This document shows positions 1-64,000 of a stretch of 64,000 nucleotides of DNA, piece after piece. The position numbers and the translations under genes are program-made. The number at the start of each line of letters is the position of its first letter. The first letter of the stretch is position 1. This DNA is from Desulfobacterium sp. (lineage in GTDB: Bacteria; Desulfobacterota; Desulfobacteria; Desulfobacterales; Desulfobacteraceae), in NCBI GenBank assembly GCA_016342325.1, contig JAEINR010000012.1, positions 1 through 64,000 on the forward strand, written 5' to 3'. Below the pieces are notes generated by a model, which did no database searches, was not told the DNA's origin, and saw nothing but the letters and a program-made list of their open reading frames with translations.

Positions 1-64
1 TTAAGTTCTCTAGCGCCGATGGTACTGCAGGGGCAGCCCTGTGGGAGAGTAGGACGCCGCCGGA
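1..64 (+). rRNA. rrf: 5S ribosomal RNA, 3' part (first of two tandem copies)
   Basis: The 3' portion of a 5S rRNA, cut by the window edge. It is almost identical to the last ~64 bases of the complete 5S gene at 152-267, including the GGTACTGCAG and GTGGGAGAGTA segments and the closing GCCGCCGGA arm. The rest of the rRNA operon must lie to the left. Confidence 0.9.
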
Positions 65-76
65 TTATTTTTTATA

Positions 77-121
77 AGGGGCATCCAGAATCAACACGTT
101 TTTGGGTGCCCCTGATTTTTT
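77..121 (+). terminator. Rho-independent terminator-like hairpin between the two 5S genes
   Basis: An inverted repeat (AGGGGCATCC at 77-86 with GGGTGCCCCT at 104-113) is followed by a T-rich tract at 115-121. It lies between the tandem 5S copies, so it may trim or partly terminate the transcript before the second copy. Confidence 0.6.
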
Positions 122-151
122 TAGATCTATATATATTGAAATTCTGCTTAA

Positions 152-267
152 TCCGGTGGCAATGGCAGAGAAGACACACCCGTCCCCATTTCGAACACGG
201 AAGTTAAGTTCTTGAGCGCTGATGGTACTGCAGGGGCAGCCCTGTGGGAGAGTAAGACGCCGCCGGA
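152..267 (+). rRNA. rrf: 5S ribosomal RNA (second tandem copy)
   Basis: A complete 5S rRNA of about 116 nt. The 5' end TCCGGTGGC pairs with the 3' end GCCGCCGGA. The conserved internal segments CCCATTTCGAACACGGAAGT and GGTACTGCAG are present. Its 3' half nearly duplicates bases 1-64, so this rRNA operon ends in two 5S genes. The ends are set from the terminal helix and could be off by a base or two. Confidence 0.95.
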
Positions 268-277
268 TTATTTTTAT

Positions 278-313
278 AGCCCTGGTCATCTTTTCGATGA
301 CCAGGGCTTTTTT
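278..313 (+). terminator. Rho-independent terminator of the rRNA operon
   Basis: A perfect 13-bp stem (AGCCCTGGTCATC with GATGACCAGGGCT) with a 5-nt loop is followed directly by a T run. It sits 10 bp after the second 5S and should end the rRNA transcript. The 240 bp that follow, up to the first CDS, show no further gene. Confidence 0.9.
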
Positions 314-556
314 GATTTTGGGGCCCTACCGTTAAAAACGTATCATTTTATGGGCTCCCCTTTTTCGGTCTTTTTTGATTTTTCGGGACGCGCTTGTTTC
401 CTTGGTCTTTCCTAGGGCTGGGCCGTATCCCATAAGCCTATCTTTTTTTTGGGTGTGTTCCCCTGTTTATATGGACATCCAGGAACATTGCCGTTAGTCT
501 ATAACAAATTTCTTATCACTTGATTTTGTTCATCGTCTTGCAGGAGTGTAAAAAAA

Positions 557-1819
557 ATGGGAAATGCGAACACCCGATCAGCTGCGACCCTTTGTATGGT
601 TTTGAAGGGGTATCCCAGGATATCCGAAACCTTTATTTCCAATGAAATACTGATACTTGAGTCCCTTGGATACAAGATTCATATCATCTCCATGCGCCAT
701 CCCCGGGAGCCCTTTACCCATGAAAGCGTAAAGGCGATCCAGGCCGATGTGGACTATCTTCCCTCAAGCATCATGCCCAATCTTCATATTCTTCTTTATC
801 ACAACCTGCTGCTGGCCCTGAAACGACCCAGACCCTATTTAAAGGCCATGAAAAAAGCGGTGGATCGGTGGTTGAGAACCCGACGATCGGCCACATTGAA
901 ACATCTTCTCCAGGCAGGGCTTCTGGTTCACAAATGTCTGCCGGGAAAGGGCATTGTTCATTTCCATGCCCATTTTGCCCATTCCCCCACTTCCGTGGCC
1001 CTGTTCTCAAGTATCTTGGCCGGGCTGCCCTATAGTTTCTTTGCCCATGCCAAGGACATTTACACCTCGGACGTACGCCAGCTTAAAGAAAAGATCGACA
1101 TGGCGCGCTTTGTTGCGACCTGTACCCGGTACAACCACCGGTATCTTTCCACCATCTCCGCCGGAACCACCACCCCTCTTTTTTGTGTCTACCATGGGAT
1201 CAACCTGGACTACTTTTCCCCGGATGAAAGCTGTCCGGCAGCGGTTCCTCCGTACAAAATTATCACCGTGGCCCGGATGGCCGAAAAAAAAGGCCTTGAT
1301 ACCGTATATCGCGCCCTGGCTATTCTTCGGGAAAGGGGCATGGAATTCAGGCACACCCTCATCGGCGAGGGGGATGACCGGGAAAAGGTCCAGGACCTGA
1401 TCAAGGAACTTGACCTTGGCGCCAGGACCCGTCTCTGCGGTACCTTGACCCATGAAGAGGTGATCTCCCACTACAAGGAATCGGATCTTTTTGTCCTGGG
1501 ATGCCAGATCGCAGATAACGGGGACAGGGATGGAATCCCCAATGTCATGGCCGAGAGCATGGCCATGAACCTTCCCGTGGTGGCCACGGATGTGTCCGGT
1601 ATTCCCGAGTTCCTTGAGGATGGTGTCACCGGACGCATGGTTCCTTCCAAGAACCCGGAAATGCTTGCCGATGCCATGGAGGCGTTGCTGACGGATGAAG
1701 CCCTTCGCAAGCGGGTGACAACGGCGGCCCGGAAAAGGGTTGAGCAGGATTTCGACAACAAGATACTGGTTCGGGAACTGGCAGGCAAATACAAGGCCAT
1801 GATACCGGAGATCGGCTAG
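557..1819 (+). CDS. GT4-family glycosyltransferase
   Basis: A 420-residue GT-B glycosyltransferase of the GT4 (RfaB/WcaL-like) type, which would transfer a sugar from a nucleotide-sugar onto a growing surface glycan at the cytoplasmic membrane. The N-terminal acceptor half carries the HFHAHFAH segment (about residues 134-141). The C-terminal half starts near ITVARMAEKKG and holds the catalytic E-x7-E region (GIPNVMAESMAMNLPVVATD, about residue 330). ATG is preceded by AGGAG, spaced 11 nt. It is first of six tightly packed + strand genes, and the next starts 9 bp downstream. Acceptor and sugar are unknown. Confidence 0.9.
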   Translation: MGNANTRSAATLCMVLKGYPRISETFISNEILILESLGYKIHIISMRHPREPFTHESVKAIQADVDYLPSSIMPNLHILLYHNLLLALKRPRPYLKAMKKAVDRWLRTRRSATLKHLLQAGLLVHKCLPGKGIVHFHAHFAHSPTSVALFSSILAGLPYSFFAHAKDIYTSDVRQLKEKIDMARFVATCTRYNHRYLSTISAGTTTPLFCVYHGINLDYFSPDESCPAAVPPYKIITVARMAEKKGLDTVYRALAILRERGMEFRHTLIGEGDDREKVQDLIKELDLGARTRLCGTLTHEEVISHYKESDLFVLGCQIADNGDRDGIPNVMAESMAMNLPVVATDVSGIPEFLEDGVTGRMVPSKNPEMLADAMEALLTDEALRKRVTTAARKRVEQDFDNKILVRELAGKYKAMIPEIG

Positions 1820-1828
1820 GGAGAAGGG

Positions 1829-2950
1829 ATGAAAATTGCCTTTTATGCCCCATTTAAACCCCTGGGCCATGGCACGCCTTCAGGAGATCTTGCCATTGCA
1901 GGCGGCATCGTGGATTTTCTCAAACACCGGGGCCATGGGATTGTGGTCCAGAGCCGCTTAAGGGCCCGGTGGATTACCCACCGGCCCTGGCTCTGGCCCA
2001 GGTTGATCCTGGATTTTGTGAGGTCGGTGAGAACCCTTGCCGTTGATCCGCCGGACCTTTGGTTAACCTATCACTCCTACTACAAAGCCCCGGACATTTT
2101 GGGCCCCTGGGTTTGTCGACTGCTGGGTATCAAGTATGTCATTTTCCAGGGCATTTACTCCACAAAGCGCCGGCGGCGACTCAAGACCCTGCCCGGATTT
2201 TTTTTAAACCGGGCCGCCCTGACCCGGGCTGACCATGTGATCACCAACAAGCTTGAGGATCTTGAGAACCTCAAACGGCTGATTCCCCAACGAAAACTCT
2301 CCCATATCCCTCCGGGAATTTATCCCAACGCGTTCCGGAAAAATGACCGGGAGGGAGCAGCTTTGCGGCGTCGGTGGGGCGCAAACGGCGTTCCCGTTAT
2401 TCTGTCGGCGGCCATGTTCAGGAATGATGTCAAGAGCCAGGGACTGGCATGGCTCATCCGATGCTGCGCAAAACTTGCCCTGGCAAATGTTGAATTCCTC
2501 CTTGTGATCGCGGGTAGCGGTCCCATGGAAAAAGAGCTCAAGGCCCTGGCCGAGGACTGTATCCCAGGTCGTTACCGGTTTGTGGGCAGGATAAAGCGAC
2601 GGGAGATGTATCGGTTCTACAGCGCAGGGGATCTGTTTGCATTTCCCGGCATCCGGGAGTCCCTGGGCATGGTTTACCTGGAGGCCCAATCCTGTGGCCT
2701 GCCCGTGGTCGCCTTTGATAACGGCGGCATTCCCGAAGTGGTGGACAATGGCGAGACCGGCCTGCTGGTGCCCATGTTCCAAGAAAACCCCTTTGTCAAC
2801 GCCGTGACACGTCTCATCCGGGACAAGGCCCTTCGATCCGGGATGGGTGATGGGGCCGCAGGCTACATCCGCAAGCACCATGACCTTGACCGCAACTATC
2901 TCCAGTTGGAGGCAATATTAAAAAAGGTGGCCCATAATGGTTTGCTTTAA
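1829..2950 (+). CDS. GT4-family glycosyltransferase
   Basis: A 373-residue GT-B enzyme. The N-terminus (FYAPFKPLGHGTPSGD) resembles the acceptor-domain start of GT4 enzymes. The C-terminal nucleotide-sugar domain contains the E-x7-E motif in GIRESLGMVYLEAQSCGLPV, followed by GGIPEVVDNGETGLLV. A GGGAGAAGGG ribosome-binding stretch precedes the ATG. The last 14 bp overlap the phosphatase gene, which implies translational coupling. The partners suggest assembly of an exported polysaccharide or lipid-linked glycan; the donor sugar cannot be read from the sequence. Confidence 0.9.
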   Translation: MKIAFYAPFKPLGHGTPSGDLAIAGGIVDFLKHRGHGIVVQSRLRARWITHRPWLWPRLILDFVRSVRTLAVDPPDLWLTYHSYYKAPDILGPWVCRLLGIKYVIFQGIYSTKRRRRLKTLPGFFLNRAALTRADHVITNKLEDLENLKRLIPQRKLSHIPPGIYPNAFRKNDREGAALRRRWGANGVPVILSAAMFRNDVKSQGLAWLIRCCAKLALANVEFLLVIAGSGPMEKELKALAEDCIPGRYRFVGRIKRREMYRFYSAGDLFAFPGIRESLGMVYLEAQSCGLPVVAFDNGGIPEVVDNGETGLLVPMFQENPFVNAVTRLIRDKALRSGMGDGAAGYIRKHHDLDRNYLQLEAILKKVAHNGLL

Positions 2951-3563
2951 TCTGATTCGCCATGGCAAAACCCAGTGGAACCTGGAGAAGCGCCTCCAGG
3001 GAGAAGCGGATATTCCCCTTGCACCCGAGGGGCGTCTCCAGGTGGCATCATGGTGCCCTGCCCTCGACCAGGTTCCCTTGGAACTTATCCTGTCAAGCCC
3101 CATGGTCCGGGCCAGGGCCACGGCAGAGATCCTTGGCCAACACCTTGGCCTTCCAGTGGAAATATCGGAACTGTTACGGGAACAGGCCTTTGGCCAGTGG
3201 CAGGGCCAACGCATTGACGATATTCGCCAGGCATCGCCCGGCATGGTGGAGTTTCAGGAGAGCCTGGGGTGGGATTTTTGTCCCCCTGGGGGAGAGCCGC
3301 GGCATGGGGTTCTTGCCCGGGCCCTTGCTGCCCTTGAAGCGGCTGCAAATCAGTATAAGGACCACCGGATCCTTGTGGTCACCCACAATGGTGTACTCCG
3401 ATCCCTTGCCTACCACGCTTTGGGCAGGGGATTTTTGCCCGGAGAGAAGCGGGTGATCCGGGATGGGCATCTCCACCGTTTTTCCTGGGACCACGGATTG
3501 GTCCTTTCCAAATTGAACGCAGTGAATTTGAACCCGGGTGACAGGCGACGGGTTAGTGCTTGA
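2937..3563 (+). CDS. Histidine phosphatase (phosphoglycerate mutase-like) family protein
   Basis: A 208-residue member of the histidine phosphatase superfamily. The signature LIRHGKTQWN at the N-terminus supplies the phospho-accepting His, and the second catalytic His is in VVTHNGVLR (about residue 145). The family dephosphorylates small phospho-metabolites (sugar phosphates, alpha-ribazole-P, phosphoglycerate). Within a glycosyltransferase operon a sugar-phosphate substrate is likely, but that is inferred from context only. It overlaps the preceding GT by 14 bp. A CobC-type alpha-ribazole phosphatase is the alternative, though no cobalamin synthesis gene is nearby. Confidence 0.85.
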   Translation: MVCFNLIRHGKTQWNLEKRLQGEADIPLAPEGRLQVASWCPALDQVPLELILSSPMVRARATAEILGQHLGLPVEISELLREQAFGQWQGQRIDDIRQASPGMVEFQESLGWDFCPPGGEPRHGVLARALAALEAAANQYKDHRILVVTHNGVLRSLAYHALGRGFLPGEKRVIRDGHLHRFSWDHGLVLSKLNAVNLNPGDRRRVSA

Positions 3564-3616
3564 ACGTGGTTGTGCCTGGAAAAACGCAACATTGTAAAAC
3601 TGAATCCGGAGGGCAA

Positions 3617-4789
3617 ATGAAAATCATCGTTTATTGCCAGCATGTACTGGGGGTGGGGCATTTTTTCCGAACCCTGGAGATCGTTAAGGCCCTTGATGCC
3701 CACGACGTCGTCCTGGTGACCGGTGGGGATTTCCTTCCGGCATCCCTTCCCAGCCATGTGCGCCAGGTCGCCCTGCCGGGGTTGATGATGGATGAACAGT
3801 TCAGCGGGTTGTACAGCGTTGATCCAGGACAACGGTTTGAAGATGTCAAACACGCCCGGCAACAGATCCTGGAGCAACTGTTTTTACAGGAGCGGCCCGA
3901 TCTCTTTCTGGTGGAACTCTATCCCTTTGGTCGAAAAGCCTTTCGGTTTGAACTGGACCCGGTCCTGGCCCTGATTGCCGGGGATGCCACCCTTGACTGC
4001 CGGGTAGTCTGCAGCCTAAGGGACATCCTGGTGGAAAAAAAGGATGGCGGGGCCTATGAAACCCGGGTGGTGGATACCTTGAACCAGTGGTTTGATGCCC
4101 TATTGATCCATTCCGATCCCCAATTGATCCGGCTGGAAACCACCTTCTCAAGGATCAATGCCATCCGGATACCCATGGTGTATACCGGTTTTGTTACGCC
4201 ATTACCGGATCCAGCAGCCGTGGAAAACGTGAGGTCGGCCTTGGGGATAGGGCCGGACCAATTCCTTGTGGTGGTCAGTGCGGGGGGAGGGAACGTTGGG
4301 GCGCCCCTGCTGGAGGCGGTCCTCCTGGCCCACGGGTTGCTCCAGGATCGTGATAAGGTGAGGATGATGGTTTTAACAGGGCCTTACATGGAAAAAGAAG
4401 CGGTTGACCGGCTTTTTTCTCTTGCAGGGGAGGGGGTGCGTATTGAATCTTTTTGGACGGATTTCATCTCCCTTGTGGCGGCTGCGGATCTATCCATCAG
4501 CATGGCCGGATATAATACCTGTATGAACCTCGTGGCCGCAGGGGTACCCGCCCTGGTGTGGCCCTTTGATCAGAACCGGGAACAACGCATGCGGGCTAAA
4601 ACCCTGGTTGATTTTGCCGACATCACCCTGCTTGAAGGGGAGGATTTGGTGCCAAAGCGCCTGGCCGGGATCATCCAAGAGCGCCTGGTGGCGGGTAAGA
4701 CGCCGATTTCCCAGGGGCTGGATCTTGGCGGTGCCCGGGCGGTCAGTCACTGGATAGAGACGGAGGGCAATCATGAACGCGATTTATGA
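3617..4789 (+). CDS. MurG/GT1-like glycosyltransferase
   Basis: A 390-residue GT-B protein. The N-terminus MKIIVYCQHVLGVGHFFRTLEI has the glycine-rich, G-x-GH-type loop of MurG/UDP-glucuronosyltransferase-like enzymes. The C-terminus (SMAGYNTCMNLVAAGVPALV, then WPFDQNREQ) is the typical donor-binding end. I chose ATG 3617, preceded by GGAGGG at a good distance, over an in-frame TTG at 3560 that overlaps the phosphatase. It overlaps the deacetylase gene by 17 bp. It probably acts in the same glycan pathway; donor and acceptor are unknown. Confidence 0.8.
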   Translation: MKIIVYCQHVLGVGHFFRTLEIVKALDAHDVVLVTGGDFLPASLPSHVRQVALPGLMMDEQFSGLYSVDPGQRFEDVKHARQQILEQLFLQERPDLFLVELYPFGRKAFRFELDPVLALIAGDATLDCRVVCSLRDILVEKKDGGAYETRVVDTLNQWFDALLIHSDPQLIRLETTFSRINAIRIPMVYTGFVTPLPDPAAVENVRSALGIGPDQFLVVVSAGGGNVGAPLLEAVLLAHGLLQDRDKVRMMVLTGPYMEKEAVDRLFSLAGEGVRIESFWTDFISLVAAADLSISMAGYNTCMNLVAAGVPALVWPFDQNREQRMRAKTLVDFADITLLEGEDLVPKRLAGIIQERLVAGKTPISQGLDLGGARAVSHWIETEGNHERDL

Positions 4790-5576
4790 TGGGTTCAACG
4801 ATCGGACACCGGATGCCATTGTCCAACGCCTTGGACAGACCCTGGCCCAGGGGCTGGAAAAACAAAACAAGCCCCGGTTTTTATTCAGGGCCGATGACAT
4901 CGGGGTGCCGGGCCATAATTTTACCCGGATGATGGAATTGTTCCTGGAATACCAGGTTCCCCTCTGCCTGGCTGTGGTGCCCACCTGGCTGACCCGGCAA
5001 CGGTGGGAGGCCCTGGCGCCCTTTGCCGACAAGGGGGGGGATCTCTTTTGCTGGCATCAGCACGGGTGGCGGCACATGAACTATGAAGTCCAGGGGAAAA
5101 AGCAGGAGTTTGGTCCTGGCCGGCCTGTGGGGGATATCCAAAACGATCTTGCCAAGGGCAAACAGCGGCTTTCGGCGGTCTTGAACCACCGGTTTGCGCC
5201 TTTTTTCACCCCGCCCTGGAACCGGTGCACCCGGGAAACCATGGCCGCCTTGGTCAACCTTGGGTTTGAAGGCATTTCCCGGAGCGCCGGAAGTCATCCC
5301 CTTCCGCCGGATCAACTCAAGGAGATGTCCGTCCATGTGGATCTCCACACCCGGAAGGATCGATCGCCGGATCTGGGGTGGCAGGCCCTGTTCAATGAGT
5401 TTGCCCAGGGCATGGAAAGCGGGGTGTGCGGTATCATGCTCCACCATATGCGCATGGATCAAGGGGCGTTTCTTTTTCTGGAGTCCCTTCTCCGGCAGGT
5501 CGCAGGTCAAACCAGGATAGAGGTGGCCACATTTTCAACCTTGGCTGGCAAAGGAGGTTTCAATGCAATCCCTTGA
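4773..5576 (+). CDS. Polysaccharide deacetylase (NodB-like) family protein
   Basis: A 267-residue protein with the features of the NodB/CE4-like fold. The metal-binding Asp pair is in FRADDIG (about residue 40), a His-rich second motif is WHQHGWRH (about residue 90), and an FTPPWNR motif lies near residue 146. The family removes N- or O-acetyl groups from glycans. No signal peptide is visible, so it would act in the cytoplasm on an intermediate. The ATG follows GGAGGG. Both ends overlap neighbouring genes (17 bp and 14 bp), so it is translationally coupled in the glycan operon. Confidence 0.8.
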   Translation: MNAIYDGFNDRTPDAIVQRLGQTLAQGLEKQNKPRFLFRADDIGVPGHNFTRMMELFLEYQVPLCLAVVPTWLTRQRWEALAPFADKGGDLFCWHQHGWRHMNYEVQGKKQEFGPGRPVGDIQNDLAKGKQRLSAVLNHRFAPFFTPPWNRCTRETMAALVNLGFEGISRSAGSHPLPPDQLKEMSVHVDLHTRKDRSPDLGWQALFNEFAQGMESGVCGIMLHHMRMDQGAFLFLESLLRQVAGQTRIEVATFSTLAGKGGFNAIP

Positions 5577-7005
5577 ACTGTTGGATGAGTTTATCGCCCT
5601 TGCTGATTCAGGTCGGCTTTTTCTATCCATGGACAAGGCCTGGAACAGTGATTTCAGACAGGGTCTGGGAAAAGCCGTTGGGGAGTTGCTTTTCCACCAG
5701 CGTGCTGAACTTGAGCGATCCAGGGGCATCGATTGGGTCTATGGTATCTTCAGGGATCGCTTGGCTTTGTTTGAAAAAATTGCCGGGGGTGACTCGGAAG
5801 ATGGGGCGGCCATGGAGGCCAAGCTGTTTCTCGCCATGCTGCCCTTTCCCGGGCAATGGTCATGGCTTGAACGACTGGCAGCCGAGTATGGATACCTGCC
5901 CGAGGTGGCGGCGTTTTTCCACCATGAACGCAGGGTCATCCGGAAAAAAATCGAAAAAAAGAGCTACAAGCGATTCCGGCTCAGGAATTTTTGCCAGATC
6001 CTCAAACCCCACGGGCTTCCCCGGGAAAAGGGGGTACTGAGAATCTTTTCCATTCCCTACTTTTTTCCCCTTGTACCGGAACTGCTTGAAACCATCGGCA
6101 GGCACTATGTGCTCTATGTCGAACCGGCGGCGGGCATTACCTTCCGTCACACCTGGATGCGGTATTTTTCCCATCTCAAGGACCCTGTCCTGTTCGGTCT
6201 TTCCTCAAGTGAAGACAGGGACTTTGTCCTTGGACAGCCCAACACGGCGGCCACCCACCTTGCCCATGGCGATTATCTTGATGCCCGGACCCAGGTGCCC
6301 CTCCACGGTGAGGTACGGTTTGATATTGTATTTAACAATACCTTTGACGAGCGGGATCGGAAACGCCATTCTTTGATGCTGGACCTCATGGACCACCCCG
6401 GTCTGCAAAATGTCCGGGTGCTTTTCATGGGACGGGGCACCCCTGACACTGTGGCGGACTTTAAATCGGAGATCGAGAAAAGGGGTCTTGGCACCAGGAC
6501 CACCGTACTTGCCAACCTGTTGCGAAGCCAGGTAGCCGAGCATCTGGCCCATTGCCGGATGGGGGTTCATCTTGCCCTTATGGAAAACGGGTGCCGCGCT
6601 GTGTATGAGTATTTCCGGTCTGATCTTCCCTGTGTCATGTCCACGGCCACGGCCGGCATGGATCCATCCATCATCACGCCTGAAACCGGTATCCTTGCAA
6701 CGGATGGGGATCTTCCAGGGGCCATCCGCCGGGTGTTGGACCGGGAGCGGGACTTCTTCCCCCGGCGCTGGTTCCTTGAAAAATCAGGATGCTTCAACGC
6801 CACGGAACAACTCAACGCACAATTGAAAACCCTGTTTCATTCCCAGGGGTATGACTGGCAGGAAGATATTGTTACCATGACCAGCAGTGGCGTGGGACGC
6901 TATGCCGACCCCCGGGACCTTGAGCGGTTTGCCCCGGATTTTGAACGACTGGCCGCCCTGTTTCGCAACATCCCCGATCTGCCGATACGCCTTGATGCCG
7001 GCTGA
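5563..7005 (+). CDS. Putative glycosyltransferase with extra N-terminal domain
   Basis: A 480-residue protein. The C-terminal third looks like a GT4 donor domain: the stretch ENGCRAVYEYFRSDLPCVMS (about residue 343) contains an E-x7-E pair, followed by a PETGIL segment. The first ~180 residues form a mainly helical region that I do not recognise. The start follows AAAGGAGG and overlaps the deacetylase by 14 bp. It is last in the glycan operon and is followed by a terminator hairpin. Glycosyltransferase activity is inferred from the motif and context. Confidence 0.65.
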   Translation: MQSLELLDEFIALADSGRLFLSMDKAWNSDFRQGLGKAVGELLFHQRAELERSRGIDWVYGIFRDRLALFEKIAGGDSEDGAAMEAKLFLAMLPFPGQWSWLERLAAEYGYLPEVAAFFHHERRVIRKKIEKKSYKRFRLRNFCQILKPHGLPREKGVLRIFSIPYFFPLVPELLETIGRHYVLYVEPAAGITFRHTWMRYFSHLKDPVLFGLSSSEDRDFVLGQPNTAATHLAHGDYLDARTQVPLHGEVRFDIVFNNTFDERDRKRHSLMLDLMDHPGLQNVRVLFMGRGTPDTVADFKSEIEKRGLGTRTTVLANLLRSQVAEHLAHCRMGVHLALMENGCRAVYEYFRSDLPCVMSTATAGMDPSIITPETGILATDGDLPGAIRRVLDRERDFFPRRWFLEKSGCFNATEQLNAQLKTLFHSQGYDWQEDIVTMTSSGVGRYADPRDLERFAPDFERLAALFRNIPDLPIRLDAG

Positions 7006-7060
7006 CAGGGGACGGGCTTTGTCGTGCCCCTTGTCCCCTGTTTCTTCTCGTCTCTTTTTT
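7005..7060 (+). terminator. Terminator of the glycan operon
   Basis: ACAGGGGAC (7005-7013) pairs with GTCCCCTGT (7033-7041), with additional GGGC/GCCC pairing inside. A pyrimidine/T-rich tract follows. It lies between the stop codons of convergent genes and may serve both strands. Confidence 0.7.
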
Positions 7061-7070
7061 TCTTCTGCTG

Positions 7071-9188
7071 TTACGCCGTTGCAGCGGCGGGTCTCCTGTT
7101 TACCGGAACCGTGGGAAAGAGCCGCATCTCGGTGTGGGGCAGGAACTGGGCCTTGATGAACTCGTCCATGAACCGTGGGGAGGAGGAAAAATCCACATAG
7201 GTCATGGCATTGGATATGGTCAGGGCCTCTTCCCTGAAATCCCGTGACAAGAGCGCCATGTACGCCCCTGCAATGGAGGAGTTGCCCATGTATCGGAACT
7301 TTGACCGGTCCATGTCCGGCAGCAGCCCCATGATGATCGCTTTTTCGATGTCCAGGTGCTGGCCAAACCCGCCGGTGATGATCATCTGCTCCACCATGGA
7401 GAAATCCATGTCGACCTCCTCCAACAGGGCGGTGAAGCCTGCGTAGATGGCGGCCTTGGACAGGACCAGGCTCTTGATGTCGGACTCGGTGAAGATGATC
7501 TCCTCCCCTGTGGCAAGGGTGTGGGCCTGGTCGATGATAAAGGCGGGTTCGTCGTTGAACCGGGTCATGCGGTCATGGGAGGGGGCAAGCAGGAACTTGC
7601 CGTCCTGGCCGATCACGCCCTTGAGCAGCATCTCGGAGATGAGGTCGATCATGCCGGAGCCGCAGATGCCCCGGGCCGGCTTGTTGCCCACGGTTTCATA
7701 GTGGGGCTCAAAGGTGTCCGGATCAAGGGTAAGCTTTTCGATGGCACCTTCTTCGGCCCGCATGCCCCAGCGGATTCCGCCCCCCTCAAAGGCCGGGCCT
7801 GCGGAACAGGCGGCTGTCATGAGGAACTCCTTATTGCCAAGGACGATCTCTCCGTTGGTGCCGACATCAATGAACAAGGTCAAGGCCTCGGCCATGTGGA
7901 ATCCGGTGTAGAGCACCCCTGATACGACATCGCCGCCCACATAACTGGCCGGTCCGGGCATGATGAAGACTCCGGCGTGGGGGGCGGCCCTGAGGCCCAG
8001 CTCCCGGGCCTTGAGGATGGGGAATTCCGATACCGTGGGGATGTAGGGCTCCCTGCGGATGTATTTTGATTCCAGGCCCAACAGGAGGTGGGTCATGGTG
8101 GTGTTGCCCGCGATCACGATGTTGTCGATGGCTTTGTGGTCGTCCGCAAGGCGGGAAAGGGCCCGCTGGGTGAGGTCGTTGATGGTGGAAAGGGCCATGC
8201 CCTTGAGTTTTCTCACCCCGTCCTTTTCCGCGCAGACCATGCGGTTGATCACGTCGTCGCCGCAGGCCGCCTGGCGGTTGTGCCCCGATGCCGCCGAGAG
8301 CACGGCCCCTGTTTCCATCTCCACGAGGTAGACCACGATGGAGGTGGTCCCAAGGTCCACGGCAAGGCCCAGGCTTCGTTTTTTGCTGTGTTCGGGAATC
8401 ACCTTGACGATCTCGCTTGCGCACTTCTTCCTCAGCACGGACACGGAGATCTTCCAGTCATCCTCCCTCGAGGCTTCGGTGATTTCCCGCATCACCCTCA
8501 GGTTGGTGCTCAGCCGTGTGGTGTCAATCCCCTGGTGCTTCAGGCCCAGGGTCATCCTGTCAAGGTCGCTCATGGAATCATCCAGGGTGGGGGGGGCCAG
8601 GTGGAGGGAGGTGGATTTCACCATGGGGACGATGGCGTCCACGAGGCCCGTGAGTTTTTCCGTGGCCTCCTTGCCCATTCCCTCGGCCCTGAGCTTCTTC
8701 TCCAGGGTCTCTTCCGGGATTCTCACCTGCACATCCCCCAACACCCGGGTCTGGCAGGCCAGCAGATAGCCCCGCTCTTTTTCCCGGTCGCTCAGCAGGG
8801 TGGTTTTTTCGCTGTCAACGTTTCCGGTTTCAAGGATCAGCCGGCATTTGCCGCAGGATCCCTTGCCGTTGCAGGAGGCGTTGATGTAAATTTCGGCTTT
8901 TTCGGCTGCTTCAAGCAGGGAGGTGCCCAGGGGAACATCCACCCTGGCCTCCCCGGGATTGAACGCCACGGTGCACGTCTCACTTTCTTTCTCCTCCCTT
9001 GCCGGAGCCACCTCCTTTTCCTCGGCGTCAAACCCTTTTTTCGACATAAAGTGAATGGGGCAGGAGGTTCTGAACTTGCAGTAGATATCGGGATCCTTGC
9101 ACTCAAGGCAGCGGTCGCATTGATATAGGTTGTGTTTCATGCACTTGTAGGGGGTTTCCTGGTCGGGGTGGTTGACGCATTTGCCCAT
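7071..9188 (-). CDS. ASKHA-domain (DUF4445) 2Fe-2S protein, corrinoid-protein reductive activator type
   Basis: A 705-residue protein related to RACo/RamA-type activators, which reduce inactive Co(II) corrinoid proteins at the expense of ATP. Residues 1-45 carry eight Cys in a zinc- or cluster-like arrangement (C4, C16, C24, C27, C30, C37, C43 and neighbours). A plant-type 2Fe-2S domain follows, with C106, C112, C115 and C145. The rest is the ASKHA ATPase-like DUF4445 region, with the phosphate-binding loop in AVDLGTTSIVVYLVE and IDVGTNGEIVLG. The ATG at 9188 is preceded by AAAGGAGAG, so I rejected an in-frame start 54 bp upstream. No methyltransferase or corrinoid gene is nearby, so its client is unknown. 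It is divergent from a two-component operon. Confidence 0.88.
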   Translation of the reverse strand: MGKCVNHPDQETPYKCMKHNLYQCDRCLECKDPDIYCKFRTSCPIHFMSKKGFDAEEKEVAPAREEKESETCTVAFNPGEARVDVPLGTSLLEAAEKAEIYINASCNGKGSCGKCRLILETGNVDSEKTTLLSDREKERGYLLACQTRVLGDVQVRIPEETLEKKLRAEGMGKEATEKLTGLVDAIVPMVKSTSLHLAPPTLDDSMSDLDRMTLGLKHQGIDTTRLSTNLRVMREITEASREDDWKISVSVLRKKCASEIVKVIPEHSKKRSLGLAVDLGTTSIVVYLVEMETGAVLSAASGHNRQAACGDDVINRMVCAEKDGVRKLKGMALSTINDLTQRALSRLADDHKAIDNIVIAGNTTMTHLLLGLESKYIRREPYIPTVSEFPILKARELGLRAAPHAGVFIMPGPASYVGGDVVSGVLYTGFHMAEALTLFIDVGTNGEIVLGNKEFLMTAACSAGPAFEGGGIRWGMRAEEGAIEKLTLDPDTFEPHYETVGNKPARGICGSGMIDLISEMLLKGVIGQDGKFLLAPSHDRMTRFNDEPAFIIDQAHTLATGEEIIFTESDIKSLVLSKAAIYAGFTALLEEVDMDFSMVEQMIITGGFGQHLDIEKAIIMGLLPDMDRSKFRYMGNSSIAGAYMALLSRDFREEALTISNAMTYVDFSSSPRFMDEFIKAQFLPHTEMRLFPTVPVNRRPAAATA

Positions 9189-9269
9189 GGTCTCTCCTTT
9201 GGTTCTGGTCACTGTTGTGCCGGGCAGCGATATCGGCAACATTTGTGCCGCCCTTTCCGTGGCTGGGGC

Positions 9270-9418
9270 GGTTCGGTTGAACCATACTGAAACAAAGGGG
9301 AAAACACAAGGCAGTCGCCCCTCTTTTTTAGGGGCCCATGGCAGGGGGCAAACCGGTTCTCTTCTTCTTTATATTGTGCTATCGTTTTCATACACGGTTC
9401 TTTCATCAGAGAACCGGT
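9270..9418. promoter_or_regulatory. Cluster of inverted half-sites between divergent operons
   Basis: The 264-bp divergent intergenic region contains several dyads. GGTTC/GAACC lies at 9270-9283. ACCGGTTCTCT (9352-9362) is a perfect inverted match to AGAGAACCGGT (9408-9418). A third CGGTTCT half-site at 9395 forms a smaller hairpin with the last one. This arrangement suits a DNA-binding regulator such as the sigma54 activator encoded downstream. I found no good -24/-12 sigma54 element here. Confidence 0.4.
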
Positions 9419-9452
9419 CAACGCCGTAACCTCAATACCATATGGGGGAGTT

Positions 9453-10988
9453 ATGGAGCGTATTCGTCCACACCACCATGAACGAATCGATTTCAACCTG
9501 GCCATTGTCGGAGGTGGAAGAGCGTGCCGGTTTTTCCTTGACCTGTTGGCCCACGAGTCCTTTCCCTATCTCAAGTTGAACGTGGTTGGCGTGTGTGACA
9601 TCGACCTTGGGGCCGAGGGCATTGCCATGGCCCATGCCATGGGGATATTCACCACCGATGATTTCAGGGAACTGTTCAAGATCCCCAAGCTCAACGCCGT
9701 GATTGAACTGACCAATTCCAGGGCCCTTCCCGAACTGATCGCGGCACGGCCCAAGGGGGTCGGTGTGATCGAACATAACATCGGCCGACTGTTAAGGCAC
9801 TTGTTTGAGATGAACCAGCGCCTTGCATCGGCAAACGAGCAGCTTTTGCTTGAAAAAACCTCCACCGACATCCTGTTCCAGCAGATCAATCTTGGGGTGG
9901 TGCTCCTGAACACCGATTTTACCATCATCGATGCCAACGACCATTATCTAACGGCCGTTGGAATGACCCGGGAAGAACTGGCCGGGAAGTACTGTTACAA
10001 CGTGATCAAGGGGTTTTATGCCCCCTGCCATGCCCAGGAGAAAGGGTTTGATTGTCCCCTGGTTCGCACGGTCAGGACCGGTAAATCCGCCCATGTGATC
10101 CATGAACATTCCCTTGGCCCCGGCAAGACCGCCTATTTCAACATTGCCACCTATCCGGTAAAGGATTCCCAAGGCAAGGTGATCCGTATCGTGGAACTAT
10201 GGCGGGACATCACCTCCCAGATTACGGACCGGTGGAAGCACAAGGTGAGGCAGATCGAGGCGGACATGAAAAAGGTGGTCCAGGAAGACCGGCTCGTCTC
10301 CCTGGGAAAGCTTGTGGCCTCCAGTGTCCATGAGATCAACAATCCCATCCAGGGGCTTCTCACCTTCAGTCACATCATGGAGGAGATGATCCGGGAGGGC
10401 CGGACCGGACCTGGGGAGATGGAACAGTTTAAGGAGTTCCTCTCCCACATGTCCCGGGAGCTTGAGCGGTGCGGCAAGATCGTGTCCGGGCTGCTCACCT
10501 TTTCCAGGGAGTCGCCCCAGGCCTTTGTCCATGTGGATGTGAACGATATCCTGGGCTCGGTGCTTTCCCTCACCGGTCACAAGATAGAGATCTCCAAGAT
10601 TGCGCTGAAACAGCGCCTCTGTAATGCGCCGCTCATGGTCCGGGGCAACAACAACCAGCTCCAGCAGTGCTTTCTGAACCTGATCTTCAACGCTATTGAA
10701 GCCATGCCCCAGGGGGGTGAGCTTGCGGTGGTTTCGGGGCAGGATCCTGGGGCGGGTGTCACCGTGGAGATCAAGGATACCGGCTGGGGCATCCGCCAGG
10801 ATCATATGGAGCACATCTTTGATCCGTTTTTCACCACCAAGGAGGAGGGCCAGGGGACCGGCCTTGGACTCTCCATTGTCTACGGCATTGTCAAAGATCA
10901 CGGGGGGACCATACGGGTGACCAGCAAAGACAAGGGGGGTAGTTCGTTCACCATGACTTTTCCCCGGGTGGGGGAGGGATCACCATGA
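9453..10988 (+). CDS. PAS sensor histidine kinase with N-terminal Rossmann-like domain
   Basis: A 511-residue soluble histidine kinase. Residues ~12-115 look like a nucleotide-binding Rossmann domain (LAIVGGGRACRFFLDLL, then an acidic end in VGVCDID), like the start of a homoserine- or aspartate-dehydrogenase-type fold. A PAS domain follows (~140-255) with Cys181, Cys192 and Cys201, which could be redox or metal sensitive. HisKA has the phospho-acceptor His293 in SSVHEINNPI. The HATPase has an N-box (LNLIFNAIEAMPQGG) and G-boxes (DTGWGIR, GQGTGLGLSIV). It has no membrane segments. It overlaps the response regulator by 4 bp, and the RBS GGGGGAG precedes the ATG. Confidence 0.9.
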   Translation: MERIRPHHHERIDFNLAIVGGGRACRFFLDLLAHESFPYLKLNVVGVCDIDLGAEGIAMAHAMGIFTTDDFRELFKIPKLNAVIELTNSRALPELIAARPKGVGVIEHNIGRLLRHLFEMNQRLASANEQLLLEKTSTDILFQQINLGVVLLNTDFTIIDANDHYLTAVGMTREELAGKYCYNVIKGFYAPCHAQEKGFDCPLVRTVRTGKSAHVIHEHSLGPGKTAYFNIATYPVKDSQGKVIRIVELWRDITSQITDRWKHKVRQIEADMKKVVQEDRLVSLGKLVASSVHEINNPIQGLLTFSHIMEEMIREGRTGPGEMEQFKEFLSHMSRELERCGKIVSGLLTFSRESPQAFVHVDVNDILGSVLSLTGHKIEISKIALKQRLCNAPLMVRGNNNQLQQCFLNLIFNAIEAMPQGGELAVVSGQDPGAGVTVEIKDTGWGIRQDHMEHIFDPFFTTKEEGQGTGLGLSIVYGIVKDHGGTIRVTSKDKGGSSFTMTFPRVGEGSP

Positions 10989-12337
10989 AACAGCAGGTCA
11001 GTGTCCTGGTGGTGGATGATGAACTGATCGTGAGGGAGTCGTTATATCATTGGTTCAAGAAGGAGGGGTACCGGGCGGAAACAGCCCCGTCCGGGGAGGC
11101 AGCCCTGGAATGCCTGGCAAAGGAGCGGTTCGACATCTTGTTCGTGGACATGAAGATGCCGGGAATGGACGGGCTGGAGCTTGTGGAGAAGACCCAGGAG
11201 CGCTATCCTGATGCGTCGGTGGTGATCATCACCGCCTACGGCTCCATTGACACGGCGGTCACGGCCATGAAAAAGGGGGCCTCGGATTATCTTTTAAAGC
11301 CGTTTAAACCGGACCAGCTATCCCTGGTGATGGAGAAGATCCTGCGGCATAAGCGGCTGGATCGGGAGTGCCGCTACCTCAAGGGCGAGCTTGACAAGAT
11401 CACCCGGTTCGACAACATCATCGGGGAATCCCCGGAGATGCAGGCGCTCTACGCCATGATCACCGATATTGCCGATACCGATGCCCCCATCCTGATCCTG
11501 GGGGAGACTGGCACGGGCAAGGAACTGGTGGCCAAGGCAATCCATGCCAAGAGCGGTCGGAAGAACGCGCCCTTCATCCCCATTAACTGCGGCTCCCTCC
11601 CGGACACCCTCATGGAAAGCGAGCTTTTCGGCTTTACCCGGGGGGCGTTTACCGGCGCCCATGCGGCGAGGAAAGGCTATTTTGAAGTGGTGGCCGGGGG
11701 GACCCTCTTTCTTGACGAGATCGGCGAGGTGAGCTCCCGGATGCAGGTGGATCTTTTGCGGGTCCTGGAGGAGAAGAAGATCACAAAGCTTGGGGAGACC
11801 ACCCCAAGGGAGGTGGATTTCAGACTCATATCCGCCACCCGCCGGGGGCTTGAGCGGATGATCAAGGCCGGTACTTTTCGCCAGGATCTTTTCTTCAGGA
11901 TCAACGTCATCACCCTGGAGGTGCCCCCCTTGAGAAAGCGGGCTTCGGATATTCCCCTGTTGGTGGACCATTTTCTTACCCGGTACAGCCGTGAGACCAA
12001 CAAGCGGGTGGACCGGGTCACCAGCGATGCCATGGGGGCGCTGCTCTCCCATGGGTGGCCCGGCAATGTCAGGGAGCTTGAGAACGCGGTGGAACGGGCG
12101 GTGGTGCTTTCCCGGTCAAGAACCCTCTCCCTTGAGGCCTTTGATTTTCTCACCCCTGGCAGGAAACAGGGCGTTCCTGACACCCGGAATCATACCCTCA
12201 GGGAGATGGAGCGCGTGCATGTGGCCAAGATCCTCGAACAGACCGGGTGGAACATCACCCAGGCGGCCGGACTCCTCGACATCAGCCGGACCACCCTCCA
12301 CAGGATGATCAAGCGCAATGGCCTGGAAAAACCGTGA
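10985..12337 (+). CDS. Sigma54-dependent response regulator (NtrC family)
   Basis: A 450-residue protein with three standard domains. The receiver has an acidic pocket at D11/D12 and phospho-acceptor Asp55 in ILFVDMKMPG. The AAA+ domain has Walker A GETGTGKE (about residue 172) and the sigma54-contacting GAFTGA loop in FGFTRGAFTGAH. The C-terminal Fis-type HTH is NITQAAGLLDISRTTLHRMI. It is the cognate regulator of the kinase with which it overlaps by 4 bp. Targets are unknown; the divergent half-sites at 9270-9418 and the sigma54 promoter at 61856 are candidates. Confidence 0.95.
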   Translation: MKQQVSVLVVDDELIVRESLYHWFKKEGYRAETAPSGEAALECLAKERFDILFVDMKMPGMDGLELVEKTQERYPDASVVIITAYGSIDTAVTAMKKGASDYLLKPFKPDQLSLVMEKILRHKRLDRECRYLKGELDKITRFDNIIGESPEMQALYAMITDIADTDAPILILGETGTGKELVAKAIHAKSGRKNAPFIPINCGSLPDTLMESELFGFTRGAFTGAHAARKGYFEVVAGGTLFLDEIGEVSSRMQVDLLRVLEEKKITKLGETTPREVDFRLISATRRGLERMIKAGTFRQDLFFRINVITLEVPPLRKRASDIPLLVDHFLTRYSRETNKRVDRVTSDAMGALLSHGWPGNVRELENAVERAVVLSRSRTLSLEAFDFLTPGRKQGVPDTRNHTLREMERVHVAKILEQTGWNITQAAGLLDISRTTLHRMIKRNGLEKP

Positions 12338-12851
12338 ATCACTCCTTCAGCATCCCCTTGGGATCCTTCCTTTGGGCCGGGTTGAGGGGGAAATGATCAA
12401 GGCCGTGGCCGGGGCCTTTGCCGGGGAGATCGGTATGCCGCTCCGGGTGATGCCAGGCCTGGAATCGCCGGATTACGCCTTTGACAGGCACAGGATCCAG
12501 TACGACGCCGCCCGGATCATTACCCGGATCGAATCCATGGATCTTGCTGGATGTGCCCGGGTGTTGGCCCTTGTTGATGTGGATCTCTTTGTTCCGGTCT
12601 TTACCTTTGTGTTTGGGGAGGCAAGACTGGGGGGCCGGGTGGCGCTGGTTTCGTTGTTCCGGCTGGAGGATCGGCCTGAACGGGCGGTCAAGATCGCCCT
12701 CCACGAGTTCGGTCACCTCTGCATGCTGGACCACTGCCGGGAAAGCCGGTGCGTGATGCATTTTGCCAAAGGACTCGGGCACCTGGACAGGGTGGCCCCC
12801 TATTACTGCCGCTACTGCCTGGGCCAGGTGACCTATATGGCCGGGGTGTAA
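12318..12851 (+). CDS. amzA: Archaemetzincin-family zinc metallopeptidase
   Basis: A 177-residue protein with the archaemetzincin zinc site HEFGHLCMLDHC, followed by the family's Cys signature CVMHFA and CRYC, which can hold a second zinc. Family members are small soluble aminopeptidase-like metzincins, common in archaea and sporadic in deltaproteobacteria. The gene overlaps the response regulator by 20 bp, so it is third in the two-component operon. That linkage suggests it processes a protein or peptide tied to the sensed signal, which is inference. No signal peptide is seen. Confidence 0.88.
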   Translation: MAWKNRESLLQHPLGILPLGRVEGEMIKAVAGAFAGEIGMPLRVMPGLESPDYAFDRHRIQYDAARIITRIESMDLAGCARVLALVDVDLFVPVFTFVFGEARLGGRVALVSLFRLEDRPERAVKIALHEFGHLCMLDHCRESRCVMHFAKGLGHLDRVAPYYCRYCLGQVTYMAGV

Positions 12852-12902
12852 GGGCTTTCACCGGGCCCAGGAAACAGGGCTCAAATTGGGGAGGGGCAAG
12901 TC

Positions 12903-13802
12903 CTATGGCGCGAGAAACGTTTCCACAAGGGTGTCCCAACCGATGCTTGGGTTGAGGGCAAAAAAATCGTTCACCGGCTCGCCACCGGTTGCGGCCAGTT
13001 GTTCGTAGGGTTTGCCCAACAGGCGGTTGAGTCTGTTGACCTCCTTGTCCATCCAGGCAAGGCCGCCATCCCCCTGGTATAGATCTGCGTACCCTTTGAC
13101 CGGGGACGCCGTCTTCACCAGCACCAGCCAGCCATCGTCATAGGGACGTCTGTGGATGATGTCCGGGTCGTCCACCACCCGCTGGTTCACCGAAACCACG
13201 GTGCCGGTGACCGGGGATCGCACCTGGGCAAGGTGGCCCTGCTGCTCAATGGTCCATGTTGGGTGCTCCCTTTCAATCCTTGTGCCAATGGCGGGCAGCC
13301 GGGTGAGCCGGGCGCTGCCGAACAGCTTCATGGCAAAAGCGTCAAACCCGATCCTGGCAAGGCCGCCGTGCTCCACCCGGACCCAGGTGTGGCCCGGATG
13401 GTAATAGTAGCCGTCGGCCATTTTGTAGCCGGACGCTTCCCTGTACCGGGCACCGCTCCTTGACCCGGCCCCATCAAGATCGTCCAGCATCTGGTCGAAG
13501 GGGCAGCGGCCGCACGCATAGTTGTTGACGCAGATCTTTGGCTGTTGGATTCTCCCTGTGAGAAGATGGCGGCAGGGACGATCCGATCCATCATGGCATG
13601 CCTTTATGGACGTTGCCCAGTCCGCCTTTTTTCCGGGATCCCGTTCCATGGCCTTGGCCATTGCCTTGTCAAAGGCGCAGTCGTAGCAGTTGTACGCCTT
13701 GTCGCAGAGGCGGAAGTTCACAACGCCGCTGAGCATCCAGATGCATTCGTTTTCAAGTACCTGGAATCCCCTTACCCTGAATTTGGTGGATGATGATTTC
13801 AT
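12903..13802 (-). CDS. GcvH-like protein with Cys-rich N-terminus, lacking the lipoyl lysine
   Basis: A 299-residue protein. Residues ~133-265 match the glycine-cleavage H-protein fold (YHPGHTWVRVE, RSPVTGTVVSVN, YDDGWLVLV). The N-terminal half has two related Cys clusters, C33/C39/C42 and C91/C97/C100, each with C-x5-C-x2-C-xFD spacing, suggesting metal or Fe-S binding. The usual ExxKA lipoylation site is absent: the position eight residues before the SP of RSPVTG is Gly189, so it cannot be lipoylated in the normal way. ATG 13802 follows AAGGAGGC. Its role is unknown. It stands alone and is convergent with the archaemetzincin gene. Confidence 0.75.
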   Translation of the reverse strand: MKSSSTKFRVRGFQVLENECIWMLSGVVNFRLCDKAYNCYDCAFDKAMAKAMERDPGKKADWATSIKACHDGSDRPCRHLLTGRIQQPKICVNNYACGRCPFDQMLDDLDGAGSRSGARYREASGYKMADGYYYHPGHTWVRVEHGGLARIGFDAFAMKLFGSARLTRLPAIGTRIEREHPTWTIEQQGHLAQVRSPVTGTVVSVNQRVVDDPDIIHRRPYDDGWLVLVKTASPVKGYADLYQGDGGLAWMDKEVNRLNRLLGKPYEQLAATGGEPVNDFFALNPSIGWDTLVETFLAP

Positions 13803-13987
13803 GGTTTGCCTCCTTTGAGAAGCGGTCTTTGTCTGACCGTACACCCTAGGGAAATGCAAAACCAATGCCTGGTGTGCGAAATACAACGCGTGGTGGGTGA
13901 AAGGCTTGATATACCCGGCTGAATGGCAGCCGTGTGGAGGGGGGGCTGGCAAGGTTCCAGGCCCCAGGGTGTAGCGTTTTGAAACAG

Positions 13988-14069
13988 TTTCGCCAGGGCC
14001 AGGGCCTTTCCTGGCGAAATCGCCGCTGAATGGGGCCGAACCAGGGGTGTCCTTTTTTGGAACACCCCT
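13988..14069. other. Two hairpins in a 311-bp gene-free gap
   Basis: The gap 13803-14113 has no coding potential that I recognise. It contains TTTCGCCAGG/CCTGGCGAAA (13988-14019) and AGGGGTGTCC around a T6 loop with GGAACACCCCT (14043-14069). Both genes flanking the gap run leftward, so these hairpins lie upstream of the GcvH-like gene and downstream of the PNPOx gene, and could end the latter's transcript. Confidence 0.45.
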
Positions 14070-14113
14070 GTGTCGATTCGGGTCGGCCTGGATCTTTGAT
14101 CAAGGCCTGGGCA

Positions 14114-14629
14114 TCAGCCTTTTTTGTGAGGGGCCAGCCGTGATTGCAGTTCCTGGGTCATCCTGCCCATATAGGTGGGCTCAAAGGTGTCAAAATGAAT
14201 ATCCCGGACCCAGGCGATATCCTTCCACAGCAGGGCGTGGCCCTTGAGTCGCCGGGTGTGCTTGACCCGCTTCTGCCAGCGCTGAAGTTCCTCCGGGGTG
14301 CCCCGGCGGCGCTTGCCGGCCCTGCCTGTGAGGCGCACCCCGGGCAGGGTGGCAAATTTCCCCTTGAACAGGGATTTCAGCCAGAACCCGAACCCGTTGT
14401 TCACGGCCATGATCGAGACCCGGGGATCCCGGTCCAGGTTGGCGGCAAACCGGTGGGGAAACACTTCGCAATAGACGCCCCTGCACGCCTCAAACAGCAT
14501 GAGGGAACCGATGGGGGTGAGGTGGGGGGGGCCGTCCGGGTTGACGGTGGCCATGGTGACGTGGTGTACAGAGTTCATTGCCGCATCAACAACCTGTTGG
14601 ATTTCGTTCCAGTGGGGTTTTGCGTCCAT
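14114..14629 (-). CDS. Pyridoxamine 5'-phosphate oxidase-like FMN-binding family protein
   Basis: A 171-residue protein of the split-barrel flavin-binding superfamily. The N-terminal segment HHVTMATVNPDGPPHLTPIG is the typical opening strand pair, followed by DRDPRVSIMAVN. Family members bind FMN or F420 and reduce small molecules; PdxH activity itself is not implied. The start ATG 14629 has AAGGAG five bases upstream, so a longer in-frame version is unlikely. No operon partner is obvious. Confidence 0.75.
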   Translation of the reverse strand: MDAKPHWNEIQQVVDAAMNSVHHVTMATVNPDGPPHLTPIGSLMLFEACRGVYCEVFPHRFAANLDRDPRVSIMAVNNGFGFWLKSLFKGKFATLPGVRLTGRAGKRRRGTPEELQRWQKRVKHTRRLKGHALLWKDIAWVRDIHFDTFEPTYMGRMTQELQSRLAPHKKG

Positions 14630-14719
14630 GGGTTTCTCCTTATATATGTTTGTATTGGAATGGGTGCCTGGTTTGCCTGTTCCCATAAGAAAAGGGCGTT
14701 GTTCCCAGGGGAGGCGCTA

Positions 14720-16021
14720 TTATTCGGATAGCCATTCATGGCCGTTTTTCATTCTTACCCGGGCGTTCATCTTTTCAAACAACCGAATCAGGCCGTAGCG
14801 GGTGCGGTCCAGATAGACAAATTCGGGATTGGAATCAAACAGCTCCCTGAATTGGAACAGCTGGGTCATGAGGGTTCTTCCCCGGCCTACGAACCCTGGG
14901 TCGGCCCCGAAATCAAACCGGTCCGGCTGGTAGTACTCACCAAACCAGTGGCCCACATCATAGGCGGCCTGGAGGAATTGCTTTTCTTCGGCCAGGGGGA
15001 TGCCGGGTTTGAGGACCTTCAGCTTCCGCAGCAACTGGAGGTAGGTGGTTTTGTCTCCCAGGGCCAGGGCCCGGGGCAGCTGTTGATAGAGCGTCACAAA
15101 GGGTTTTTCCAGGTGCTTGATGCAGCCGAAATCGATCACCCCGATGGTGAGGTCGTTCCGGATGATGAAATTTCCCGGATTCGGATCTGCATGGATGGTA
15201 TGGTGGGTGTAGAGGCTCTCCATAAAGAGGTCATAGAGCCCCTGGGCAACCTGGTCGCGCATGGCTTGGTCCGGACTGGAGGCAAGCCACTGGTCCAGGG
15301 GAAGGCCCGCCATCAGGGTGGTGGTCAGCACAGTGCCGCAGGAGGTGCTTCTGTCTATATCCGGAATGGCAATGCCCGGTAGATTCAGGCCTTGTTTGAA
15401 CCGTGACAGGTTGTCCGCCTCCTTTAGATAGTCGATCTCCTCCAGGAGCCGGGCTTCGATCTCCAGGAGGGAGGGCAGGATCAGGCGGTATTCCGGCAAC
15501 GGCCGGACCAGGGTCTTGATCATCTGGATGTCGCTTTTAATGGTGGTGGCCATACCCGGATACTGGACCTTGACGGCAAGCGCCTCTCCGTCAAAGGAGG
15601 TTGCTTTATGAACCTGGCCAAGGCTTGCCCCGGCAAAGGCCAGCGTGTCGAAGGAGGCAAACAGCTCGTTGGGATGGCGGCCAAGGGCTTTGGACATCAC
15701 CCGGGAGACCAGGGCCCGGTTCAGGGGCGGAACCTGGTGATAGGATTTCTCCAGCTCCTTTTGCAGGGCCGGGGGAAAGAGGTCAAGCTCCAGGCTCAGC
15801 TGCTGGGCCACCTTAAGGGCGGTTCCCCTGAGCACGCTCAGCCCTTTGAAGAGGATTTCACCGCTCTGGGCGGCCATGCGTTCCTTTGCCTTCTCTTTCC
15901 CATCCCGGGAGAGAAACGGGCGCTTGGCAAGGTAGGTCAGCACCTTTCCCCCGACCCTTGCCGCCGTGCCCGTGCCGGTGACACTTCGCTTGAATTTACC
16001 TGTTGGGATCTTCTCCTGCAT
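14720..16021 (-). CDS. ABC1/AarF/UbiB-family atypical kinase
   Basis: A 433-residue ABC1/UbiB-family protein, an atypical protein-kinase-like fold linked in other bacteria to isoprenoid quinone or lipid metabolism. The family's KxGQ-type motif appears as LKVAQQLS (Ala in place of Gly). The Ala-rich nucleotide loop is GASLGQVHKA, the lysine strand LAVKVQYPGM, the catalytic region HADPNPGNFI, and the metal Asp is in IGVIDFG. GGAGGC precedes ATG 16021. The first 26 bp overlap the end of the TetR gene, so the two are co-transcribed. Confidence 0.88.
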   Translation of the reverse strand: MQEKIPTGKFKRSVTGTGTAARVGGKVLTYLAKRPFLSRDGKEKAKERMAAQSGEILFKGLSVLRGTALKVAQQLSLELDLFPPALQKELEKSYHQVPPLNRALVSRVMSKALGRHPNELFASFDTLAFAGASLGQVHKATSFDGEALAVKVQYPGMATTIKSDIQMIKTLVRPLPEYRLILPSLLEIEARLLEEIDYLKEADNLSRFKQGLNLPGIAIPDIDRSTSCGTVLTTTLMAGLPLDQWLASSPDQAMRDQVAQGLYDLFMESLYTHHTIHADPNPGNFIIRNDLTIGVIDFGCIKHLEKPFVTLYQQLPRALALGDKTTYLQLLRKLKVLKPGIPLAEEKQFLQAAYDVGHWFGEYYQPDRFDFGADPGFVGRGRTLMTQLFQFRELFDSNPEFVYLDRTRYGLIRLFEKMNARVRMKNGHEWLSE

Positions 16022-16751
16022 GGCTTGCCTCCATGAAATTGCGTTTAATGGAACGCATGGTCTCCATTCCATCCTTAACGGCGCCCAGGTTGTTCAGAAT
16101 ATGGGTGCGGAAGAGAAAAACCGTGATGTCCAGGACCTTGTTGGCAATGCCGGCCTTGAGCATGGCCACGGCCAACCCAAGGCTCTTGTCAATGAGGATG
16201 GCGGTGTCGTTGAAATTGTCGGATCTGTCCGCAATCCAGTAGGCGGTCATGGCAATGTAAAAGTCCATGAAGAGCTGGACGATGACCTCCTGGAACACTT
16301 GCTCTGGGATCTCCCCCACCTCTGCTGCCGCCTCTACCATGTCCCGGATGATGGCGGTGAAGCTCGCCCGGATGGGTTTGAGCAGTTTGTAGTTCTGGCT
16401 GTAGGAGAAAAAGGTCTGTTTAAAGGTGAGGGCGACAAACTCCCTGTCCTTGAGAAAAAGGTCGAAACTTGTCTCAAAAAAGGTCTGGATCTGTTCCTGG
16501 AGGGAGTACTCGTTGAGATCCGTAACCCTCTTGAGACCCTGGGTGCAGGCGGTGAAATGGTCGGTGTAATAACCGAACAGGATCGCCTCCTTGGTGGGGA
16601 AGTAGTTGTAGATGGTGGCGTCCCCCAGGCCACTTTGTCGGGCGATCTTTTTCATTGTCGCGGCCTTGAACCCCTGGTCTGTTACAATGTCGACCATGGC
16701 GCTGATGATGGCCCTGCGGTTGGTCTCTTTCTGCTCCTTGCTGATCTTCAT
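15996..16751 (-). CDS. TetR/AcrR-family transcriptional regulator
   Basis: A 251-residue regulator. Residues ~10-60 form the TetR DNA-binding domain (AIISAMVDIVTDQGFKAATM, KKIARQSGLGDATIYNYFPT). The rest is the variable ligand domain, predicted all-helical. It overlaps the AarF/UbiB gene by 26 bp and probably controls this two-gene unit, as TetR regulators commonly autoregulate. The ligand is unknown; quinone- or lipid-related compounds would fit the partner. Confidence 0.9.
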   Translation of the reverse strand: MKISKEQKETNRRAIISAMVDIVTDQGFKAATMKKIARQSGLGDATIYNYFPTKEAILFGYYTDHFTACTQGLKRVTDLNEYSLQEQIQTFFETSFDLFLKDREFVALTFKQTFFSYSQNYKLLKPIRASFTAIIRDMVEAAAEVGEIPEQVFQEVIVQLFMDFYIAMTAYWIADRSDNFNDTAILIDKSLGLAVAMLKAGIANKVLDITVFLFRTHILNNLGAVKDGMETMRSIKRNFMEASHAGEDPNR

Positions 16752-16803
16752 TTTGTCACCTAATGTGATTCCGCTATGTATTAAAATTGATGAAGCTGTA
16801 TTT

Positions 16804-16831
16804 AATATATAGTCTTTTCTAAAAAGTGCAA
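16804..16831 (-). promoter_or_regulatory. Sigma70-type promoter for the TetR-aarF unit
   Basis: On the minus strand TTGCAC (16831-16826) and TATATT (16809-16804) are separated by 16 bp, 53 bp upstream of the TetR start codon. I see no clear TetR palindrome next to it. Confidence 0.5.
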
Positions 16832-16912
16832 GGGGGTTTTGTTCTTTTCTCTGGATGGCGATTCTGGTATAGTCTGGAATTCATGATATTCAACAATAGA
16901 GGAGATGAGGGC

Positions 16913-17632
16913 ATGGAGAGAATTCGGGTGATCGCCTTTGATGCCGACGATACCCTTTGGGTCAATGAGCCCATATTTAGGGGGGTGAAGGCAGAGTTTA
17001 TGACCCTTCTTGAAAAATATGCGGATGCCAAGACCATCCAGGAGCGGCTCCTGGCCGTGGAGCGGGAAAATATTGGGGTGTTTGGCTACGGGGTCAAGGG
17101 GTTTCTCCTCTCCTTGATCGAAACTGCGGCCCAGGTCAGCCAGGAGCGGCTCAGCGGTGCCGATATTCAGAAACTGATCGCCCTGGGCAAGGAGATGCTG
17201 GCATCCCCTGTGGAGCTTATGGATGGGGTGGAAGCCGTGCTTGAGGACCTTTGCCGGCGCTATTCCCTCATGATCATCACCAAGGGGGACCTTCTGGACC
17301 AGGAGAGCAAGATCGCCCGGTCAAAGCTTGCTCCTTACTTTGATAAGATCGAGATCTTGAGCGAAAAGGATGAGACCGCCTATGACCGGGTGTTGTCAAC
17401 CCATGGGGTGGGTCCCCGGGAGTTCATGATGGTGGGCAACTCCCTCCGGTCAGACGTGTTGCCCGTGGTGAACCTGGGCGGTCATGCCGTGCACGTCCCC
17501 TTTGCAACCACCTGGGCCCACGAGCAGGTGGCGGTTTCTGCCATGGATCAATCCCTGTGGCTTACCCTCTCCCACCTGGGGGAGCTGCCCCCTTGCCTCC
17601 CCCAAAGATTTTCTTTGGCCGGTAAATCTTAA
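16913..17632 (+). CDS. HAD-superfamily phosphatase (YjjG-like)
   Basis: A 239-residue haloacid dehalogenase hydrolase. Motif I is IAFDADDTLW (nucleophile Asp10, acid/base Asp12). Motif II is the Thr of IITKGD. The motif III Lys lies in the helix after SKLAPYFDKIE, and motif IV is MMVGNSLRSD. The cap insertion follows motif I, as in nucleotidase-type family members. ATG 16913 is preceded by GAGGAGATGAGG; an upstream in-frame start is less likely. The substrate is unknown; such enzymes often act on nucleotides or sugar phosphates. Confidence 0.88.
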   Translation: MERIRVIAFDADDTLWVNEPIFRGVKAEFMTLLEKYADAKTIQERLLAVERENIGVFGYGVKGFLLSLIETAAQVSQERLSGADIQKLIALGKEMLASPVELMDGVEAVLEDLCRRYSLMIITKGDLLDQESKIARSKLAPYFDKIEILSEKDETAYDRVLSTHGVGPREFMMVGNSLRSDVLPVVNLGGHAVHVPFATTWAHEQVAVSAMDQSLWLTLSHLGELPPCLPQRFSLAGKS

Positions 17633-17644
17633 GCCCTGTTCCCC

Positions 17645-18826
17645 CTAGGCGAACTGGCCGGCCACCCAACCCGACGACCATGCCCACTGAAGATTATAGC
17701 CTCCCAGCCACCCGGTGACATCGAGCACCTCGCCGATGAAGTAGAGGCCGGGCACCTTGCGGGCTTCCATGGTCTTTGAGGAGACCCCATCACAGTCCAC
17801 CCCGCCTTTGGTCACCTCCGCCGTTCTGTAGCCTTCGGTGCCCCCGGGTTTGACCGCCCATTGTTTCAGGCTTGCCCCAAGGGCCGTGAACCGTGTGTGG
17901 GAGACCGAGTTCAGGGGGGCCTCGGCAATATTCTTCTCCACCATGGCCGTCACCAGCCGTTTGGGCATAATGTTGGCCAGCATGGATTTCACCTGCTGTT
18001 TCGGGTGGTCCTGCTGGGCCTTTTTCAGGAGGGACACAAGGTCGATGCCTGGCAGGAGATCGATGGAGACCGTCTCCCCCGGCTGCCAATGGGAGGAGAT
18101 CTGGAGAATCACCGGCCCGCTCAACCCCCGGTGGGTAAAGAGGAGGTTCTCGCGAAAACTGTGCTGGCCGCAGGTGACGACGGCATCCACGCTGATGCCG
18201 GACAGGGGCGCCAGGCGCTCCTTGTCCTGGGGCTGGAGGGTGAAGGGCACAAGGCCCGGGCTGGGGGGGCACACCTTGATGTTGAACTGCTCGGCGATCT
18301 TGTACCCAAGGGGGGTGGCTCCGGCCCCGGGTATGGAGAGGCCCCCCGTGGCCACTACCAGGGAATTGCTTTTGAACACTTCCTTTGGGGTGGTTACGGT
18401 GAAGCCAAGTCCCTCTTCCCGGGTAATCCCGGTCACCTGGGTGTCAAGCCTCACCTCAACGCTTGCCTGGTCGCACTCGGAAAGAAGCATGGTGAGGATC
18501 TCCTTTGCACTGTCGTTGCAAAAGAGCTGGCCGTGGTCCCGCTCGTGATAGGGGATCTTGTGCTGTTCTATTTTTGCAAGGAAATCCCACTGGGTGAAGC
18601 GACTCAGGGCGGATTTGCAGAAATGGGGGTTTGCCGAGATATAGTTGGCCGGGGACAGGGAGAGGTTGGTGAAGTTGCACCGGCCCCCGCCGGACATGAG
18701 GATCTTTTTTCCGGCACGTTTTTCATGGTCAAGGACAAGGACCGACCGGCCCCGGTTGCCAGCTTCAATGGCGCACATCAGGCCCGATGCACCAGCGCCG
18801 ATGATGATAATATCTGTTGTTGTCAT
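17645..18826 (-). CDS. NAD(P)/FAD-dependent oxidoreductase, BaiN/HI0933 family
   Basis: A 393-residue flavoprotein of the HI0933/YhiN/BaiN family. The N-terminal FAD-binding Rossmann motif is IIIIGAGASGLMCAIEAG, followed by the family hallmark MSGGGRCNFTN. The second dinucleotide signature is VVATGGLSIPGAGATPLGY, and the C-terminal FAD motif is GLYFIGEVLDVTGWLGGYNL. The physiological reaction of most members is not established; a few reduce bile-acid intermediates. It is convergent with the HAD gene and divergent from the EamA gene. Confidence 0.9.
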   Translation of the reverse strand: MTTTDIIIIGAGASGLMCAIEAGNRGRSVLVLDHEKRAGKKILMSGGGRCNFTNLSLSPANYISANPHFCKSALSRFTQWDFLAKIEQHKIPYHERDHGQLFCNDSAKEILTMLLSECDQASVEVRLDTQVTGITREEGLGFTVTTPKEVFKSNSLVVATGGLSIPGAGATPLGYKIAEQFNIKVCPPSPGLVPFTLQPQDKERLAPLSGISVDAVVTCGQHSFRENLLFTHRGLSGPVILQISSHWQPGETVSIDLLPGIDLVSLLKKAQQDHPKQQVKSMLANIMPKRLVTAMVEKNIAEAPLNSVSHTRFTALGASLKQWAVKPGGTEGYRTAEVTKGGVDCDGVSSKTMEARKVPGLYFIGEVLDVTGWLGGYNLQWAWSSGWVAGQFA

Positions 18827-18962
18827 GGACTCTTCCGCTCTATGGATGGTTGTGGTTGTTGTCTTTTCCTCCTCTATACCATGAAACCCCTTGGGTATAA
18901 ACTCAATATGGCGTTTGGGGTGGGTCTGTTTTGCTCTTTTATACCAGGGGGTGACAATTTTC

Positions 18963-18991
18963 TTGACACTCCCCTGGCAAAGGCGTAAATG
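18963..18991 (+). promoter_or_regulatory. Sigma70-type promoter for the EamA gene
   Basis: TTGACA (18963-18968) and TAAATG (18986-18991) are separated by 17 bp. This lies about 50 bp upstream of the EamA GTG start and in the right direction. Confidence 0.5.
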
Positions 18992-19043
18992 GTCTCATTT
19001 TTAAAACGTCTTACACCATCTATAAAGGTGGAGGGAGAGGGCT

Positions 19044-19994
19044 GTGGTTTCCTGTTCCAGAAGCAAAATTATTCTATCGTTTTCAGCCATTTATTTTGTC
19101 TGGGGCTCCAACTACCTTGCCATGCGGGTGGCGGTTGACACCACCCCGCCTTTTTTGACCATGGCCCTGCGATTTTTCCTGGCCTCACTCCTCCTTGCCC
19201 TGGTCGCCGGGCCCGGACGATTTAAATCCCTTGGCGTTAGGCAGATCCGCAACGCCCTTGTTGTGGGCATGCTGCTGGTGGGCATGGGCAGCGGCCCCAT
19301 TGCCTGGGCCATGCTCCAAGTGCCCACCGGGATCGCCGCCATGATCGCTGCCAGTGTGCCGGTCTGGTTTGTTCTGTTTGAGAAACTGCTCAAGGGGGAT
19401 TCCGGGTTGAGGGGGCTTGGCTGGGCAGGGATTTTTGTCAGCACGGCAGGGGTGATCCTGCTGATCGGGGGCAACAGTGCCAACCGCTTTGGAGCGGCCC
19501 CCCTGGTGCCTTTGTTGACCATTGTGCTGGCCTGCCTGTTGTGGGCGTTTGGGTCCATCTGGGGAACGGTGCTTGACAAGCCCGCCGACAACCGGGTGGA
19601 TGTTTCCATCCAGATGATGGGCGGGGCCCTGTGCAATCTCGTCTTCAGCCTTCCCATGGGCGAATGGCAAAACCTCTCCGCCATGACCGTGGGGGTGAAC
19701 TTCTTCATGGTCCTTACCTATCTGGTGGTGTTTGGATCGATCCTGGTGTTTCTGGCCTTTAATTTCCTGATCCGGAATGTGGGCGCAGGCCTTGTGTCCA
19801 CCCACTCCTATGTCAACCCGGTGGTGGCGGTGACCCTGGGGTGGTTTTTCCTGGGCGAAACCGTTGATGCCCTAATGGTGGGGGCAAGCGTGATGATCCT
19901 TGCCGGTGTGGCCCTCATCAAGCTGGGGTCCCGGACACCCGGGAATATCGCTGTTGAACAGGGGGCGGCTGCCCTGGAAAAGGCACCCTTATAA
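19044..19994 (+). CDS. EamA-family (DMT) transporter
   Basis: A 316-residue integral membrane protein with two EamA repeats, about ten predicted membrane segments in all. The N-terminal repeat has the familiar FSAIYFVWGSNYLAMRVAVD with PPFLTMALRFFLA. The C-terminal repeat ends VNPVVAVTLGWFFLGETVDA. Family members are drug/metabolite exporters, many for amino acids or their analogues. The start is GTG 19044, with GGAGGGAGAGG upstream. It stands alone just upstream of the Liv-type transporter leader. Its substrate cannot be read from sequence. Confidence 0.88.
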   Translation: MVSCSRSKIILSFSAIYFVWGSNYLAMRVAVDTTPPFLTMALRFFLASLLLALVAGPGRFKSLGVRQIRNALVVGMLLVGMGSGPIAWAMLQVPTGIAAMIAASVPVWFVLFEKLLKGDSGLRGLGWAGIFVSTAGVILLIGGNSANRFGAAPLVPLLTIVLACLLWAFGSIWGTVLDKPADNRVDVSIQMMGGALCNLVFSLPMGEWQNLSAMTVGVNFFMVLTYLVVFGSILVFLAFNFLIRNVGAGLVSTHSYVNPVVAVTLGWFFLGETVDALMVGASVMILAGVALIKLGSRTPGNIAVEQGAAALEKAPL

Positions 19995-20003
19995 AAATAA
20001 TCC

Positions 20004-20032
20004 TTGACACGGCGAATCGTGTTCCCTATAGT
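20004..20032 (+). promoter_or_regulatory. Sigma70-type promoter of the attenuator-controlled Liv-type operon
   Basis: A consensus -35 TTGACA (20004-20009) and a near-consensus -10 TATAGT (20027-20032) are separated by exactly 17 bp. Transcription would start near 20039, 26 nt before the leader-peptide ATG and about 270 nt before the first transporter gene. Confidence 0.8.
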
Positions 20033-20064
20033 TTCACGAACTAATCAAATCAAAACGGGATATT

Positions 20065-20148
20065 ATGACTTACAACGCTTTCTATTTTTATCGGTTTTCC
20101 TTTTTTGGCTACTTCTTTATGAAGTCTGGCCATGGAGGACCCGTGTAG
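20065..20148 (+). CDS. Phe/Tyr-rich leader peptide of the transporter operon (27 residues)
   Basis: A short ORF (ATG 20065 to TAG 20146-20148) predicted to encode a 27-residue peptide with Phe at 6, 8, 11, 13, 14, 17, 18 and Tyr at 3, 7, 9, 16. That makes 11 aromatic residues within positions 3-18, with no Trp. This resembles the pheA/pheST-type leader peptides of enterobacteria. The sequence before the ATG, GGGATATT, is a modest ribosome-binding site. The peptide itself should have no function; its translation would read Phe-tRNA and Tyr-tRNA charging. Its 3' end (20123-20135) overlaps RNA segment 2 of the attenuator, and its stop codon is 11 nt beyond, so a ribosome finishing the peptide would cover segment 2. 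Confidence 0.8.
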   Translation: MTYNAFYFYRFSFFGYFFMKSGHGGPV

Positions 20149-20224
20149 AGAGCAAAAGCATCCCGAGCGAGTCAAAACCATGGACAGACTGAACCAGTCT
20201 AAATCCATGGTTTTTCTGTTTTTG
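20107..20224 (+). promoter_or_regulatory. Transcription attenuator: 1:2, 2:3 antiterminator and 3:4 terminator structures
   Basis: Three mutually exclusive pairings are visible. Pairing 1:2 is GGCTACTTC (20107-20115) with GAAGT-CTG-GCC (20121-20131). The antiterminator 2:3 is AGTCTGGCCATGG (20123-20135) with CCATGGACAGACT (20178-20190), 12 of 13 bases paired. The terminator 3:4 is AAAACCATGGA plus AGACT (20174-20190) with AGTCT plus TCCATGGTTTT (20196-20214), followed by the U-rich TTTTTCTGTTTTT. Stalling at the Phe/Tyr codons should free segment 2 and allow readthrough; complete translation should let the terminator form. This is the logic of trp/phe/his attenuation. Confidence 0.8.
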
Positions 20225-20307
20225 GGATCCCGGGTTTTCAGCTGGCAGTCAGCCAAGGGTTTGACTCCTGACCATTAACGTACCAGTTAATCAGGAGAAA
20301 ACACCCA

Positions 20308-21456
20308 ATGTCTATCAAGACCCTTGTCCAACTCTTCATCGCCATCACCCTTTGTATCACCCCGTTGTCAACGGTGGCTGCGAAATCCGTCTACAAGATC
20401 GGGGGGATTTTCTCCTCCACGGGAAGGGCCTCGTTCCTAGGGGACCCTGAAAAACGCACCATGGAGATGATGGTGGACAGGATCAATGCCAATGGCGGCA
20501 TTGACGGCCACCTTTTAGAAGCGGTGATCTACGATTCCGAGGGGGATCCGGCCAAGGCCGTGAGCGCCGTGAACAAGCTGATTCACCGGGACAAGGTCCT
20601 GGCCATCATCGGCCCCAGCACCACCCCCACCACCCTGGCCGTGGTTAACTTTGTGGAGAGGGCGAAAATGCCCCTGATCAGCTGCGCCGCCGGGATCAAT
20701 ATCACAACGCCTGTGAAGCCCTGGGTGTTCAAGACCGCCCAGAGCGACCGCCTCGCCGTTCAAGGTCTCTATGCGCACATGCAGGCGAAATCCGTCAAGA
20801 CCGTGGGTATCATCACCGTTTCCAACTCCTTTGGCGAAAGCGGCAAGGAGCAGTTGATCTCCCTTGCAAAAGAGTACGGCATCACCATCGTGGCCAAGGA
20901 GAGCTTTGGCGCAAAGGACACAGACACCACAGCCCAGCTCACCAAGCTCAAGAAGGCTTCTCCGGACGCCCTGATCTGCTGGGGTACCAACCCCGGACCC
21001 GCCGTGGTGGCAAAGAATGCACAGCAGCTCAAGATCGATATCCCCCTCTACCAGAGCCACGGGGTGGCATCTCCCAAATTCATCGCCCTTGCCGGTGATT
21101 CGGCAGAGGGCATTGTGCTGCCCACGGGCAAGATCCTGGTCATGGACCAGCTGTTGGATGACGATCCCCAGAAGCAGATTCTCCAGGACTATAAGGCCAT
21201 GTACAGCGCAGGCAAGGCCGGGGCGGTTTCCGGGTTCGGCGGCTATGCCCATGACGCCATGACCATTTTGGCTGAGGCCCTCAAGGGCAGCAACGGCGAC
21301 AAACAACAGATTCGTGACAACCTTGAAACCCTGGAAAACCATGTGGGGGTCACTGGCCGTTACAGCTTTTCTCCGGAAGACCACAACGGGCTCAGCGCCA
21401 GCGCTTTTGTCATGGTTGAAATTAAGAACAAAACCTGGAATCTTCTGGGGCGATAG
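20308..21456 (+). CDS. Branched-chain-type (LivJ family) amino-acid ABC transporter, periplasmic binding protein
   Basis: A 382-residue periplasmic binding protein of the Leu/Ile/Val-binding (Peripla_BP_6) family, with an N-terminal signal peptide ending near VAAKS (about residue 27). Features include YKIGGIFSSTGRASFLGDPE, VNKLIHRDKVLAIIGPSTTP and VSGFGGYAHDAMTIL. It would capture substrate for the permeases and ATPases encoded next. It follows the aromatic-residue leader and attenuator, which suggests Phe/Tyr as ligands rather than Leu/Ile/Val; that is inference. CAGGAG precedes the ATG, and a small ATTAAC/GTTAAT hairpin (20274-20291) lies directly before this site. The permease gene starts 9 bp after the stop. 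Confidence 0.92.
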   Translation: MSIKTLVQLFIAITLCITPLSTVAAKSVYKIGGIFSSTGRASFLGDPEKRTMEMMVDRINANGGIDGHLLEAVIYDSEGDPAKAVSAVNKLIHRDKVLAIIGPSTTPTTLAVVNFVERAKMPLISCAAGINITTPVKPWVFKTAQSDRLAVQGLYAHMQAKSVKTVGIITVSNSFGESGKEQLISLAKEYGITIVAKESFGAKDTDTTAQLTKLKKASPDALICWGTNPGPAVVAKNAQQLKIDIPLYQSHGVASPKFIALAGDSAEGIVLPTGKILVMDQLLDDDPQKQILQDYKAMYSAGKAGAVSGFGGYAHDAMTILAEALKGSNGDKQQIRDNLETLENHVGVTGRYSFSPEDHNGLSASAFVMVEIKNKTWNLLGR

Positions 21457-21465
21457 GAGGCTGTT

Positions 21466-22341
21466 GTGGAGGATCTGCTTCAATACCTGTTCTCAGGCAT
21501 ATCCATCGGGTCGGTTTATGCCGTGGTCGCCATCGGCCTTTCCATGCTCTACCGGTCCACCGAGCTGATTAACTTTGCCCATGGCGAGTTTGCCATGTTC
21601 GGCGCCATGGGGCTTGTGACCCTGTGGGGGCAGTTTAAGCTACCCCTGCCCCTGGCCTTTGTTCTGACCGTTGCAGGGGTTTCAATGGTGGGCATCCTGT
21701 TCGAGCGGTTTGCCATCCGCCCGATCAAGGATCCCCATCCCATTTCGTTGGTGATCATCACCGTGGGTGCTTCCATCGTGTTCCGGGGGGTCGCCATGGT
21801 GGTCTGGGGAAAGGATCCCGTGGCGTTGCCGTCGTTTTCAAGCCATGGCTCCATTGAGATCGCAGGGGCGGTGATCGTTCCCCAGAGCCTCTATATTGTT
21901 GCCGCAGCCCTGGTTCTGGCCGGCAGCCTGCATCTTTTTTTCCGGTACACCCTCCAGGGAAAGGCCATGACCGCCTGTGCTGTGAATAAAAAGGCGGCCT
22001 GGCTCACGGGCATCCCCTCTGCCAGGATGGGGTTGTTTGCCGTTCTCATCAGCAGCGGATCCGGGGCCATCGCCGGGATATTCATCGCGCCGGTCACCAT
22101 GAACACCTACGATATGGGAACCATGCTCGGCCTCAAGGGGTTTTGCGCCGCCATGATCGGTGGCCTTGGCAGCCTGTGGGGCGCCTTTGCCGGCGGCCTG
22201 CTTCTCGGGATCCTCGAATGCTTTGGAGCGGGACTCATTTCGTCGGGCTGCAAGGATGCCATCGCCTTTGTGTTGCTTTTGTTGATCCTCTACCTCTGCC
22301 CGGGCGGGTTGTTTGCACAAAAACAGGCGGATCGGTTTTAA
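21466..22341 (+). CDS. livH: Branched-chain-type amino-acid ABC transporter permease (LivH family)
   Basis: A 291-residue polytopic permease of the LivH type. The N-terminus (LQYLFSGISIGSVYAVVAIG) and the loop STELINFAHGEFAMFGAMG are family hallmarks, and about eight membrane segments are expected. It pairs with the LivM-type permease to form the channel. The start is GTG 21466 with ATAGGAGG upstream. The conserved EAA-like cytoplasmic loop is around GLKGFCAAMIGGLGSLWGA. It is the second gene in the five-gene operon. Confidence 0.93.
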   Translation: MEDLLQYLFSGISIGSVYAVVAIGLSMLYRSTELINFAHGEFAMFGAMGLVTLWGQFKLPLPLAFVLTVAGVSMVGILFERFAIRPIKDPHPISLVIITVGASIVFRGVAMVVWGKDPVALPSFSSHGSIEIAGAVIVPQSLYIVAAALVLAGSLHLFFRYTLQGKAMTACAVNKKAAWLTGIPSARMGLFAVLISSGSGAIAGIFIAPVTMNTYDMGTMLGLKGFCAAMIGGLGSLWGAFAGGLLLGILECFGAGLISSGCKDAIAFVLLLLILYLCPGGLFAQKQADRF

Positions 22342-22358
22342 TTATGAAAGGAAGTAAA

Positions 22359-23300
22359 ATGGATAAAAAACTGGTCCACAATCTGTTGTTTATAGCGGTG
22401 GTGGCGGTGACGGGGATGGTGGTGGAAAACATCTACCTGCTTCAGATCATGACCTTTATCGGGATCAACACCCTGCTTGCCCTGGGGCTCAACATGCTCA
22501 TGGGGTATGCGGGCCAGGTCTCCCTGGGCCACGGGGCCTTTTACGGCATCGGTGCCTATGCCACGGCCTATCTGTCCGGGACCCTGGGAATCTCTCCCTG
22601 GGCGGCCCTTGTGTGCGCCATCGTCCTTTCCGTTGCCGTGGCCTTTGTGGTGGGTCGGCCGACCCTGAAGCTGTCGGGGTACTACCTGGGTATGGGCACC
22701 CTGGGATTTGGCATGATCGTCCATATCCTGTTCCGGGAGGCCGGCTCCATCACCGGCGGTGCCTCCGGGTTTGTGGGCATTCCCATGCTTACCCTCGGGC
22801 CGTTGTCGTTTGAGGGGGGGCGGAACTATTTCTATCTTGTCTGGACCGTGGTGTTTGGGGCGATCTTTTTGTGCAAACGGATTATTGACTCAAAAACCGG
22901 CCGGGCCCTGGCCGCCATCCATGGCAGGGAAAACGCGGCCGTGGCCCTGGGGGTGGACGCCCATGCGTTGAAGCTTAACATCTTCATGTTCTCAGCCGCC
23001 CTGGGAGCCATGGCCGGATTCCTCTATGCCCATTTTGTTTTGTTCATCAGCCCCGACTCCTTTGGGTTCATGGCATCGGTGAAGATGGTGACCATGGTGG
23101 TGATCGGGGGCATGGCAAACGTGTGGGGGGCCCTTATCGGCGCAGTGGTGATTACGCTTCTACCCGAGGTTCTCCACGGGTTTGCAGACCATGAGATGAT
23201 CGTTTTTGGATTGATATTGATGGGGGTGATGATCGTCATGCCCCAGGGACTGACACAAGGGGTGATAGAGCGCTATGCACGGTATAAGAAAAGAGCATGA
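22359..23300 (+). CDS. livM: Branched-chain-type amino-acid ABC transporter permease (LivM family)
   Basis: A 313-residue second permease. LIV-type landmarks are LGLNMLMGYAGQVSLGHGAF and the cytoplasmic loop with GRALAAIHGRENAAVALGVD. Two ATGs are possible, 22344 and 22359. I prefer 22359 because AAAGGAAG sits at proper distance before it. Its 3' end overlaps the first ATPase gene by 26 bp. Together with LivH it would form the inner-membrane translocation pore. Confidence 0.93.
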   Translation: MDKKLVHNLLFIAVVAVTGMVVENIYLLQIMTFIGINTLLALGLNMLMGYAGQVSLGHGAFYGIGAYATAYLSGTLGISPWAALVCAIVLSVAVAFVVGRPTLKLSGYYLGMGTLGFGMIVHILFREAGSITGGASGFVGIPMLTLGPLSFEGGRNYFYLVWTVVFGAIFLCKRIIDSKTGRALAAIHGRENAAVALGVDAHALKLNIFMFSAALGAMAGFLYAHFVLFISPDSFGFMASVKMVTMVVIGGMANVWGALIGAVVITLLPEVLHGFADHEMIVFGLILMGVMIVMPQGLTQGVIERYARYKKRA

Positions 23301-24075
23301 AAATCTCCTCTTGCAGGTCAAGGGGCTGACAAAACAGTTTGGCGGGGTAAAGGCCCAGGATAATGTTTCCTTCGGGGTTGAGCAGGGGAGCGTCCTGGGA
23401 CTGATCGGGCCCAACGGTGCCGGTAAGACAACGCTTTTCAACATGATCACCGGGGTCTGTGTCCAGGACAAAGGGGAGATCCTGTTCAACGGACACGCCA
23501 TTGAATCCATGCCGGTGCATAAACGGGTGGCCGCCGGTATTGCAAGGACATTTCAGAATGTGGAGCTGTTTCCCGGCATGACCGTTTTGGAGAATGTTCT
23601 GGTGGGTATGCATGTTCGTTTGAAGAGCGGATTCTGGGGCGCGATCATCCGGTCCCCCCGGGTGGTGAAAGAGGAACGGATTGCCCGGGAAAAAGCCCTT
23701 GAGATCCTCGAGTTTACCGGGCTTTTATCCTATGCCGATAGAATTGCCTGCGATCTTCCCGTGGGGCGCCAGAAGACGGCCGAGATCGCAAGGGCCCTGG
23801 CCACCGACCCCCTTCTTATCTTGTTGGACGAACCTGCGGCAGGGTTGAACCGCATCGAGACCCAGGCCCTGGGAGCGCTCATCTGTCGGATAAAAGAGCA
23901 GGGGATCACCCTGATGCTGGTGGAGCATGACATGGGGCTTGCCATGGAGGTGTGTGACAAGATCCTGGTGCTGGACCGGGGAGAGGCCATTGCGCTTGCC
24001 ACCCCCCAACAGATCACCAACGACCAAAAGGTTATGGACGCTTACCTGGGAGAGGAGTTCCAATGCTTGAACTAA
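23275..24075 (+). CDS. livG: Branched-chain-type amino-acid ABC transporter ATP-binding protein (LivG family)
   Basis: A 266-residue ABC ATPase. Walker A is GPNGAGKTT in GLIGPNGAGKTTLFNMITG. Walker B ends LLILLDEPAAGLN and the switch His is in MLVEHDMGLAM. The family's LSGG signature is replaced here by LPVGRQKTAEIARAL, which is seen in some LivG-type proteins where the usual form is LSYGQQR. The LivG-specific arm PSKRVAAGIARTFQ appears here as VHKRVAAGIARTFQNVELF. It overlaps livM by 26 bp and livF by 13 bp. The start 23275 is chosen by the track of homology; a slightly later start is possible. Confidence 0.9.
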   Translation: MHGIRKEHENLLLQVKGLTKQFGGVKAQDNVSFGVEQGSVLGLIGPNGAGKTTLFNMITGVCVQDKGEILFNGHAIESMPVHKRVAAGIARTFQNVELFPGMTVLENVLVGMHVRLKSGFWGAIIRSPRVVKEERIAREKALEILEFTGLLSYADRIACDLPVGRQKTAEIARALATDPLLILLDEPAAGLNRIETQALGALICRIKEQGITLMLVEHDMGLAMEVCDKILVLDRGEAIALATPQQITNDQKVMDAYLGEEFQCLN

Positions 24076-24815
24076 AAAATGTACAGTGCCATTATGGCAG
24101 GATCACGGCGGTGAACGGGGTGAGCCTCTCTGTGAGCAAGGGAGAGCTGGTCTCCATTATCGGGGCCAACGGGGCGGGCAAGAGTACGCTCTTTTCCACC
24201 ATCTGCGGACTTCTCACCACCTGGGACGGGGAGATCCTTTTTAAGGGGGCAAGCCTCAGGGGGTTGCCGCCCTCTGATATCGTTTCCCGGGGCATCTCCA
24301 TGGTGCCCGAGGGTCGGCAGATCTTTGCCCCCTTGAGCGTCATGGACAACCTGCTCCTTGGGAGCTATTGCGTCAAGCAGTCCCGGAAGGCCCGAAAACG
24401 TGAGATCGCGCGGATGATGGATCTTTTTCCCATACTGGGGGAGCGCCGGGACCAGCCCGCCGGCACCCTGTCCGGCGGGGAGCAGCAGATGCTTGCCATT
24501 GGCCGGGCATTGATGGCAAAGCCTGAACTCCTGGTATTGGATGAGCCTTCCATGGGACTTGCGCCCAAGATTGTGAAGACGATTTTTAACACCATCCGGC
24601 AACTGAGGTCCGAGGGGGTCACCATTGTCCTGGTGGAGCAGAATGCCGGTGCGGCCCTGGCCATTTCCGATCGCGGCTATGTGCTGGAAACGGGCAAGGT
24701 GGTGCTGGAGGGCAGTGCCAAGGCCCTGTTTTGCGACGAGGGGGTGAAGCAGGCCTATATTGGTAAGACCCCCACCGCCCCACCCCGGGATGAGTCACTG
24801 TTGATTGGCGCTTGA
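24063..24815 (+). CDS. livF: Branched-chain-type amino-acid ABC transporter ATP-binding protein (LivF family)
   Basis: A 250-residue ABC ATPase. Walker A is IGANGAGKSTLFSTICG, the signature is LSGGEQQMLAIGRALM, Walker B is LLVLDEPSMGLAP, and the switch region is VLVEQN. The LivF-typical VPEGRQIFAPLSVMDNLLLG is present. It is the last gene of the operon and overlaps livG by 13 bp. No clear terminator follows; the 65-bp gap before nrdJ is too short to show an obvious stem with a U-tract. Confidence 0.93.
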   Translation: MLELKNVQCHYGRITAVNGVSLSVSKGELVSIIGANGAGKSTLFSTICGLLTTWDGEILFKGASLRGLPPSDIVSRGISMVPEGRQIFAPLSVMDNLLLGSYCVKQSRKARKREIARMMDLFPILGERRDQPAGTLSGGEQQMLAIGRALMAKPELLVLDEPSMGLAPKIVKTIFNTIRQLRSEGVTIVLVEQNAGAALAISDRGYVLETGKVVLEGSAKALFCDEGVKQAYIGKTPTAPPRDESLLIGA

Positions 24816-24880
24816 CCCACCCCATGTTGTGTGTATATAGTTAGTAAACACAATATAGGGTATGGAATGCCTGGGGAGGG

Positions 24881-27100
24881 ATGATGACAGCAACAGCGGC
24901 GAAATCAACGGTTTTGCCTGAAATATCGGACAGTACGCTGGCGGTCCTGAAAAGACGCTATCTTTTAAAGGACGAACAGGGCCGGGTCATGGAGTCTCCA
25001 CGGGAGATGTTCATGCGGGTGGCCGCCCACATTGCCGGGGCGGAAGCGGCCTATGGAAATGCCCCGGAACCGGTCAGGGAACAATTTTACGAGATCATGG
25101 CCCGGTTTCAGTTCCTGCCCAACTCACCCACCCTCATGAACGCCGGTAACCGGCTTGGCCAGCTGGCCGCCTGTTTTGTGCTGCCGGTGGAGGACTCCCT
25201 TTCCGGCATTTTTGATACCGTGAAAAACGCGGCCTTGATCCACAAGTCCGGGGGAGGCACCGGGTTTGCCTTCTCCCGGCTGAGACCCAAGGATTCCCGG
25301 GTGGGCTCCACGGGCGGGGTGGCCTCGGGACCAGTGTCCTTCATGAAGATCTTCAACATCGCCACCGAGCAGGTCAAACAGGGGGGCACCCGCAGGGGGG
25401 CCAACATGGCGATCCTGAGGGTGGATCACCCGGATATCATGGAATTCATCTTCTGCAAACAGCAGGGGAGCGACCTGAACAACTTCAACATCTCGGTGGG
25501 GGTGACCGACGATTTCATGGACAAGGCCCGCCAGGGCCTTGCGTATGACCTGGTCGATCCCAGGGACAATGGGAAAGTAGCCACCCTCAATGCCGCGGAT
25601 CTGTTCCAGGCCATTGTGAAGCAGGCCTGGCACAACGGCGATCCCGGGATCATCTTCCTGGACCGCATCAACCGGGACAATCCCACCCCCGGACTGGGCA
25701 AGATCGAATCCACCAATCCCTGCGGCGAGCAGCCCCTGCTGCCCATGGAGGCGTGTAACCTGGGATCGGTCAACCTGGCCAAATTTGTTGTTCAGAAAAA
25801 GGGCGGACCTGTTGTGGACTACACGGCCCTTGGCCGGACCGTCCATCTGGCCGTGCGGTTCCTGGACAATACCATCGATAAATCGGTCTATCCCCTGGAG
25901 GAGATCTCGAACATGGTCCGGGGCAACCGGAAGATCGGCCTTGGCGTCATGGGGTTTGCGGATCTTCTCTTCAGCCTCAAGATCCCCTACAATTCAGACC
26001 GGGCCATCGCCATGGCCGAAGAGGTCATGGGCTTTGTCAACACGGAGGCGAAAAAGGCCTCCCGCACCCTTGCCCAGGAACGGGGGGTGTTTGGGAATTT
26101 TGACAAGAGCATTTTCAAGGATAAGAAGGACCAGGGGTTCAGGAACGCCACCGTCACCACCATCGCCCCCACCGGCACCTTGAGCATCATCGCAGGCAGC
26201 TCCAGCGGCATCGAACCCCTGTTTGCCCTGAGCTTTGTCCGGACGATCATGGACAACGACCGGTTTGTGGAGGTCAACCCCTCATTTCTGGCCGTGGCAA
26301 AACAGCGGGGATTCTTCAGCGACGCGCTCATGGAACGGATCGCCGGGACCGGCACCATCCAGGGCATGACCGAGATCCCCGAGGATGTGAGACGCGTTTT
26401 CGTCACCGCCCACGATATCTCCCCCCTCTGGCATGTGCGCATGCAGGCCGCCTTTCAGAAACACACGGACAACGCCGTCTCCAAGACCGTTAACTTGCCC
26501 ACGGATGCCACGGAACAGGATGTGGCCGAGATTTACGCCACGGCCTTTGAACTCGGATGCAAGGGCGTCACCATCTATAGGGACGGAAGCAAGGCCAACC
26601 AGGTGCTCTCCATCTCGGCAAGTGCCAAGGAGAGCAAGCGGTTCCCAAAGAGCGTCCAGGATCGGCCCGAGACCCTGGAGGGGTTTACCACGAAGATCAA
26701 GACCGGCATGGGTCAGCTCTATGTTACCGTGACCGAGCTTGACGGTCGGCCGTTTGAGGTGTTTGCCACCATTGGGAAATCCGGGAAATCCACCACAGCC
26801 AAGACCGAGGCCATTGGCCGGCTGATCTCTCTTTCCCTGAGGGCCGGGGTGGATGTCAGGGACGTCATCGAGCAGATTTCCGGCATCGGCGGAGAGCATG
26901 CGGTGTTCCAGAAAGGGGGCCGGATCCTCTCCATTCCGGATGCCATCGGCCGGGTCCTTGAAAAGCGCTATGGCCGGAACGACAAAAGGGTCAACAACAA
27001 CGGCCTCAAGGGGGATATCTGTCCCGAGTGCAGCGCCGCCCTCAGCCATGAAGAGGGGTGCATGACCTGCCACGGCTGCGGCTACACCCTGTGCAGCTGA
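24881..27100 (+). CDS. nrdJ: Adenosylcobalamin-dependent (class II) ribonucleotide reductase
   Basis: A 739-residue class II RNR, which reduces ribonucleotides to deoxyribonucleotides using B12 chemistry and needs neither oxygen nor a glycyl radical. Visible features are the first redox Cys at about C98 in QLAACFVLPVEDS, the active-site segment NPCGEQPLLPMEACNLGSVN, and the glycine-rich PTGTLSIIAGSSSGIEPLF. The C-terminal zinc-ribbon-like tail has four Cys in CPEC and CHGC arrangements. GGGGAGGG immediately precedes ATG 24881; ATG 24884 is also possible. It is full length, with no cobalamin riboswitch seen upstream. Confidence 0.95.
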   Translation: MMTATAAKSTVLPEISDSTLAVLKRRYLLKDEQGRVMESPREMFMRVAAHIAGAEAAYGNAPEPVREQFYEIMARFQFLPNSPTLMNAGNRLGQLAACFVLPVEDSLSGIFDTVKNAALIHKSGGGTGFAFSRLRPKDSRVGSTGGVASGPVSFMKIFNIATEQVKQGGTRRGANMAILRVDHPDIMEFIFCKQQGSDLNNFNISVGVTDDFMDKARQGLAYDLVDPRDNGKVATLNAADLFQAIVKQAWHNGDPGIIFLDRINRDNPTPGLGKIESTNPCGEQPLLPMEACNLGSVNLAKFVVQKKGGPVVDYTALGRTVHLAVRFLDNTIDKSVYPLEEISNMVRGNRKIGLGVMGFADLLFSLKIPYNSDRAIAMAEEVMGFVNTEAKKASRTLAQERGVFGNFDKSIFKDKKDQGFRNATVTTIAPTGTLSIIAGSSSGIEPLFALSFVRTIMDNDRFVEVNPSFLAVAKQRGFFSDALMERIAGTGTIQGMTEIPEDVRRVFVTAHDISPLWHVRMQAAFQKHTDNAVSKTVNLPTDATEQDVAEIYATAFELGCKGVTIYRDGSKANQVLSISASAKESKRFPKSVQDRPETLEGFTTKIKTGMGQLYVTVTELDGRPFEVFATIGKSGKSTTAKTEAIGRLISLSLRAGVDVRDVIEQISGIGGEHAVFQKGGRILSIPDAIGRVLEKRYGRNDKRVNNNGLKGDICPECSAALSHEEGCMTCHGCGYTLCS

Positions 27101-27172
27101 TCCTGGTTTACAGGGGGTGAAAATTGTGGCTGGATTCAAATCCGGCCGGTTCCATAATTGTCGGATGTGCCC

Positions 27173-28171
27173 ATGGACCCTGGAAAACACCTTGTCATGA
27201 CGGTTTTACTCGCGGTGATCCTGATCGCCCTGGGAACGGTCGGGTATATGGTGATCGAGGGCTGGACACCTCTGGACGCCTTGTACATGACAGGCATCAC
27301 GCTTTCCACCGTAGGGTACGGGGAGGTGCGACCCATCAGCGCGCCTGGCCGGGTATTTACCCTGATATTGATTTTCCTCGGGGTGGGGTTTTTTCTCTAC
27401 GTGGTGGGGAATGTGATCCAGTTCCTGGTGGAAGGGCGAATCCGGTTTCTCCTGGGGAGGCGTAAAGTGGACAAACAGATCAGTCGGTTAAAGGACCATT
27501 ACATTGTGTGCGGATATGGACGGATGGGGCGGGCCCTATGCCGATTCCTTGCCCAGAAGCAGCTGGATGTCGTGGTCATTGAGCAGAACCCGGATTTGAT
27601 ACCGGTCATGGACAAAGATGGCATTCTCTATGTGGTGGGAGAGGCAAGCGAGGAGTCAAACCTGGTAAAGGCAGGCATAGGGTGCGCCCGGGTGTTCATG
27701 ACCGTCCTTGGCAAGGATGCGGCCAACGTTTTCCTGATTCTGATCGCCAAACGGCTCAACCCCGACCTCTTTGTGGTGACCCGGGCCAACCAGAATGAAA
27801 CCATCAAAACCCTGTACGCGGCCGGTGCCGACAATGTGGTCTCACCGTTTGGCATCGGTGCCCGAAGAATGGCCCATGCCGTGATTCGGCCCACGGTGAT
27901 TCACTTCCTGGAACTGGCATTTGCCGATGAAAACACGGATATCCACATGGAGGAGTTCCCGGTGAAGCCCTCTTCGTCCCTTGTGGATAAAACCGTGCAG
28001 GAAGCAGGGATCCGCCAGGACTACAATCTGATCATCCTGGCAATGAAAAAGGCGGACGGTTCCATGGTGTTCAACCCGTCGGCCAACACCCGGATCGAGA
28101 CCGGCGATACCCTCATCGCCGTGGGGGAGATCAGGAACCTTCGTAAACTGGAAAAGCGCTCGAATGCCTAG
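27173..28171 (+). CDS. Two-TM potassium channel with RCK/TrkA-N domain
   Basis: A 332-residue channel subunit. Two membrane helices flank the pore loop with the K+ selectivity filter in TLSTVGYGEV (about residue 47). A cytoplasmic RCK domain follows, with the NAD-binding loop IVCGYGRMGRALCRFL (about residue 112), and then a TrkA-C-like domain at the C-terminus (about 255-330). Tetramers of such proteins gate K+ flux in response to a ligand on the RCK ring. I chose ATG 27173; GTG 27167 and TTG 27158 are in frame, and no strong RBS discriminates. It is convergent with the next gene. Confidence 0.88.
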   Translation: MDPGKHLVMTVLLAVILIALGTVGYMVIEGWTPLDALYMTGITLSTVGYGEVRPISAPGRVFTLILIFLGVGFFLYVVGNVIQFLVEGRIRFLLGRRKVDKQISRLKDHYIVCGYGRMGRALCRFLAQKQLDVVVIEQNPDLIPVMDKDGILYVVGEASEESNLVKAGIGCARVFMTVLGKDAANVFLILIAKRLNPDLFVVTRANQNETIKTLYAAGADNVVSPFGIGARRMAHAVIRPTVIHFLELAFADENTDIHMEEFPVKPSSSLVDKTVQEAGIRQDYNLIILAMKKADGSMVFNPSANTRIETGDTLIAVGEIRNLRKLEKRSNA

Positions 28172-28193
28172 GTCTGTTTTCTCTCTTTTCCTG

Positions 28194-28670
28194 TTATCGG
28201 TTGTTAGGGATTCGCTTATACGTGAAATCACATAACGTGCCACCGGTGCCAAGGGTACATCTTCTTTTAAAGGCCCATTTCCTGGAATTTACCCGCGCCA
28301 CTTCCCAGTCGCCTTGGCACATGTAATACCCCATTTCAGAAATTTTAAGGTGAACGATCGCCTCGGCAAAAGGGCAATTTCTGATGACCAGTTCCGCGGT
28401 ATCTTCATCCGGGTACTCAATGGGGTAGTCATACAGCATGCGCCATATTTTTTGTTTGTCTTTTAATTTTGATTTAAAAAGGTCGAACTCCGAGGCATTG
28501 TGTATCTCTGGCGGGAAGAACTGCTGCATGGCCTGGGCAAGCACGGTTACCCCAGGTCCCAGGAGTTCCACAGCTTTTTGTTTGCCCGTAAAAAATGATA
28601 ATAAGTGGGTCAGTAAAGCAACCGGAGCTGCTACGGCAAAACCAATTAACAGCCTGAATGATTTTTTCAT
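28194..28670 (-). CDS. L-2-amino-thiazoline-4-carboxylate hydrolase-like family protein
   Basis: A 158-residue protein with an N-terminal hydrophobic segment (residues ~7-30), so probably membrane-anchored. The C-terminal half carries a pattern I associate with the ATC-hydrolase-like family: RNCPFAEA, a YYMCQGDWEVA segment, and the closing RRCTLGTGGTLCDFTYKR. In that family the Cys and Asp residues are conserved. The real substrate is unknown. TTGAGG precedes the ATG. It is more AT-rich than the genes to the left, which marks the start of the accessory patch. Confidence 0.5.
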   Translation of the reverse strand: MKKSFRLLIGFAVAAPVALLTHLLSFFTGKQKAVELLGPGVTVLAQAMQQFFPPEIHNASEFDLFKSKLKDKQKIWRMLYDYPIEYPDEDTAELVIRNCPFAEAIVHLKISEMGYYMCQGDWEVARVNSRKWAFKRRCTLGTGGTLCDFTYKRIPNNR

Positions 28671-28802
28671 TTTTCCTCAATAGTCATGATTTTATTTGCC
28701 ATATGGGGTAACGACGTTCATTCGCCAGGCTATTCGTCCCGGTCCCAGACAAAAAAACAATACACATCAAAAAGGTTCTGAAATAACGATAAAGAATCCA
28801 AA

Positions 28803-29636
28803 TCATTTTCCCAGGGCATTGTCAATGTCTATTTGATACCTATCGTCACTCTGATCCAGCCATTTGTTTTTTTGTTTGTCATATTTTCCGGCATCAAGGT
28901 TCTTGTATAATTGATCAAGTCTCCCGTTTTCTTTTAGTCTCTCTAAGCCGGTATTGAATTTTTCTAAAAACAGCCTGGCATTCTTGCATCTCTTTGAGAT
29001 GATCAGATTAAGCGTGTTGATTTCGAACACTTTCGGATGAAATGTAAAGCGTTTTACTTTTTCGGAAGGGAAAATATTCCTTATCTGAGAATTTCCCACG
29101 ACCGGATCGTTGGGAAATATGTCTATTCGTCCTGCCAGTAACTTTTTGAAATTCTGCTCGTCCGTTGTTGTAATATCAACAACTATCCTTTTTTCTTTGA
29201 TGGCGCTCATAAATTCCCTGCCGTAATCGTATCCTCGTGTGACGCCGATTCTAAGCTCTTTCAGGTCATCAATGGACTCCCAGTGAAATTTTCGTTTTTT
29301 AAGATGGAAAAATACGATCGACGTCTCAAGCACAGGTTCCGTGAGCCAAAAAAACTTTTGGGTGGCCTCGGTCGCCCACCAGACCGCAGAAGCGTCCCAT
29401 TTGGTTCCTGTTTTTGCCGCTTGATATGAGCGTACCCACGGAAAAAATCCCCATTGGATCTTTATTCCTTCTGATTCGAATGCCTCGGAAACAATATGGG
29501 AAGCCAAACCATACTGATGGGAATATTCGGAGAGATACGGTTCCCATTCACCGTTTGTAATGCGTATTGTTGTTTCGGCGAATAATGCAGTTGAAGCAGA
29601 TAGCAGGAAAAAGACAAAAAGAATAAACTTTTTCAT
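28803..29636 (-). CDS. Periplasmic substrate-binding domain protein (SBP_bac_3-like)
   Basis: A 277-residue protein with a clear signal peptide (ends STALFAETT, about residue 20) and a type II periplasmic binding fold of the family-3 kind: IRITNGEWEPYLSEYSHQYG, then VSEAFESEGIKIQWGFFPW and LRIGVTRGYDYGREF. No permease or ATPase is adjacent, so it is an orphan. Such orphans may deliver ligands to sensors or have a non-transport role. ATG 29636 is used; the TTG one codon earlier is unlikely. It is AT-rich compared with the core genes. Confidence 0.75.
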   Translation of the reverse strand: MKKFILFVFFLLSASTALFAETTIRITNGEWEPYLSEYSHQYGLASHIVSEAFESEGIKIQWGFFPWVRSYQAAKTGTKWDASAVWWATEATQKFFWLTEPVLETSIVFFHLKKRKFHWESIDDLKELRIGVTRGYDYGREFMSAIKEKRIVVDITTTDEQNFKKLLAGRIDIFPNDPVVGNSQIRNIFPSEKVKRFTFHPKVFEINTLNLIISKRCKNARLFLEKFNTGLERLKENGRLDQLYKNLDAGKYDKQKNKWLDQSDDRYQIDIDNALGK

Positions 29637-29927
29637 CAATGCCGCCCCAGTCGGTAGAAAACAGTGCCATCAACTATGCTCCCCCCAACCCCCCGTCCCT
29701 GAATTATTACAGGTTTGATTTTTAGCAGTACCTTAAAATCATGACAAATTACAATTCGGTCGTCAAGGAAAATAATGAAAATGGGTAACGCTTATCCCTG
29801 GTCCTTCAGGGTTGCCAAGGCACCATGGGGGCCATCCATCTTTCCTGGCAGGGGGGCGGTTGCTTTTGAGCGCCTGTCGCGGTAATATGAACGGTATCAA
29901 GGTTCTCAAATAGGGTTGGAGAAAATA

Positions 29928-30629
29928 ATGAAAATAATACTATCCATCACAATCTTTGTTTTTTTTGTCCAAACGTCGTCTTTTGCTGAACCTGTCCTGA
30001 CCTTTGGCAGACCCCATGATCCCATCGCTGAATTCTCGTCACAGATGCTTGTAAAAGCATACACACGCATTGGCTATGAACTTAATTTTGTCGATCTGCC
30101 GGCTGCAAGATCCCTCATGAAATCAAATAATGGTTCATTGGATGGGGAAGTCAATAGAATAAAGGGGATCGAAAAAGAATATGATAATTTGATTATGGTT
30201 CCGGTGCCTGTCAACTTTTTTGAAAGTGTCGTGTTTACAAAAAGGCATGATTTTAGAGTAGAAGGATGGGCCAGCTTAAAGTCATTCTCCATTGCCATAC
30301 GTATCGGAGCCAAATTTGCCGAATATAGAACAGCAGGAATGAATGTTGTCAAATTCTCGACCTATGAGAAAATTTTTCTACTTCTATACAATGACCGGTA
30401 CGATATCTGTGTGTCTTCACGTATTACGGGCTTGTATCAAATAAAAAAACAAAACTTAATCGGAATAAAAGCGTTGGATCCCCCTTTGGAAACGATAAAT
30501 CTGTATCATTATTTACATCAAAAACACAAGGCCATGATCCCCAAGATCAGTAAAGTACTGCAAAGCATGGAGCAGGAAGGGATTATACATAAAGAAAGGG
30601 CGTTGTTTGTAAGCAAACTTCTTGAATAG
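29928..30629 (+). CDS. Small periplasmic substrate-binding domain protein
   Basis: A 233-residue protein with a signal peptide (cleavage near SSFAEP, about residue 20), then LTFGRPHDPIAEFSSQML and LPAARSLMKSNNGSLDGEVN. The RS/DG pattern resembles short orphan family-3 binding proteins of deltaproteobacteria. No transporter genes are nearby. TTGGAG lies 7 bp before ATG 29928. It is AT-rich. It is divergent from the previous binding protein across a 291-bp region in which I see no clear gene, and the two are only distantly similar. Confidence 0.7.
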   Translation: MKIILSITIFVFFVQTSSFAEPVLTFGRPHDPIAEFSSQMLVKAYTRIGYELNFVDLPAARSLMKSNNGSLDGEVNRIKGIEKEYDNLIMVPVPVNFFESVVFTKRHDFRVEGWASLKSFSIAIRIGAKFAEYRTAGMNVVKFSTYEKIFLLLYNDRYDICVSSRITGLYQIKKQNLIGIKALDPPLETINLYHYLHQKHKAMIPKISKVLQSMEQEGIIHKERALFVSKLLE

Positions 30630-30648
30630 TTAACAAAGCTGAATTCGC

Positions 30649-30735
30649 CTATCCCAGGGAAACACCGCCCACGGCGCCTGCTGGACGGCTGTCCATGCAG
30701 GAGCCGCAGTCGGTGCACAGATCCGTGTTGATACC
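30649..30735 (-). pseudogene. Ferredoxin 4Fe-4S domain relic
   Basis: On the minus strand, right after the acyl-CoA dehydrogenase stop, 28 codons read through to TAG and encode LCTDCGSCMDSRPAGAV. This is a near-perfect ferredoxin cluster-binding motif, but the fourth Cys of the usual C-P is changed to Arg (CGT for TGT). An in-frame TAA directly precedes it, and no start is available. It looks like the tail of a decayed ferredoxin gene that once followed the dehydrogenase. Confidence 0.6.
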
Positions 30736-30749
30736 TTAAGCCATGGCGC

Positions 30750-32030
30750 CTAGGCTTCCGACCCCCTGTCATGGACCTGCCACATGTCCATGTCGGTGAA
30801 GCATTTTTCGTCGTTGCCGTCGATCCGGGTGGCATCCAGTTCCATATCCCGGGTTTCCATGCCGCCTGTGAGCACTTCGTTGAAGTACTCGTGCTGGATC
30901 ATGAGGTTCATGATCTCGTTGGTACCGGTCCAGATCTGGGTGAGCCGGGTATCCCGGATCATCTTTTCTATGGGGTAGACGTCAGTGTACCCGATTCCGC
31001 CCATGATCTGCATGGCTTTGTTGGCGACTTCCCAGGCCGTGTCCGTGGCGAATTTTTTGGCCTCGGATACCAGCCGCCGGCAGTTGGGCGTGTTCTGATC
31101 CACGGACTTGGCTGCCATGTAGACCAGGGCCCGGGCCGCATCCAGCCGGGTGATGGCGTCCGCCACCATAAAATTTACCCCCTGGTATTTCCGGATGGGC
31201 TTTCCAAAGGCCATCCGCTTGTCGCTGTACCGGGCCGCCACCTCCAGGCCAGCCCGCACCCCCAGGCTGGCGGCGGCTGAGGTGAGCCGCTCGGGGATCA
31301 TCATCTGGTGAAAGACCAGGGCCCCGCCATGGAGTTCCCCGATGAGGTTCGCCTTTGGTACCTCCACGTTCCGGAACACCAGTCGTCCGGTGCCGCCCCC
31401 CCGGGTGCCCATGAGACCGTACTGGTACTCGGTATCGATCCCCGGTCCCCGCTCCACAAGAAGGACGCTGATTTTACCGTATTTATGGGCATCCTCGTCA
31501 AAATTGGTCCGGCAGTACACCAGGAAGAAGTCCGCTTCCGTGGCCCCGACCACGAACCGCTTCTGGCCATTCAACAGAAAGTACTCTCCTTTGTCCTCGG
31601 CCGTTGTGGTGGCCCCGAAAAAGTCGGATCCACCCCTGGGTTCGGTAAGGGCCTCAGCTGCGATCAGCTGGCCCTCCAGCATGGGCTTGAGGAATTTTTC
31701 TTTTTGTGCCCTGGTGCCGAATACATGGAGAGCTTCCCCGACGATGGATGGCATTACGTAGGCGCACCCCAGGGTGGTGCCCAGCACGCCGATCTCTTCT
31801 TCCACCACCACCTCGGCGGTCCAGGGAAGTCCCCGGCCTCCCCATTGGGGATCGAACCGGAGTCCCAGGAGGTTGTGCTCGGCCAGTTTTTCCACATAGC
31901 GACGGGGATAGGTGATCTCGTCCCTGTCCAGGGCCCGGATGAAATCCGGCGAAACCTCTTCCCTGGCAAACCGTCTTGCCTCTTTCTGAACCGCTTTTTC
32001 CTCATCCGTGAGTAATCCTTCATAAAACAT
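30750..32030 (-). CDS. Acyl-CoA dehydrogenase family protein with alternative catalytic base position
   Basis: A 426-residue acyl-CoA dehydrogenase. It has the N-terminal helical domain, the FAD/substrate motif AEALTEPRGGSDF (residues 125-137), the RFVVGATEADFF strand, and a C-terminal helix bundle ending QIMGGIGYTDVYPIEKMIRD. In the usual catalytic Glu position (MCAD-type YEGT) it has QIWTGTNE, with Thr. A Glu is found instead at E247 in MIPERLTSAAAS, the position used by isovaleryl-CoA and long-chain enzymes. It would oxidise an acyl-CoA and pass electrons to ETF. AAAGGAGGA precedes the ATG. A PaaX-type regulator lies upstream in the same direction. Confidence 0.9.
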   Translation of the reverse strand: MFYEGLLTDEEKAVQKEARRFAREEVSPDFIRALDRDEITYPRRYVEKLAEHNLLGLRFDPQWGGRGLPWTAEVVVEEEIGVLGTTLGCAYVMPSIVGEALHVFGTRAQKEKFLKPMLEGQLIAAEALTEPRGGSDFFGATTTAEDKGEYFLLNGQKRFVVGATEADFFLVYCRTNFDEDAHKYGKISVLLVERGPGIDTEYQYGLMGTRGGGTGRLVFRNVEVPKANLIGELHGGALVFHQMMIPERLTSAAASLGVRAGLEVAARYSDKRMAFGKPIRKYQGVNFMVADAITRLDAARALVYMAAKSVDQNTPNCRRLVSEAKKFATDTAWEVANKAMQIMGGIGYTDVYPIEKMIRDTRLTQIWTGTNEIMNLMIQHEYFNEVLTGGMETRDMELDATRIDGNDEKCFTDMDMWQVHDRGSEA

Positions 32031-32042
32031 GGGGCTCCTCCT

Positions 32043-32219
32043 TTAAAGAAAATGTTGATGGGTTATCTGATCCACATCCCGGCGGGTTTGGATCTGTTCC
32101 AGCAGGGCTTCGATGTGGGTGAAGGTCGCTTCCTCGTTGTAGTGGCGAATATCGGCGTGATCCACGTCGACCATGACCGCCAGGGGGCGATTTTTCCCTG
32201 ATGGCGGGCGTGGAGCCAT
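32043..32219 (-). CDS. Small uncharacterised ORF between paaX and the dehydrogenase gene
   Basis: A 58-codon ORF from ATG 32219 to TAA 32043, starting with a basic Pro-rich stretch and continuing LAVMVDVDHADIRHYNEE. Codon choice is consistent with coding, but there is no Shine-Dalgarno sequence and I recognise no family. It may be a real small gene or the 3' remnant of a lost one. It lies in the paaX-dehydrogenase transcript. Confidence 0.3.
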   Translation of the reverse strand: MAPRPPSGKNRPLAVMVDVDHADIRHYNEEATFTHIEALLEQIQTRRDVDQITHQHFL

Positions 32220-32262
32220 GGTTCTCTGAAGAACCCGGAGAAATTCCCCGTGTCTTTATCTG

Positions 32263-33090
32263 CTATCGGTTTTCAACGATGCGCAGGTGGGACGGCGCAT
32301 GGTCCAGCCCCAGGCCCCTAAAAGCCTTTTCCCAGAGGTGTTTGCCTTGGACATCGTAACGCAGCATGGTGCGGGCAAGGGCCTCCCGATGGCCCGTTTC
32401 CATGAGTTCTCCGGGCAGTAGCGGGTCGGTGACCAACCACTGGATCGCTTCGCTTCCCAGGAGATAGGATTCCACCAGGGCGTTTTCCAGGGGCATGGTG
32501 TCCAGGCGTCGGGCGCTTTCCGTAAGCCGGGTGCGAATCTCCCCGCAGGAGCGGATCAGTTCCCCCATGGGCCAGCCGTATTTTAGCCACGGCTCACATA
32601 ACCGCGGCCTGAACCTGCTCCCGATAAACAGTTCCGCCGTGTCCTTCAGGCCAAGGTGGTCCAATACCTGCCGCATCCTGTCCAGGTCCATGTTCAGGTT
32701 GTCGGGCCGCACCCACATGTGGGGCGTCCCTTCTATCATTCCCATGAGTGCAAAGGCCCTTGCCGTCTTTTTGCGCTCCCCTGCCGATGGTTTGGGGACG
32801 AGGCAGCAGACCCAGGATCCGTTCCAGGGTACGGTAAGGGGGGGGGCATTGCGCCACCGGGTGAAATACCATTGCAGGGTGCCGGAGCTTTTCCGGAGCC
32901 GGTACAGCCCCCTTTCGTCGTTTTCGATGAGGCCTTCCCTGAGCATGCGGGTAACGGTTACCCGTATGGCATTGGCGTTGAAACCAAAGAGCTTGCCCAT
33001 CTCGATCAATCCCTTGATGGGCAGGGCTTTATTGTTGGATTCGTGGAGGATGCTTTTGATGAACAGTTTGGGCGTGATCGTAAGTTTCAT
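32263..33090 (-). CDS. PaaX-family transcriptional regulator
   Basis: A 275-residue regulator of the PaaX family, which represses aromatic or acyl-CoA catabolic genes and responds to CoA thioesters. The N-terminal winged helix is IKGLIEMGKLFGFNANAIRV followed by TVTRMLREGLIENDERGLY. The C-terminal PaaX domain includes GSWVCCLVPKPSAGERK and WVRPDNLNMDLD. The position upstream of an acyl-CoA dehydrogenase fits control of that gene by an acyl-CoA. Fragments similar to its residues ~49-72 and ~75-85 recur at 34452 and 36601 as relics. Confidence 0.85.
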   Translation of the reverse strand: MKLTITPKLFIKSILHESNNKALPIKGLIEMGKLFGFNANAIRVTVTRMLREGLIENDERGLYRLRKSSGTLQWYFTRWRNAPPLTVPWNGSWVCCLVPKPSAGERKKTARAFALMGMIEGTPHMWVRPDNLNMDLDRMRQVLDHLGLKDTAELFIGSRFRPRLCEPWLKYGWPMGELIRSCGEIRTRLTESARRLDTMPLENALVESYLLGSEAIQWLVTDPLLPGELMETGHREALARTMLRYDVQGKHLWEKAFRGLGLDHAPSHLRIVENR

Positions 33091-33164
33091 GTCGCTTCCT
33101 GAATATTTGTGGTCAATCCAACGGGAATTAATGTTACTGCATTGTTAAATGTGCGACTGTAAAT

Positions 33165-33174
33165 GTAATATTAC
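33165..33174. promoter_or_regulatory. Palindrome GTAATATTAC upstream of paaX
   Basis: A perfect 10-bp palindrome in an AT-rich stretch, 75 bp upstream of the paaX start. Nearby are further TGTTA/TGTAA elements (33130-33165). It could be an autoregulatory operator or an AT-rich promoter part. The evidence is positional only. Confidence 0.3.
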
Positions 33175-33281
33175 GCGAATTCGTTGATGTCAACTAAAAA
33201 TGAAATAAAGGGGGGCGTCCCCAGCGTTCTCTCGTGGAAGGCAACGGTATATCATCATTCTCTTTGAAAAAGATCCATTTT

Positions 33282-33359
33282 TTGACAGACGACTTGGCCC
33301 ATGATATCAAATACCGACGAGAACGATCGATCGTTCGTGTATTGTTCTTTTGTTATAAT
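33282..33359 (+). promoter_or_regulatory. Promoter/operator region of the alpha/beta hydrolase gene
   Basis: A TTGACA (33282) with TATCAA (33305), spacing 17, and a downstream extended -10 TGTTATAAT (33351-33359) are two promoter options. Between them lies a perfect 16-bp palindrome, GAACGATCGATCGTTC (33321-33336), shaped like a TetR-type operator. Within the gap 33091-33473 I recognise no gene; a 69-codon ORF at 33234 looks spurious. Confidence 0.5.
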
Positions 33360-33473
33360 TCCTTGGGGGTGTCCCTGGAGGAAATCAATATATATGGTTT
33401 CGTTTTATCGTCTAACCTTGAAAGGGCTGCGCTGTTGACTTAAGCAAATACACTTAAAAAAAGGAGAGTTAAA

Positions 33474-34397
33474 ATGAAAACGCTTGGTCTCGTTTCAAGA
33501 TTATCAGTGTTCGGATTCGGGTTGACGCTCATTGCCTGTTTAATAAATCCCCTTGTGGCAGTCGCTCACCAATCATGCCCAGGCCATCACAACCATAATC
33601 TTCACCTCAACACGGTTGATTTAAATACAGGGGTAACCCTTCAGTATGCCGAACGTGGTCATGGCAAAGGTAATGTTGTGGTTTTTCTCCATGGCTATAC
33701 AGATTCCTGGTTCTCTTTCAGCTCTGTGATTGAGAATCTGCCCGGTAGATTTCACGCTTACGCCATAACACAGAGGGGGCATGGGGACTCTGATAAACCG
33801 GAAGTTGCTTCCGAGTATGAGATAGACCGTTTTGTGAATGATTTTATCGCATTTCTGGATCATTTCAGGATCCGCCGGGTCTCTTTGGTGGGGCATTCAA
33901 TGGGCAGCATCATTGCTCAACGCATCGCTATGGATCACCCCGATCGAATCAAAAAACTGGTTTTAATCGGCGCCACTGCTGATCCTTCCACGAACCCAGA
34001 ACTTATAGGGTTAAAACAATATGTGGATACCCTTGAAGATCCAATTGATCCTGATTTTATTTATAATTTTCAGGCAAGTACCGTCTACAATCCCCTTGAA
34101 GAAGAATTTCTTAACAGGGTGGTTATGGAAAGCCAGAAGGTGCCTGCATTTGTTTGGAAAGCGGCTTTAACAGGATTAGTTAACGCAGATTATGTCGCTG
34201 AGCTACCTTCTATTACAGCGCCCACCTTGATTGTCTGGGGGGATAAAGATGGTCTTTTTCTTATGGATGATCAAATAACTTTGGAGGCAGGCATCTCTGA
34301 TTCCACCCTGCTTGTCTACGAGAATGCAGGGCATGGCCTGCATTGGGAAGACCCGATACGTTTTGCTTACGATCTTGCTGCGTTTCTCTTTCGTTAA
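33474..34397 (+). CDS. Exported alpha/beta hydrolase
   Basis: A 307-residue hydrolase with an N-terminal signal peptide (hydrophobic to about residue 31, AVAHQS) and a short His-rich start (GHHNHNLH). The fold motifs are HGYTDSWFSF for the oxyanion loop, nucleophile Ser in GHSMGS (about residue 142), the acid in WGDKDGLF, and the catalytic His in ENAGHGLHWE. Substrate is unknown; esters, lactones or haloalkanes are possible for this family. GGAGAG precedes the ATG. The gene is distinctly AT-rich, which suggests acquisition by transfer, and it has its own putative operator upstream. Confidence 0.88.
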   Translation: MKTLGLVSRLSVFGFGLTLIACLINPLVAVAHQSCPGHHNHNLHLNTVDLNTGVTLQYAERGHGKGNVVVFLHGYTDSWFSFSSVIENLPGRFHAYAITQRGHGDSDKPEVASEYEIDRFVNDFIAFLDHFRIRRVSLVGHSMGSIIAQRIAMDHPDRIKKLVLIGATADPSTNPELIGLKQYVDTLEDPIDPDFIYNFQASTVYNPLEEEFLNRVVMESQKVPAFVWKAALTGLVNADYVAELPSITAPTLIVWGDKDGLFLMDDQITLEAGISDSTLLVYENAGHGLHWEDPIRFAYDLAAFLFR

Positions 34398-34451
34398 ACC
34401 CGGGGGGCAAGTTTTAGATTTTTGATTCAAAAGATGACATCAGTCCTTTCA

Positions 34452-34517
34452 AGGTACCGGCACTTTTCCGAAGCCGGTACAACCCCCTTTCGTCGCTTTT
34501 GATGAGGCCTTCCTAGG
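34452..34517 (-). pseudogene. paaX fragment (relic A)
   Basis: About 65 bp on the minus strand are roughly 85% identical to 32877-32942 of the intact paaX. They translate as EGLIKSDERGLYRLRKSAGT against EGLIENDERGLYRLRKSSGT. The similarity ends abruptly on both sides. This is a relic of a second paaX-like gene. Confidence 0.7.
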
Positions 34518-34563
34518 ATAAAAAGCTTGATCTTACGGCGCTATTTGGACATAATATCCCCCT

Positions 34564-36525
34564 ATGAAACAGGATAATATGCACACTGAGGCCGTTGAAA
34601 ACCGGAAAATGGAAATTAATTTTTTCACACTGAAATTTTCGGGAAATTCTGCCCACCTTGAAAATGAATTCATCACCTCTTTTCATGCAGGATCATTAAC
34701 TCAACTGCGAATTACCTTGATGTTTGCTGTTCTTATTTACGGGTTTTTCGGTCTTCTCGATTCAGAGCTTCTTCCCGGTGTGAAGGAGAAACTCTGGTTC
34801 GTCAGGTATGCCATGATCTGTCCCGGGGTTTTCATCATGCTGGCCTTTACCTGGTCGAAGTATTTTTTAAAATTTATTCAGCCCCTTATTTTCATCGCCA
34901 TTATTTCCGCAGGCGCTGGAATTATGGCGATGATCGTTATTGCCCCCCCCCCTTTGAATTACTCCTATTATGCTGGTCTTATCCTTGTTCTTTTAATCGG
35001 CTATACCATGACCCGGATCGGGTTCCTGTGGGTGTCTGCAGGGGGGTGGACCGTTATCTGCGTTTATCAGGTCCTCATGATCGGCGTCCTTGAAATTCCG
35101 ACGCCTCTTTTGATCAGAAATAATTTTTTCCTGATCAGTTCAAATATCATCGGGATGTTTGCCGCATATTACCTGGAATACTATGCCCGAATAGGGTTTT
35201 TCACAACGGCACAATTGGCCTTTGAGCGGGAAAAAGTGAAACAGGCCAATGTTGATCTGGAAAAACGGGTTCTGGCCCGTACGTCCGATCTCCTTGATGT
35301 AAATGAAAGCCTGAAACGTGAGATCATCGAAAAAAAAAAGGTGGAAAAGGAGAGGGCCAAACTTGAGGGTCGCCTTGAACGGGCCCATAAGATGGAAGCG
35401 ATCGGTACCCTTGCAGGGGGCGTGGCCCATGATCTTAACAATATTTTATCGGGCCTTGTCAGCCTTCCTGAACTTCTTCTCATGGACTTGCCTGAGGACA
35501 GTCCCATGGCTCGGGACCTTCAAACCATCCAAGATTCCGGGATAAAAGCCGCGGCCATTGTTCAGGATCTTTTGACCCTTGCCAGAAGAGGGGTGGCTGT
35601 TATGGACGTGATCAACCTGAACTTTATTGTATCGGAGTATCTGGAAAGTTATGAACTCAAGCAGATGCGGTCATGTCATCCGGGGGTGCGGGTTGAAAGT
35701 CGTCTTGCCCCGGGTCTGATGAATACCGTCGGTTCCCAGGTGCATATTCTCAAAACAATCATGAACCTTGTGTTAAACGGGGCTGAAGCCCTGAAGGCCG
35801 AAGGTGAGATTGTTATCTCCACCAAAAATATTCATATTGAAAGTCCCCTGGTGGGTTATGAGGCGGTCCCCGCCGGAGAATACGCTGTGCTGGCGGTTTC
35901 TGATACCGGGGAAGGGATCGCTCCCTGCTATTTTAAGCGTATCTTTGAACCGTTTTTTACCAAGAAAGAGATGGGCCGAAGCGGTACGGGTCTGGGCATG
36001 ACCATCGTATGGGGCACTGTTAAAGATCATAAGGGGTTTCTGGATATTCAAAGCAAAAAGGGCGAGGGGACAACGTTCAGGCTCTATTTCCCGGTCACCG
36101 ACAGACCGCTTCCGGGTAAGGTGTTCTCCCTTTCTGTGGCCGATTATACGGGGGCTGGCGAATCCATACTGGTGATCGACGACAGCCCTGAACAGCGGGC
36201 CATCGCATCAGGGATACTTGAAAAACTAAACTATGAGGTCGCTGCCGTGTCAAGCGGAGAGGCGGCTGTGGAATGGCTGAAGGAGAGATCTGTTGATCTT
36301 GTACTCCTGGATATGCTCATGGAGCCCGGCATGGACGGCCTTGAAACCTATGGGGAAATTCTCCGCATTCATCCGGGTCAGAAAGCGGTGATTGCCAGCG
36401 GATTCTCTGAATCTATTCAAGTGAAGAGCACCCTGTCCCTTGGTGCCGGGGCATATGTCAAAAAACCGTATACCATGGAGGCTATCGGGCTTGCGGTTCA
36501 GCGCGGGTTAAATCCGTCGGTTTGA
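34564..36525 (+). CDS. Membrane-bound hybrid histidine kinase with C-terminal receiver
   Basis: A 653-residue sensor. Residues ~45-215 hold about six hydrophobic membrane helices, followed by a coiled coil (~220-280). HisKA has the phospho-acceptor His in LAGGVAHDLNNILSG (about residue 297). HATPase G-boxes are DTGEGIAP and GRSGTGLGMTIVWG. A C-terminal receiver starts SILVIDDSPEQRA, with its phospho-acceptor in VLLDMLMEPGMDG, and ends VKKPYTMEAIG. No separate response regulator is adjacent. The signal is probably membrane-related but unknown. Relics of paaX and fic flank it on both sides, suggesting it sits in a recombined spot. Confidence 0.9.
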   Translation: MKQDNMHTEAVENRKMEINFFTLKFSGNSAHLENEFITSFHAGSLTQLRITLMFAVLIYGFFGLLDSELLPGVKEKLWFVRYAMICPGVFIMLAFTWSKYFLKFIQPLIFIAIISAGAGIMAMIVIAPPPLNYSYYAGLILVLLIGYTMTRIGFLWVSAGGWTVICVYQVLMIGVLEIPTPLLIRNNFFLISSNIIGMFAAYYLEYYARIGFFTTAQLAFEREKVKQANVDLEKRVLARTSDLLDVNESLKREIIEKKKVEKERAKLEGRLERAHKMEAIGTLAGGVAHDLNNILSGLVSLPELLLMDLPEDSPMARDLQTIQDSGIKAAAIVQDLLTLARRGVAVMDVINLNFIVSEYLESYELKQMRSCHPGVRVESRLAPGLMNTVGSQVHILKTIMNLVLNGAEALKAEGEIVISTKNIHIESPLVGYEAVPAGEYAVLAVSDTGEGIAPCYFKRIFEPFFTKKEMGRSGTGLGMTIVWGTVKDHKGFLDIQSKKGEGTTFRLYFPVTDRPLPGKVFSLSVADYTGAGESILVIDDSPEQRAIASGILEKLNYEVAAVSSGEAAVEWLKERSVDLVLLDMLMEPGMDGLETYGEILRIHPGQKAVIASGFSESIQVKSTLSLGAGAYVKKPYTMEAIGLAVQRGLNPSV

Positions 36526-36547
36526 TATGGCCCCGGCTGTAAGGGAC

Positions 36548-36655
36548 ATCGTTTACCGGAACGGAAGTATTCTGTTTCATCAACCAGCCCCATGACCCTT
36601 TCCATACCACTGTAAGGGGGGGGGGTACTGTGCCACCGGGTCATATGCATGTAAA
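36548..36655 (-). pseudogene. Chimeric relic: fic-like and paaX-like fragments (relic B)
   Basis: Minus-strand translation across this stretch gives MTRWHSTPPP, resembling FTRWRNAPPL of PaaX, and then MGLVDETEYFRSGK, resembling MARLVDETGCFRSGG of the Fic protein encoded at 41582-42612. The fic-like part is strong at DNA level; the paaX-like part (about 36601-36645) is weaker. The rest of the gap 36526-37002 shows no gene that I recognise. Confidence 0.5.
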
Positions 36656-37002
36656 AAAGTAACCGGACACTACTCTCTGAAACAGGGTTTTGGGGGGTTG
36701 ACTTTCCCCACAATTTTTTATACAGCACAAAGATTGTGGGCATCATCTCAAGATTCAAGAATCGGCACAGGTTTCCAATCATTCCAACAGACACACCCTG
36801 GTACTTTACTCCCCCGGCGTTAACTTCTTTCAGGCAGCTTTCTTACCATATCGTTGGTCTACAATGAAACGGCTGGCACGATATTGGATTCCCTGAAACC
36901 CTCGCAAATAAGCTGCCGCCCGGCCAACCTGGCACTCCCTCCATGGATGTCACTCGATCATTCCATGGGGCGCAACAATGGAACATCCAGCAAGGAGGTC
37001 CA

Positions 37003-40000
37003 ATGAAAACGTTATGGAAACAGGCCATAATCCTGGCGGTCGTTTTTGTTACCACCCCGGCCCTTGCCGATGTCACCTTTGAGGACCCCCTGGGTGAGAT
37101 CCCATTTGCTCAGAGTGACATCACCAACCTCCAGGTCGGCGTCAGCGAGGGCAGACTGCTGGTCACCATTTTCTACGGCGAGGAGGTTGGCCTTACCGAT
37201 TCCAATTACGGGACCCTCTTCATCGATGCCGACCGGAATCCTGACACTGGCATCCGTATGGGGGCGGACGTGATCCTCTGGTACACCTATACCGGTGTTT
37301 ATTCCGGGGGGTATGTGAATATAAACCATGAACGCTTCGATATCGGGGACCAGGGCACCCTCCTTACCACGGGTGTGGATTTTATCAGGTTTTCCTTGCC
37401 CCTCTCCCTGTTGGGGGGCAGGGAAGATCCCCTGCTCTTTGTGGCCTCCTCCTGGATCTTCGGGAACACCTTTTATGACCGGGTACCCGATGCCGGATTT
37501 CTGGATGCGGGCACGGGTCTCTCCGTGATACCACGGCCGGGCAATGGGGCCATTCATTTACGGGTATCCGATCCTGCCGGTGATGCCTTCTTCCCCGATA
37601 TCACCGGCCTGGAGTTCCAGGTGGCCGAGGGCAACCTCAGGGTGTGGCTCACCTTTGCCCACGGGGTGGAAAAGGCGGACCTCACCGCAGCCCAGGATGT
37701 GATGGTGATCAACCTTCATATGGACCTGGATAAGAGGCTCTGGACCGGCTTTGCCAACGCCCATGAGGAGCCCCCCACCTTTGGCATCGACCGCACCGTA
37801 TCCCTCATGCTCAGCGACCTCTTTTCCGTTCCCCAGGGTACGTTGAAGATGCGGCCCCCTGACGATCCCGCCACGCCCCTGGACGATCTTTCCAGCGAAC
37901 TCATCGGCATCGGCCTGGGCCGCCAGGAGAACGATACCCGCCTGGTGGTTGGAAAGAACGATAGATTTCACACCGCAGCCAACACGATTTTCATCAGCAT
38001 TCCTCTCTCCTACCTGGGCTATGACGACGGTGACATGGTGGTCATGGCAGAGACCTTTCTCCAGTCAACCCTCACACCGGGGCACGCGGATTCCCTGCCC
38101 GACTCCGGGGCCCTGGACACCAAGCCCGGGTTGCTCCCAGCTGAGATCCTTCGGCCCGTGGCCTCCTGCGTCTCTTCCCAGGTTACAGGCACGGATCCGG
38201 CGGACGACTCCCTGGGCTTTGGCCTGCAGGGGGATGAGATCATTTCCTCCCGTGCCTGCGCCCTGGACAGCGGTGGCCTGATGATCTCCGTGGACCTGGA
38301 GAGCCTGGCCTATGACGATCTGGCCTATCTTAATCTTTTTGTCGACCGGGACAACGATCCCTGGACCGGCATTGCCCTTGTGAACGGGACTCCGGAGATT
38401 GCGGGTGCGGATTTCTACCTCTGTATGCGCATCGCGCCGGTGCCTGATCCCACCATCGTGACCACGCTTCTCGTGGAGTTCGGTTCCCCACCATTGGGGT
38501 CGGGGATCCACCGGGTGGATCACCTGGTGAGCCTGCGCACCGGGGGGACGCTGAATTCCGAGGTGTCAGGCGGTCACTACACCCTCACCCTGCCTCCGGA
38601 GATCCTTGGGGGCGGCACCCAGGGCACGGTTAAATATGTGATCACCGCCACCCAGCAGAGTTTCACCAACGAGAATGGTGTGACCTGGAAGAACGAAGAC
38701 GGTACCTGGGAGGCAGGCCTGGGGCAGGAGACCGCCTTCCTCTCTCCCCAGGGCGTGCCCTCCCTCCTGGACACGGCACCGAATCTGGGATTTTTTCAGG
38801 CCCCTGCTCCTGCTCCCCCGTCCCTGTGGGCGGAGAGCATCACTCCCTCCCGGGGAACACCGGCAGGAGGAACGCCTGTAACGGTGTTTGGAAAGGGTTT
38901 TGAGAGGGGGGTGGGGGTGCAGGTGGGCACCACTTTGCTCCTTCCGGAGGACATGTGCTTTCTCTCCTCCGGTGGGGTGGCCCTTGTGACGCCTGGCGGT
39001 TCACCCGGGCCTGCGGATCTCCTTCTTTCGAACCCGGTGAGCGGCGAGACCTTTGAGATTTCGGCGGTGTTTCTCTACGCCGATCCCCTGGTGGGCAGCC
39101 CTCGGATATCCGGAGTGGAACCGGACTTGGGCCCCCTTAGTGGCGGCGGTAGCGTGCAGATCACCGGTACCAACTTCATCTCCGGTGCAGGGGTGGCCTT
39201 TGGCGGTGCCCCGGCTTCGGCAATGGTGATATCTGCTTTTGAGATCACGGCAGTGGTGCCACCGGGAGATATCGGGCCCGTTGATATCCAGGTGGTGAAC
39301 CCGGACGGTTCTTCAGGCGGACTGGAGAGGGGGTACAACTATGGTTCGCGGCCCCCTGGGGTGTGGAGCCTGTTTCCGGTTTTCGGGCCACTTTCCGGTG
39401 GTACCCGGGTGACCCTGGCCGGCGATCGGTTTCAGGCCGGTGCCGTCGTTGAGATCGGGGGGATTGCCCTCTCAGATCTCCAGGTGGTCTCCCCTCGCTT
39501 ACTTGTCGGCACGACCCAGGCCATGGGGACGCCCGGGTGGAAGGCGATTTCGGTGACCAACCCGGATGGGGTGGGCACGGTGAAGGAGACCGCTTTTCTC
39601 TGGGGCGGCACAGATCCCGGCCTCTCCCCTCCCGGCCTGCTGGGGGGGCAGCCCCTTTCCTCCCCCACATCGGGAGGTGTGTTGGTAACCATCAGCGGAT
39701 ACGACTTCCAGGCCGGTCTCACCGTCTTCTTTGACGGGGTTCCGGTACCTGTGGAGCATTTTGACGGCAGCGGGCTGATCCAGGTCACGGCTCCGTCCCA
39801 CGGGCCGGGCATGGTTGAGATCAAGGTGGTCAACCCCGATGCCAAGGCGGTTTCCTTTCCCGCGGATCAGCCCTGGAACTCCTTTACCTATGATTCGGGC
39901 CTTCCCACCATATCCATGGTCTACACCGAGGATTACATTCACGAGAGTCCCACCACCGGGGGCAAGGGCGTGACGATCAGCGGAAGCAATTTCAGGCCCG

Positions 40001-41367
40001 GCGCCCATGTGGCCTTTGGCGGCAACCCGGCAGTGGTTACCGATGTGAGCCCCATCGCCGTCACGGTGATCACCCCGCCCCATGAACCGGGGCCGGTGGA
40101 TATTACTGTGACCAATCCAGGTGGGCTGACAGGCGTTTATACCGGTGATATCATCTGGGGCGACTTCACCTATGTTGGGTCGCCGCCCCCCGGCCCGGTG
40201 GTCACAAGCCTGAATCCGGATTTCGGGTCTTTGACCGGCGGGGAGATGGTCTCCATTTCCGGCAGCGGGTTTTTCAGTGGGGCCCGGCTTTTCTTTGGCC
40301 CTTTCCAGGCGGAAATCGAGGACCACGTTTCCCCGTCCCTGATCCAGGCCCGGCTCCCCCGGTGTGCCATGGGTATCATGGATGTGACGGTGATCAATGC
40401 CGACGGCCAGGAGGGGGGGCTGCCAGGAGGCTTTACCGCAATCGCACCCCTCCCGGTGGTGAATGATGTTGAACCGGGGACCGGCCCCTGTGCTGGAGGA
40501 ACCTTCGTGACGATCCAGGGAGAGGGCTTCCTGCCGGAGAGCCTGGTTCGGGTGGGGGGAAACCCGGCCGCTGGCCTAAGGTTTGTGGATGAAACAATCC
40601 TCACTGCCACCATGCCTCCCGGGTTTCCAGGCACGGTTGCCGTGGAGGTGATCAACCCGGGGGACCAGGCAGGTACCCTGGCTGGTGCTTATACCTTTCA
40701 GGGGGAGAGTGCACCCCTGCCCCAGCTCTTCACGCTTTTTCCGTCCTCCGGACCCCAGGAGGGGGGGATCCGGGTGGAGATGATCGGCCAGGGAATCCTT
40801 TCAGGTGCCTCCCTAACGGTTGGGACCCAGCCGATGATCGATCCTGATATCGTCTCAACCACCACACTCACCATGGTGATTCCTCCGGGAGAGGCGGGGG
40901 CCTGGGATGTCACGTTGACCAATGCAGATGGCGGATCGGCCGTGCTTCCGGAAAGCTTTGTGTACATCGATCCCCTGGCTCCCTCCCCCCAGGTGGATTC
41001 GGTCCTGCCCGCCACTGGTCCGGCAGCGGGCGGCACCCCCATTGTCGTATCGGGTGCCCACTTCCAGCCCGGCGCCCAAGTTTACCTGGGAGACCTGTTG
41101 ATCTTGGAGCCCTCCCGGCTCTTCTCCGGTGAAATCACCGGAACCACCCCGGCCCACCCAGCCGGGGCTGTAGAGATCCGGGTGGTGAATCCAGATGGGA
41201 AGGAGGGCACGCTTTCCCAGGGCTTTACCTATGATCTTCCGTCCTGGTACCCCTTTGACAAAGACCAGGACGGCGATGTGGATGGGAAGGATCTGGCCCT
41301 CTGCATACAAACCGGAAGCTTTGATGTCGCGGCTTTTGCCGAAGAATTCGGCAGACTGCCCCCTTAA
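37003..41367 (+). CDS. Large secreted IPT/TIG-repeat protein with C-terminal dockerin-like motif
   Basis: A 1454-residue exported protein. Signal peptide residues 1-22 (TTPALADV). Residues ~25-600 hold three related beta-rich units, each ending in a similar phrase (VPDAGFLDAGTG, LPDSGALDTKPG, LLDTAPNLGF), which may bind sugars or form a DOMON-like fold. Residues ~605-1405 contain nine IPT/TIG immunoglobulin-like repeats with the recurring GPxxGGTxVTIxGxxFxxG opening. The C-terminus has a Ca-binding loop DKDQDGDVDGKDL as in a half dockerin and ends EFGRLPP. AAGGAGG precedes ATG 37003. It probably acts at the cell surface in adhesion or matrix formation. It stands alone, followed by a strong inverted repeat. 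Confidence 0.88.
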   Translation: MKTLWKQAIILAVVFVTTPALADVTFEDPLGEIPFAQSDITNLQVGVSEGRLLVTIFYGEEVGLTDSNYGTLFIDADRNPDTGIRMGADVILWYTYTGVYSGGYVNINHERFDIGDQGTLLTTGVDFIRFSLPLSLLGGREDPLLFVASSWIFGNTFYDRVPDAGFLDAGTGLSVIPRPGNGAIHLRVSDPAGDAFFPDITGLEFQVAEGNLRVWLTFAHGVEKADLTAAQDVMVINLHMDLDKRLWTGFANAHEEPPTFGIDRTVSLMLSDLFSVPQGTLKMRPPDDPATPLDDLSSELIGIGLGRQENDTRLVVGKNDRFHTAANTIFISIPLSYLGYDDGDMVVMAETFLQSTLTPGHADSLPDSGALDTKPGLLPAEILRPVASCVSSQVTGTDPADDSLGFGLQGDEIISSRACALDSGGLMISVDLESLAYDDLAYLNLFVDRDNDPWTGIALVNGTPEIAGADFYLCMRIAPVPDPTIVTTLLVEFGSPPLGSGIHRVDHLVSLRTGGTLNSEVSGGHYTLTLPPEILGGGTQGTVKYVITATQQSFTNENGVTWKNEDGTWEAGLGQETAFLSPQGVPSLLDTAPNLGFFQAPAPAPPSLWAESITPSRGTPAGGTPVTVFGKGFERGVGVQVGTTLLLPEDMCFLSSGGVALVTPGGSPGPADLLLSNPVSGETFEISAVFLYADPLVGSPRISGVEPDLGPLSGGGSVQITGTNFISGAGVAFGGAPASAMVISAFEITAVVPPGDIGPVDIQVVNPDGSSGGLERGYNYGSRPPGVWSLFPVFGPLSGGTRVTLAGDRFQAGAVVEIGGIALSDLQVVSPRLLVGTTQAMGTPGWKAISVTNPDGVGTVKETAFLWGGTDPGLSPPGLLGGQPLSSPTSGGVLVTISGYDFQAGLTVFFDGVPVPVEHFDGSGLIQVTAPSHGPGMVEIKVVNPDAKAVSFPADQPWNSFTYDSGLPTISMVYTEDYIHESPTTGGKGVTISGSNFRPGAHVAFGGNPAVVTDVSPIAVTVITPPHEPGPVDITVTNPGGLTGVYTGDIIWGDFTYVGSPPPGPVVTSLNPDFGSLTGGEMVSISGSGFFSGARLFFGPFQAEIEDHVSPSLIQARLPRCAMGIMDVTVINADGQEGGLPGGFTAIAPLPVVNDVEPGTGPCAGGTFVTIQGEGFLPESLVRVGGNPAAGLRFVDETILTATMPPGFPGTVAVEVINPGDQAGTLAGAYTFQGESAPLPQLFTLFPSSGPQEGGIRVEMIGQGILSGASLTVGTQPMIDPDIVSTTTLTMVIPPGEAGAWDVTLTNADGGSAVLPESFVYIDPLAPSPQVDSVLPATGPAAGGTPIVVSGAHFQPGAQVYLGDLLILEPSRLFSGEITGTTPAHPAGAVEIRVVNPDGKEGTLSQGFTYDLPSWYPFDKDQDGDVDGKDLALCIQTGSFDVAAFAEEFGRLPP

Positions 41368-41437
41368 TATCAGGCCGATACGGTGACCGGGGGCCCGAAA
41401 CGACGTCCCCGGTCTCCCCTGAAATTATAGTTTACGG

Positions 41438-41466
41438 CGAACGACCGAGGATTCCTCGGTCGTTCG
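41438..41466. terminator. Perfect 13-bp inverted repeat downstream of the IPT gene
   Basis: CGAACGACCGAGG and CCTCGGTCGTTCG flank a 3-nt loop, 71 bp after the stop codon. No U-tract follows, so it may act as an RNA 3'-end stabiliser or a bidirectional barrier rather than a classical terminator. Confidence 0.55.
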
Positions 41467-41581
41467 TAGCCCGTCCTGATCACCGATTTATGTATCTCTT
41501 TGGGACGCAGTGCAATGGTTCTCTTTGGGTTTAATTATTAAGAAATCCTTAGAAGTTGCGTCTTCAAACAATCCAGCTCTC

Positions 41582-42612
41582 CTATTCGTCCATGACTTGG
41601 AAGGTCGTCAACAGTTCCGCCCCAAGGGCGGTTAGCCGGTATTGCTGGTTTCTTGATCGGGGGGTGTCCGGATGGGTCATTTCAATCCATTGGGAGTGAA
41701 GGGCCAGTTGAAGGTAATTTTTTCGAAAGGTGGGACGATGGGAGAGCCCAAGTTTTGCCATGATCCCAGCGGCACTGCATGGGGAATTCCTGAGAATATG
41801 GAGCAGTCGCTTTACTTGGTCGGTTACTTGGTCGGTTACTTGGTCGGTCGAACCTTTTATCTCCCCAAGAGCCTGGAGAATGGCGCTGAGCATGAACGTG
41901 ACAAAGGGCGTGGCATCCGATGCGTCGTCAGACGCCCTTAATGCGGTATAATATTCCTGCTGGCGGTCCCGGACGACGCTTTCCACGGGTAAAAGGGCAA
42001 AAATCGGTCGCCATTGGCTGAGAATCAAGGTCTGCCAAAGTCGGCCAAGCCGGCCATTGCCGTCCTGGAAAGGATGGATAAACTCAAATTCGTAGTGAAA
42101 CAAGCAGCTTTTCACAAGGGGGCATTCATCCGTCTGCCTCAACCATGACAGCAGGTCGTCCATTAACCGCGATACCTGACTTGCCGGGGGGGCATATGAA
42201 CAACAACGCTGCCTTTTTGAATGCCAACGCCCCCGGAACGAAAGCATCCGGTTTCATCAACCAGCCTGGCCATCAACAGGCCATGGGCAGCAAGAAGGTC
42301 TTTCCGGGAATGGGCAGACCAGTTGGGCAGCTCCTCGTAGGCGGTAAATGTATTTCGCACCTCCTGGACCTCCCGGGGCATTCCCAGCACTCGTTTGCCG
42401 GAAATCACCGCCGTCACCTGTTCCAGGCTCAGGGTATTTCCTTCGATTGCTAGTGAGGCCTGAATCGTTTTGATCTGATTGTCCCGCCGAAGCTTGGGTA
42501 CAACGGTGGTATCGGTATCGGTTTTCAGTTCTCCCAGGATCTCCCCGATCTCAACCACGCAATTGAGAATCCTGGTGGTAATCGTATATGGCGGCTTGTA
42601 TCTGTATGCCAT
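41582..42612 (-). pseudogene. fic: Fic-family protein gene with a frameshift in a C7 tract
   Basis: An N-terminal part (ATG 42612, MAYRYKPPYTITTRIL) reads up to VVVHMPPRQV and stops at 42163. The continuation is in the next frame from the same point (PPASQVSRLMDDLLSWLRQT). It carries the intact Fic motif HPFQDGNGRLGRLW and a C-terminal winged-helix region. Adding one C to the seven-C tract at 42186-42192 (G7 on the + strand) would restore a single ~343-residue protein. Fic proteins AMPylate or otherwise modify targets. The gene may be inactive, phase-variable, or affected by a sequencing error. Confidence 0.8.
41814..41849 (-). repeat. Three 12-bp tandem repeats in fic
   Basis: ACTTGGTCGGTT occurs three times in a row (last copy one base different). 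It encodes the linker TDQVTDQVTDQV between the Fic core and the winged helix. The unit is a multiple of three, so copy changes would alter linker length without shifting frame. Confidence 0.85.
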
Positions 42613-42702
42613 TGACCGTTCCCTCATTTTTTTTTCTATATTCCGCAAAATAAATTACTGCACAATGATTTGACCGTTATCAAAATCCCGGAAGCATAGC
42701 AA

Positions 42703-42874
42703 CGCCTCTTTGACAAAGAGGCGATCAAATTTTTATGTTGACCTATGTACCATCGGGTGTTTGCTCCAAGGGGATAGCGTTTAAAATCAAAGCGTGCCCT
42801 TTTAAATTGGAGGTATATCCGGGGACAGAAGGAGGGAGTGGCGGTGTTCCCAAGGCACTGTGGGGTGCCTTGGG
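42703..42874. other. Hairpins in the 348-bp gap upstream of fic
   Basis: Two strong inverted repeats are seen. CGCCTCTTTG and CAAAGAGGCG (42703-42723) are followed by a T5 run at 42730-42734, which is terminator-like for rightward transcription. CCCAAGGCAC and GTGCCTTGGG (42849-42874) lie next to the dispersed repeat at 42883-42957. No gene is recognised in 42613-42960. Confidence 0.5.
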
Positions 42875-42882
42875 AGCATTCG

Positions 42883-42957
42883 CTTCTTCGCTCTGATTTT
42901 CGTGTTATTTGGGCAAGATAATCAGAGCTCTTTTTGGGTCTGGCTTGTCTAGGGTAA
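42883..42957 (-). repeat. Dispersed ~76-bp 3'-UTR repeat, copy C
   Basis: Read on the minus strand this is strongly similar to 59181-59257 and 63385-63460: GACAAGCCAGACCCAAAAAG, then a TGATT-x-TCTTGCC block and CGAAAATCAGAGCGAAGAA. Internal arms GCTCTGATT and AATCAGAGC can form a hairpin. It begins 4 bp after the dctM stop codon in the direction of transcription. Confidence 0.75.
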
Positions 42958-42960
42958 GTG

Positions 42961-44295
42961 TTATTGAACCATTTTTTCCGGGAGATAGAAGACGATCTCC
43001 GGGAATAGGGTGATCAGGATAACCATGAGGACCATGATGACGAAGAAGGGCAGGGTCGCCCTTAAAATGGTGCTCACCTTTTCCCCTGAGATGCCCTGGA
43101 TGACAAAGATGCTGAATCCCACCGGGGGCGTTATCTGGGAGAGCTCCACCATGAACACCAGGAATATGCCGAACCAGAGGGGCTCAAAGCCCGCTGCCAC
43201 CACGATGGGCAGCACAATGGGCAGGGTCATCACCACGATGGAGATGCCGTCCAGCATCATGCCCAGCACGATGTACATCAACCCCACCACCAGGATCAGC
43301 ACATACGGGGAGAGGCCCAATCCGACGATGTAGACGCTCAAAGCCCGTGCGATCCCCACAAAGCCCACCACCTGGGAGAGAAAGGAGGCGGAAAGGATGA
43401 TGAAGCAGATCATGCAGTTGGTCTTGACCGCATTGACCAGGGCCTCCTTGAAGTTACTCCAGGTGAGGTTCTTGAAGGCGAACGCCAGAACCAGGGAGCC
43501 GATCACGCCGATGGCCGCCGCCTCGGTGGGGGTGGTGATGCCCATGTAGATGCCGCCGAGAACGGCCAGGATCAGCCCCAGGATGGGCAGCAAATCCTTG
43601 AGGGCCGCAATCTTCTGGGCCAGGGTAAAGGTCTCTGTCTCCTGGGGCACCACATCGGGTTTGATGGTGGCAACGATGATGATGTACAGGGAGTAGGCCG
43701 CAGCCAGCATCAGCCCCGGTATCACCCCGCTCATGAACAGCTTGCCGATGGAGGTGTCCGAGAGAATTCCGTAGATGATCATGATCAGGCTCGGGGGGAT
43801 GAGAAACCCTAGGGTGCCGGCCCCGGCAAGGGAGCCGATGGCCAGACTCTTGTCATAGCCCCGCTTTGAGAGCTCGTCCAGGGTGATCTTGCCCACGGTG
43901 GCCGTGGTGGCGGCGCTGGAGCCGGACACGGCGGCAAACAGGGAGCAGGCAAACACATTGATGTGGAGGAGCCTGCCCGGCACCTTGGAAAGCCAGGGCA
44001 ACAGCCCGTTCAAAAGCTTGGTTGAGATCGCCGTTCGGTAGAGGATCTCCCCCATGAGGATGAACAGGGGCAGGGCCGTGAGGGACCAGGAGTTGGTGCT
44101 GTTGTAGATGGAGTTGGACAGCAGTCCCCCGATCTTGTCCCACACCGAGATCACCGGCGGCAGGTTGAGGTCAAAGACCAGCATGCCGAAGATGCCCGTC
44201 CCCAGCAGGGAGAACCCGATCCACAGTCCTGAAAACAGGCAGAGAAACATGAAGCCGAACAAAAAAAGGGACATTAATAAGGGATCGGAAATCAT
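42961..44295 (-). CDS. dctM: TRAP transporter large permease (DctM family)
   Basis: A 444-residue membrane protein with the family's ~12 hydrophobic segments. Typical segments are SGSSAATTATVGKITLDELS, GSLAGAGTLGFLIPPSLIMI, and the C-terminal LSQITPPVGFSIFVIQGISG. It forms the Na+-coupled translocation channel with DctQ. It overlaps dctQ by 4 bp and is the last gene of the nine-gene operon. A copy of the dispersed repeat follows its stop codon. Confidence 0.95.
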   Translation of the reverse strand: MISDPLLMSLFLFGFMFLCLFSGLWIGFSLLGTGIFGMLVFDLNLPPVISVWDKIGGLLSNSIYNSTNSWSLTALPLFILMGEILYRTAISTKLLNGLLPWLSKVPGRLLHINVFACSLFAAVSGSSAATTATVGKITLDELSKRGYDKSLAIGSLAGAGTLGFLIPPSLIMIIYGILSDTSIGKLFMSGVIPGLMLAAAYSLYIIIVATIKPDVVPQETETFTLAQKIAALKDLLPILGLILAVLGGIYMGITTPTEAAAIGVIGSLVLAFAFKNLTWSNFKEALVNAVKTNCMICFIILSASFLSQVVGFVGIARALSVYIVGLGLSPYVLILVVGLMYIVLGMMLDGISIVVMTLPIVLPIVVAAGFEPLWFGIFLVFMVELSQITPPVGFSIFVIQGISGEKVSTILRATLPFFVIMVLMVILITLFPEIVFYLPEKMVQ

Positions 44296-44768
44296 AATAG
44301 CCTCTTTAAAAATCGCGCCGCAAGCTGTAGGTCAAACATGAGAAGGCCTGCGGGAATAACTACCTGGGAGAGGTAGATGGGGGTTTCACTGATACTGTCC
44401 GCCAGCATGTCCAGCTCCCAGGACTCATAGGCCATGAGCGCGGTGTGATACAGGGCAAAGGTGGTGATGGCCATGGCCGCAAAGGTGGCGATGGTGTCCA
44501 GCACCCCTTGTCCTCGTTTGCCGAGGAGGGACGTCAGGAGGGTGATCCGGATATGGGCCTCCTCCTTCAGTGTGAAGGCAAGGCCCAGGAGGACCACCGC
44601 CACAAAGAAGTAGGCGCTGTACTCGTCGGCAATGAGGGTGGAGGTGTTGAACACTGAACGAAGCACGATCTCCACGGCAATGATGAGCACGATCAGGATC
44701 ATGAAAACAGCCGATAATGAGGCTCCCCAAAGGGAGAGCCTCTCTATGAAGGTGACGGCCCGTTTCAT
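44292..44768 (-). CDS. dctQ: TRAP transporter small permease (DctQ family)
   Basis: A 158-residue four-helix membrane protein of the DctQ type, with the central AVEIVLRSVFNTSTLIADEY segment and LGLAFTLKEEAHIRITLLTS, which match the family's most conserved loop. It pairs with DctM. It overlaps both neighbours by 4 bp in ATGA-type junctions. Confidence 0.92.
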   Translation of the reverse strand: MKRAVTFIERLSLWGASLSAVFMILIVLIIAVEIVLRSVFNTSTLIADEYSAYFFVAVVLLGLAFTLKEEAHIRITLLTSLLGKRGQGVLDTIATFAAMAITTFALYHTALMAYESWELDMLADSISETPIYLSQVVIPAGLLMFDLQLAARFLKRLL

Positions 44769-45748
44769 TTGGCGTATTTGTCGAGGATGGATTGGGTCTT
44801 GCTGTCGGCCTTGGCGGAAAAGGTCTCCACGATTTTGGCCGCGGCCGTGTCCATCTCTTTGGAGAGGGCGGCAGAGGGCTCAGCAATGGTGAATCCCTTC
44901 TCTTTTATGATGGCAAGGGCCTCCCGGGTCTTGGCCTCGGAGTTGCTCCACTGGTTTTTTTCCGTGTCGGCTGCGGCCTTGAGCATGGCGTTCTGCTGAT
45001 CCTTTGTCATGGATTTCCAGTAGTCCAGGTTGATGGTGACCATGTTCAGGGGAAAGGCGTAGTTGATGTTGGTGAAGTTCTCCAGCACCTCCCAGAATTT
45101 ACCGTTTTTGGTGGATTCGGCCGAGGTGAGCACCGAGTCGATCATGCCGGTTCTAAGGGAAGAGTAAACCTCGCCCCAGGGAAGGGAAAGGGGGGCGCCG
45201 CCAAGTTCCCTGAGGAAGTTGGCGCCGTTTTTGTCATAGGTCCGGGTCTTGAGGCCCTTAATGTCGGCGGCGGTGTTGACGGCCTTTTTGGTGACAAGTC
45301 CGCTGGGGGGCCAGGGCGCGGCATAGAGAAGCTTCTGGTTCCACTTTTTTGCGGCCTTTTCATACAAGGGCTTGCAGTCGTTGTAGAGGGTCTTTGCCTC
45401 ATCAAAGGAAGCGGCCAGGCGGGGCAAGGAGCTTAAGCCGAACACATGCTCACTGCCGGCCACCACCCCCATGAGGATGTCGCTCATGGGCAGCTGGGCG
45501 TCTTTCACGGATTTTAACAGCTCGGGTCCCTTGAATCCAAGGCTGCCGCCGGGATGAACCGTGATGTCGATGTTGCCGTTTGAATACGCTTTGGCCAGCT
45601 TGGCAAAATCCATGGCCCCCATGGTGTGGAAGCTTGTTGCGCCGTAGACGGCGTTAAGGTCGAGCTTCAACGGTTTGCCGGCCCAGGCAAGGGTTGCTGA
45701 AAAGAGAACAAGGGTCAAGACGAGCAGGGCTTTTTTGAATGGCTTCAT
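44765..45748 (-). CDS. dctP: TRAP transporter solute-binding protein (DctP family)
   Basis: A 327-residue periplasmic binding protein with signal peptide (cleavage near AWAGKP, residue ~23). Features are YGATSFHTMGAMDFAKLAKA, then the FGFK-like SLGFKGPELLKSVKDAQLPM and the binding-site region GLKTRTYDKNGANFLRELGG, where Arg usually contacts a ligand carboxylate. The operon context (two 5-oxoprolinase-type enzyme systems) suggests pyroglutamate or a related carboxylated lactam as ligand. AAAGGAGAAAA precedes the ATG; dctQ overlaps by 4 bp. Confidence 0.92.
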   Translation of the reverse strand: MKPFKKALLVLTLVLFSATLAWAGKPLKLDLNAVYGATSFHTMGAMDFAKLAKAYSNGNIDITVHPGGSLGFKGPELLKSVKDAQLPMSDILMGVVAGSEHVFGLSSLPRLAASFDEAKTLYNDCKPLYEKAAKKWNQKLLYAAPWPPSGLVTKKAVNTAADIKGLKTRTYDKNGANFLRELGGAPLSLPWGEVYSSLRTGMIDSVLTSAESTKNGKFWEVLENFTNINYAFPLNMVTINLDYWKSMTKDQQNAMLKAAADTEKNQWSNSEAKTREALAIIKEKGFTIAEPSAALSKEMDTAAAKIVETFSAKADSKTQSILDKYAK

Positions 45749-45805
45749 TTTTTCTCCTTTTGAAAAACGTTATGGTTATCTAAGGATGCGGGCCTTCCGC
45801 ATCCG

Positions 45806-46810
45806 TTAAATTTGAATCAAATGTCGCTCCAGCCGCTGGCTTAAGCTTTCGGGGTCAATCCCGGCGGTCTTAAGATCCATGGCGGGAAGGGCGTTGAAAA
45901 AGGCGGTTCTTTCCCTGTACGCCCGGTGGGCGTCGTCCAGGGTGATTGGGACAAAGCGGACACTGTCCCCGGGCACGGCCTGGGCAAGCTTTGGGAGGTC
46001 TGTTGAGATCACGGTGGCGATCTTTGTGTAGCCCCCAACGGTCTGCTCGGCCAACAGCACGATGGGCTGTCCGTCCGGGGGCACCTGGACCCCGCCGGGA
46101 AGGCTTGGTTCCGAGATGATGCTTGAAGACGTGTACGGCCGTTGGTGGATCACAGGGCCGGTCAAGCGGTATCCCATGCGGTTGGCCTGGTGGGAGACGG
46201 TGAAGCATGACCCGAAAAAGAGGGCCAGGCCGTCGTCAAAATAGTCGTCCTGGGGACCGGGTATGGCCCTGAGCTCTATTTCGTGGCCGTAGGCGGGAAC
46301 AAATTCCCTGGGCAGTTGTCTGGTTTCATCCGGAAGGGGGGTGTCGAACCCTTGGATCAGGTCGCCCTTTACCAGGGCCCGGCCTTCGAGTCCGCCTAGC
46401 TGTGCGCCAATGTAGCAGGAGCGACTGCCCATCACCTCGGGTACATCAATGCCGCCGGTGACGGCAAGGTAGCTTCGGCACCCGGTGATCGCCTGGTTGA
46501 CGACCAGAAGATCGCCCTTTTTCACCCTGTGGGAGCGCCAGTTGTCGGCGGCAACGCCGTTGATGGTTAGCCCCATGTCGGCCCCTGTGACGGCGATAAT
46601 GGTGTCATAAAGCAGCTCCAGGGTAGGTCCGATAAAGGTGATCTCCAGGACGGCCTGGTTGCCCGTGTTCCCCGCCAAAAGGTTGGCTATTCTGCCGGCA
46701 TCCTTGTCCAGCATGCCGCAGGGGGGGACCCCGAACTGCTGGAACCCGAAGCGGCCCAGGTCCTGGACCAGGGTGTGGGCGCCGGGCTCAATGGTTTTAA
46801 AAACCTGCAT
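45806..46810 (-). CDS. pxpC: 5-oxoprolinase subunit C (biotin-dependent carboxylase-like domain)
   Basis: A 334-residue protein of the PxpC/KipA/YbgK family. Hallmarks are the N-terminal PGAHTLVQDLGRFGFQQFGV, GMLDKDAGRIANLLAGN, and AVTGGIDVPEVMGSRSCYIG, with a C-terminal VVGGYTKIATVI-like stretch. With PxpA and PxpB it forms the prokaryotic ATP-dependent 5-oxoprolinase that converts 5-oxoproline to glutamate. It directly abuts pxpB; stop and start codons are adjacent. A 57-bp gap separates it from dctP. Confidence 0.92.
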   Translation of the reverse strand: MQVFKTIEPGAHTLVQDLGRFGFQQFGVPPCGMLDKDAGRIANLLAGNTGNQAVLEITFIGPTLELLYDTIIAVTGADMGLTINGVAADNWRSHRVKKGDLLVVNQAITGCRSYLAVTGGIDVPEVMGSRSCYIGAQLGGLEGRALVKGDLIQGFDTPLPDETRQLPREFVPAYGHEIELRAIPGPQDDYFDDGLALFFGSCFTVSHQANRMGYRLTGPVIHQRPYTSSSIISEPSLPGGVQVPPDGQPIVLLAEQTVGGYTKIATVISTDLPKLAQAVPGDSVRFVPITLDDAHRAYRERTAFFNALPAMDLKTAGIDPESLSQRLERHLIQI

Positions 46811-47515
46811 TTAGTTTTGCCTCCCTTTGATCTCCTGGAATTCATCCAGGTCGATGGCCCGGAACTTCAACAGATCCCCGGCCTTGAGCAGGATGGGATC
46901 TTTCCTTGCCGGATCAAACAGCCGGATGGGACAGCGGCCGATGAGTTGCCAGCCGCCGGGGCTCTCAATGGGGTAGATACCGGTCTGGTTGTTGGCGATG
47001 CCCACGGATCCCCAGGGTACCCGTTTCCGGGGGGAGTCGAGGCGGGGGGTGTGAAGTTGCTCAGGCAGCCCGCCCAGGTAGGGAAACCCCGGGGTGAACC
47101 CGATCATGTAGATGGGGTAGAGGGGCCGGGTGTGGATCTCGATCACCGCTTCGGGGGTGAGGTTGTGGATTTCGGCCACCATGTTAAGGTCCGGTCCCAG
47201 GGTCGGGTGGTAGCACACGGGCAATTCCACGGTGTCGGGTTCAGCAAGGGCCGTAGCCGACAGCCCCTGGTTCAGCCGGGTGAGCAGCGGCTTGAGGGTG
47301 TCCGGGGCAGTCGTGCAGGGATCATAGATGACGATCACCGCACAATAGGTGGGGATCACCTCTGTGATGCCGGGCACGGGCTCGGCTGCAAGCACGCTTG
47401 CCATGGCGCGAATCCGCTGGTTGATGCCGGGATCAATGGCGTTTCCGAACTCCATGAGCAGGCCGCAGTCCCCGGCGGTTCGAAAGAGGGGGGTGAGGTA
47501 GAGTCCTTTAGCCAT
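46811..47515 (-). CDS. pxpB: 5-oxoprolinase subunit B (KipI/YbgJ family)
   Basis: A 234-residue PxpB/KipI-family protein, with TAGDCGLLMEFGNAIDPGIN at the N-terminus and the family signature FTPGFPYLGGLPEQLHTPRL near residue 155. The ending GGWQLIGRCPIRLFDPARKD also fits. It forms the ATP-using 5-oxoprolinase with PxpA and PxpC. It overlaps pxpA by 8 bp. Confidence 0.93.
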   Translation of the reverse strand: MAKGLYLTPLFRTAGDCGLLMEFGNAIDPGINQRIRAMASVLAAEPVPGITEVIPTYCAVIVIYDPCTTAPDTLKPLLTRLNQGLSATALAEPDTVELPVCYHPTLGPDLNMVAEIHNLTPEAVIEIHTRPLYPIYMIGFTPGFPYLGGLPEQLHTPRLDSPRKRVPWGSVGIANNQTGIYPIESPGGWQLIGRCPIRLFDPARKDPILLKAGDLLKFRAIDLDEFQEIKGRQN

Positions 47516-48302
47516 GGGTCAGCCCTTTTCCGGCATCAATGGCAGGGGCCAGGGTGACACCGTTGGATTCCATGGCCTGGCGGATGGTTTTCACCAGGTC
47601 CACGGCCTTGGGGTTGTCCCCGTGGATGCAGAGGGTCTGGGCGTTGAGCTGTATCCGGGTGCCATCGGTGGCAATCACTTCCCCTTGGGTGGCCATCATC
47701 AGCGCCCGCTCTGCCACTTCGGAGGGATTGCTGATCACGGCTCCGGGAAGCTTTCTTGGGGCCAGGGTTCCTTCCGGGGTGTAGGCCCGGTCCGGAAAGG
47801 CCTCAAAGATCACCTTCAGGCCCATGGTGCGGGAAAGCGCTGTCATGTGTTCTCCCTTTTTGCCGGCAAGGGCAATGTAGGCCATGTCCGGATCCACATC
47901 CACAATGGCCTGGGCAATGGTGGCGGCGGTGGCCGGGTCTTCCACGGCCTTGAGGTAGAGGCTGCCGTGGGGCTTGACATGGGTGACCCGGGTGTTGTGG
48001 GCCCTGGCAAAGGCCTGGAGGGCGCCGATCTGGTAGATGATGGCGCTCCTGAGCTCCTGGGGGGTCAGGTCCATGTGTCTTCTGCCAAAGCCTTCAATGT
48101 CGGGGTAGCCCGGGTGGGCGCCGATGTTCACCCCGTTTTTTTTGGCAAGACCGATGGTTCGATCCATCACCGTGGGGTCGCCAGCGTGGTAGCCGCAGGC
48201 GATGTTGGCCGAGGTGATGAGCGGCATAACCGCCTCGTCCATGCCCAGGGTGTACGCCCCGAAGCTCTCTCCCATGTCGCAGTTCAGATCAATGGTTGTC
48301 AT
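47508..48302 (-). CDS. pxpA: 5-oxoprolinase subunit A (LamB/YcsF family)
   Basis: A 264-residue protein of the LamB/YcsF family. The N-terminal signature is IDLNCDMGESFGAYTLG, followed by SANIACGYHAGDP and NIGAHPGYPDIEGFGRR, with conserved His and Asp residues for catalysis. VKPHGSLYLKAVED is also typical. It is the hydrolytic partner of PxpB/PxpC. It overlaps hyuB by 4 bp and pxpB by 8 bp. Confidence 0.94.
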   Translation of the reverse strand: MTTIDLNCDMGESFGAYTLGMDEAVMPLITSANIACGYHAGDPTVMDRTIGLAKKNGVNIGAHPGYPDIEGFGRRHMDLTPQELRSAIIYQIGALQAFARAHNTRVTHVKPHGSLYLKAVEDPATAATIAQAIVDVDPDMAYIALAGKKGEHMTALSRTMGLKVIFEAFPDRAYTPEGTLAPRKLPGAVISNPSEVAERALMMATQGEVIATDGTRIQLNAQTLCIHGDNPKAVDLVKTIRQAMESNGVTLAPAIDAGKGLTHG

Positions 48303-49936
48303 GATTTTTTTCCTTTGATGGTATCGGGGCGAAGCGTGCTGTAGCCGCCCTTTCCTTCGATGTTGTCGGGCCGAAGTCGGCCATAGCCGCCGCCGCCCGG
48401 GGTTTCTAACCGCAGGATCTCATTGGTTTTCATTTGGGTGTGGAACTTGCCGGGCATGGGTTCTTCCCGGCCGTTCCGCAGGATTTTGTTGGTGCCCCGT
48501 TTGCCGGGATCTCCCCCTGCCACGCCATAGGGCCGGGTCCTGCGTCGTTCGGAGATCACGGTCACCTCGGCGTCGGACAACAGTTTCATCTCCCGGACAA
48601 GGCCGCAGCCCCCGGAGAAGCGGCCCCTGCCGCCCGAGTGCTTCCGGATGGCGTACCGGGTCACCAGAAAGGGGTAACTGTATTCCAGGGCTTCCACCGG
48701 GGTGTTGAGGGTGTTTGTCATGTGGGAGTGGACAGCGCTCTCCCCGTGGGACGTGGCGGTTGCGCCCATGCCGCCGGCCAGGGTCTCGTAGTAGGCAAAG
48801 GGGTGGCCGGTCCTGGTATCCATGCCGCCGATGGTGACGTTGTTCATGGTGCCCTGGCTTGCGGCCGAAATCCGGCCGGGAAGGGCTTTGTTCAACGCCC
48901 CCATTACCGTGTCCACCACCCGCTGGGAGGTTTCCACATTGCCGGCTGCCACCGGGGCGGGAAAGACAGCATCCACAATGCTGCCCTTCCGGGTCTTGAC
49001 GGTGATGGGCCGGAAGCTGCCAGCGTTAAAGGGGATCTCCTCCCGGATCAGGGTCCTGAACACATAGATGACGGCGGAAAGGGTGATGGCGAAAACGGCG
49101 TTGACACTGCCCGGAACCTGGTCGGCGGAATCGGTGAAGTCCAGGAAGGCCTGGTCTTTGTCAATGGTGAGGGTCACCTTGATGGCGATATTTTCCGTGG
49201 TAAGGCCGTCGTCATCCAGGTGGTCCTCAAATTCGTAGCTGCCGTCCGGGATGGTGGCGATCTGTTGCCGGGTGACGGCCTCGGAATAGTCCATGAGGGC
49301 ATGGGCATGGAAGGATACCGTGTCAAGACCATGGGTTGCGACAAGGGCCTTCATCCGTTTGATGCCCGTGGTGTTGGCCATGATCTGGGCCTCAAAATCC
49401 CCCTCCCGCTCGTGGGGCGTCCGGACGTTGCTGAGAAACAGGGTCATGAGGTCCCTGTCCCGCTCTCCCTGTTTCATGATCTTCAACGGCGGGATGATGA
49501 TCCCCTCCTGGAACAAGGAGGTGGACAGGGGCATGGAGCCCGCGGTCATGCCCCCCACATCTGCGTGGTGGGCCCGGTTGGCCACGAAAAAAAGCGGGAA
49601 GGGATCGTCCCCGAACACAGGGGCCACAAGGGTGATGTCCGGCAGGTGGCTGCCGCCCTTGTAAGGATCGTTGAGCATGACCATGTCGCCCTCATGGAAA
49701 TCCACACTTTCGATGGCCGTCTTCACGGACAGGGGCATGGAGCCCAGGTGGACCGGGATGTGGGCGGCCTGGGCGATCATCTCGCCGGATCCGTCAAACA
49801 GGGCGCAGGAGAAGTCCCGGCGTTCCTTGATGTTGGGGGAGAAGGCGGTGCGGTTCAACGTCACTCCCATCTCTTCGCAGATGGATGAAAGCCTGTTCTT
49901 GAACACCTCCATGAGGACCGGGTTGGGCTGGGTCAT
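48299..49936 (-). CDS. hyuB: Hydantoinase B / 5-oxoprolinase family protein (HyuB)
   Basis: A 545-residue HyuB-type subunit. Hallmarks are NRTAFSPNIKERRDFSCALF, AHIPVHLGSMPLSVK, LNDPYKGGSHLPDITLVAP, and in the C-terminal half GGMGATATSHGESAVHSHMT plus GGRGRFSGGCGLVREMKLL. With HyuA it hydrolyses a cyclic amide (5-oxoproline or a hydantoin) with ATP. A short imperfect repeat (GYGRLRPDNIEGK, GYSTLRPDTIKGK) forms the extreme C-terminus. It overlaps both neighbours by 4 bp. Confidence 0.94.
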   Translation of the reverse strand: MTQPNPVLMEVFKNRLSSICEEMGVTLNRTAFSPNIKERRDFSCALFDGSGEMIAQAAHIPVHLGSMPLSVKTAIESVDFHEGDMVMLNDPYKGGSHLPDITLVAPVFGDDPFPLFFVANRAHHADVGGMTAGSMPLSTSLFQEGIIIPPLKIMKQGERDRDLMTLFLSNVRTPHEREGDFEAQIMANTTGIKRMKALVATHGLDTVSFHAHALMDYSEAVTRQQIATIPDGSYEFEDHLDDDGLTTENIAIKVTLTIDKDQAFLDFTDSADQVPGSVNAVFAITLSAVIYVFRTLIREEIPFNAGSFRPITVKTRKGSIVDAVFPAPVAAGNVETSQRVVDTVMGALNKALPGRISAASQGTMNNVTIGGMDTRTGHPFAYYETLAGGMGATATSHGESAVHSHMTNTLNTPVEALEYSYPFLVTRYAIRKHSGGRGRFSGGCGLVREMKLLSDAEVTVISERRRTRPYGVAGGDPGKRGTNKILRNGREEPMPGKFHTQMKTNEILRLETPGGGGYGRLRPDNIEGKGGYSTLRPDTIKGKKS

Positions 49937-51936
49937 GGGGCCACCTCATTTTTGCTGTTGCTGTTGCAGGTGATGATGAGGTTGCCGAAATTGTCCACCT
50001 GGGCCAGGGCCCCCGGGGGAATCACCAGGGTGGCGGAGTACTCCAGGACAATGGCAGGACCCGGGATGCGGTTGCCGTTTCTCAACCGGCTTCTGAGGAT
50101 CAGGTTTGCGCCATGGGGGATGCTGTCGAAGATCACCTGTTGCTGGCCGACAAAGGCGCTGGGGTCGGGTGTTTTGCCCTGGAATGGTTCGGGTTCAAAG
50201 ACGGGCTTTTCGGAAATACCCCGTGCCCTGAGGCGGATGTTGACGATCTCCACGGCCTTGTTTCGCCCGGCGTAGCCATAGCTTTTTTCATGGAGCCGGT
50301 GGAAGCGTTCTTCATAGTCCAGGTCAAAGGGGACCATGAGCTCAAAGGATTGGCCCTTGTACCGCATGTCAAGGAACGGTTCAATGATGACGCTATCCGG
50401 GTCAAACCCCTCGGCTGCAAGCGCCGCTAACCCGGTTTTTATCAGCGGGGCAAAGCACTGGTCGAGCCTGGGAAACAGGCCCGCTTCCTGGGCCAGCATC
50501 ACCGTGAGGGAGTAGTCCTTGATCACATCGGCCATGAGCATGCCCATGGCCGAGAGGGTGCCCGGGTTTTTGGGGACCATGACGGTGGGGATGTTCATCT
50601 GCCGGGCCAGATCCACGGCATGGAGGCCGCCGGCCCCGCCAAAGGAGAACAGGGTAAACCCGGAGGGGTCGACGCCCCGCTCCACCGAGATCACCCGGAT
50701 CGCTTTTTCCATGACGGCATTGGCAACGCTGATTACCCCCTGGGCAAGGGCCATGGGGGTGAGGCCGGTCTGCTCCGCCGTGGCTTCAAACACGGTTTTC
50801 AGCCGGTCGAAATCAAGGGCCATGGTGCCCCCCAGAAAGTGGTCGGGTACCAGGCGCCCGAGGAAGAGGTTGGCATCGGTGACTGTGATCCGTTCCCCCG
50901 TGCCGTAGCAGATGGGGCCGGGAGTTGCGCCTGCGCTTTCAGGGCCCACCTGAAAGGCGCCCTGGGGGTTGATGGCGAGCATTGACCCGCCGCCGGCACC
51001 CACGGTGTGGATGTCGATCATGGGCACCTTGACGGGAAACCCGGCAATGGTGGATTCAGACGTGAGGGGCAGGGCGTTGTCCAATAGGGCCACGTCCGTG
51101 GAGGTGCCCCCCATGTCAAAGGAGATCAGCTTGTTCCTGTTGGCCATCCTGCCGGTTTCAAAGGCCCCGACAGCGCCGCCGGCAGGGCCGGAGAGGATGG
51201 TCTTCACCGATTCAGTCATGGCGGCGGCGGCAGAGATGGTGCCGCCGTTGGACTGCATGATCCTGAACGCTTTTGCCTTGAGCGCCTTTTGGATATGGCG
51301 GATATACCGGCCCATGATGGGGGAAACATAGGCGTTGATCAGGGTGGTGGAGGTGCGTTCGTACTCCCTGAATTCCGCCAGAACTTTGTGGGAGAGGGAG
51401 ACCGGGATGTTCAGTTCCCGGATCAGCTCCCCCATGCGGATCTCATCCCCGGGATCCAGATAGGAGAAGAGAAAACAGATGGCAACGGATTCCACCTGGG
51501 CCTGTTCCAGTTGTTCGGCCACCCGGGCGGCGGACGCCTCGTCAAAGGGCCGTTCCCGATCGCCGCTGCTGGTGATCCTGCAGTCCACCCCGAAGCAAAG
51601 GCTTTGGGGCACCATGGGCGTGGGTTTTCGATAACCCGGATTGTAGAGCTCCCTGCGGTTCTGGCGGCCGATGGCCACAATATCCTCAAATCCCTGGTTG
51701 GTGACAAGGGCCGTGACTGCCCCCTTTCGCTCCAAAAGGGCGTTGGTGGCCACGGTGGAGCCGTGGACCACCTGGAATTCCGTGGTGCCGGTGAGCTTTC
51801 TCAATCCCTCGAGCACGGATTCCGCCGGGTTGGAGGGGGTTGAGAGCAGCTTGAACACCCCCCATTCGCCGTTTTGCTTATAAATGAAATCGGTGAATGT
51901 GCCCCCTGTATCCACGCCAATGATCTCCATGGTCAT
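49933..51936 (-). CDS. hyuA: Hydantoinase A / 5-oxoprolinase family protein (HyuA)
   Basis: A 667-residue HyuA-type subunit. The N-terminal phosphate-binding motif is IGVDTGGTFTDF, VVHGSTVATNALLERKGA follows, and LISFDMGGTSTDVALLD is the second nucleotide motif. GAGGGSMLAINPQGAFQVGP and SFGGAGGLHAVDLARQM are also family marks. It is the ATP-binding half of the HyuAB pair. It overlaps hyuB and the GntR gene by 4 bp each. Substrate preference (oxoproline or hydantoin) cannot be settled by sequence. Confidence 0.94.
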   Translation of the reverse strand: MTMEIIGVDTGGTFTDFIYKQNGEWGVFKLLSTPSNPAESVLEGLRKLTGTTEFQVVHGSTVATNALLERKGAVTALVTNQGFEDIVAIGRQNRRELYNPGYRKPTPMVPQSLCFGVDCRITSSGDRERPFDEASAARVAEQLEQAQVESVAICFLFSYLDPGDEIRMGELIRELNIPVSLSHKVLAEFREYERTSTTLINAYVSPIMGRYIRHIQKALKAKAFRIMQSNGGTISAAAAMTESVKTILSGPAGGAVGAFETGRMANRNKLISFDMGGTSTDVALLDNALPLTSESTIAGFPVKVPMIDIHTVGAGGGSMLAINPQGAFQVGPESAGATPGPICYGTGERITVTDANLFLGRLVPDHFLGGTMALDFDRLKTVFEATAEQTGLTPMALAQGVISVANAVMEKAIRVISVERGVDPSGFTLFSFGGAGGLHAVDLARQMNIPTVMVPKNPGTLSAMGMLMADVIKDYSLTVMLAQEAGLFPRLDQCFAPLIKTGLAALAAEGFDPDSVIIEPFLDMRYKGQSFELMVPFDLDYEERFHRLHEKSYGYAGRNKAVEIVNIRLRARGISEKPVFEPEPFQGKTPDPSAFVGQQQVIFDSIPHGANLILRSRLRNGNRIPGPAIVLEYSATLVIPPGALAQVDNFGNLIITCNSNSKNEVAP

Positions 51937-52868
51937 GTGTCCTCTCTTGGATGGGCCAGGAATCGCTTGACCATGCCCATGCCCTCGTCATCGTGGAACC
52001 GGTTGTAGGTGACCGGCGTTGGAATGTGGCTGAACAGGGCCGGGTTCTCCTCAAAGATCATCCTGAGGGTCACAAGGGTGGTGGTCTCCCTGACAAGTTC
52101 CTTGTCCATCCTCACCTGGGAAAGGGTGTGGACATGGAAAAAGGGGTAGGCGGCCATGAGGTCGGCATGGGTGGCGGCCATGCGTTGTCGGACCTGGTCC
52201 GAGGTGACCACCAGGGTTATCCTGGCATCGGTGGGAAGGGATGAAAAGTCCAGGAGCTGCTCCAGGGGCGGGGTGGTTTTCAATGGAATGACCCGGATGG
52301 TGTCCGGCAGACCCTCAACCAGGGGGGCGCTCCTGAGGGAGGTGACCACGAGTTCCGGGGCCATGGCTTCGGCGTCTATCTTTTCCATGAGCTCGTCAAC
52401 AAACAGGGGGACCACCTTGACCTTGAAAATGGATTCCAGCTCTTTTTTTCCCACAACAAGGCCGTAAAAATCCTTGTCTGCATAGACCACCCTGGCGGGG
52501 TCAGGCCGATATTCCTCCAGGGCCGAGAGGGCCGCGGCGATGATTCCGGATTCGTTGATCCCGGATGCCTTGAGATGGTTGAACTCCTGGATGATCTTTT
52601 CCCTGGACCTCAGATAGGCCTGGATCTGCTCCTCGGAATACCGGGGGCGAATCTCGGTGCCGGCCCGCTTTTTCTGGCGGATAAATCCCTCTTTGGCAAG
52701 CCGTGCACACACTTCCTTGACCGTGTTGACGCTCACCTTATGCGCCTTGGCAAGCTGTTCCGATGTGGGCAGCTTCTCTCCGCCGCACTGGATGATGCGA
52801 TGGATGAGCCTTGCATGGAGCCGCTTGCTCCGGGTCACGAGTTGGTCAATTTTAAGGCCGGGTACCAT
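51933..52868 (-). CDS. GntR-family transcriptional regulator
   Basis: A 311-residue regulator. The N-terminal GntR winged helix spans residues ~10-75 (LHARLIHRIIQCGGEKLPTS, EQLAKAHKVSVNTVKEVCAR, LAKEGFIRQKKRAGTEIRPR). The large C-terminal part is a ligand domain, not the usual FadR or UTRA type that I recognise, with a Rossmann-like alternation. It is the first gene of the nine-gene operon and overlaps hyuA by 4 bp, so it is likely an autoregulator responding to the transported lactam or its product. Confidence 0.88.
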   Translation of the reverse strand: MVPGLKIDQLVTRSKRLHARLIHRIIQCGGEKLPTSEQLAKAHKVSVNTVKEVCARLAKEGFIRQKKRAGTEIRPRYSEEQIQAYLRSREKIIQEFNHLKASGINESGIIAAALSALEEYRPDPARVVYADKDFYGLVVGKKELESIFKVKVVPLFVDELMEKIDAEAMAPELVVTSLRSAPLVEGLPDTIRVIPLKTTPPLEQLLDFSSLPTDARITLVVTSDQVRQRMAATHADLMAAYPFFHVHTLSQVRMDKELVRETTTLVTLRMIFEENPALFSHIPTPVTYNRFHDDEGMGMVKRFLAHPREDT

Positions 52869-52918
52869 GCTTATATCCTGTCACACCGCTGTCTTGAATC
52901 CGTGGATTAAAAAGTACA

Positions 52919-52946
52919 TTTTTATATATTTTATTGGCTTTGTCAA
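52919..52946 (-). promoter_or_regulatory. Promoter of the GntR-hyu-pxp-TRAP operon
   Basis: On the minus strand TTGACA (52946-52941) is followed after 14-17 bp by an AT-rich -10 (TATAAA or TAAAAA, about 52926-52919). It lies about 50 bp upstream of the GntR start. The spacing of the exact -10 is ambiguous. Confidence 0.5.
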
Positions 52947-52983
52947 AGATATATAGAAAAAAAGCCCTGGTTTTATGGTTGAA

Positions 52984-53071
52984 ATGACCAAGTGATTGGA
53001 CTTTATGTCCTGGCCCCAGGGGTTGTAATGATCAAGTGATCGGACTCTATAGCCTGGCCCCAGAGGAAGAT
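52984..53071. repeat. Two 44-bp tandem repeats between divergent GntR and met operons
   Basis: Unit 1 (52984-53027) and unit 2 (53028-53071) share about 31 of the first 36 positions, including CAAGTGAT-x-GGACT and CCTGGCCCCAG. Each holds a small dyad (CCAA-GTGA-TTGG; GATCA-AG-TGATC). Exact 44-bp spacing is about four helical turns, as expected for tandem operator sites. Confidence 0.7.
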
Positions 53072-53087
53072 AAAATGTCCGGATATT

Positions 53088-53116
53088 TTGCAAGGACCTA
53101 TAAAAACTGGTATGGT
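53088..53116 (+). promoter_or_regulatory. Putative promoter of the methionine operon
   Basis: TTGCAA (53088-53093) and TATGGT (53111-53116) are 17 bp apart, giving a ~118-nt 5' leader before the sulfhydrylase ATG. I recognise no known SAM or SAH riboswitch in that leader. The 44-bp tandem repeats end 16 bp upstream of the -35. Confidence 0.45.
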
Positions 53117-53240
53117 GCCCAGGATTGATTCCAGCGCCATGGCAAAGGCTCCATCCACCCAGGCGGTCTTTGTCATTGACATGGATGTACCACAATGTGA
53201 TATAAGAAATGGATTGACCATGGTGAAATTGAGAGGCTGA

Positions 53241-54527
53241 ATGAAAAAAGAATATCGTTTTGACACCCGGGTGATCCACGAAGGCCCGGCCAGGGATAGC
53301 TGGGAGGGCGCCACCCTTCCCCCGATCTTCCAGACTGCGTCCCATGCCCACCCCACGGCAGAGAGCCTGAGCCAGGCCTTTGCCGGCGAGGGCGATGACC
53401 ATGTCTACATGCGGTTGAGCAATCCCACCAACCAGTTCCTTGAAGAGAAGCTCGCCGCCCTTGGGTCGGGCAAGGGGGCGGTTGTTACCTCATCGGGCAT
53501 GGCCGCCATCAACAACGCCTGCATGACCCTGCTTCGGTCCGGGGATGAACTTGTGGCCGGGCGCTCTTTGTTCATGTCCACCTCGTTTCTCTTTACCTCC
53601 CTGTTCAAGAAGTACGGGATCACGGCCCACCTGGTGGATCCCCTTGACTTGGACGCCTTTGCCCGGGCCATCACCGACAAGACCCGGTTTTTGTATGTGG
53701 AGACCATCGGCAATCCTGCCATGGACATCCCGGATATTTCCGCCATGGCCAAGCTTGCCCATGACAACGGGCTGCCGCTGCTGGTGGACAACACCCTGGC
53801 CTCCCCCTGGCTGTTCCGGCCCATTGAACACGGTGCCGACGTGGTGATCCATTCCACCACCAAATATCTGAGCGGCCACGGTGCCGCCATGGGGGGCGTT
53901 GTCATTGACGGGGGTAATTTCGAGTGGCACCCGGACCGGTTTCCGGATTTTGCGCCCTTTGTGGAAAGGAAAGGCGACCTTGCCTTCCTGGATCGCATGT
54001 GGCGGGAGCATCACATCAACTTCGGCACCACCCAGGCCCCGTTTCATTCCTTTCTCACCCTGCTCGGCCTTGACACCCTGGCGTTGCGCATGGAGCGTCA
54101 CATGGCCAATGCCATCAAGGTGGCCTGGTTCCTCCGGGATCATCCAAAAGTCTCCTGGGTCAACTTTCCGGGACTTACCGACCACCCTTGTTTTAAAATG
54201 GCCTCGGCCCAGTTCCAGGGCAAGGGGTTTGGCAGCATGCTCACCTTCGGCCTCAAGGACCAGGCCGCCTGTTTCTCCATGATCGATAACCTCAAGATCA
54301 TCCGGCAGCTTGCAAACCTGGGGGACTGCAAGACCCTTGTGATCCATCCCTACTCCACCCAGTTTGCCTCCCATGACGAGGCCGAGAAAAAACGGTTGAA
54401 TATCTCGCCGGGCATGATCCGGCTTTCGGTGGGCATCGAGAACTGGGAGGATATCTGCAGCGACATTGACCAGGCCCTGGAAGGGGGGACTGCCGCGAAA
54501 CCGTCCCCTGGAAAGAAAACGCCATGA
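53241..54527 (+). CDS. O-acyl-homoserine sulfhydrylase (MetY/MetZ type, PLP-dependent)
   Basis: A 428-residue Cys/Met-metabolism PLP enzyme. The PLP lysine is in VVIHSTTKYLSGHG (about residue 214). Other landmarks are SGMAAINNACMTLLRSGD and VDNTLASPWLFRPIEHGADV. It would make homocysteine (or methionine) directly from sulfide and O-acetyl- or O-succinyl-homoserine, which suits an anaerobe with abundant sulfide. The length (428) fits MetY (acetyl) slightly better than MetZ. It overlaps metX by 4 bp. The RBS GAGAGG precedes the ATG. MetX acyl-donor specificity would settle the name. Confidence 0.9.
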   Translation: MKKEYRFDTRVIHEGPARDSWEGATLPPIFQTASHAHPTAESLSQAFAGEGDDHVYMRLSNPTNQFLEEKLAALGSGKGAVVTSSGMAAINNACMTLLRSGDELVAGRSLFMSTSFLFTSLFKKYGITAHLVDPLDLDAFARAITDKTRFLYVETIGNPAMDIPDISAMAKLAHDNGLPLLVDNTLASPWLFRPIEHGADVVIHSTTKYLSGHGAAMGGVVIDGGNFEWHPDRFPDFAPFVERKGDLAFLDRMWREHHINFGTTQAPFHSFLTLLGLDTLALRMERHMANAIKVAWFLRDHPKVSWVNFPGLTDHPCFKMASAQFQGKGFGSMLTFGLKDQAACFSMIDNLKIIRQLANLGDCKTLVIHPYSTQFASHDEAEKKRLNISPGMIRLSVGIENWEDICSDIDQALEGGTAAKPSPGKKTP

Positions 54528-55690
54528 GCGACTACATTGAACAGGATGGGTCGGGTGCCACCGTGGGGAGTGTTGCGAAGCGATCGTTCACCTTTGCCGA
54601 ACCCGACCGGGAGATGACCCTTGAGAGCGGCGCCGCCCTCGGCCCCATCACCCTGGCCTACGAGACCTGCGGGACCCTGAATGCAGACAAGAGCAATGCC
54701 GTTCTCATCCTCCACGCCCTGACCGGGGACGCCCACGTGGCCGGCTACCACCGGCCCGAGGACCCCAAACCGGGATGGTGGGACTCCATGGTGGGCCCGG
54801 GCAAGGGCATCGATACTGATCGTTATTTTGTGATCTGCTCCAATGTGCTGGGCAGCTGTGTGGGCACCACCGGCCCCTCCTCCATTAATCCGGCCACGGA
54901 CAGGCCCTACGGCGGCGATTTTCCCGTGATCACCATCACGGATATTGTCCGGGCCCAGAAGCAGTTGGTGGATCACCTTGGCATCGAAAAGCTGCTTTGC
55001 GTGGTGGGCGGATCTGTGGGGGGCATGCAGGTCCTGGAATGGTGCGCCCGGTATCCGGATATGATGGTGTCGGCCATCCCCCTTGCCACCACCACCCGGC
55101 ATTCAGCCCAGGCCATCGCCTTTAACGAGGTGGCCCGCCAGGCCATCATGACCGATAGCAACTGGAATTCCGGGGATTACTACGCCAGCGACAACCCGGA
55201 CATGGGGCTGGCCGTTGCCAGGATGATCGGTCACATCACCTATCTTTCCGACGAGGCCATGGGGGTGAAGTTCGGCAGAAAGCTCCAGGATCGCAGCGCC
55301 CTCTCCTTTGAGTTCGGGGGTGATTTCCAGGTGGAGAGTTACCTCCGGTACCAGGGCAAGAAGTTTGTGGAACGGTTTGACGCCAATTCTTTTTTGTACA
55401 TCACCAAGGCGGCCGATTATTTCGATCTTGCCAGGGATTACGGTGCAGGCTCCCTCAAACGCGCCATTGCACGATTCAAGGCCCGGTTCCTGGTGGTGTC
55501 CTACACCTCGGACTGGCTCTATCCCACCTATCAATCCAAGGAGATGGTCAAGGCCATGAAACAGAATAACCTGGACGTGAGTTTTTGCGAGATCAAGGCC
55601 AAGTGGGGCCATGACGCGTTTCTATTGCCCGGGACACGGCTGGATAGCCTGATTTCTGGGTTTCTCACGGGGGTGGGCGATGACCTTTGA
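54524..55690 (+). CDS. metX: Homoserine O-acyltransferase (MetX)
   Basis: A 388-residue alpha/beta-hydrolase-fold acyltransferase. The oxyanion/nucleophile strand is VVGGSVGGMQVLEWCARYPD, with Ser in GGSVGG. The catalytic Asp is in YTSDWLYPTYQ and the His in KWGHDAFLLPG. It activates homoserine by acetylation (or succinylation) for the sulfhydrylase encoded upstream. Overlaps of 4 bp and 11 bp with its neighbours show a tight operon. Acetyl-CoA is the usual donor in proteins of this type. Confidence 0.93.
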   Translation: MSDYIEQDGSGATVGSVAKRSFTFAEPDREMTLESGAALGPITLAYETCGTLNADKSNAVLILHALTGDAHVAGYHRPEDPKPGWWDSMVGPGKGIDTDRYFVICSNVLGSCVGTTGPSSINPATDRPYGGDFPVITITDIVRAQKQLVDHLGIEKLLCVVGGSVGGMQVLEWCARYPDMMVSAIPLATTTRHSAQAIAFNEVARQAIMTDSNWNSGDYYASDNPDMGLAVARMIGHITYLSDEAMGVKFGRKLQDRSALSFEFGGDFQVESYLRYQGKKFVERFDANSFLYITKAADYFDLARDYGAGSLKRAIARFKARFLVVSYTSDWLYPTYQSKEMVKAMKQNNLDVSFCEIKAKWGHDAFLLPGTRLDSLISGFLTGVGDDL

Positions 55691-56336
55691 CGGATCCCGG
55701 ATACGGTTTGACCTGAAGCTGATCTCCTCGTGGATCGAACCGGGTGCAAGGGTACTCGGGCTGGGGTGCGGTAACGGCGAGCTCCTGGCCCACCTGAAAA
55801 ATACCAAGCAGGTGCGTGCCACTGGCATTGAAATCAAGGAATCCCGGGTGGCAAGGTGCATTGAGCGGGGGCTGTCGGTGCTCCAGGGGGACATCAACGA
55901 GGAGATCCGGGATTATCCGGACAACGCCTTTGACTACGCCATCCTCTCCCAGACCCTTCAGCAGGTGTACGAGCCCGACGACCTGATCCGATCCATGCTG
56001 CGGGTGGCAAAGAAGGGGATCGTCAGTTTCCCCAACTTCTGTCACTGGCGGGTCCGCATGCAGCTTATGGGCTCAGGGTTCGTGCCAAAGACCCCGGAAT
56101 TGCCCTATGAATGGTACAACACCCCCAATATCAGGGTGTTGAGCCTCCTGGACTTTAAGCGGTTTGCCCGCCAGGTGGGATTTGACATCATACAGGAGGT
56201 GGCCTTTAACACCTCTGAGAACCACACCAAGGGCAAACTGGTGAATTTTATGCCCAACCTGTTTGCCATTTACGGTATCTTCATGATCGGCAACCATGGG
56301 GACGATACAGGGGCGGATGAGAAGAGTGAGAACTAA
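55680..56336 (+). CDS. metW: Methionine biosynthesis protein MetW
   Basis: A 218-residue SAM-methyltransferase-fold protein of the MetW family. Motif I is GARVLGLGCGNGELLAHL, with the next acidic strand in RATGIEIKESRVARCIERG. NAFDYAILSQTLQQVYEPDD and VSFPNFCHWRVRMQ are MetW-specific. MetW binds and stimulates MetX in other bacteria. It overlaps metX by 11 bp, which supports that partnership. Confidence 0.93.
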   Translation: MTFDGSRIRFDLKLISSWIEPGARVLGLGCGNGELLAHLKNTKQVRATGIEIKESRVARCIERGLSVLQGDINEEIRDYPDNAFDYAILSQTLQQVYEPDDLIRSMLRVAKKGIVSFPNFCHWRVRMQLMGSGFVPKTPELPYEWYNTPNIRVLSLLDFKRFARQVGFDIIQEVAFNTSENHTKGKLVNFMPNLFAIYGIFMIGNHGDDTGADEKSEN

Positions 56337-56360
56337 CAGAGACAAGGAAAAAAAGAGATT

Positions 56361-58091
56361 ATGAATTCCAGGATAACACTGAAGGACGCCTTTAAGACCC
56401 ACACCTTGGACCAGGACAAGATCATCACCCCCGAGGAGACGGTTAAACGGTTTAAGGAAAAAAGCGAGCGGATCGACCTCAACATCCTGAAAAAGACCGA
56501 GCGGATCGACAACGGCAGGCTCGATATACCGGTGTTCTTCAGTGAATGCGGCAGCGATGCAAAAGATGTTATTGGAACCAACAAGCAGATGGGCAAGGGC
56601 GCAGATCCGGCCCAGTCCGAGGCCAGTGCCGTGATGGAGCTTGCCGAGCGGTACAGCTTTTTCAGCTTTAAGAATGACGAGTCAAACTTTGTGACCGATA
56701 CCTATGGGAACGTTAAAGCCGACGCCATCCCGTTTGAGATGATTCTCCAGAGCGTCCACGACCAGGGCGGCAACGAGGATGCCAAGCAAAAAATCTTTGA
56801 GACGCTTCCCCTGAAGTGGACCCAAGGCTTTAACCTCACCCGGGACAAGGCCGCGCTGATCCCCTTTGACTGGTTCTACATGATCAACGAGTTCAACGGA
56901 CCCTCGGCCGGTAACTGCGCCGAAGAGGCCATCTGCCAGGGGGTATCCGAGCTTGTGGAGCGCCACACTTCCTCCCTTGTCAGCCACGGAAAGCTCAGTG
57001 TGCCGGCCATTGATCCGGATTCGGCCACCGATCCTGCGGTGAAAGAGATGGTGGAAAAGTACCGGCGGGCCGGTATTCGTCTCCACATCTCCGATTTTAC
57101 CCTGGGCATGGGCATTCCCACCGTGGGGGTCATGGCCTATGATCCCGACACTTTTCCGGTGATGAGCGAAATCGTGTGGACGGCGGGTACGGCCCCGAAC
57201 CCGGAAAAGGCGTTGAGCCGGGCCTTGACCGAGACAGCCCAGCTCTCAGGGGACTTCAATACCGGGTCCAATTACGTGGCCAGCGGCCTGCCGAAGTTTG
57301 ATACCCTTGGGGAGGCAGCGTTTATCACCGGGCAGAAGAATATGATTCCCCTCTCGGATCTGCCCAACCTTTCCAACGACAACATCAAGGTGGAGGTGGA
57401 GAATTATGTTGCGGCCCTGGCCCAAAAGGAGATGGACGTGCTCCTCATCAACACCATGCACCCGGGGCTCAAGATCCCGGCCTTTTACACCATCCTTCCC
57501 GGCGCCCATTTCAGGGAGCGGGCGGCCGAGGCAAGCCTTGGCATGTTCGCAGCCCGGTTGATCACCGAGCGCTTTGATCCCAAGGAGGCGGTGGCCCGTT
57601 TGGCGCATATGGAAGGCCTCCTGCCGGGCCAGTACTACACCCGGTTCTACCAGGGCCTTTCTTTACTTTCCCTGGGGGATCCCCGGACGGCCAAGGACCA
57701 TCTTGAGGCCGCCCTTCGCCTGGATCCGGCCACCCTCAACATCCCGGACATCTGCTCCTACCTCGGGGTCTGCCACAAGGAGATGGAAGCCTACGACCAG
57801 GCCCTTGTGGTGCTGGAACAGGGGGAGGCCATCGATCCCCAGCGGACGGACATCCACAACCTTAAGGGGTTCTGCCATTTTAAGATGAAGAACCATGAAG
57901 ATGCCGTGGCTTGTTTCAAGCGGGTCATTGAGCTTGATCCCTCGTCGGGCATTGACTATGCCAATGTGGCCACCAACCTCCGGGAACTTGGCAAGCGGGA
58001 GGAGGCGATCCTCTACTATGACCAGGCCTTAACCATCGACCCGACCCTGGATTTTGCCCGGGAGAACCTCCAACTGTTAAAGGAAGCCTAA
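56361..58091 (+). CDS. ycaO: YcaO-domain protein with C-terminal TPR repeats
   Basis: A 576-residue YcaO-family protein. The ATP/Mg-binding signature is seen as SEASAVMELAERYS (about residue 90) and EEAICQGVSELVERH (about residue 192). Residues ~430-570 form three or four TPR units (for example YDQALVVLEQGEAIDPQRTD and HEDAVACFKRVIELDPSSGI). YcaO proteins phosphorylate backbone amides, giving azolines or thioamides; stand-alone TPR fusions have unknown substrates. It follows metW by 24 bp and precedes a GGDEF gene by 2 bp, so it belongs to the met transcript. No TfuA or precursor-peptide gene is seen. Confidence 0.88.
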   Translation: MNSRITLKDAFKTHTLDQDKIITPEETVKRFKEKSERIDLNILKKTERIDNGRLDIPVFFSECGSDAKDVIGTNKQMGKGADPAQSEASAVMELAERYSFFSFKNDESNFVTDTYGNVKADAIPFEMILQSVHDQGGNEDAKQKIFETLPLKWTQGFNLTRDKAALIPFDWFYMINEFNGPSAGNCAEEAICQGVSELVERHTSSLVSHGKLSVPAIDPDSATDPAVKEMVEKYRRAGIRLHISDFTLGMGIPTVGVMAYDPDTFPVMSEIVWTAGTAPNPEKALSRALTETAQLSGDFNTGSNYVASGLPKFDTLGEAAFITGQKNMIPLSDLPNLSNDNIKVEVENYVAALAQKEMDVLLINTMHPGLKIPAFYTILPGAHFRERAAEASLGMFAARLITERFDPKEAVARLAHMEGLLPGQYYTRFYQGLSLLSLGDPRTAKDHLEAALRLDPATLNIPDICSYLGVCHKEMEAYDQALVVLEQGEAIDPQRTDIHNLKGFCHFKMKNHEDAVACFKRVIELDPSSGIDYANVATNLRELGKREEAILYYDQALTIDPTLDFARENLQLLKEA

Positions 58092-58093
58092 CC

Positions 58094-59161
58094 ATGGATA
58101 AACTTGAGACCGATGCCAAGCAGGTGCTGAACCGACTGGGGGACCTGAGTTCGTTTCTTTCGACCCTGGATGTGGCCAGTGACAGGCACGAGTGCTTCAA
58201 GATTCCCCTGGACATCATGCAGAAGACCATGTCCTTTGATGTGAGCGTGCTCTACAAGATCACCAATGCCGTTGACGACACCCTGCTGCTCAAGATCGAG
58301 AAGGTGTTTGACCCGGACGGATACCGGGACGACCTGGTGGAGGGCCGGCGGCTTGCCCTCAACCTTAAGGATCCGGAACGGATCTATATCAACGAGGTCA
58401 AGGCCTTTCTCCACAAAAACGTTTCCAGCATCAACGTGCCTAATATCGGCTGCGATATCATGGGGTTTGTCTATCTGCCGGAGAGTTTTGGCGGCGGCTA
58501 CCTGTTTGGTGGGGATTTCTGCGGCAATGAGGCGTCGGTCAGGGATTATGAAGCCAGCGTGTGCGAGATCATGTGCAATTTCCTGAGCACCATCCTCATC
58601 AAGACGGAGTTTGAGCACCTGGCCGTGTTTGACAGCCTCACCAAGCTGTTTAACTCCCGGAAGATTAAAGAGGAGGTGGCCCGGGTCAGCTCACGGTTTG
58701 AGCGCAGGACCGGAAACAAGGCCTGTGTGGTGATGTGCGACATCGACCATTTTAAAATGATCAACGACACCTACGGTCATCTCCAGGGGGACCTGGTCCT
58801 CAAGGAGCTGGGCGCCCTGCTTTCAGACTCCATGCGGGAGTTCTTTGATGTGGCCGGCAGGTACGGGGGGGAGGAGTTCCTCCTTTTGTTTGACGAGACC
58901 GACCAGGCCCAGTCCCTGACCATTGTGGAACGGATCCGAACCGCCATCCAGAACCATGGGTTTCCCCGGATCGACAAGACCGGCAAGCCCATTGCCGGTG
59001 AGTTCCTCACCATCACCCTGAGTTTCGGTATTGCCGAAAACACCAAGACCAGTGAGATAAAGAACGCCACCGAGTGGATCTCCCGGGCGGACAGCGCCCT
59101 CTATGCCTCCAAGGAGAACGGCCGGAACCGGGCCACGGTTTGGGAACCCGCCGTTTCCTGA
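58094..59161 (+). CDS. Diguanylate cyclase (GGDEF domain)
   Basis: A 355-residue protein. Residues ~1-170 look like a GAF-type sensor domain. The GGDEF domain occupies ~180-350, with CDIDHFKMINDTYGHLQGDL and the active-site motif GGEEF in MREFFDVAGRYGGEEF. The RxxD inhibitory site is not present at the normal spacing: Arg is one position too far upstream. Product inhibition may therefore be weak. No membrane segment is visible. It starts 2 bp after ycaO and is last in the operon. A copy of the dispersed repeat follows. Confidence 0.9.
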   Translation: MDKLETDAKQVLNRLGDLSSFLSTLDVASDRHECFKIPLDIMQKTMSFDVSVLYKITNAVDDTLLLKIEKVFDPDGYRDDLVEGRRLALNLKDPERIYINEVKAFLHKNVSSINVPNIGCDIMGFVYLPESFGGGYLFGGDFCGNEASVRDYEASVCEIMCNFLSTILIKTEFEHLAVFDSLTKLFNSRKIKEEVARVSSRFERRTGNKACVVMCDIDHFKMINDTYGHLQGDLVLKELGALLSDSMREFFDVAGRYGGEEFLLLFDETDQAQSLTIVERIRTAIQNHGFPRIDKTGKPIAGEFLTITLSFGIAENTKTSEIKNATEWISRADSALYASKENGRNRATVWEPAVS

Positions 59162-59180
59162 CCCTTTTGCCTTATTCTTC

Positions 59181-59257
59181 CTAACCCGGACAAGCCGGAA
59201 TCAACGCGTTTTTCTGATTCTCTTGCCAAAATAATACGAAAATCAAAGCGAAGAACC
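59181..59257 (+). repeat. Dispersed ~76-bp 3'-UTR repeat, copy A
   Basis: Starts with CTAACCCGGACAAGCC, continues through CTGATTCTCTTGCCAAAATA and ACGAAAATCAAAGCGAAGAA. It fills the 95-bp convergent gap between the GGDEF stop and the end of the nitrilase gene. Copies B (63385-63460) and C (42883-42957) match over the whole length. Confidence 0.8.
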
Positions 59258-60198
59258 TAATCCCCCCCGGCACCCTGCCGGGGGGCAATGTCCTGATCGG
59301 GACCGTACAAATCCTGCCTTCGGTCTTTCACGTAAAAGGTTTTGCTCTTGTTGGTGCGCTTTTTTGCAAGGGCGGCAAGGTCCAGGTCGTAAAAGAGCAT
59401 GGCGTCTTTGTCGTCAACGCATTCCTTGAGCAGCTTTGCCGTGGCCGGGTCCCAGATGCCGATCCCCGACCCGTAAGACGTGGTGCCGTCATGGCCCAGG
59501 TGGTTGCATGCGGCAACATAGAGGGTGTTGTCATAGGCCCTTGCCCCAAGGTATCGGTTCCATACTGCGATACGCCTGTTCCCTCCCAGGGGGGAGGCGT
59601 GGGGCGAGAACAGGATCTGGGCCCCCTTCAGGGAAAAGATGGCGGCGATTTCCGGAAAATGCATGTCATAGCAGATGCCCATGGCAAAGGTCACCCGGTT
59701 ACCCAACGTGTCCTTTGCGTGGAACACGGGAAGCGCGTTGCCTTTGGAAAAGAGCGCGCGTTCGTTGCGGCCCGGGTGGGTTTTTCTGTATTTTTCCACC
59801 CTGCCGTCGGGAAAGGCCGCGATCTGGGTGATGTAGAGGTGGTTTTCCGCTTTTTCGATGAGTCCGGCAAGGATGATGATCTGCAGGGTCTGGGAGAGCC
59901 TTGAAACCGTGGTGGATGACTCCCCGGGAATGGTTTCAGCCAGGGGGCCGGGGCGGTTCCGCTCATACCCTGGGATGGACAACTCCGGAAAGCAGATGAT
60001 TTCAGCCCTGTTTTGGGCGGCCCGGGTGGCGAACGCTTCTATTTTTTCCAGGTTTTTATCTTTCCCCTGGGTGGCGTCCATCTGGACAAGGGCGATTCTG
60101 AACCGCGCCATCTCAAAGCCATGGGCGTTGGAACCGTTCGCGCCAGGCAGGAGGAGTGTAATGGTAAGCAGCAAACAGGCAATCACTGATTTTCCCAT
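59257..60198 (-). CDS. Exported carbon-nitrogen hydrolase (nitrilase superfamily)
   Basis: A 313-residue nitrilase-superfamily amidohydrolase with the catalytic Glu in CFPELSIPGYE, Lys in RKTHPGRNE and Cys in GICYDMHFPE. An N-terminal signal peptide (VIACLLLTITLLLPGANG, residues ~4-21) is unusual for the family and suggests export. I used ATG 60198, with GGAG about 10 bp upstream, in place of a much longer in-frame start. It probably hydrolyses an amide or carbamoyl compound outside the cytoplasm. Its 3' end touches a dispersed-repeat copy. Confidence 0.85.
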   Translation of the reverse strand: MGKSVIACLLLTITLLLPGANGSNAHGFEMARFRIALVQMDATQGKDKNLEKIEAFATRAAQNRAEIICFPELSIPGYERNRPGPLAETIPGESSTTVSRLSQTLQIIILAGLIEKAENHLYITQIAAFPDGRVEKYRKTHPGRNERALFSKGNALPVFHAKDTLGNRVTFAMGICYDMHFPEIAAIFSLKGAQILFSPHASPLGGNRRIAVWNRYLGARAYDNTLYVAACNHLGHDGTTSYGSGIGIWDPATAKLLKECVDDKDAMLFYDLDLAALAKKRTNKSKTFYVKDRRQDLYGPDQDIAPRQGAGGD

Positions 60199-60304
60199 GG
60201 GGTCATTTCTCCGGGGGGTTATGGTTTGCCCTTCCCTATCGGAAAAAACCGGCAGGTTCAAGGAAATCTTTTTTAATCGCTGCCACGTGATTTTTTTGCC
60301 AGGG

Positions 60305-61555
60305 TTAGACAAACAGGTCACAGCACAACACACTCTCCTTTTGGCCACCGGCGAATCGCATGGAAAGGGTGACGCACATCCGGGCCCCGGTAATGGAGAG
60401 ATAGGGTCGGGTGACCTGGAGTTGTTCCGGGTGGAGGATGGCCCGCCTCAGATAATGGCGCCTGAACCAGTCCGCACTCTTTGTATCCTCAAGGGGCTTA
60501 TAACGTGGGTCTTCCCGGGCGCTTAAAAATGGGGATACCAGGGTCGGGCCCATTTGAACGCCGTCTGTTCTCACCTGATAACACCGGATCACTTTGGGAT
60601 CGGTTAACAGGCTTTTTGTGGCTGCCACCAGGGAGGAACCGGATTTTAGTCGTTGTACGGCATGGGCAAACAGGGTGTTGTATTTCGCAAGAAGCTTGTC
60701 GAGCCGCTCCTCCTCCTGGCCGGCAAACCCTTTGTAGGCGTCAAAGAGCCTTGCAAAATCGGGTTCTTGGGGGGTGGGGCATGTCAGGTCCATAAAGGGG
60801 CGTCCAAAAAAGAAGCCCTGGACAAAGTCGGCCTCGCTTTCAATGGCTATCATTGCCTGGTCTTCTGTTTCAACGCCTTCGATGAGCACTAGGGCACCGG
60901 ACTGGTGCAGAAGGGAGACGATCCCGGAAAGCATGGTGCGAACCGAGCCCTGGGCGGAGGCCTTGACCAGGAACGATCGGTCGAGTTTTACAATATCGGG
61001 CCGGAGGGTCCAGATGCGGTCAAAATTGGAATGACCGGCACCAAAATCATCGATGGCAATCAAGCAGCCAAGGCGCTTATAATAGTCGACCACCTCCAAT
61101 AGCAGGGCATTATCCCCGATGGGATACTCCACCACCTCGATGACGATGCGGTGGGCAGGGAAATTGTATTTTTCCAGCAGGTGCTTGAAAAATGAGCCGA
61201 AGCGGTTGCCGTTGATGATGGTTTCCGGGGATACGTTTAAAAAAAGCCAGCTCACCTCATCCTTCAGGTTGAGAAAGTTGTGCAGATGAATGTACCGGCA
61301 CAGCCTGTCAAGGCGGATGGTTTCCCGGGGACTGTCATTCCTGAGAAACAGCCGGGCCGGGCTGATCCAGTTCAAGTCCCTGTCCCTGGCCCGGAGCAGG
61401 GCTTCGTAGCCGACCACCCGCTTGTGGGCCAGGCTGAAGATGGGTTGCAGGGCGGTATGGAGGCGTAGATGGTTCAGAACACCGGTGAGGTAGCTGCCTT
61501 TTTCACGGGTCCAGGGTCCCAGGGCCGGGAGATTCAGATTCACAGACGGTTTCAT
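60305..61555 (-). CDS. EAL-domain c-di-GMP phosphodiesterase
   Basis: A 416-residue protein with an EAL domain at about residues 30-250 that keeps the catalytic motifs: YEALLRARD, the metal ligands in IVIEVVEYPI and IAIDDFGAGHSNFD, the KLDR lysine, and EGVETEDQ. It should hydrolyse c-di-GMP. The C-terminal ~150 residues, including CYQVRTDGVQMGPTLVSPFL and WFRRHYLRRAIL, form an extra domain of the kind seen fused to EAL proteins (a possible PDC/Cache-like sensor). It is cytoplasmic. ATG 61555 is preferred over a TTG upstream. It could counter the diguanylate cyclase at 58094. Confidence 0.9.
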   Translation of the reverse strand: MKPSVNLNLPALGPWTREKGSYLTGVLNHLRLHTALQPIFSLAHKRVVGYEALLRARDRDLNWISPARLFLRNDSPRETIRLDRLCRYIHLHNFLNLKDEVSWLFLNVSPETIINGNRFGSFFKHLLEKYNFPAHRIVIEVVEYPIGDNALLLEVVDYYKRLGCLIAIDDFGAGHSNFDRIWTLRPDIVKLDRSFLVKASAQGSVRTMLSGIVSLLHQSGALVLIEGVETEDQAMIAIESEADFVQGFFFGRPFMDLTCPTPQEPDFARLFDAYKGFAGQEEERLDKLLAKYNTLFAHAVQRLKSGSSLVAATKSLLTDPKVIRCYQVRTDGVQMGPTLVSPFLSAREDPRYKPLEDTKSADWFRRHYLRRAILHPEQLQVTRPYLSITGARMCVTLSMRFAGGQKESVLCCDLFV

Positions 61556-61595
61556 ATTCAACGATTTCAATCCTGTAAAAGTATGGGGTTATCCT

Positions 61596-61613
61596 GCATC
61601 CCCATGGGGATGC
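61596..61613. other. 18-bp perfect palindrome in the 357-bp gap 61556-61912
   Basis: GCATCCCCATGGGGATGC is self-complementary and is followed by CTGTTTT...AAAACAG. The gap contains no gene that I recognise. It holds this palindrome and the sigma54 promoter at 61856-61871, and the palindrome could be an activator-binding or operator site for either neighbour. Confidence 0.4.
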
Positions 61614-61855
61614 TGTTTTGTCAAAAAACAGTAACAAAGGTTGCAACTTTTGCGCCAAAGGAGATGGTTCCCTGGAAACAATGGCTGGCTGGGGGAGGGG
61701 GGCATGGAACAGAACCAGGATGTTGCGACGGAAGAGACATTTTTGTGATTTGATTGAAAGGTAATGACAGTATTGTGATTTTTGGCTGCTCCGGGATCAC
61801 GCTTCCGGCACCCCCGACACCCCGATGACCGGGCCCATGGAGAATATGATGGGTA

Positions 61856-61871
61856 TGGCACCTAAATTGCT
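61856..61871 (+). promoter_or_regulatory. Sigma54 (RpoN) promoter of the MCP-like gene
   Basis: TGGCAC (61856-61861) and TTGCT (61867-61871) give the exact GG-N10-GC spacing of a -24/-12 promoter. It lies 42 bp upstream of the start codon. Transcription would need an enhancer-binding activator such as the NtrC-type regulator encoded at 10985-12337. Confidence 0.8.
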
Positions 61872-61912
61872 ATTGCCTTCTCCATGATCAACATCAACAA
61901 AAGGATGAAATT

Positions 61913-63388
61913 ATGGCATTGGGGTTCTTCAATAACAGGGGCACGGTCAGGCAGGAAGATTATCTTCAACCCATCAAACAGATGCTGGAACAGACATGGG
62001 ATCTATCAAGGGCGTTTTTGGTGCCGGCGGATCCGATCCTGGCCCGTGGCATCGGCATCTTTAACTTATTTTTCAGGAAACTCAATGGGATTGTGGCCAA
62101 CATCCTGAAGAGCGTTGTGGTATTGTCCGCCATGGCCCCCGGCCTGTTCCGGTTCGCAACAGAGTTCAGGGACCGGTGCCTGGAACAGGAAAAAATGATG
62201 GGTAACATCTCAAGGGCCGGGGTGCGCATGGCAACCTCGGTGGGAAAGATTGCAGAAAACACAGAGACCCTGGCTGTAGATTCGGAAAACATTGAAAAAC
62301 AGGTCCGGGAAGCCCTGGCGCTCCAGGAAAACTCCATGGGCCAGTTTGACGAGATCAAGACCTTTGTGGCGGATCTTGTCTGCACCATCCAAGAACTGGA
62401 TGACCATTCAAACTCCATCGGTACCATCATCGATATGATCGGTAACATTTCCGATGAAACCACTATTCTCTCGTTGAATGCGCGAATTGAGGCGGCAAGA
62501 ACCAGCGGAAACAGCAAGGGGTTTAAGGTGATCGCCGAGGAGATGGATACCCTTGCAAAACAGACAAAAGCGGCGACCATGGAGATTCAAGAGCGGGTGG
62601 GGCGTCTCCGGGCAACGGTGACCGGGACCGTAGATGCTGTGAAAAATGTCGAGAAAAATGTGCAGGCCGGGGAGGCGCTCATTGGCAATGCAAACACCTC
62701 CTTAAAGCATGTTTATTCCGGTTTTGAATCCCTGGCCGGCAATCTGGCCCTGATCCAGGACGCCACCTCCCTTCAGAGTCGGGATGTTAAAACGGTTTCC
62801 GATGATATCCTGGTTATCGAAGGGTCCATGAAGCGTCAATCCAAGACCGTTGAAACCATCGTGACCACAGCGGAGAACATAAACCATCTCTGTGATGACA
62901 TGATCGTTGATACGGGGATTTTTCATCTGTCCACCCATCAGGTAGCCCGGGGGGTTGCAGAGACAATGGCCCGGGATCAGGGGCTCAGTTCCATGGCAAG
63001 GGCGGCCCGGGAGAAGGCCCTGGCAGGATTCCTCGAACAGTACGGGTTCATTGAGCTGGCATACATCACGGATGGCACGGGCAGGCAGGTCACGGGGAAT
63101 GTCGATGCCGGGAATACAGGCCAGCGGGTCACGGGGAATGTCGAGGCCGGGAACCCGGTCGGCCCAAACGCGCCTGAAAACGGATATGGCCGGAACTGGT
63201 CCGCAAAAGAGTGGTTCCGGGAACCTGAACGCCACGGCAGCACCTTTGTTTCAAAGGTGTACCGCTCGTCCGCCACCGACCGTTTCTGCTTTACGGTCTC
63301 GGTGCCGCTGTTTGACAAAAAAAGGATGTTTTCCGGTGTGCTGGCCATTGACATCAACTATGAGGACATTTTAACGGTGAACACCTAA
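61913..63388 (+). CDS. Soluble methyl-accepting chemotaxis-like protein with C-terminal sensory domain
   Basis: A 491-residue protein. Residues ~85-340 are a coiled-coil MCP signalling region whose hairpin tip reads SDETTILSLNARIEAARTSG, then GFKVIAEEMDTLAKQTKAAT. The tip departs from the usual NLLALNAAIEAARAGE. A C-terminal domain (~345-491) resembles a PDC/Cache sensor (FIELAYITDGTGRQV, KEWFREPERHGSTFVSKVYR, FSGVLAIDINYEDI). No convincing transmembrane segments are seen. It contains a 27-bp duplicated stretch (period 39 bp) coding VTGNVDAGN/VTGNVEAGN. AAAGGATG precedes the ATG. It is expressed from a sigma54 promoter. Confidence 0.85.
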   Translation: MALGFFNNRGTVRQEDYLQPIKQMLEQTWDLSRAFLVPADPILARGIGIFNLFFRKLNGIVANILKSVVVLSAMAPGLFRFATEFRDRCLEQEKMMGNISRAGVRMATSVGKIAENTETLAVDSENIEKQVREALALQENSMGQFDEIKTFVADLVCTIQELDDHSNSIGTIIDMIGNISDETTILSLNARIEAARTSGNSKGFKVIAEEMDTLAKQTKAATMEIQERVGRLRATVTGTVDAVKNVEKNVQAGEALIGNANTSLKHVYSGFESLAGNLALIQDATSLQSRDVKTVSDDILVIEGSMKRQSKTVETIVTTAENINHLCDDMIVDTGIFHLSTHQVARGVAETMARDQGLSSMARAAREKALAGFLEQYGFIELAYITDGTGRQVTGNVDAGNTGQRVTGNVEAGNPVGPNAPENGYGRNWSAKEWFREPERHGSTFVSKVYRSSATDRFCFTVSVPLFDKKRMFSGVLAIDINYEDILTVNT

Positions 63389-63460
63389 CCTGGACAAGCC
63401 AGACCCAAAAAGGTTTTTGATTCTCTTGCCAAAATAACGCGAAAATCAGAGCTAAGAACC
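63385..63460 (+). repeat. Dispersed ~76-bp 3'-UTR repeat, copy B
   Basis: CTAACCTGGACAAGCCAGAC, then TGATTCTCTTGCCAAAATAA and CGCGAAAATCAGAGCTAAGA. It begins at the stop codon of the MCP-like gene and fills the convergent gap before the next stop codon, as copy A does. Confidence 0.8.
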
Positions 63461-63474
63461 GTGATTCCGTCCGT

Positions 63475-64000
63475 TCAGGAGATGATGCCCCGGTAGAGGA
63501 AGACCGAATAGGAGAGGGTCAGGACTGCTCCCATGATCCTGGGCAGTCGCCCCAGCAGGGCCGTGAACAGGAGGAGGACCCCTCCGGTTACCATGATGAT
63601 GCCGGCACCCAGCTCAAAGGTGGCGGGAACGGTGATGGGGGAGGCGATGGCATAGACACCGATGCAGAGGGGGATGCAGATGTGGCAGTCCCCGATCTGG
63701 GAGGAGTAGGCAATGTCCGAACGCCCCTTTGCCGAATAGTAAAAGGCGAGCATGGCATTGGGCACTACCATGAGCAGCCCGCTCAACAGTCCCAGGTTCT
63801 CCCTGGAGAGGAACCCGCTTCCCTGTTCCGTGACCCAGACCACAAGGCCGTCTATGCTGTAAACCGTGACCCAGGCACATAGGCCCACCGCAACAAAATC
63901 GCCGATTACGGAAGGATCGACGGTGCGGCTCTTCCTGACATTGTTCTTCATCACATCAACCACGTGGAAGGCCTGCCAGAACAGGAAGAGCCCCGTGAGA
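63475..64000 (-). CDS. Polytopic membrane protein, C-terminal part (cut by window end)
   Basis: The reading frame continues past the window edge on the minus strand (…LTGLFLFWQAFHVVDVMKNN), so the 5' end is missing. The visible ~174 residues carry at least five hydrophobic segments. The segment AYSSQIGDCHICIPLCIGVY resembles the central helix of Na+/Ca2+-exchanger-type proteins. I cannot settle the family. The stop is 14 bp from repeat copy B. An internal ATG at 63963 is not the real start. Confidence 0.5.
   Translation of the reverse strand, partial: LTGLFLFWQAFHVVDVMKNNVRKSRTVDPSVIGDFVAVGLCAWVTVYSIDGLVVWVTEQGSGFLSRENLGLLSGLLMVVPNAMLAFYYSAKGRSDIAYSSQIGDCHICIPLCIGVYAIASPITVPATFELGAGIIMVTGGVLLLFTALLGRLPRIMGAVLTLSYSVFLYRGIIS

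Follow-up and report, generated by a model that had tools for sequence, protein, structure and literature searches.

A predicted Phe/Tyr-responsive leader attenuator ahead of a HAAT-type transporter operon in Desulfobacterium sp. and its relatives

We describe a leader that is very probably a ribosome-mediated attenuator sensing charged tRNA-Phe and tRNA-Tyr, and that would form part of a regulon for aromatic amino acid supply. It lies at 20004-20308 of a 64,000-nucleotide stretch of Desulfobacterium sp. DNA (the window) and stands before a transporter operon. Related leaders precede shikimate-pathway genes and paaK in the same genome and in many genomes of its order and phylum.

Anatomy of the leader and its operon

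The operon behind the leader is a full HAAT/LIV-type set, with a Peripla_BP_6 binding protein, LivHM-type permeases and LivGF-type ATPases. The features are:

20004-20032, forward strand: sigma70-type promoter (TTGACA at 20004-20009, 17-nt spacer, TATAGT at 20027-20032)
20065-20148, forward strand: leader peptide ORF of 27 codons, from ATG at 20065 to TAG at 20148, MTYNAFYFYRFSFFGYFFMKSGHGGPV
20106-20132, forward strand: 1:2 protector hairpin (from folding and per-pair counts on 53 leaders)
20123-20135, forward strand: strand 2 of the antiterminator
20174-20219, forward strand: intrinsic terminator 3:4 and U-tract (stem 20174-20214)
20178-20190, forward strand: strand 3, common to antiterminator 2:3 and terminator 3:4
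20308-21456, forward strand: HAAT-type periplasmic binding protein (Peripla_BP_6)
21466-22341, forward strand: LivH-type permease (BPD_transp_2)
22344-23300, forward strand: LivM-type permease (predicted start; reading frame open from 22143)
23275-24075, forward strand: LivG-type ATPase
24063-24815, forward strand: LivF-type ATPase

A first-pass annotation of this DNA had described a TTGACA-N17-TATAGT promoter, a 27-codon ORF with seven Phe and four Tyr at positions 3-18, and three exclusive pairings (1:2, 2:3 and 3:4) in front of a Liv-type ABC operon. We recovered each of these elements, including the 12 of 13 pairs claimed for 2:3, and a binding protein, two permeases and two ATPases do follow.

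The promoter agrees with 11 of 12 consensus positions. A promoter scan gave one site compared to a mean of 0.6 in shuffles, and the match taken alone is weak evidence; a TTGAC(A) box also precedes many relatives' leaders, as judged by eye. The control codons of the leader ORF run from Tyr3 to Phe18. The window contains 714 ORFs of 15-45 codons that start with ATG; this one alone has at least 11 Phe plus Tyr, and its Phe+Tyr fraction is 0.41 compared to 0.27 for the next best. When 1 Mb of order-1 Markov sequence was built from the leader, 6 of 7974 ORFs of this kind reached both at least 11 Phe plus Tyr and a fraction of at least 0.40.

Folded apart, the 1:2 hairpin has an energy of -11.4 kcal/mol (z -2.9; 4 of 200 shuffles equally stable), the 2:3 antiterminator -28.3 kcal/mol (z -5.0) and the 3:4 terminator -20.6 kcal/mol (z -5.4), and the fold of the entire leader has a z of -5.3. 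The 2:3 and 3:4 pairings are mutually exclusive, and the 1:2 hairpin overlaps the control codons. A simple terminator scanner called none in 19900-20400; the 3:4 arms, which are joined via an asymmetric inner loop, are probably outside its rule. At the gathering cut-offs of Rfam 15, the window gave only 5S rRNA, with no leader, T-box or riboswitch family, and 15 loci with leaders gave only 16S rRNA.

A further hairpin (20265-20297, forward strand; -15.9 kcal/mol with closing pairs, z -3.5) encloses the Shine-Dalgarno AGGAG of the binding-protein gene. A like fold is found in both other genomes of the genus (three genomes folded, this genus only), and the hairpin may add translational control.

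With ribosome footprints as generally known for trp-type attenuation, the leader would work as follows. When charged tRNA-Phe and tRNA-Tyr are plentiful, the ribosome would reach the stop codon at 20146 and cover strand 2, upon which the 3:4 terminator would form and RNA polymerase would halt near 20215. When Phe or Tyr is short, the ribosome would stall on the aromatic run. A stall at codons 11-16 (20095-20112) would cover strand 1 and leave strand 2 (20123-20135) free, 2:3 would form and the transporter operon would be transcribed; a stall at codons 17-18 would start covering strand 2. Anatomy, conservation, covariation and gene context are observed directly, and it is the switching itself that we infer.

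Aromatic leaders in relatives and in the same genome

We built a covariance model, R1, from eight leaders (L015, L017 and L018 among them lack the aligned ATG) and searched the own genome, the family (86 genomes), the order (389) and the phylum (395). The own genome has two places at E<1e-8; a further, weak match (E 0.88) is an antisense echo of the leader in the window. Matches at E<=0.1 occur in at least 24 of 86 family genomes and at least 133 of 389 order genomes, and some of these will be chance at this per-genome threshold; at E<=1e-4, at least 22 of 395 phylum genomes have a match. These genome counts are lower bounds, because the large searches score few candidates per genome. Relatives of the binding protein (E<=1e-60) are present in 25 of 58 genomes, the own genome counted, and similar leaders, such as MNNSAFLFFRFTFFGGFFMKSGHGGIF from the same genus and, from a different family within the order, MMYFRRYCFFSYFGGFFRKATRGGV, lie upstream of several relatives' genes. 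In one genus (g2) the binding protein is present in all five relatives compared, yet R1 had no match there in the family search.

To describe the genes behind the leaders we read the 96 matches listed with E<=1.6e-4 in the family and order searches, the window excepted, plus the weak L063 and L070. Two matches (L150 and L155) stop at a contig end and 94 have a downstream gene on the contig. The first reference gene matched is paaK in 43 cases, ADTH synthase in 21, the binding protein described here in 19, DAHP synthase in 8, pheA in 2 and aroE in 1. The first reference gene downstream is thus one of aromatic supply in 94 of 94, a tally rather than a blind test, with a reference set picked after a first look at the neighbours, that would miss an unrelated gene standing ahead of the reference gene. 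L063 and L070 (E about 0.015), which have no reference gene downstream, are not counted as leaders, nor is a match in a genome of the same genus (G002:C1:1654757, E 0.004) that looks like chance.

The leaders fall into two types. Those of type A stand before paaK or the binding protein; they are rich in Phe, with Tyr as a lesser component (for example, MRFRFFYFGFFSFLGGFFFRKSIHGPAR), and have on average 7.3 Phe, 1.4 Tyr and 0.16 Trp in the 56 of 63 matches having an ORF with at least 5 aromatic residues, a loose rule under which some g8 ORFs are counted in a shifted frame. Those of type B stand before shikimate-pathway genes (for example, MVHNRSGRYYFYYWYFFNTGLPGVR) and average 3.7 Phe, 4.6 Tyr and 0.8 Trp, with Trp present in 23 of 33; L150 and L155 were put into the counts of the two types by their peptides. 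Many type B leaders (e.g. L061, L096 and L125) also have an early Ser-Gly-Arg or similar (TCAGGCAG), whose bases, able to pair with strand 2 (CTGCCTG), are a possible alternative strand 1.

We read 18 of the 19 new loci from the phylum-wide R1 search, L226 being the same place as L148. A reference gene at least 35% identical comes first behind an aromatic leader in 17 of the 18; in L228 an unrelated gene is first and a paaK match lies 1.1 kb downstream. A second model, R2, built from type B leaders, gave 29 loci across the phylum, one of which (L195) coincides with a place read before, and their leaders contain 6 to 12 aromatic residues. The genes behind them, L207 apart, judged by eye from their first residues, are ADTH synthase, DAHP synthase and aroK-aroC. 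At L192 and L193, in another family of the phylum, a Phe-rich leader stands ahead of a different HAAT-type binding protein (by eye).

The aromatic codons and the 2:3/3:4 pairing, whose lack of conservation the first-pass annotation had named as refuting its proposal, are conserved across relatives and covary on the leader alignment. In the same 56 of 63 type A matches, Phe makes up 27.1% of residues in frame compared to 14.5% and 15.2% in the other frames. Over codons 2-18 of 18 equal-length leaders (of 50 selected), pairwise differences number 253, 196 and 394 at codon positions 1, 2 and 3, and one-base codon changes are synonymous in 189 cases and not in 172; the pairs compared are 70-99% identical and not independent.

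For the antiterminator we used the window leader and 52 more of type A, 53 in all (L147 and ten g8 loci lacking the aligned ATG excluded), in an alignment fitted to 1:2 and 3:4 only, not to 2:3. Over all 12 pairs of 2:3, 91.0% of cells are paired, with 97.0% in the 11-pair helix and 17.4% at the lone outermost pair. Two-sided changes number 25 cells compared to 7.5 in shuffles and 2 to 6 in slid versions, and one pair varies between A-U (24), G-C (11), U-A (6), G-U (6) and U-G (3). In these leaders the 1:2 hairpin is paired in 76.3% of cells in its outer part and 96.2% in its inner part, and helix 4 inside the terminator in only 42.7%. In type B leaders the 2:3 helix is kept in 86.2% of cells, and its two-sided change (3 compared to 1.7 in shuffles, with 99 of 500 as high) is not clearly above chance.

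The leader ORF is kept in most lineages, and genus g8 departs from this pattern. At 10 of its 14 loci (L048-L055, L058 and L060) there is no ATG at the aligned leader start, and several are frame-shifted; promoter and terminator are kept. These ten make up 10 of the 19 binding-protein leaders tallied, all in one genus. Since they lack the aligned ATG, leader control in g8 has decayed, has changed or uses another start codon, and we describe the g8 leaders as decaying or re-purposed attenuators.

The own genome holds several such leaders. The second R1 place is a leader, MVYRFFFIFFFKADFRFTRSAHGKII, before paaK-ACT. R2 recovered both R1 places (E 2.7e-4 and 0.02) and found two more leaders, one ahead of ADTH synthase and DHQ synthase II (E 4e-17) and the other ahead of DAHP synthase (E 6.7e-11). 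Three further R2 matches, with E-values of 0.8-2.1, seem to be chance; one of these lies antisense to the leader of DAHP synthase. In another genome of the genus (G002), a leader precedes pheA, followed by aroE, aroA, aroK and aroC (these read by eye).

R2 also gave a weak match (E 0.017) before ilvD, where the peptide MIRNLIINLLLSVDVVEVIIITFRGKG has Ile, Leu and Val codons (L167, 1501-1638; G000:C63:55355-55492). This unsought leader serves as an inner control that leader codons follow the pathway: within one genome they are F/Y before the transporter operon, paaK and ADTH synthase, F/Y/W before DAHP synthase and I/L/V before ilvD. Since the genome has at least four aromatic leaders, the window leader included, the transporter probably belongs to an aromatic amino acid supply regulon. 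The conserved codons and pairings, with like leaders before shikimate genes in the same genome, support on sequence evidence the earlier proposal that stalling on uncharged Phe- or Tyr-tRNA would open the transporter.

The transporter, paaK and the predicted cargo

In six loci from other families (L039, L138, L139, L140, L142 and L143) the gene order is paaK-ACT-SBP-LivH-LivM-LivG-LivF. The binding protein is 60-65% identical to that of the window in four of these and 43-44% in L138 and L139. Altogether 20 of 43 paaK loci reach the binding protein inside the fetched stretch; of the remaining 23, 16 had a downstream stretch of no more than about 1.5 kb. The cluster is divided in G046 and in the lineage of the window, where paaK-ACT lies apart from SBP-LivHMGF with a separate leader on each. 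As they are joined in relatives and, when split, each carry a leader, the ligase and the importer seem to work as a single unit that answers to a common signal. The own-genome PaaK behind the second leader scores 640.6 bits compared to a TIGR02155 cut-off of 646.3, at full length and with this as its best family.

A second paaK-like gene (35-40% identical) follows LivF in L039, L139, L140, L142 and L143 (in L143 at 8900-10207), and in L137 a paaK-like gene (35-40%) follows the Liv genes without a first paaK. An IOR alpha gene that passes the family cut-off is also present in the own genome; searched with this gene, 18 loci of at least 7 kb showed no match at E<=1e-20 beside these operons.

The predicted structure of the binding protein has a pLDDT of 92. 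Its top structural match, 7ylt, is titled 'Structure of a bacteria protein' and may be the auxin binder IadK2 of PMC10374108; according to the accessible part of that paper, IadK2 does not bind phenylacetate. The structures that come after it (Z 40-42) include several titled with 3-phenylpyruvate, p-coumarate, caffeate or 3-hydroxybenzoate, the ligands in the closest solved proteins whose titles name one. Amino-acid-type structures score Z 39.3 (3hut), 38.7 (4gnr, named LivJ) and 35.5 (E. coli LivJ, 2liv). By sequence, the seven best solved proteins have E-values of 1e-37 to 1e-40, compared to 4.4e-33 for 4gnr and 5e-14 for E. coli LivJ.

Two motifs point the same way as the ligand titles. The [YH]PEMGQ segment of LivJ/LivK, whose acidic residue we take to hold the ligand's amino group, is NPGPAVV in the window protein and three relatives, so that this residue is replaced by Gly. 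The window protein also has YQSHGVAS where CouP-type aromatic-acid binders have YQTHGAAS, with YQ[ST]HG in common. The model for branched-chain amino acid binding proteins NF011933 gives 90.6 bits and does not reach its curated cut-off of 477. CouP itself binds 4-hydroxyphenylpyruvate at 15 nM according to the accessible part of PMC3610893.

The nearest structures and the paaK synteny would favour an aromatic acid over an amino acid as the predicted cargo, and we rate an aromatic acid, for instance an arylacetate, at least as highly as aromatic amino acids. When paaK and the direction in which the attenuator works are added, these pointers suggest arylacetate uptake for Phe/Tyr synthesis; that the cargo, probably such an acid, is turned into Phe/Tyr has, in our judgement, an even chance of being right. 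We regard as equally balanced the fuller proposal of a salvage route, in which the transporter, PaaK and a 2-oxoacid oxidoreductase would let arylacetates from other microbes be carboxylated to Phe/Tyr, switched on with the shikimate pathway by one attenuator family.

More tentatively, the same attenuator could govern import of Phe and Tyr themselves for protein synthesis, the cargo that the first-pass annotation implied. An amino acid importer under starvation control would work without any additional enzyme, and the LIV-type family can carry Phe, since RefSeq annotates E. coli LIV as a branched-chain amino acid/phenylalanine transporter. Named amino acid binders are also near: 3hut in fold, and 4gnr in both fold and sequence. 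Import of this kind fits poorly with the leader-paaK-ACT-SBP-Liv operon of relatives, with the aromatic acids held by the closest ligand-titled structures, and with a binding protein that has Gly in place of the LivJ/LivK acidic residue and shares YQ[ST]HG with aromatic-acid binders.

We consider it unlikely that the operon serves aromatic breakdown, with paaK making phenylacetyl-CoA for degradation and the leader acting as a brake on catabolism. PaaK is best known from phenylacetate degradation. The related Rhodopseudomonas transporter serves the use of lignin aromatics (PMC3610893, accessible part). Nevertheless, an attenuator that opens at Phe/Tyr shortage would have the wrong sense for degrading their relatives, and leaders of this class also precede the operons of ADTH synthase, DAHP synthase and pheA. 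Finally, it is hardly credible that the leader is a plain terminator of the upstream EamA-family gene with a chance T-rich ORF: that gene does end at 19994, T is abundant in the leader and genus g8 has not kept the ORF, but a promoter-like site lies between the EamA gene and the leader, and leader peptide, antiterminator and gene context are conserved.

Known systems and the meaning of the leader family

The pheA, pheST, trp and his attenuators are leader-peptide attenuators of Proteobacteria. The leader described here shares with them a short ORF in which the regulatory codons occur in runs, an antiterminator and a terminator that exclude each other, a U-tract and a stop codon beyond strand 2. 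It differs in its target, an ABC importer (elsewhere paaK), and in scoring below every Rfam gathering score. A his leader attenuator is described in the accessible part of PMC9413887, which also predicts leader-peptide attenuators before an amino-acid ABC transporter for histidine. These are alike in being leader-peptide attenuation of an amino-acid ABC transporter; they concern histidine, another transporter family and another phylum, and our comparison with them is by the paper's description only.

Attenuated ABC transporter candidates number 205 in the accessible part of PMC2965389, the main text of which, to that extent, has no match for Desulfo, aromatic or phenylalanine. In the literature searched, which includes few subscription journals, we found no aromatic leader before a HAAT importer or paaK, no such regulon and no such leaders in the phylum. 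The mechanism of attenuation is textbook, and this target is absent from the literature searched. The first-pass remark that aromatic attenuation of a HAAT importer is not commonly described has to be narrowed, given the histidine ABC transporter attenuators in print as predictions in PMC9413887 (accessible part).

Two systems come close to the proposed function. CouPSTU of Rhodopseudomonas palustris likewise has a LivK-family binding protein, as the accessible part of PMC3610893 describes it, and the Rp1789 entries 4jb0/4jb2 are 29% identical to the window binding protein with Z 40.5-40.6 over 348-349 residues. That system is tied to lignin aromatics and CouR in the same accessible part, whereas the window operon is under a predicted amino-acid starvation attenuator. 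Methanococcus maripaludis is reported to make aryl acids into aromatic amino acids via indolepyruvate oxidoreductase, as cited in the accessible part of PMC4162585. The idea of turning aryl acids into aromatic amino acids is common to both, and the own genome holds an IOR alpha gene; this gene has no visible link to the transporter operon in the 18 loci.

By our reading, Phe/Tyr shortage is the likely signal both for a transporter type whose name implies uptake of branched-chain amino acids and for a paaK-ACT cluster whose name implies catabolism. The leader would tie this transporter type to the supply of aromatic amino acids in one group of sulfate-reducing bacteria and their relatives. The regulon also hints at a direction, as genes opened by Phe/Tyr starvation should supply Phe/Tyr. 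In many genomes available as sequence only, genes of aromatic supply are marked by an RNA family for which no Rfam model reaches its gathering score. If true, the salvage reading would turn a cluster that looks like 'phenylacetate degradation plus branched-chain transporter' into a biosynthetic one.
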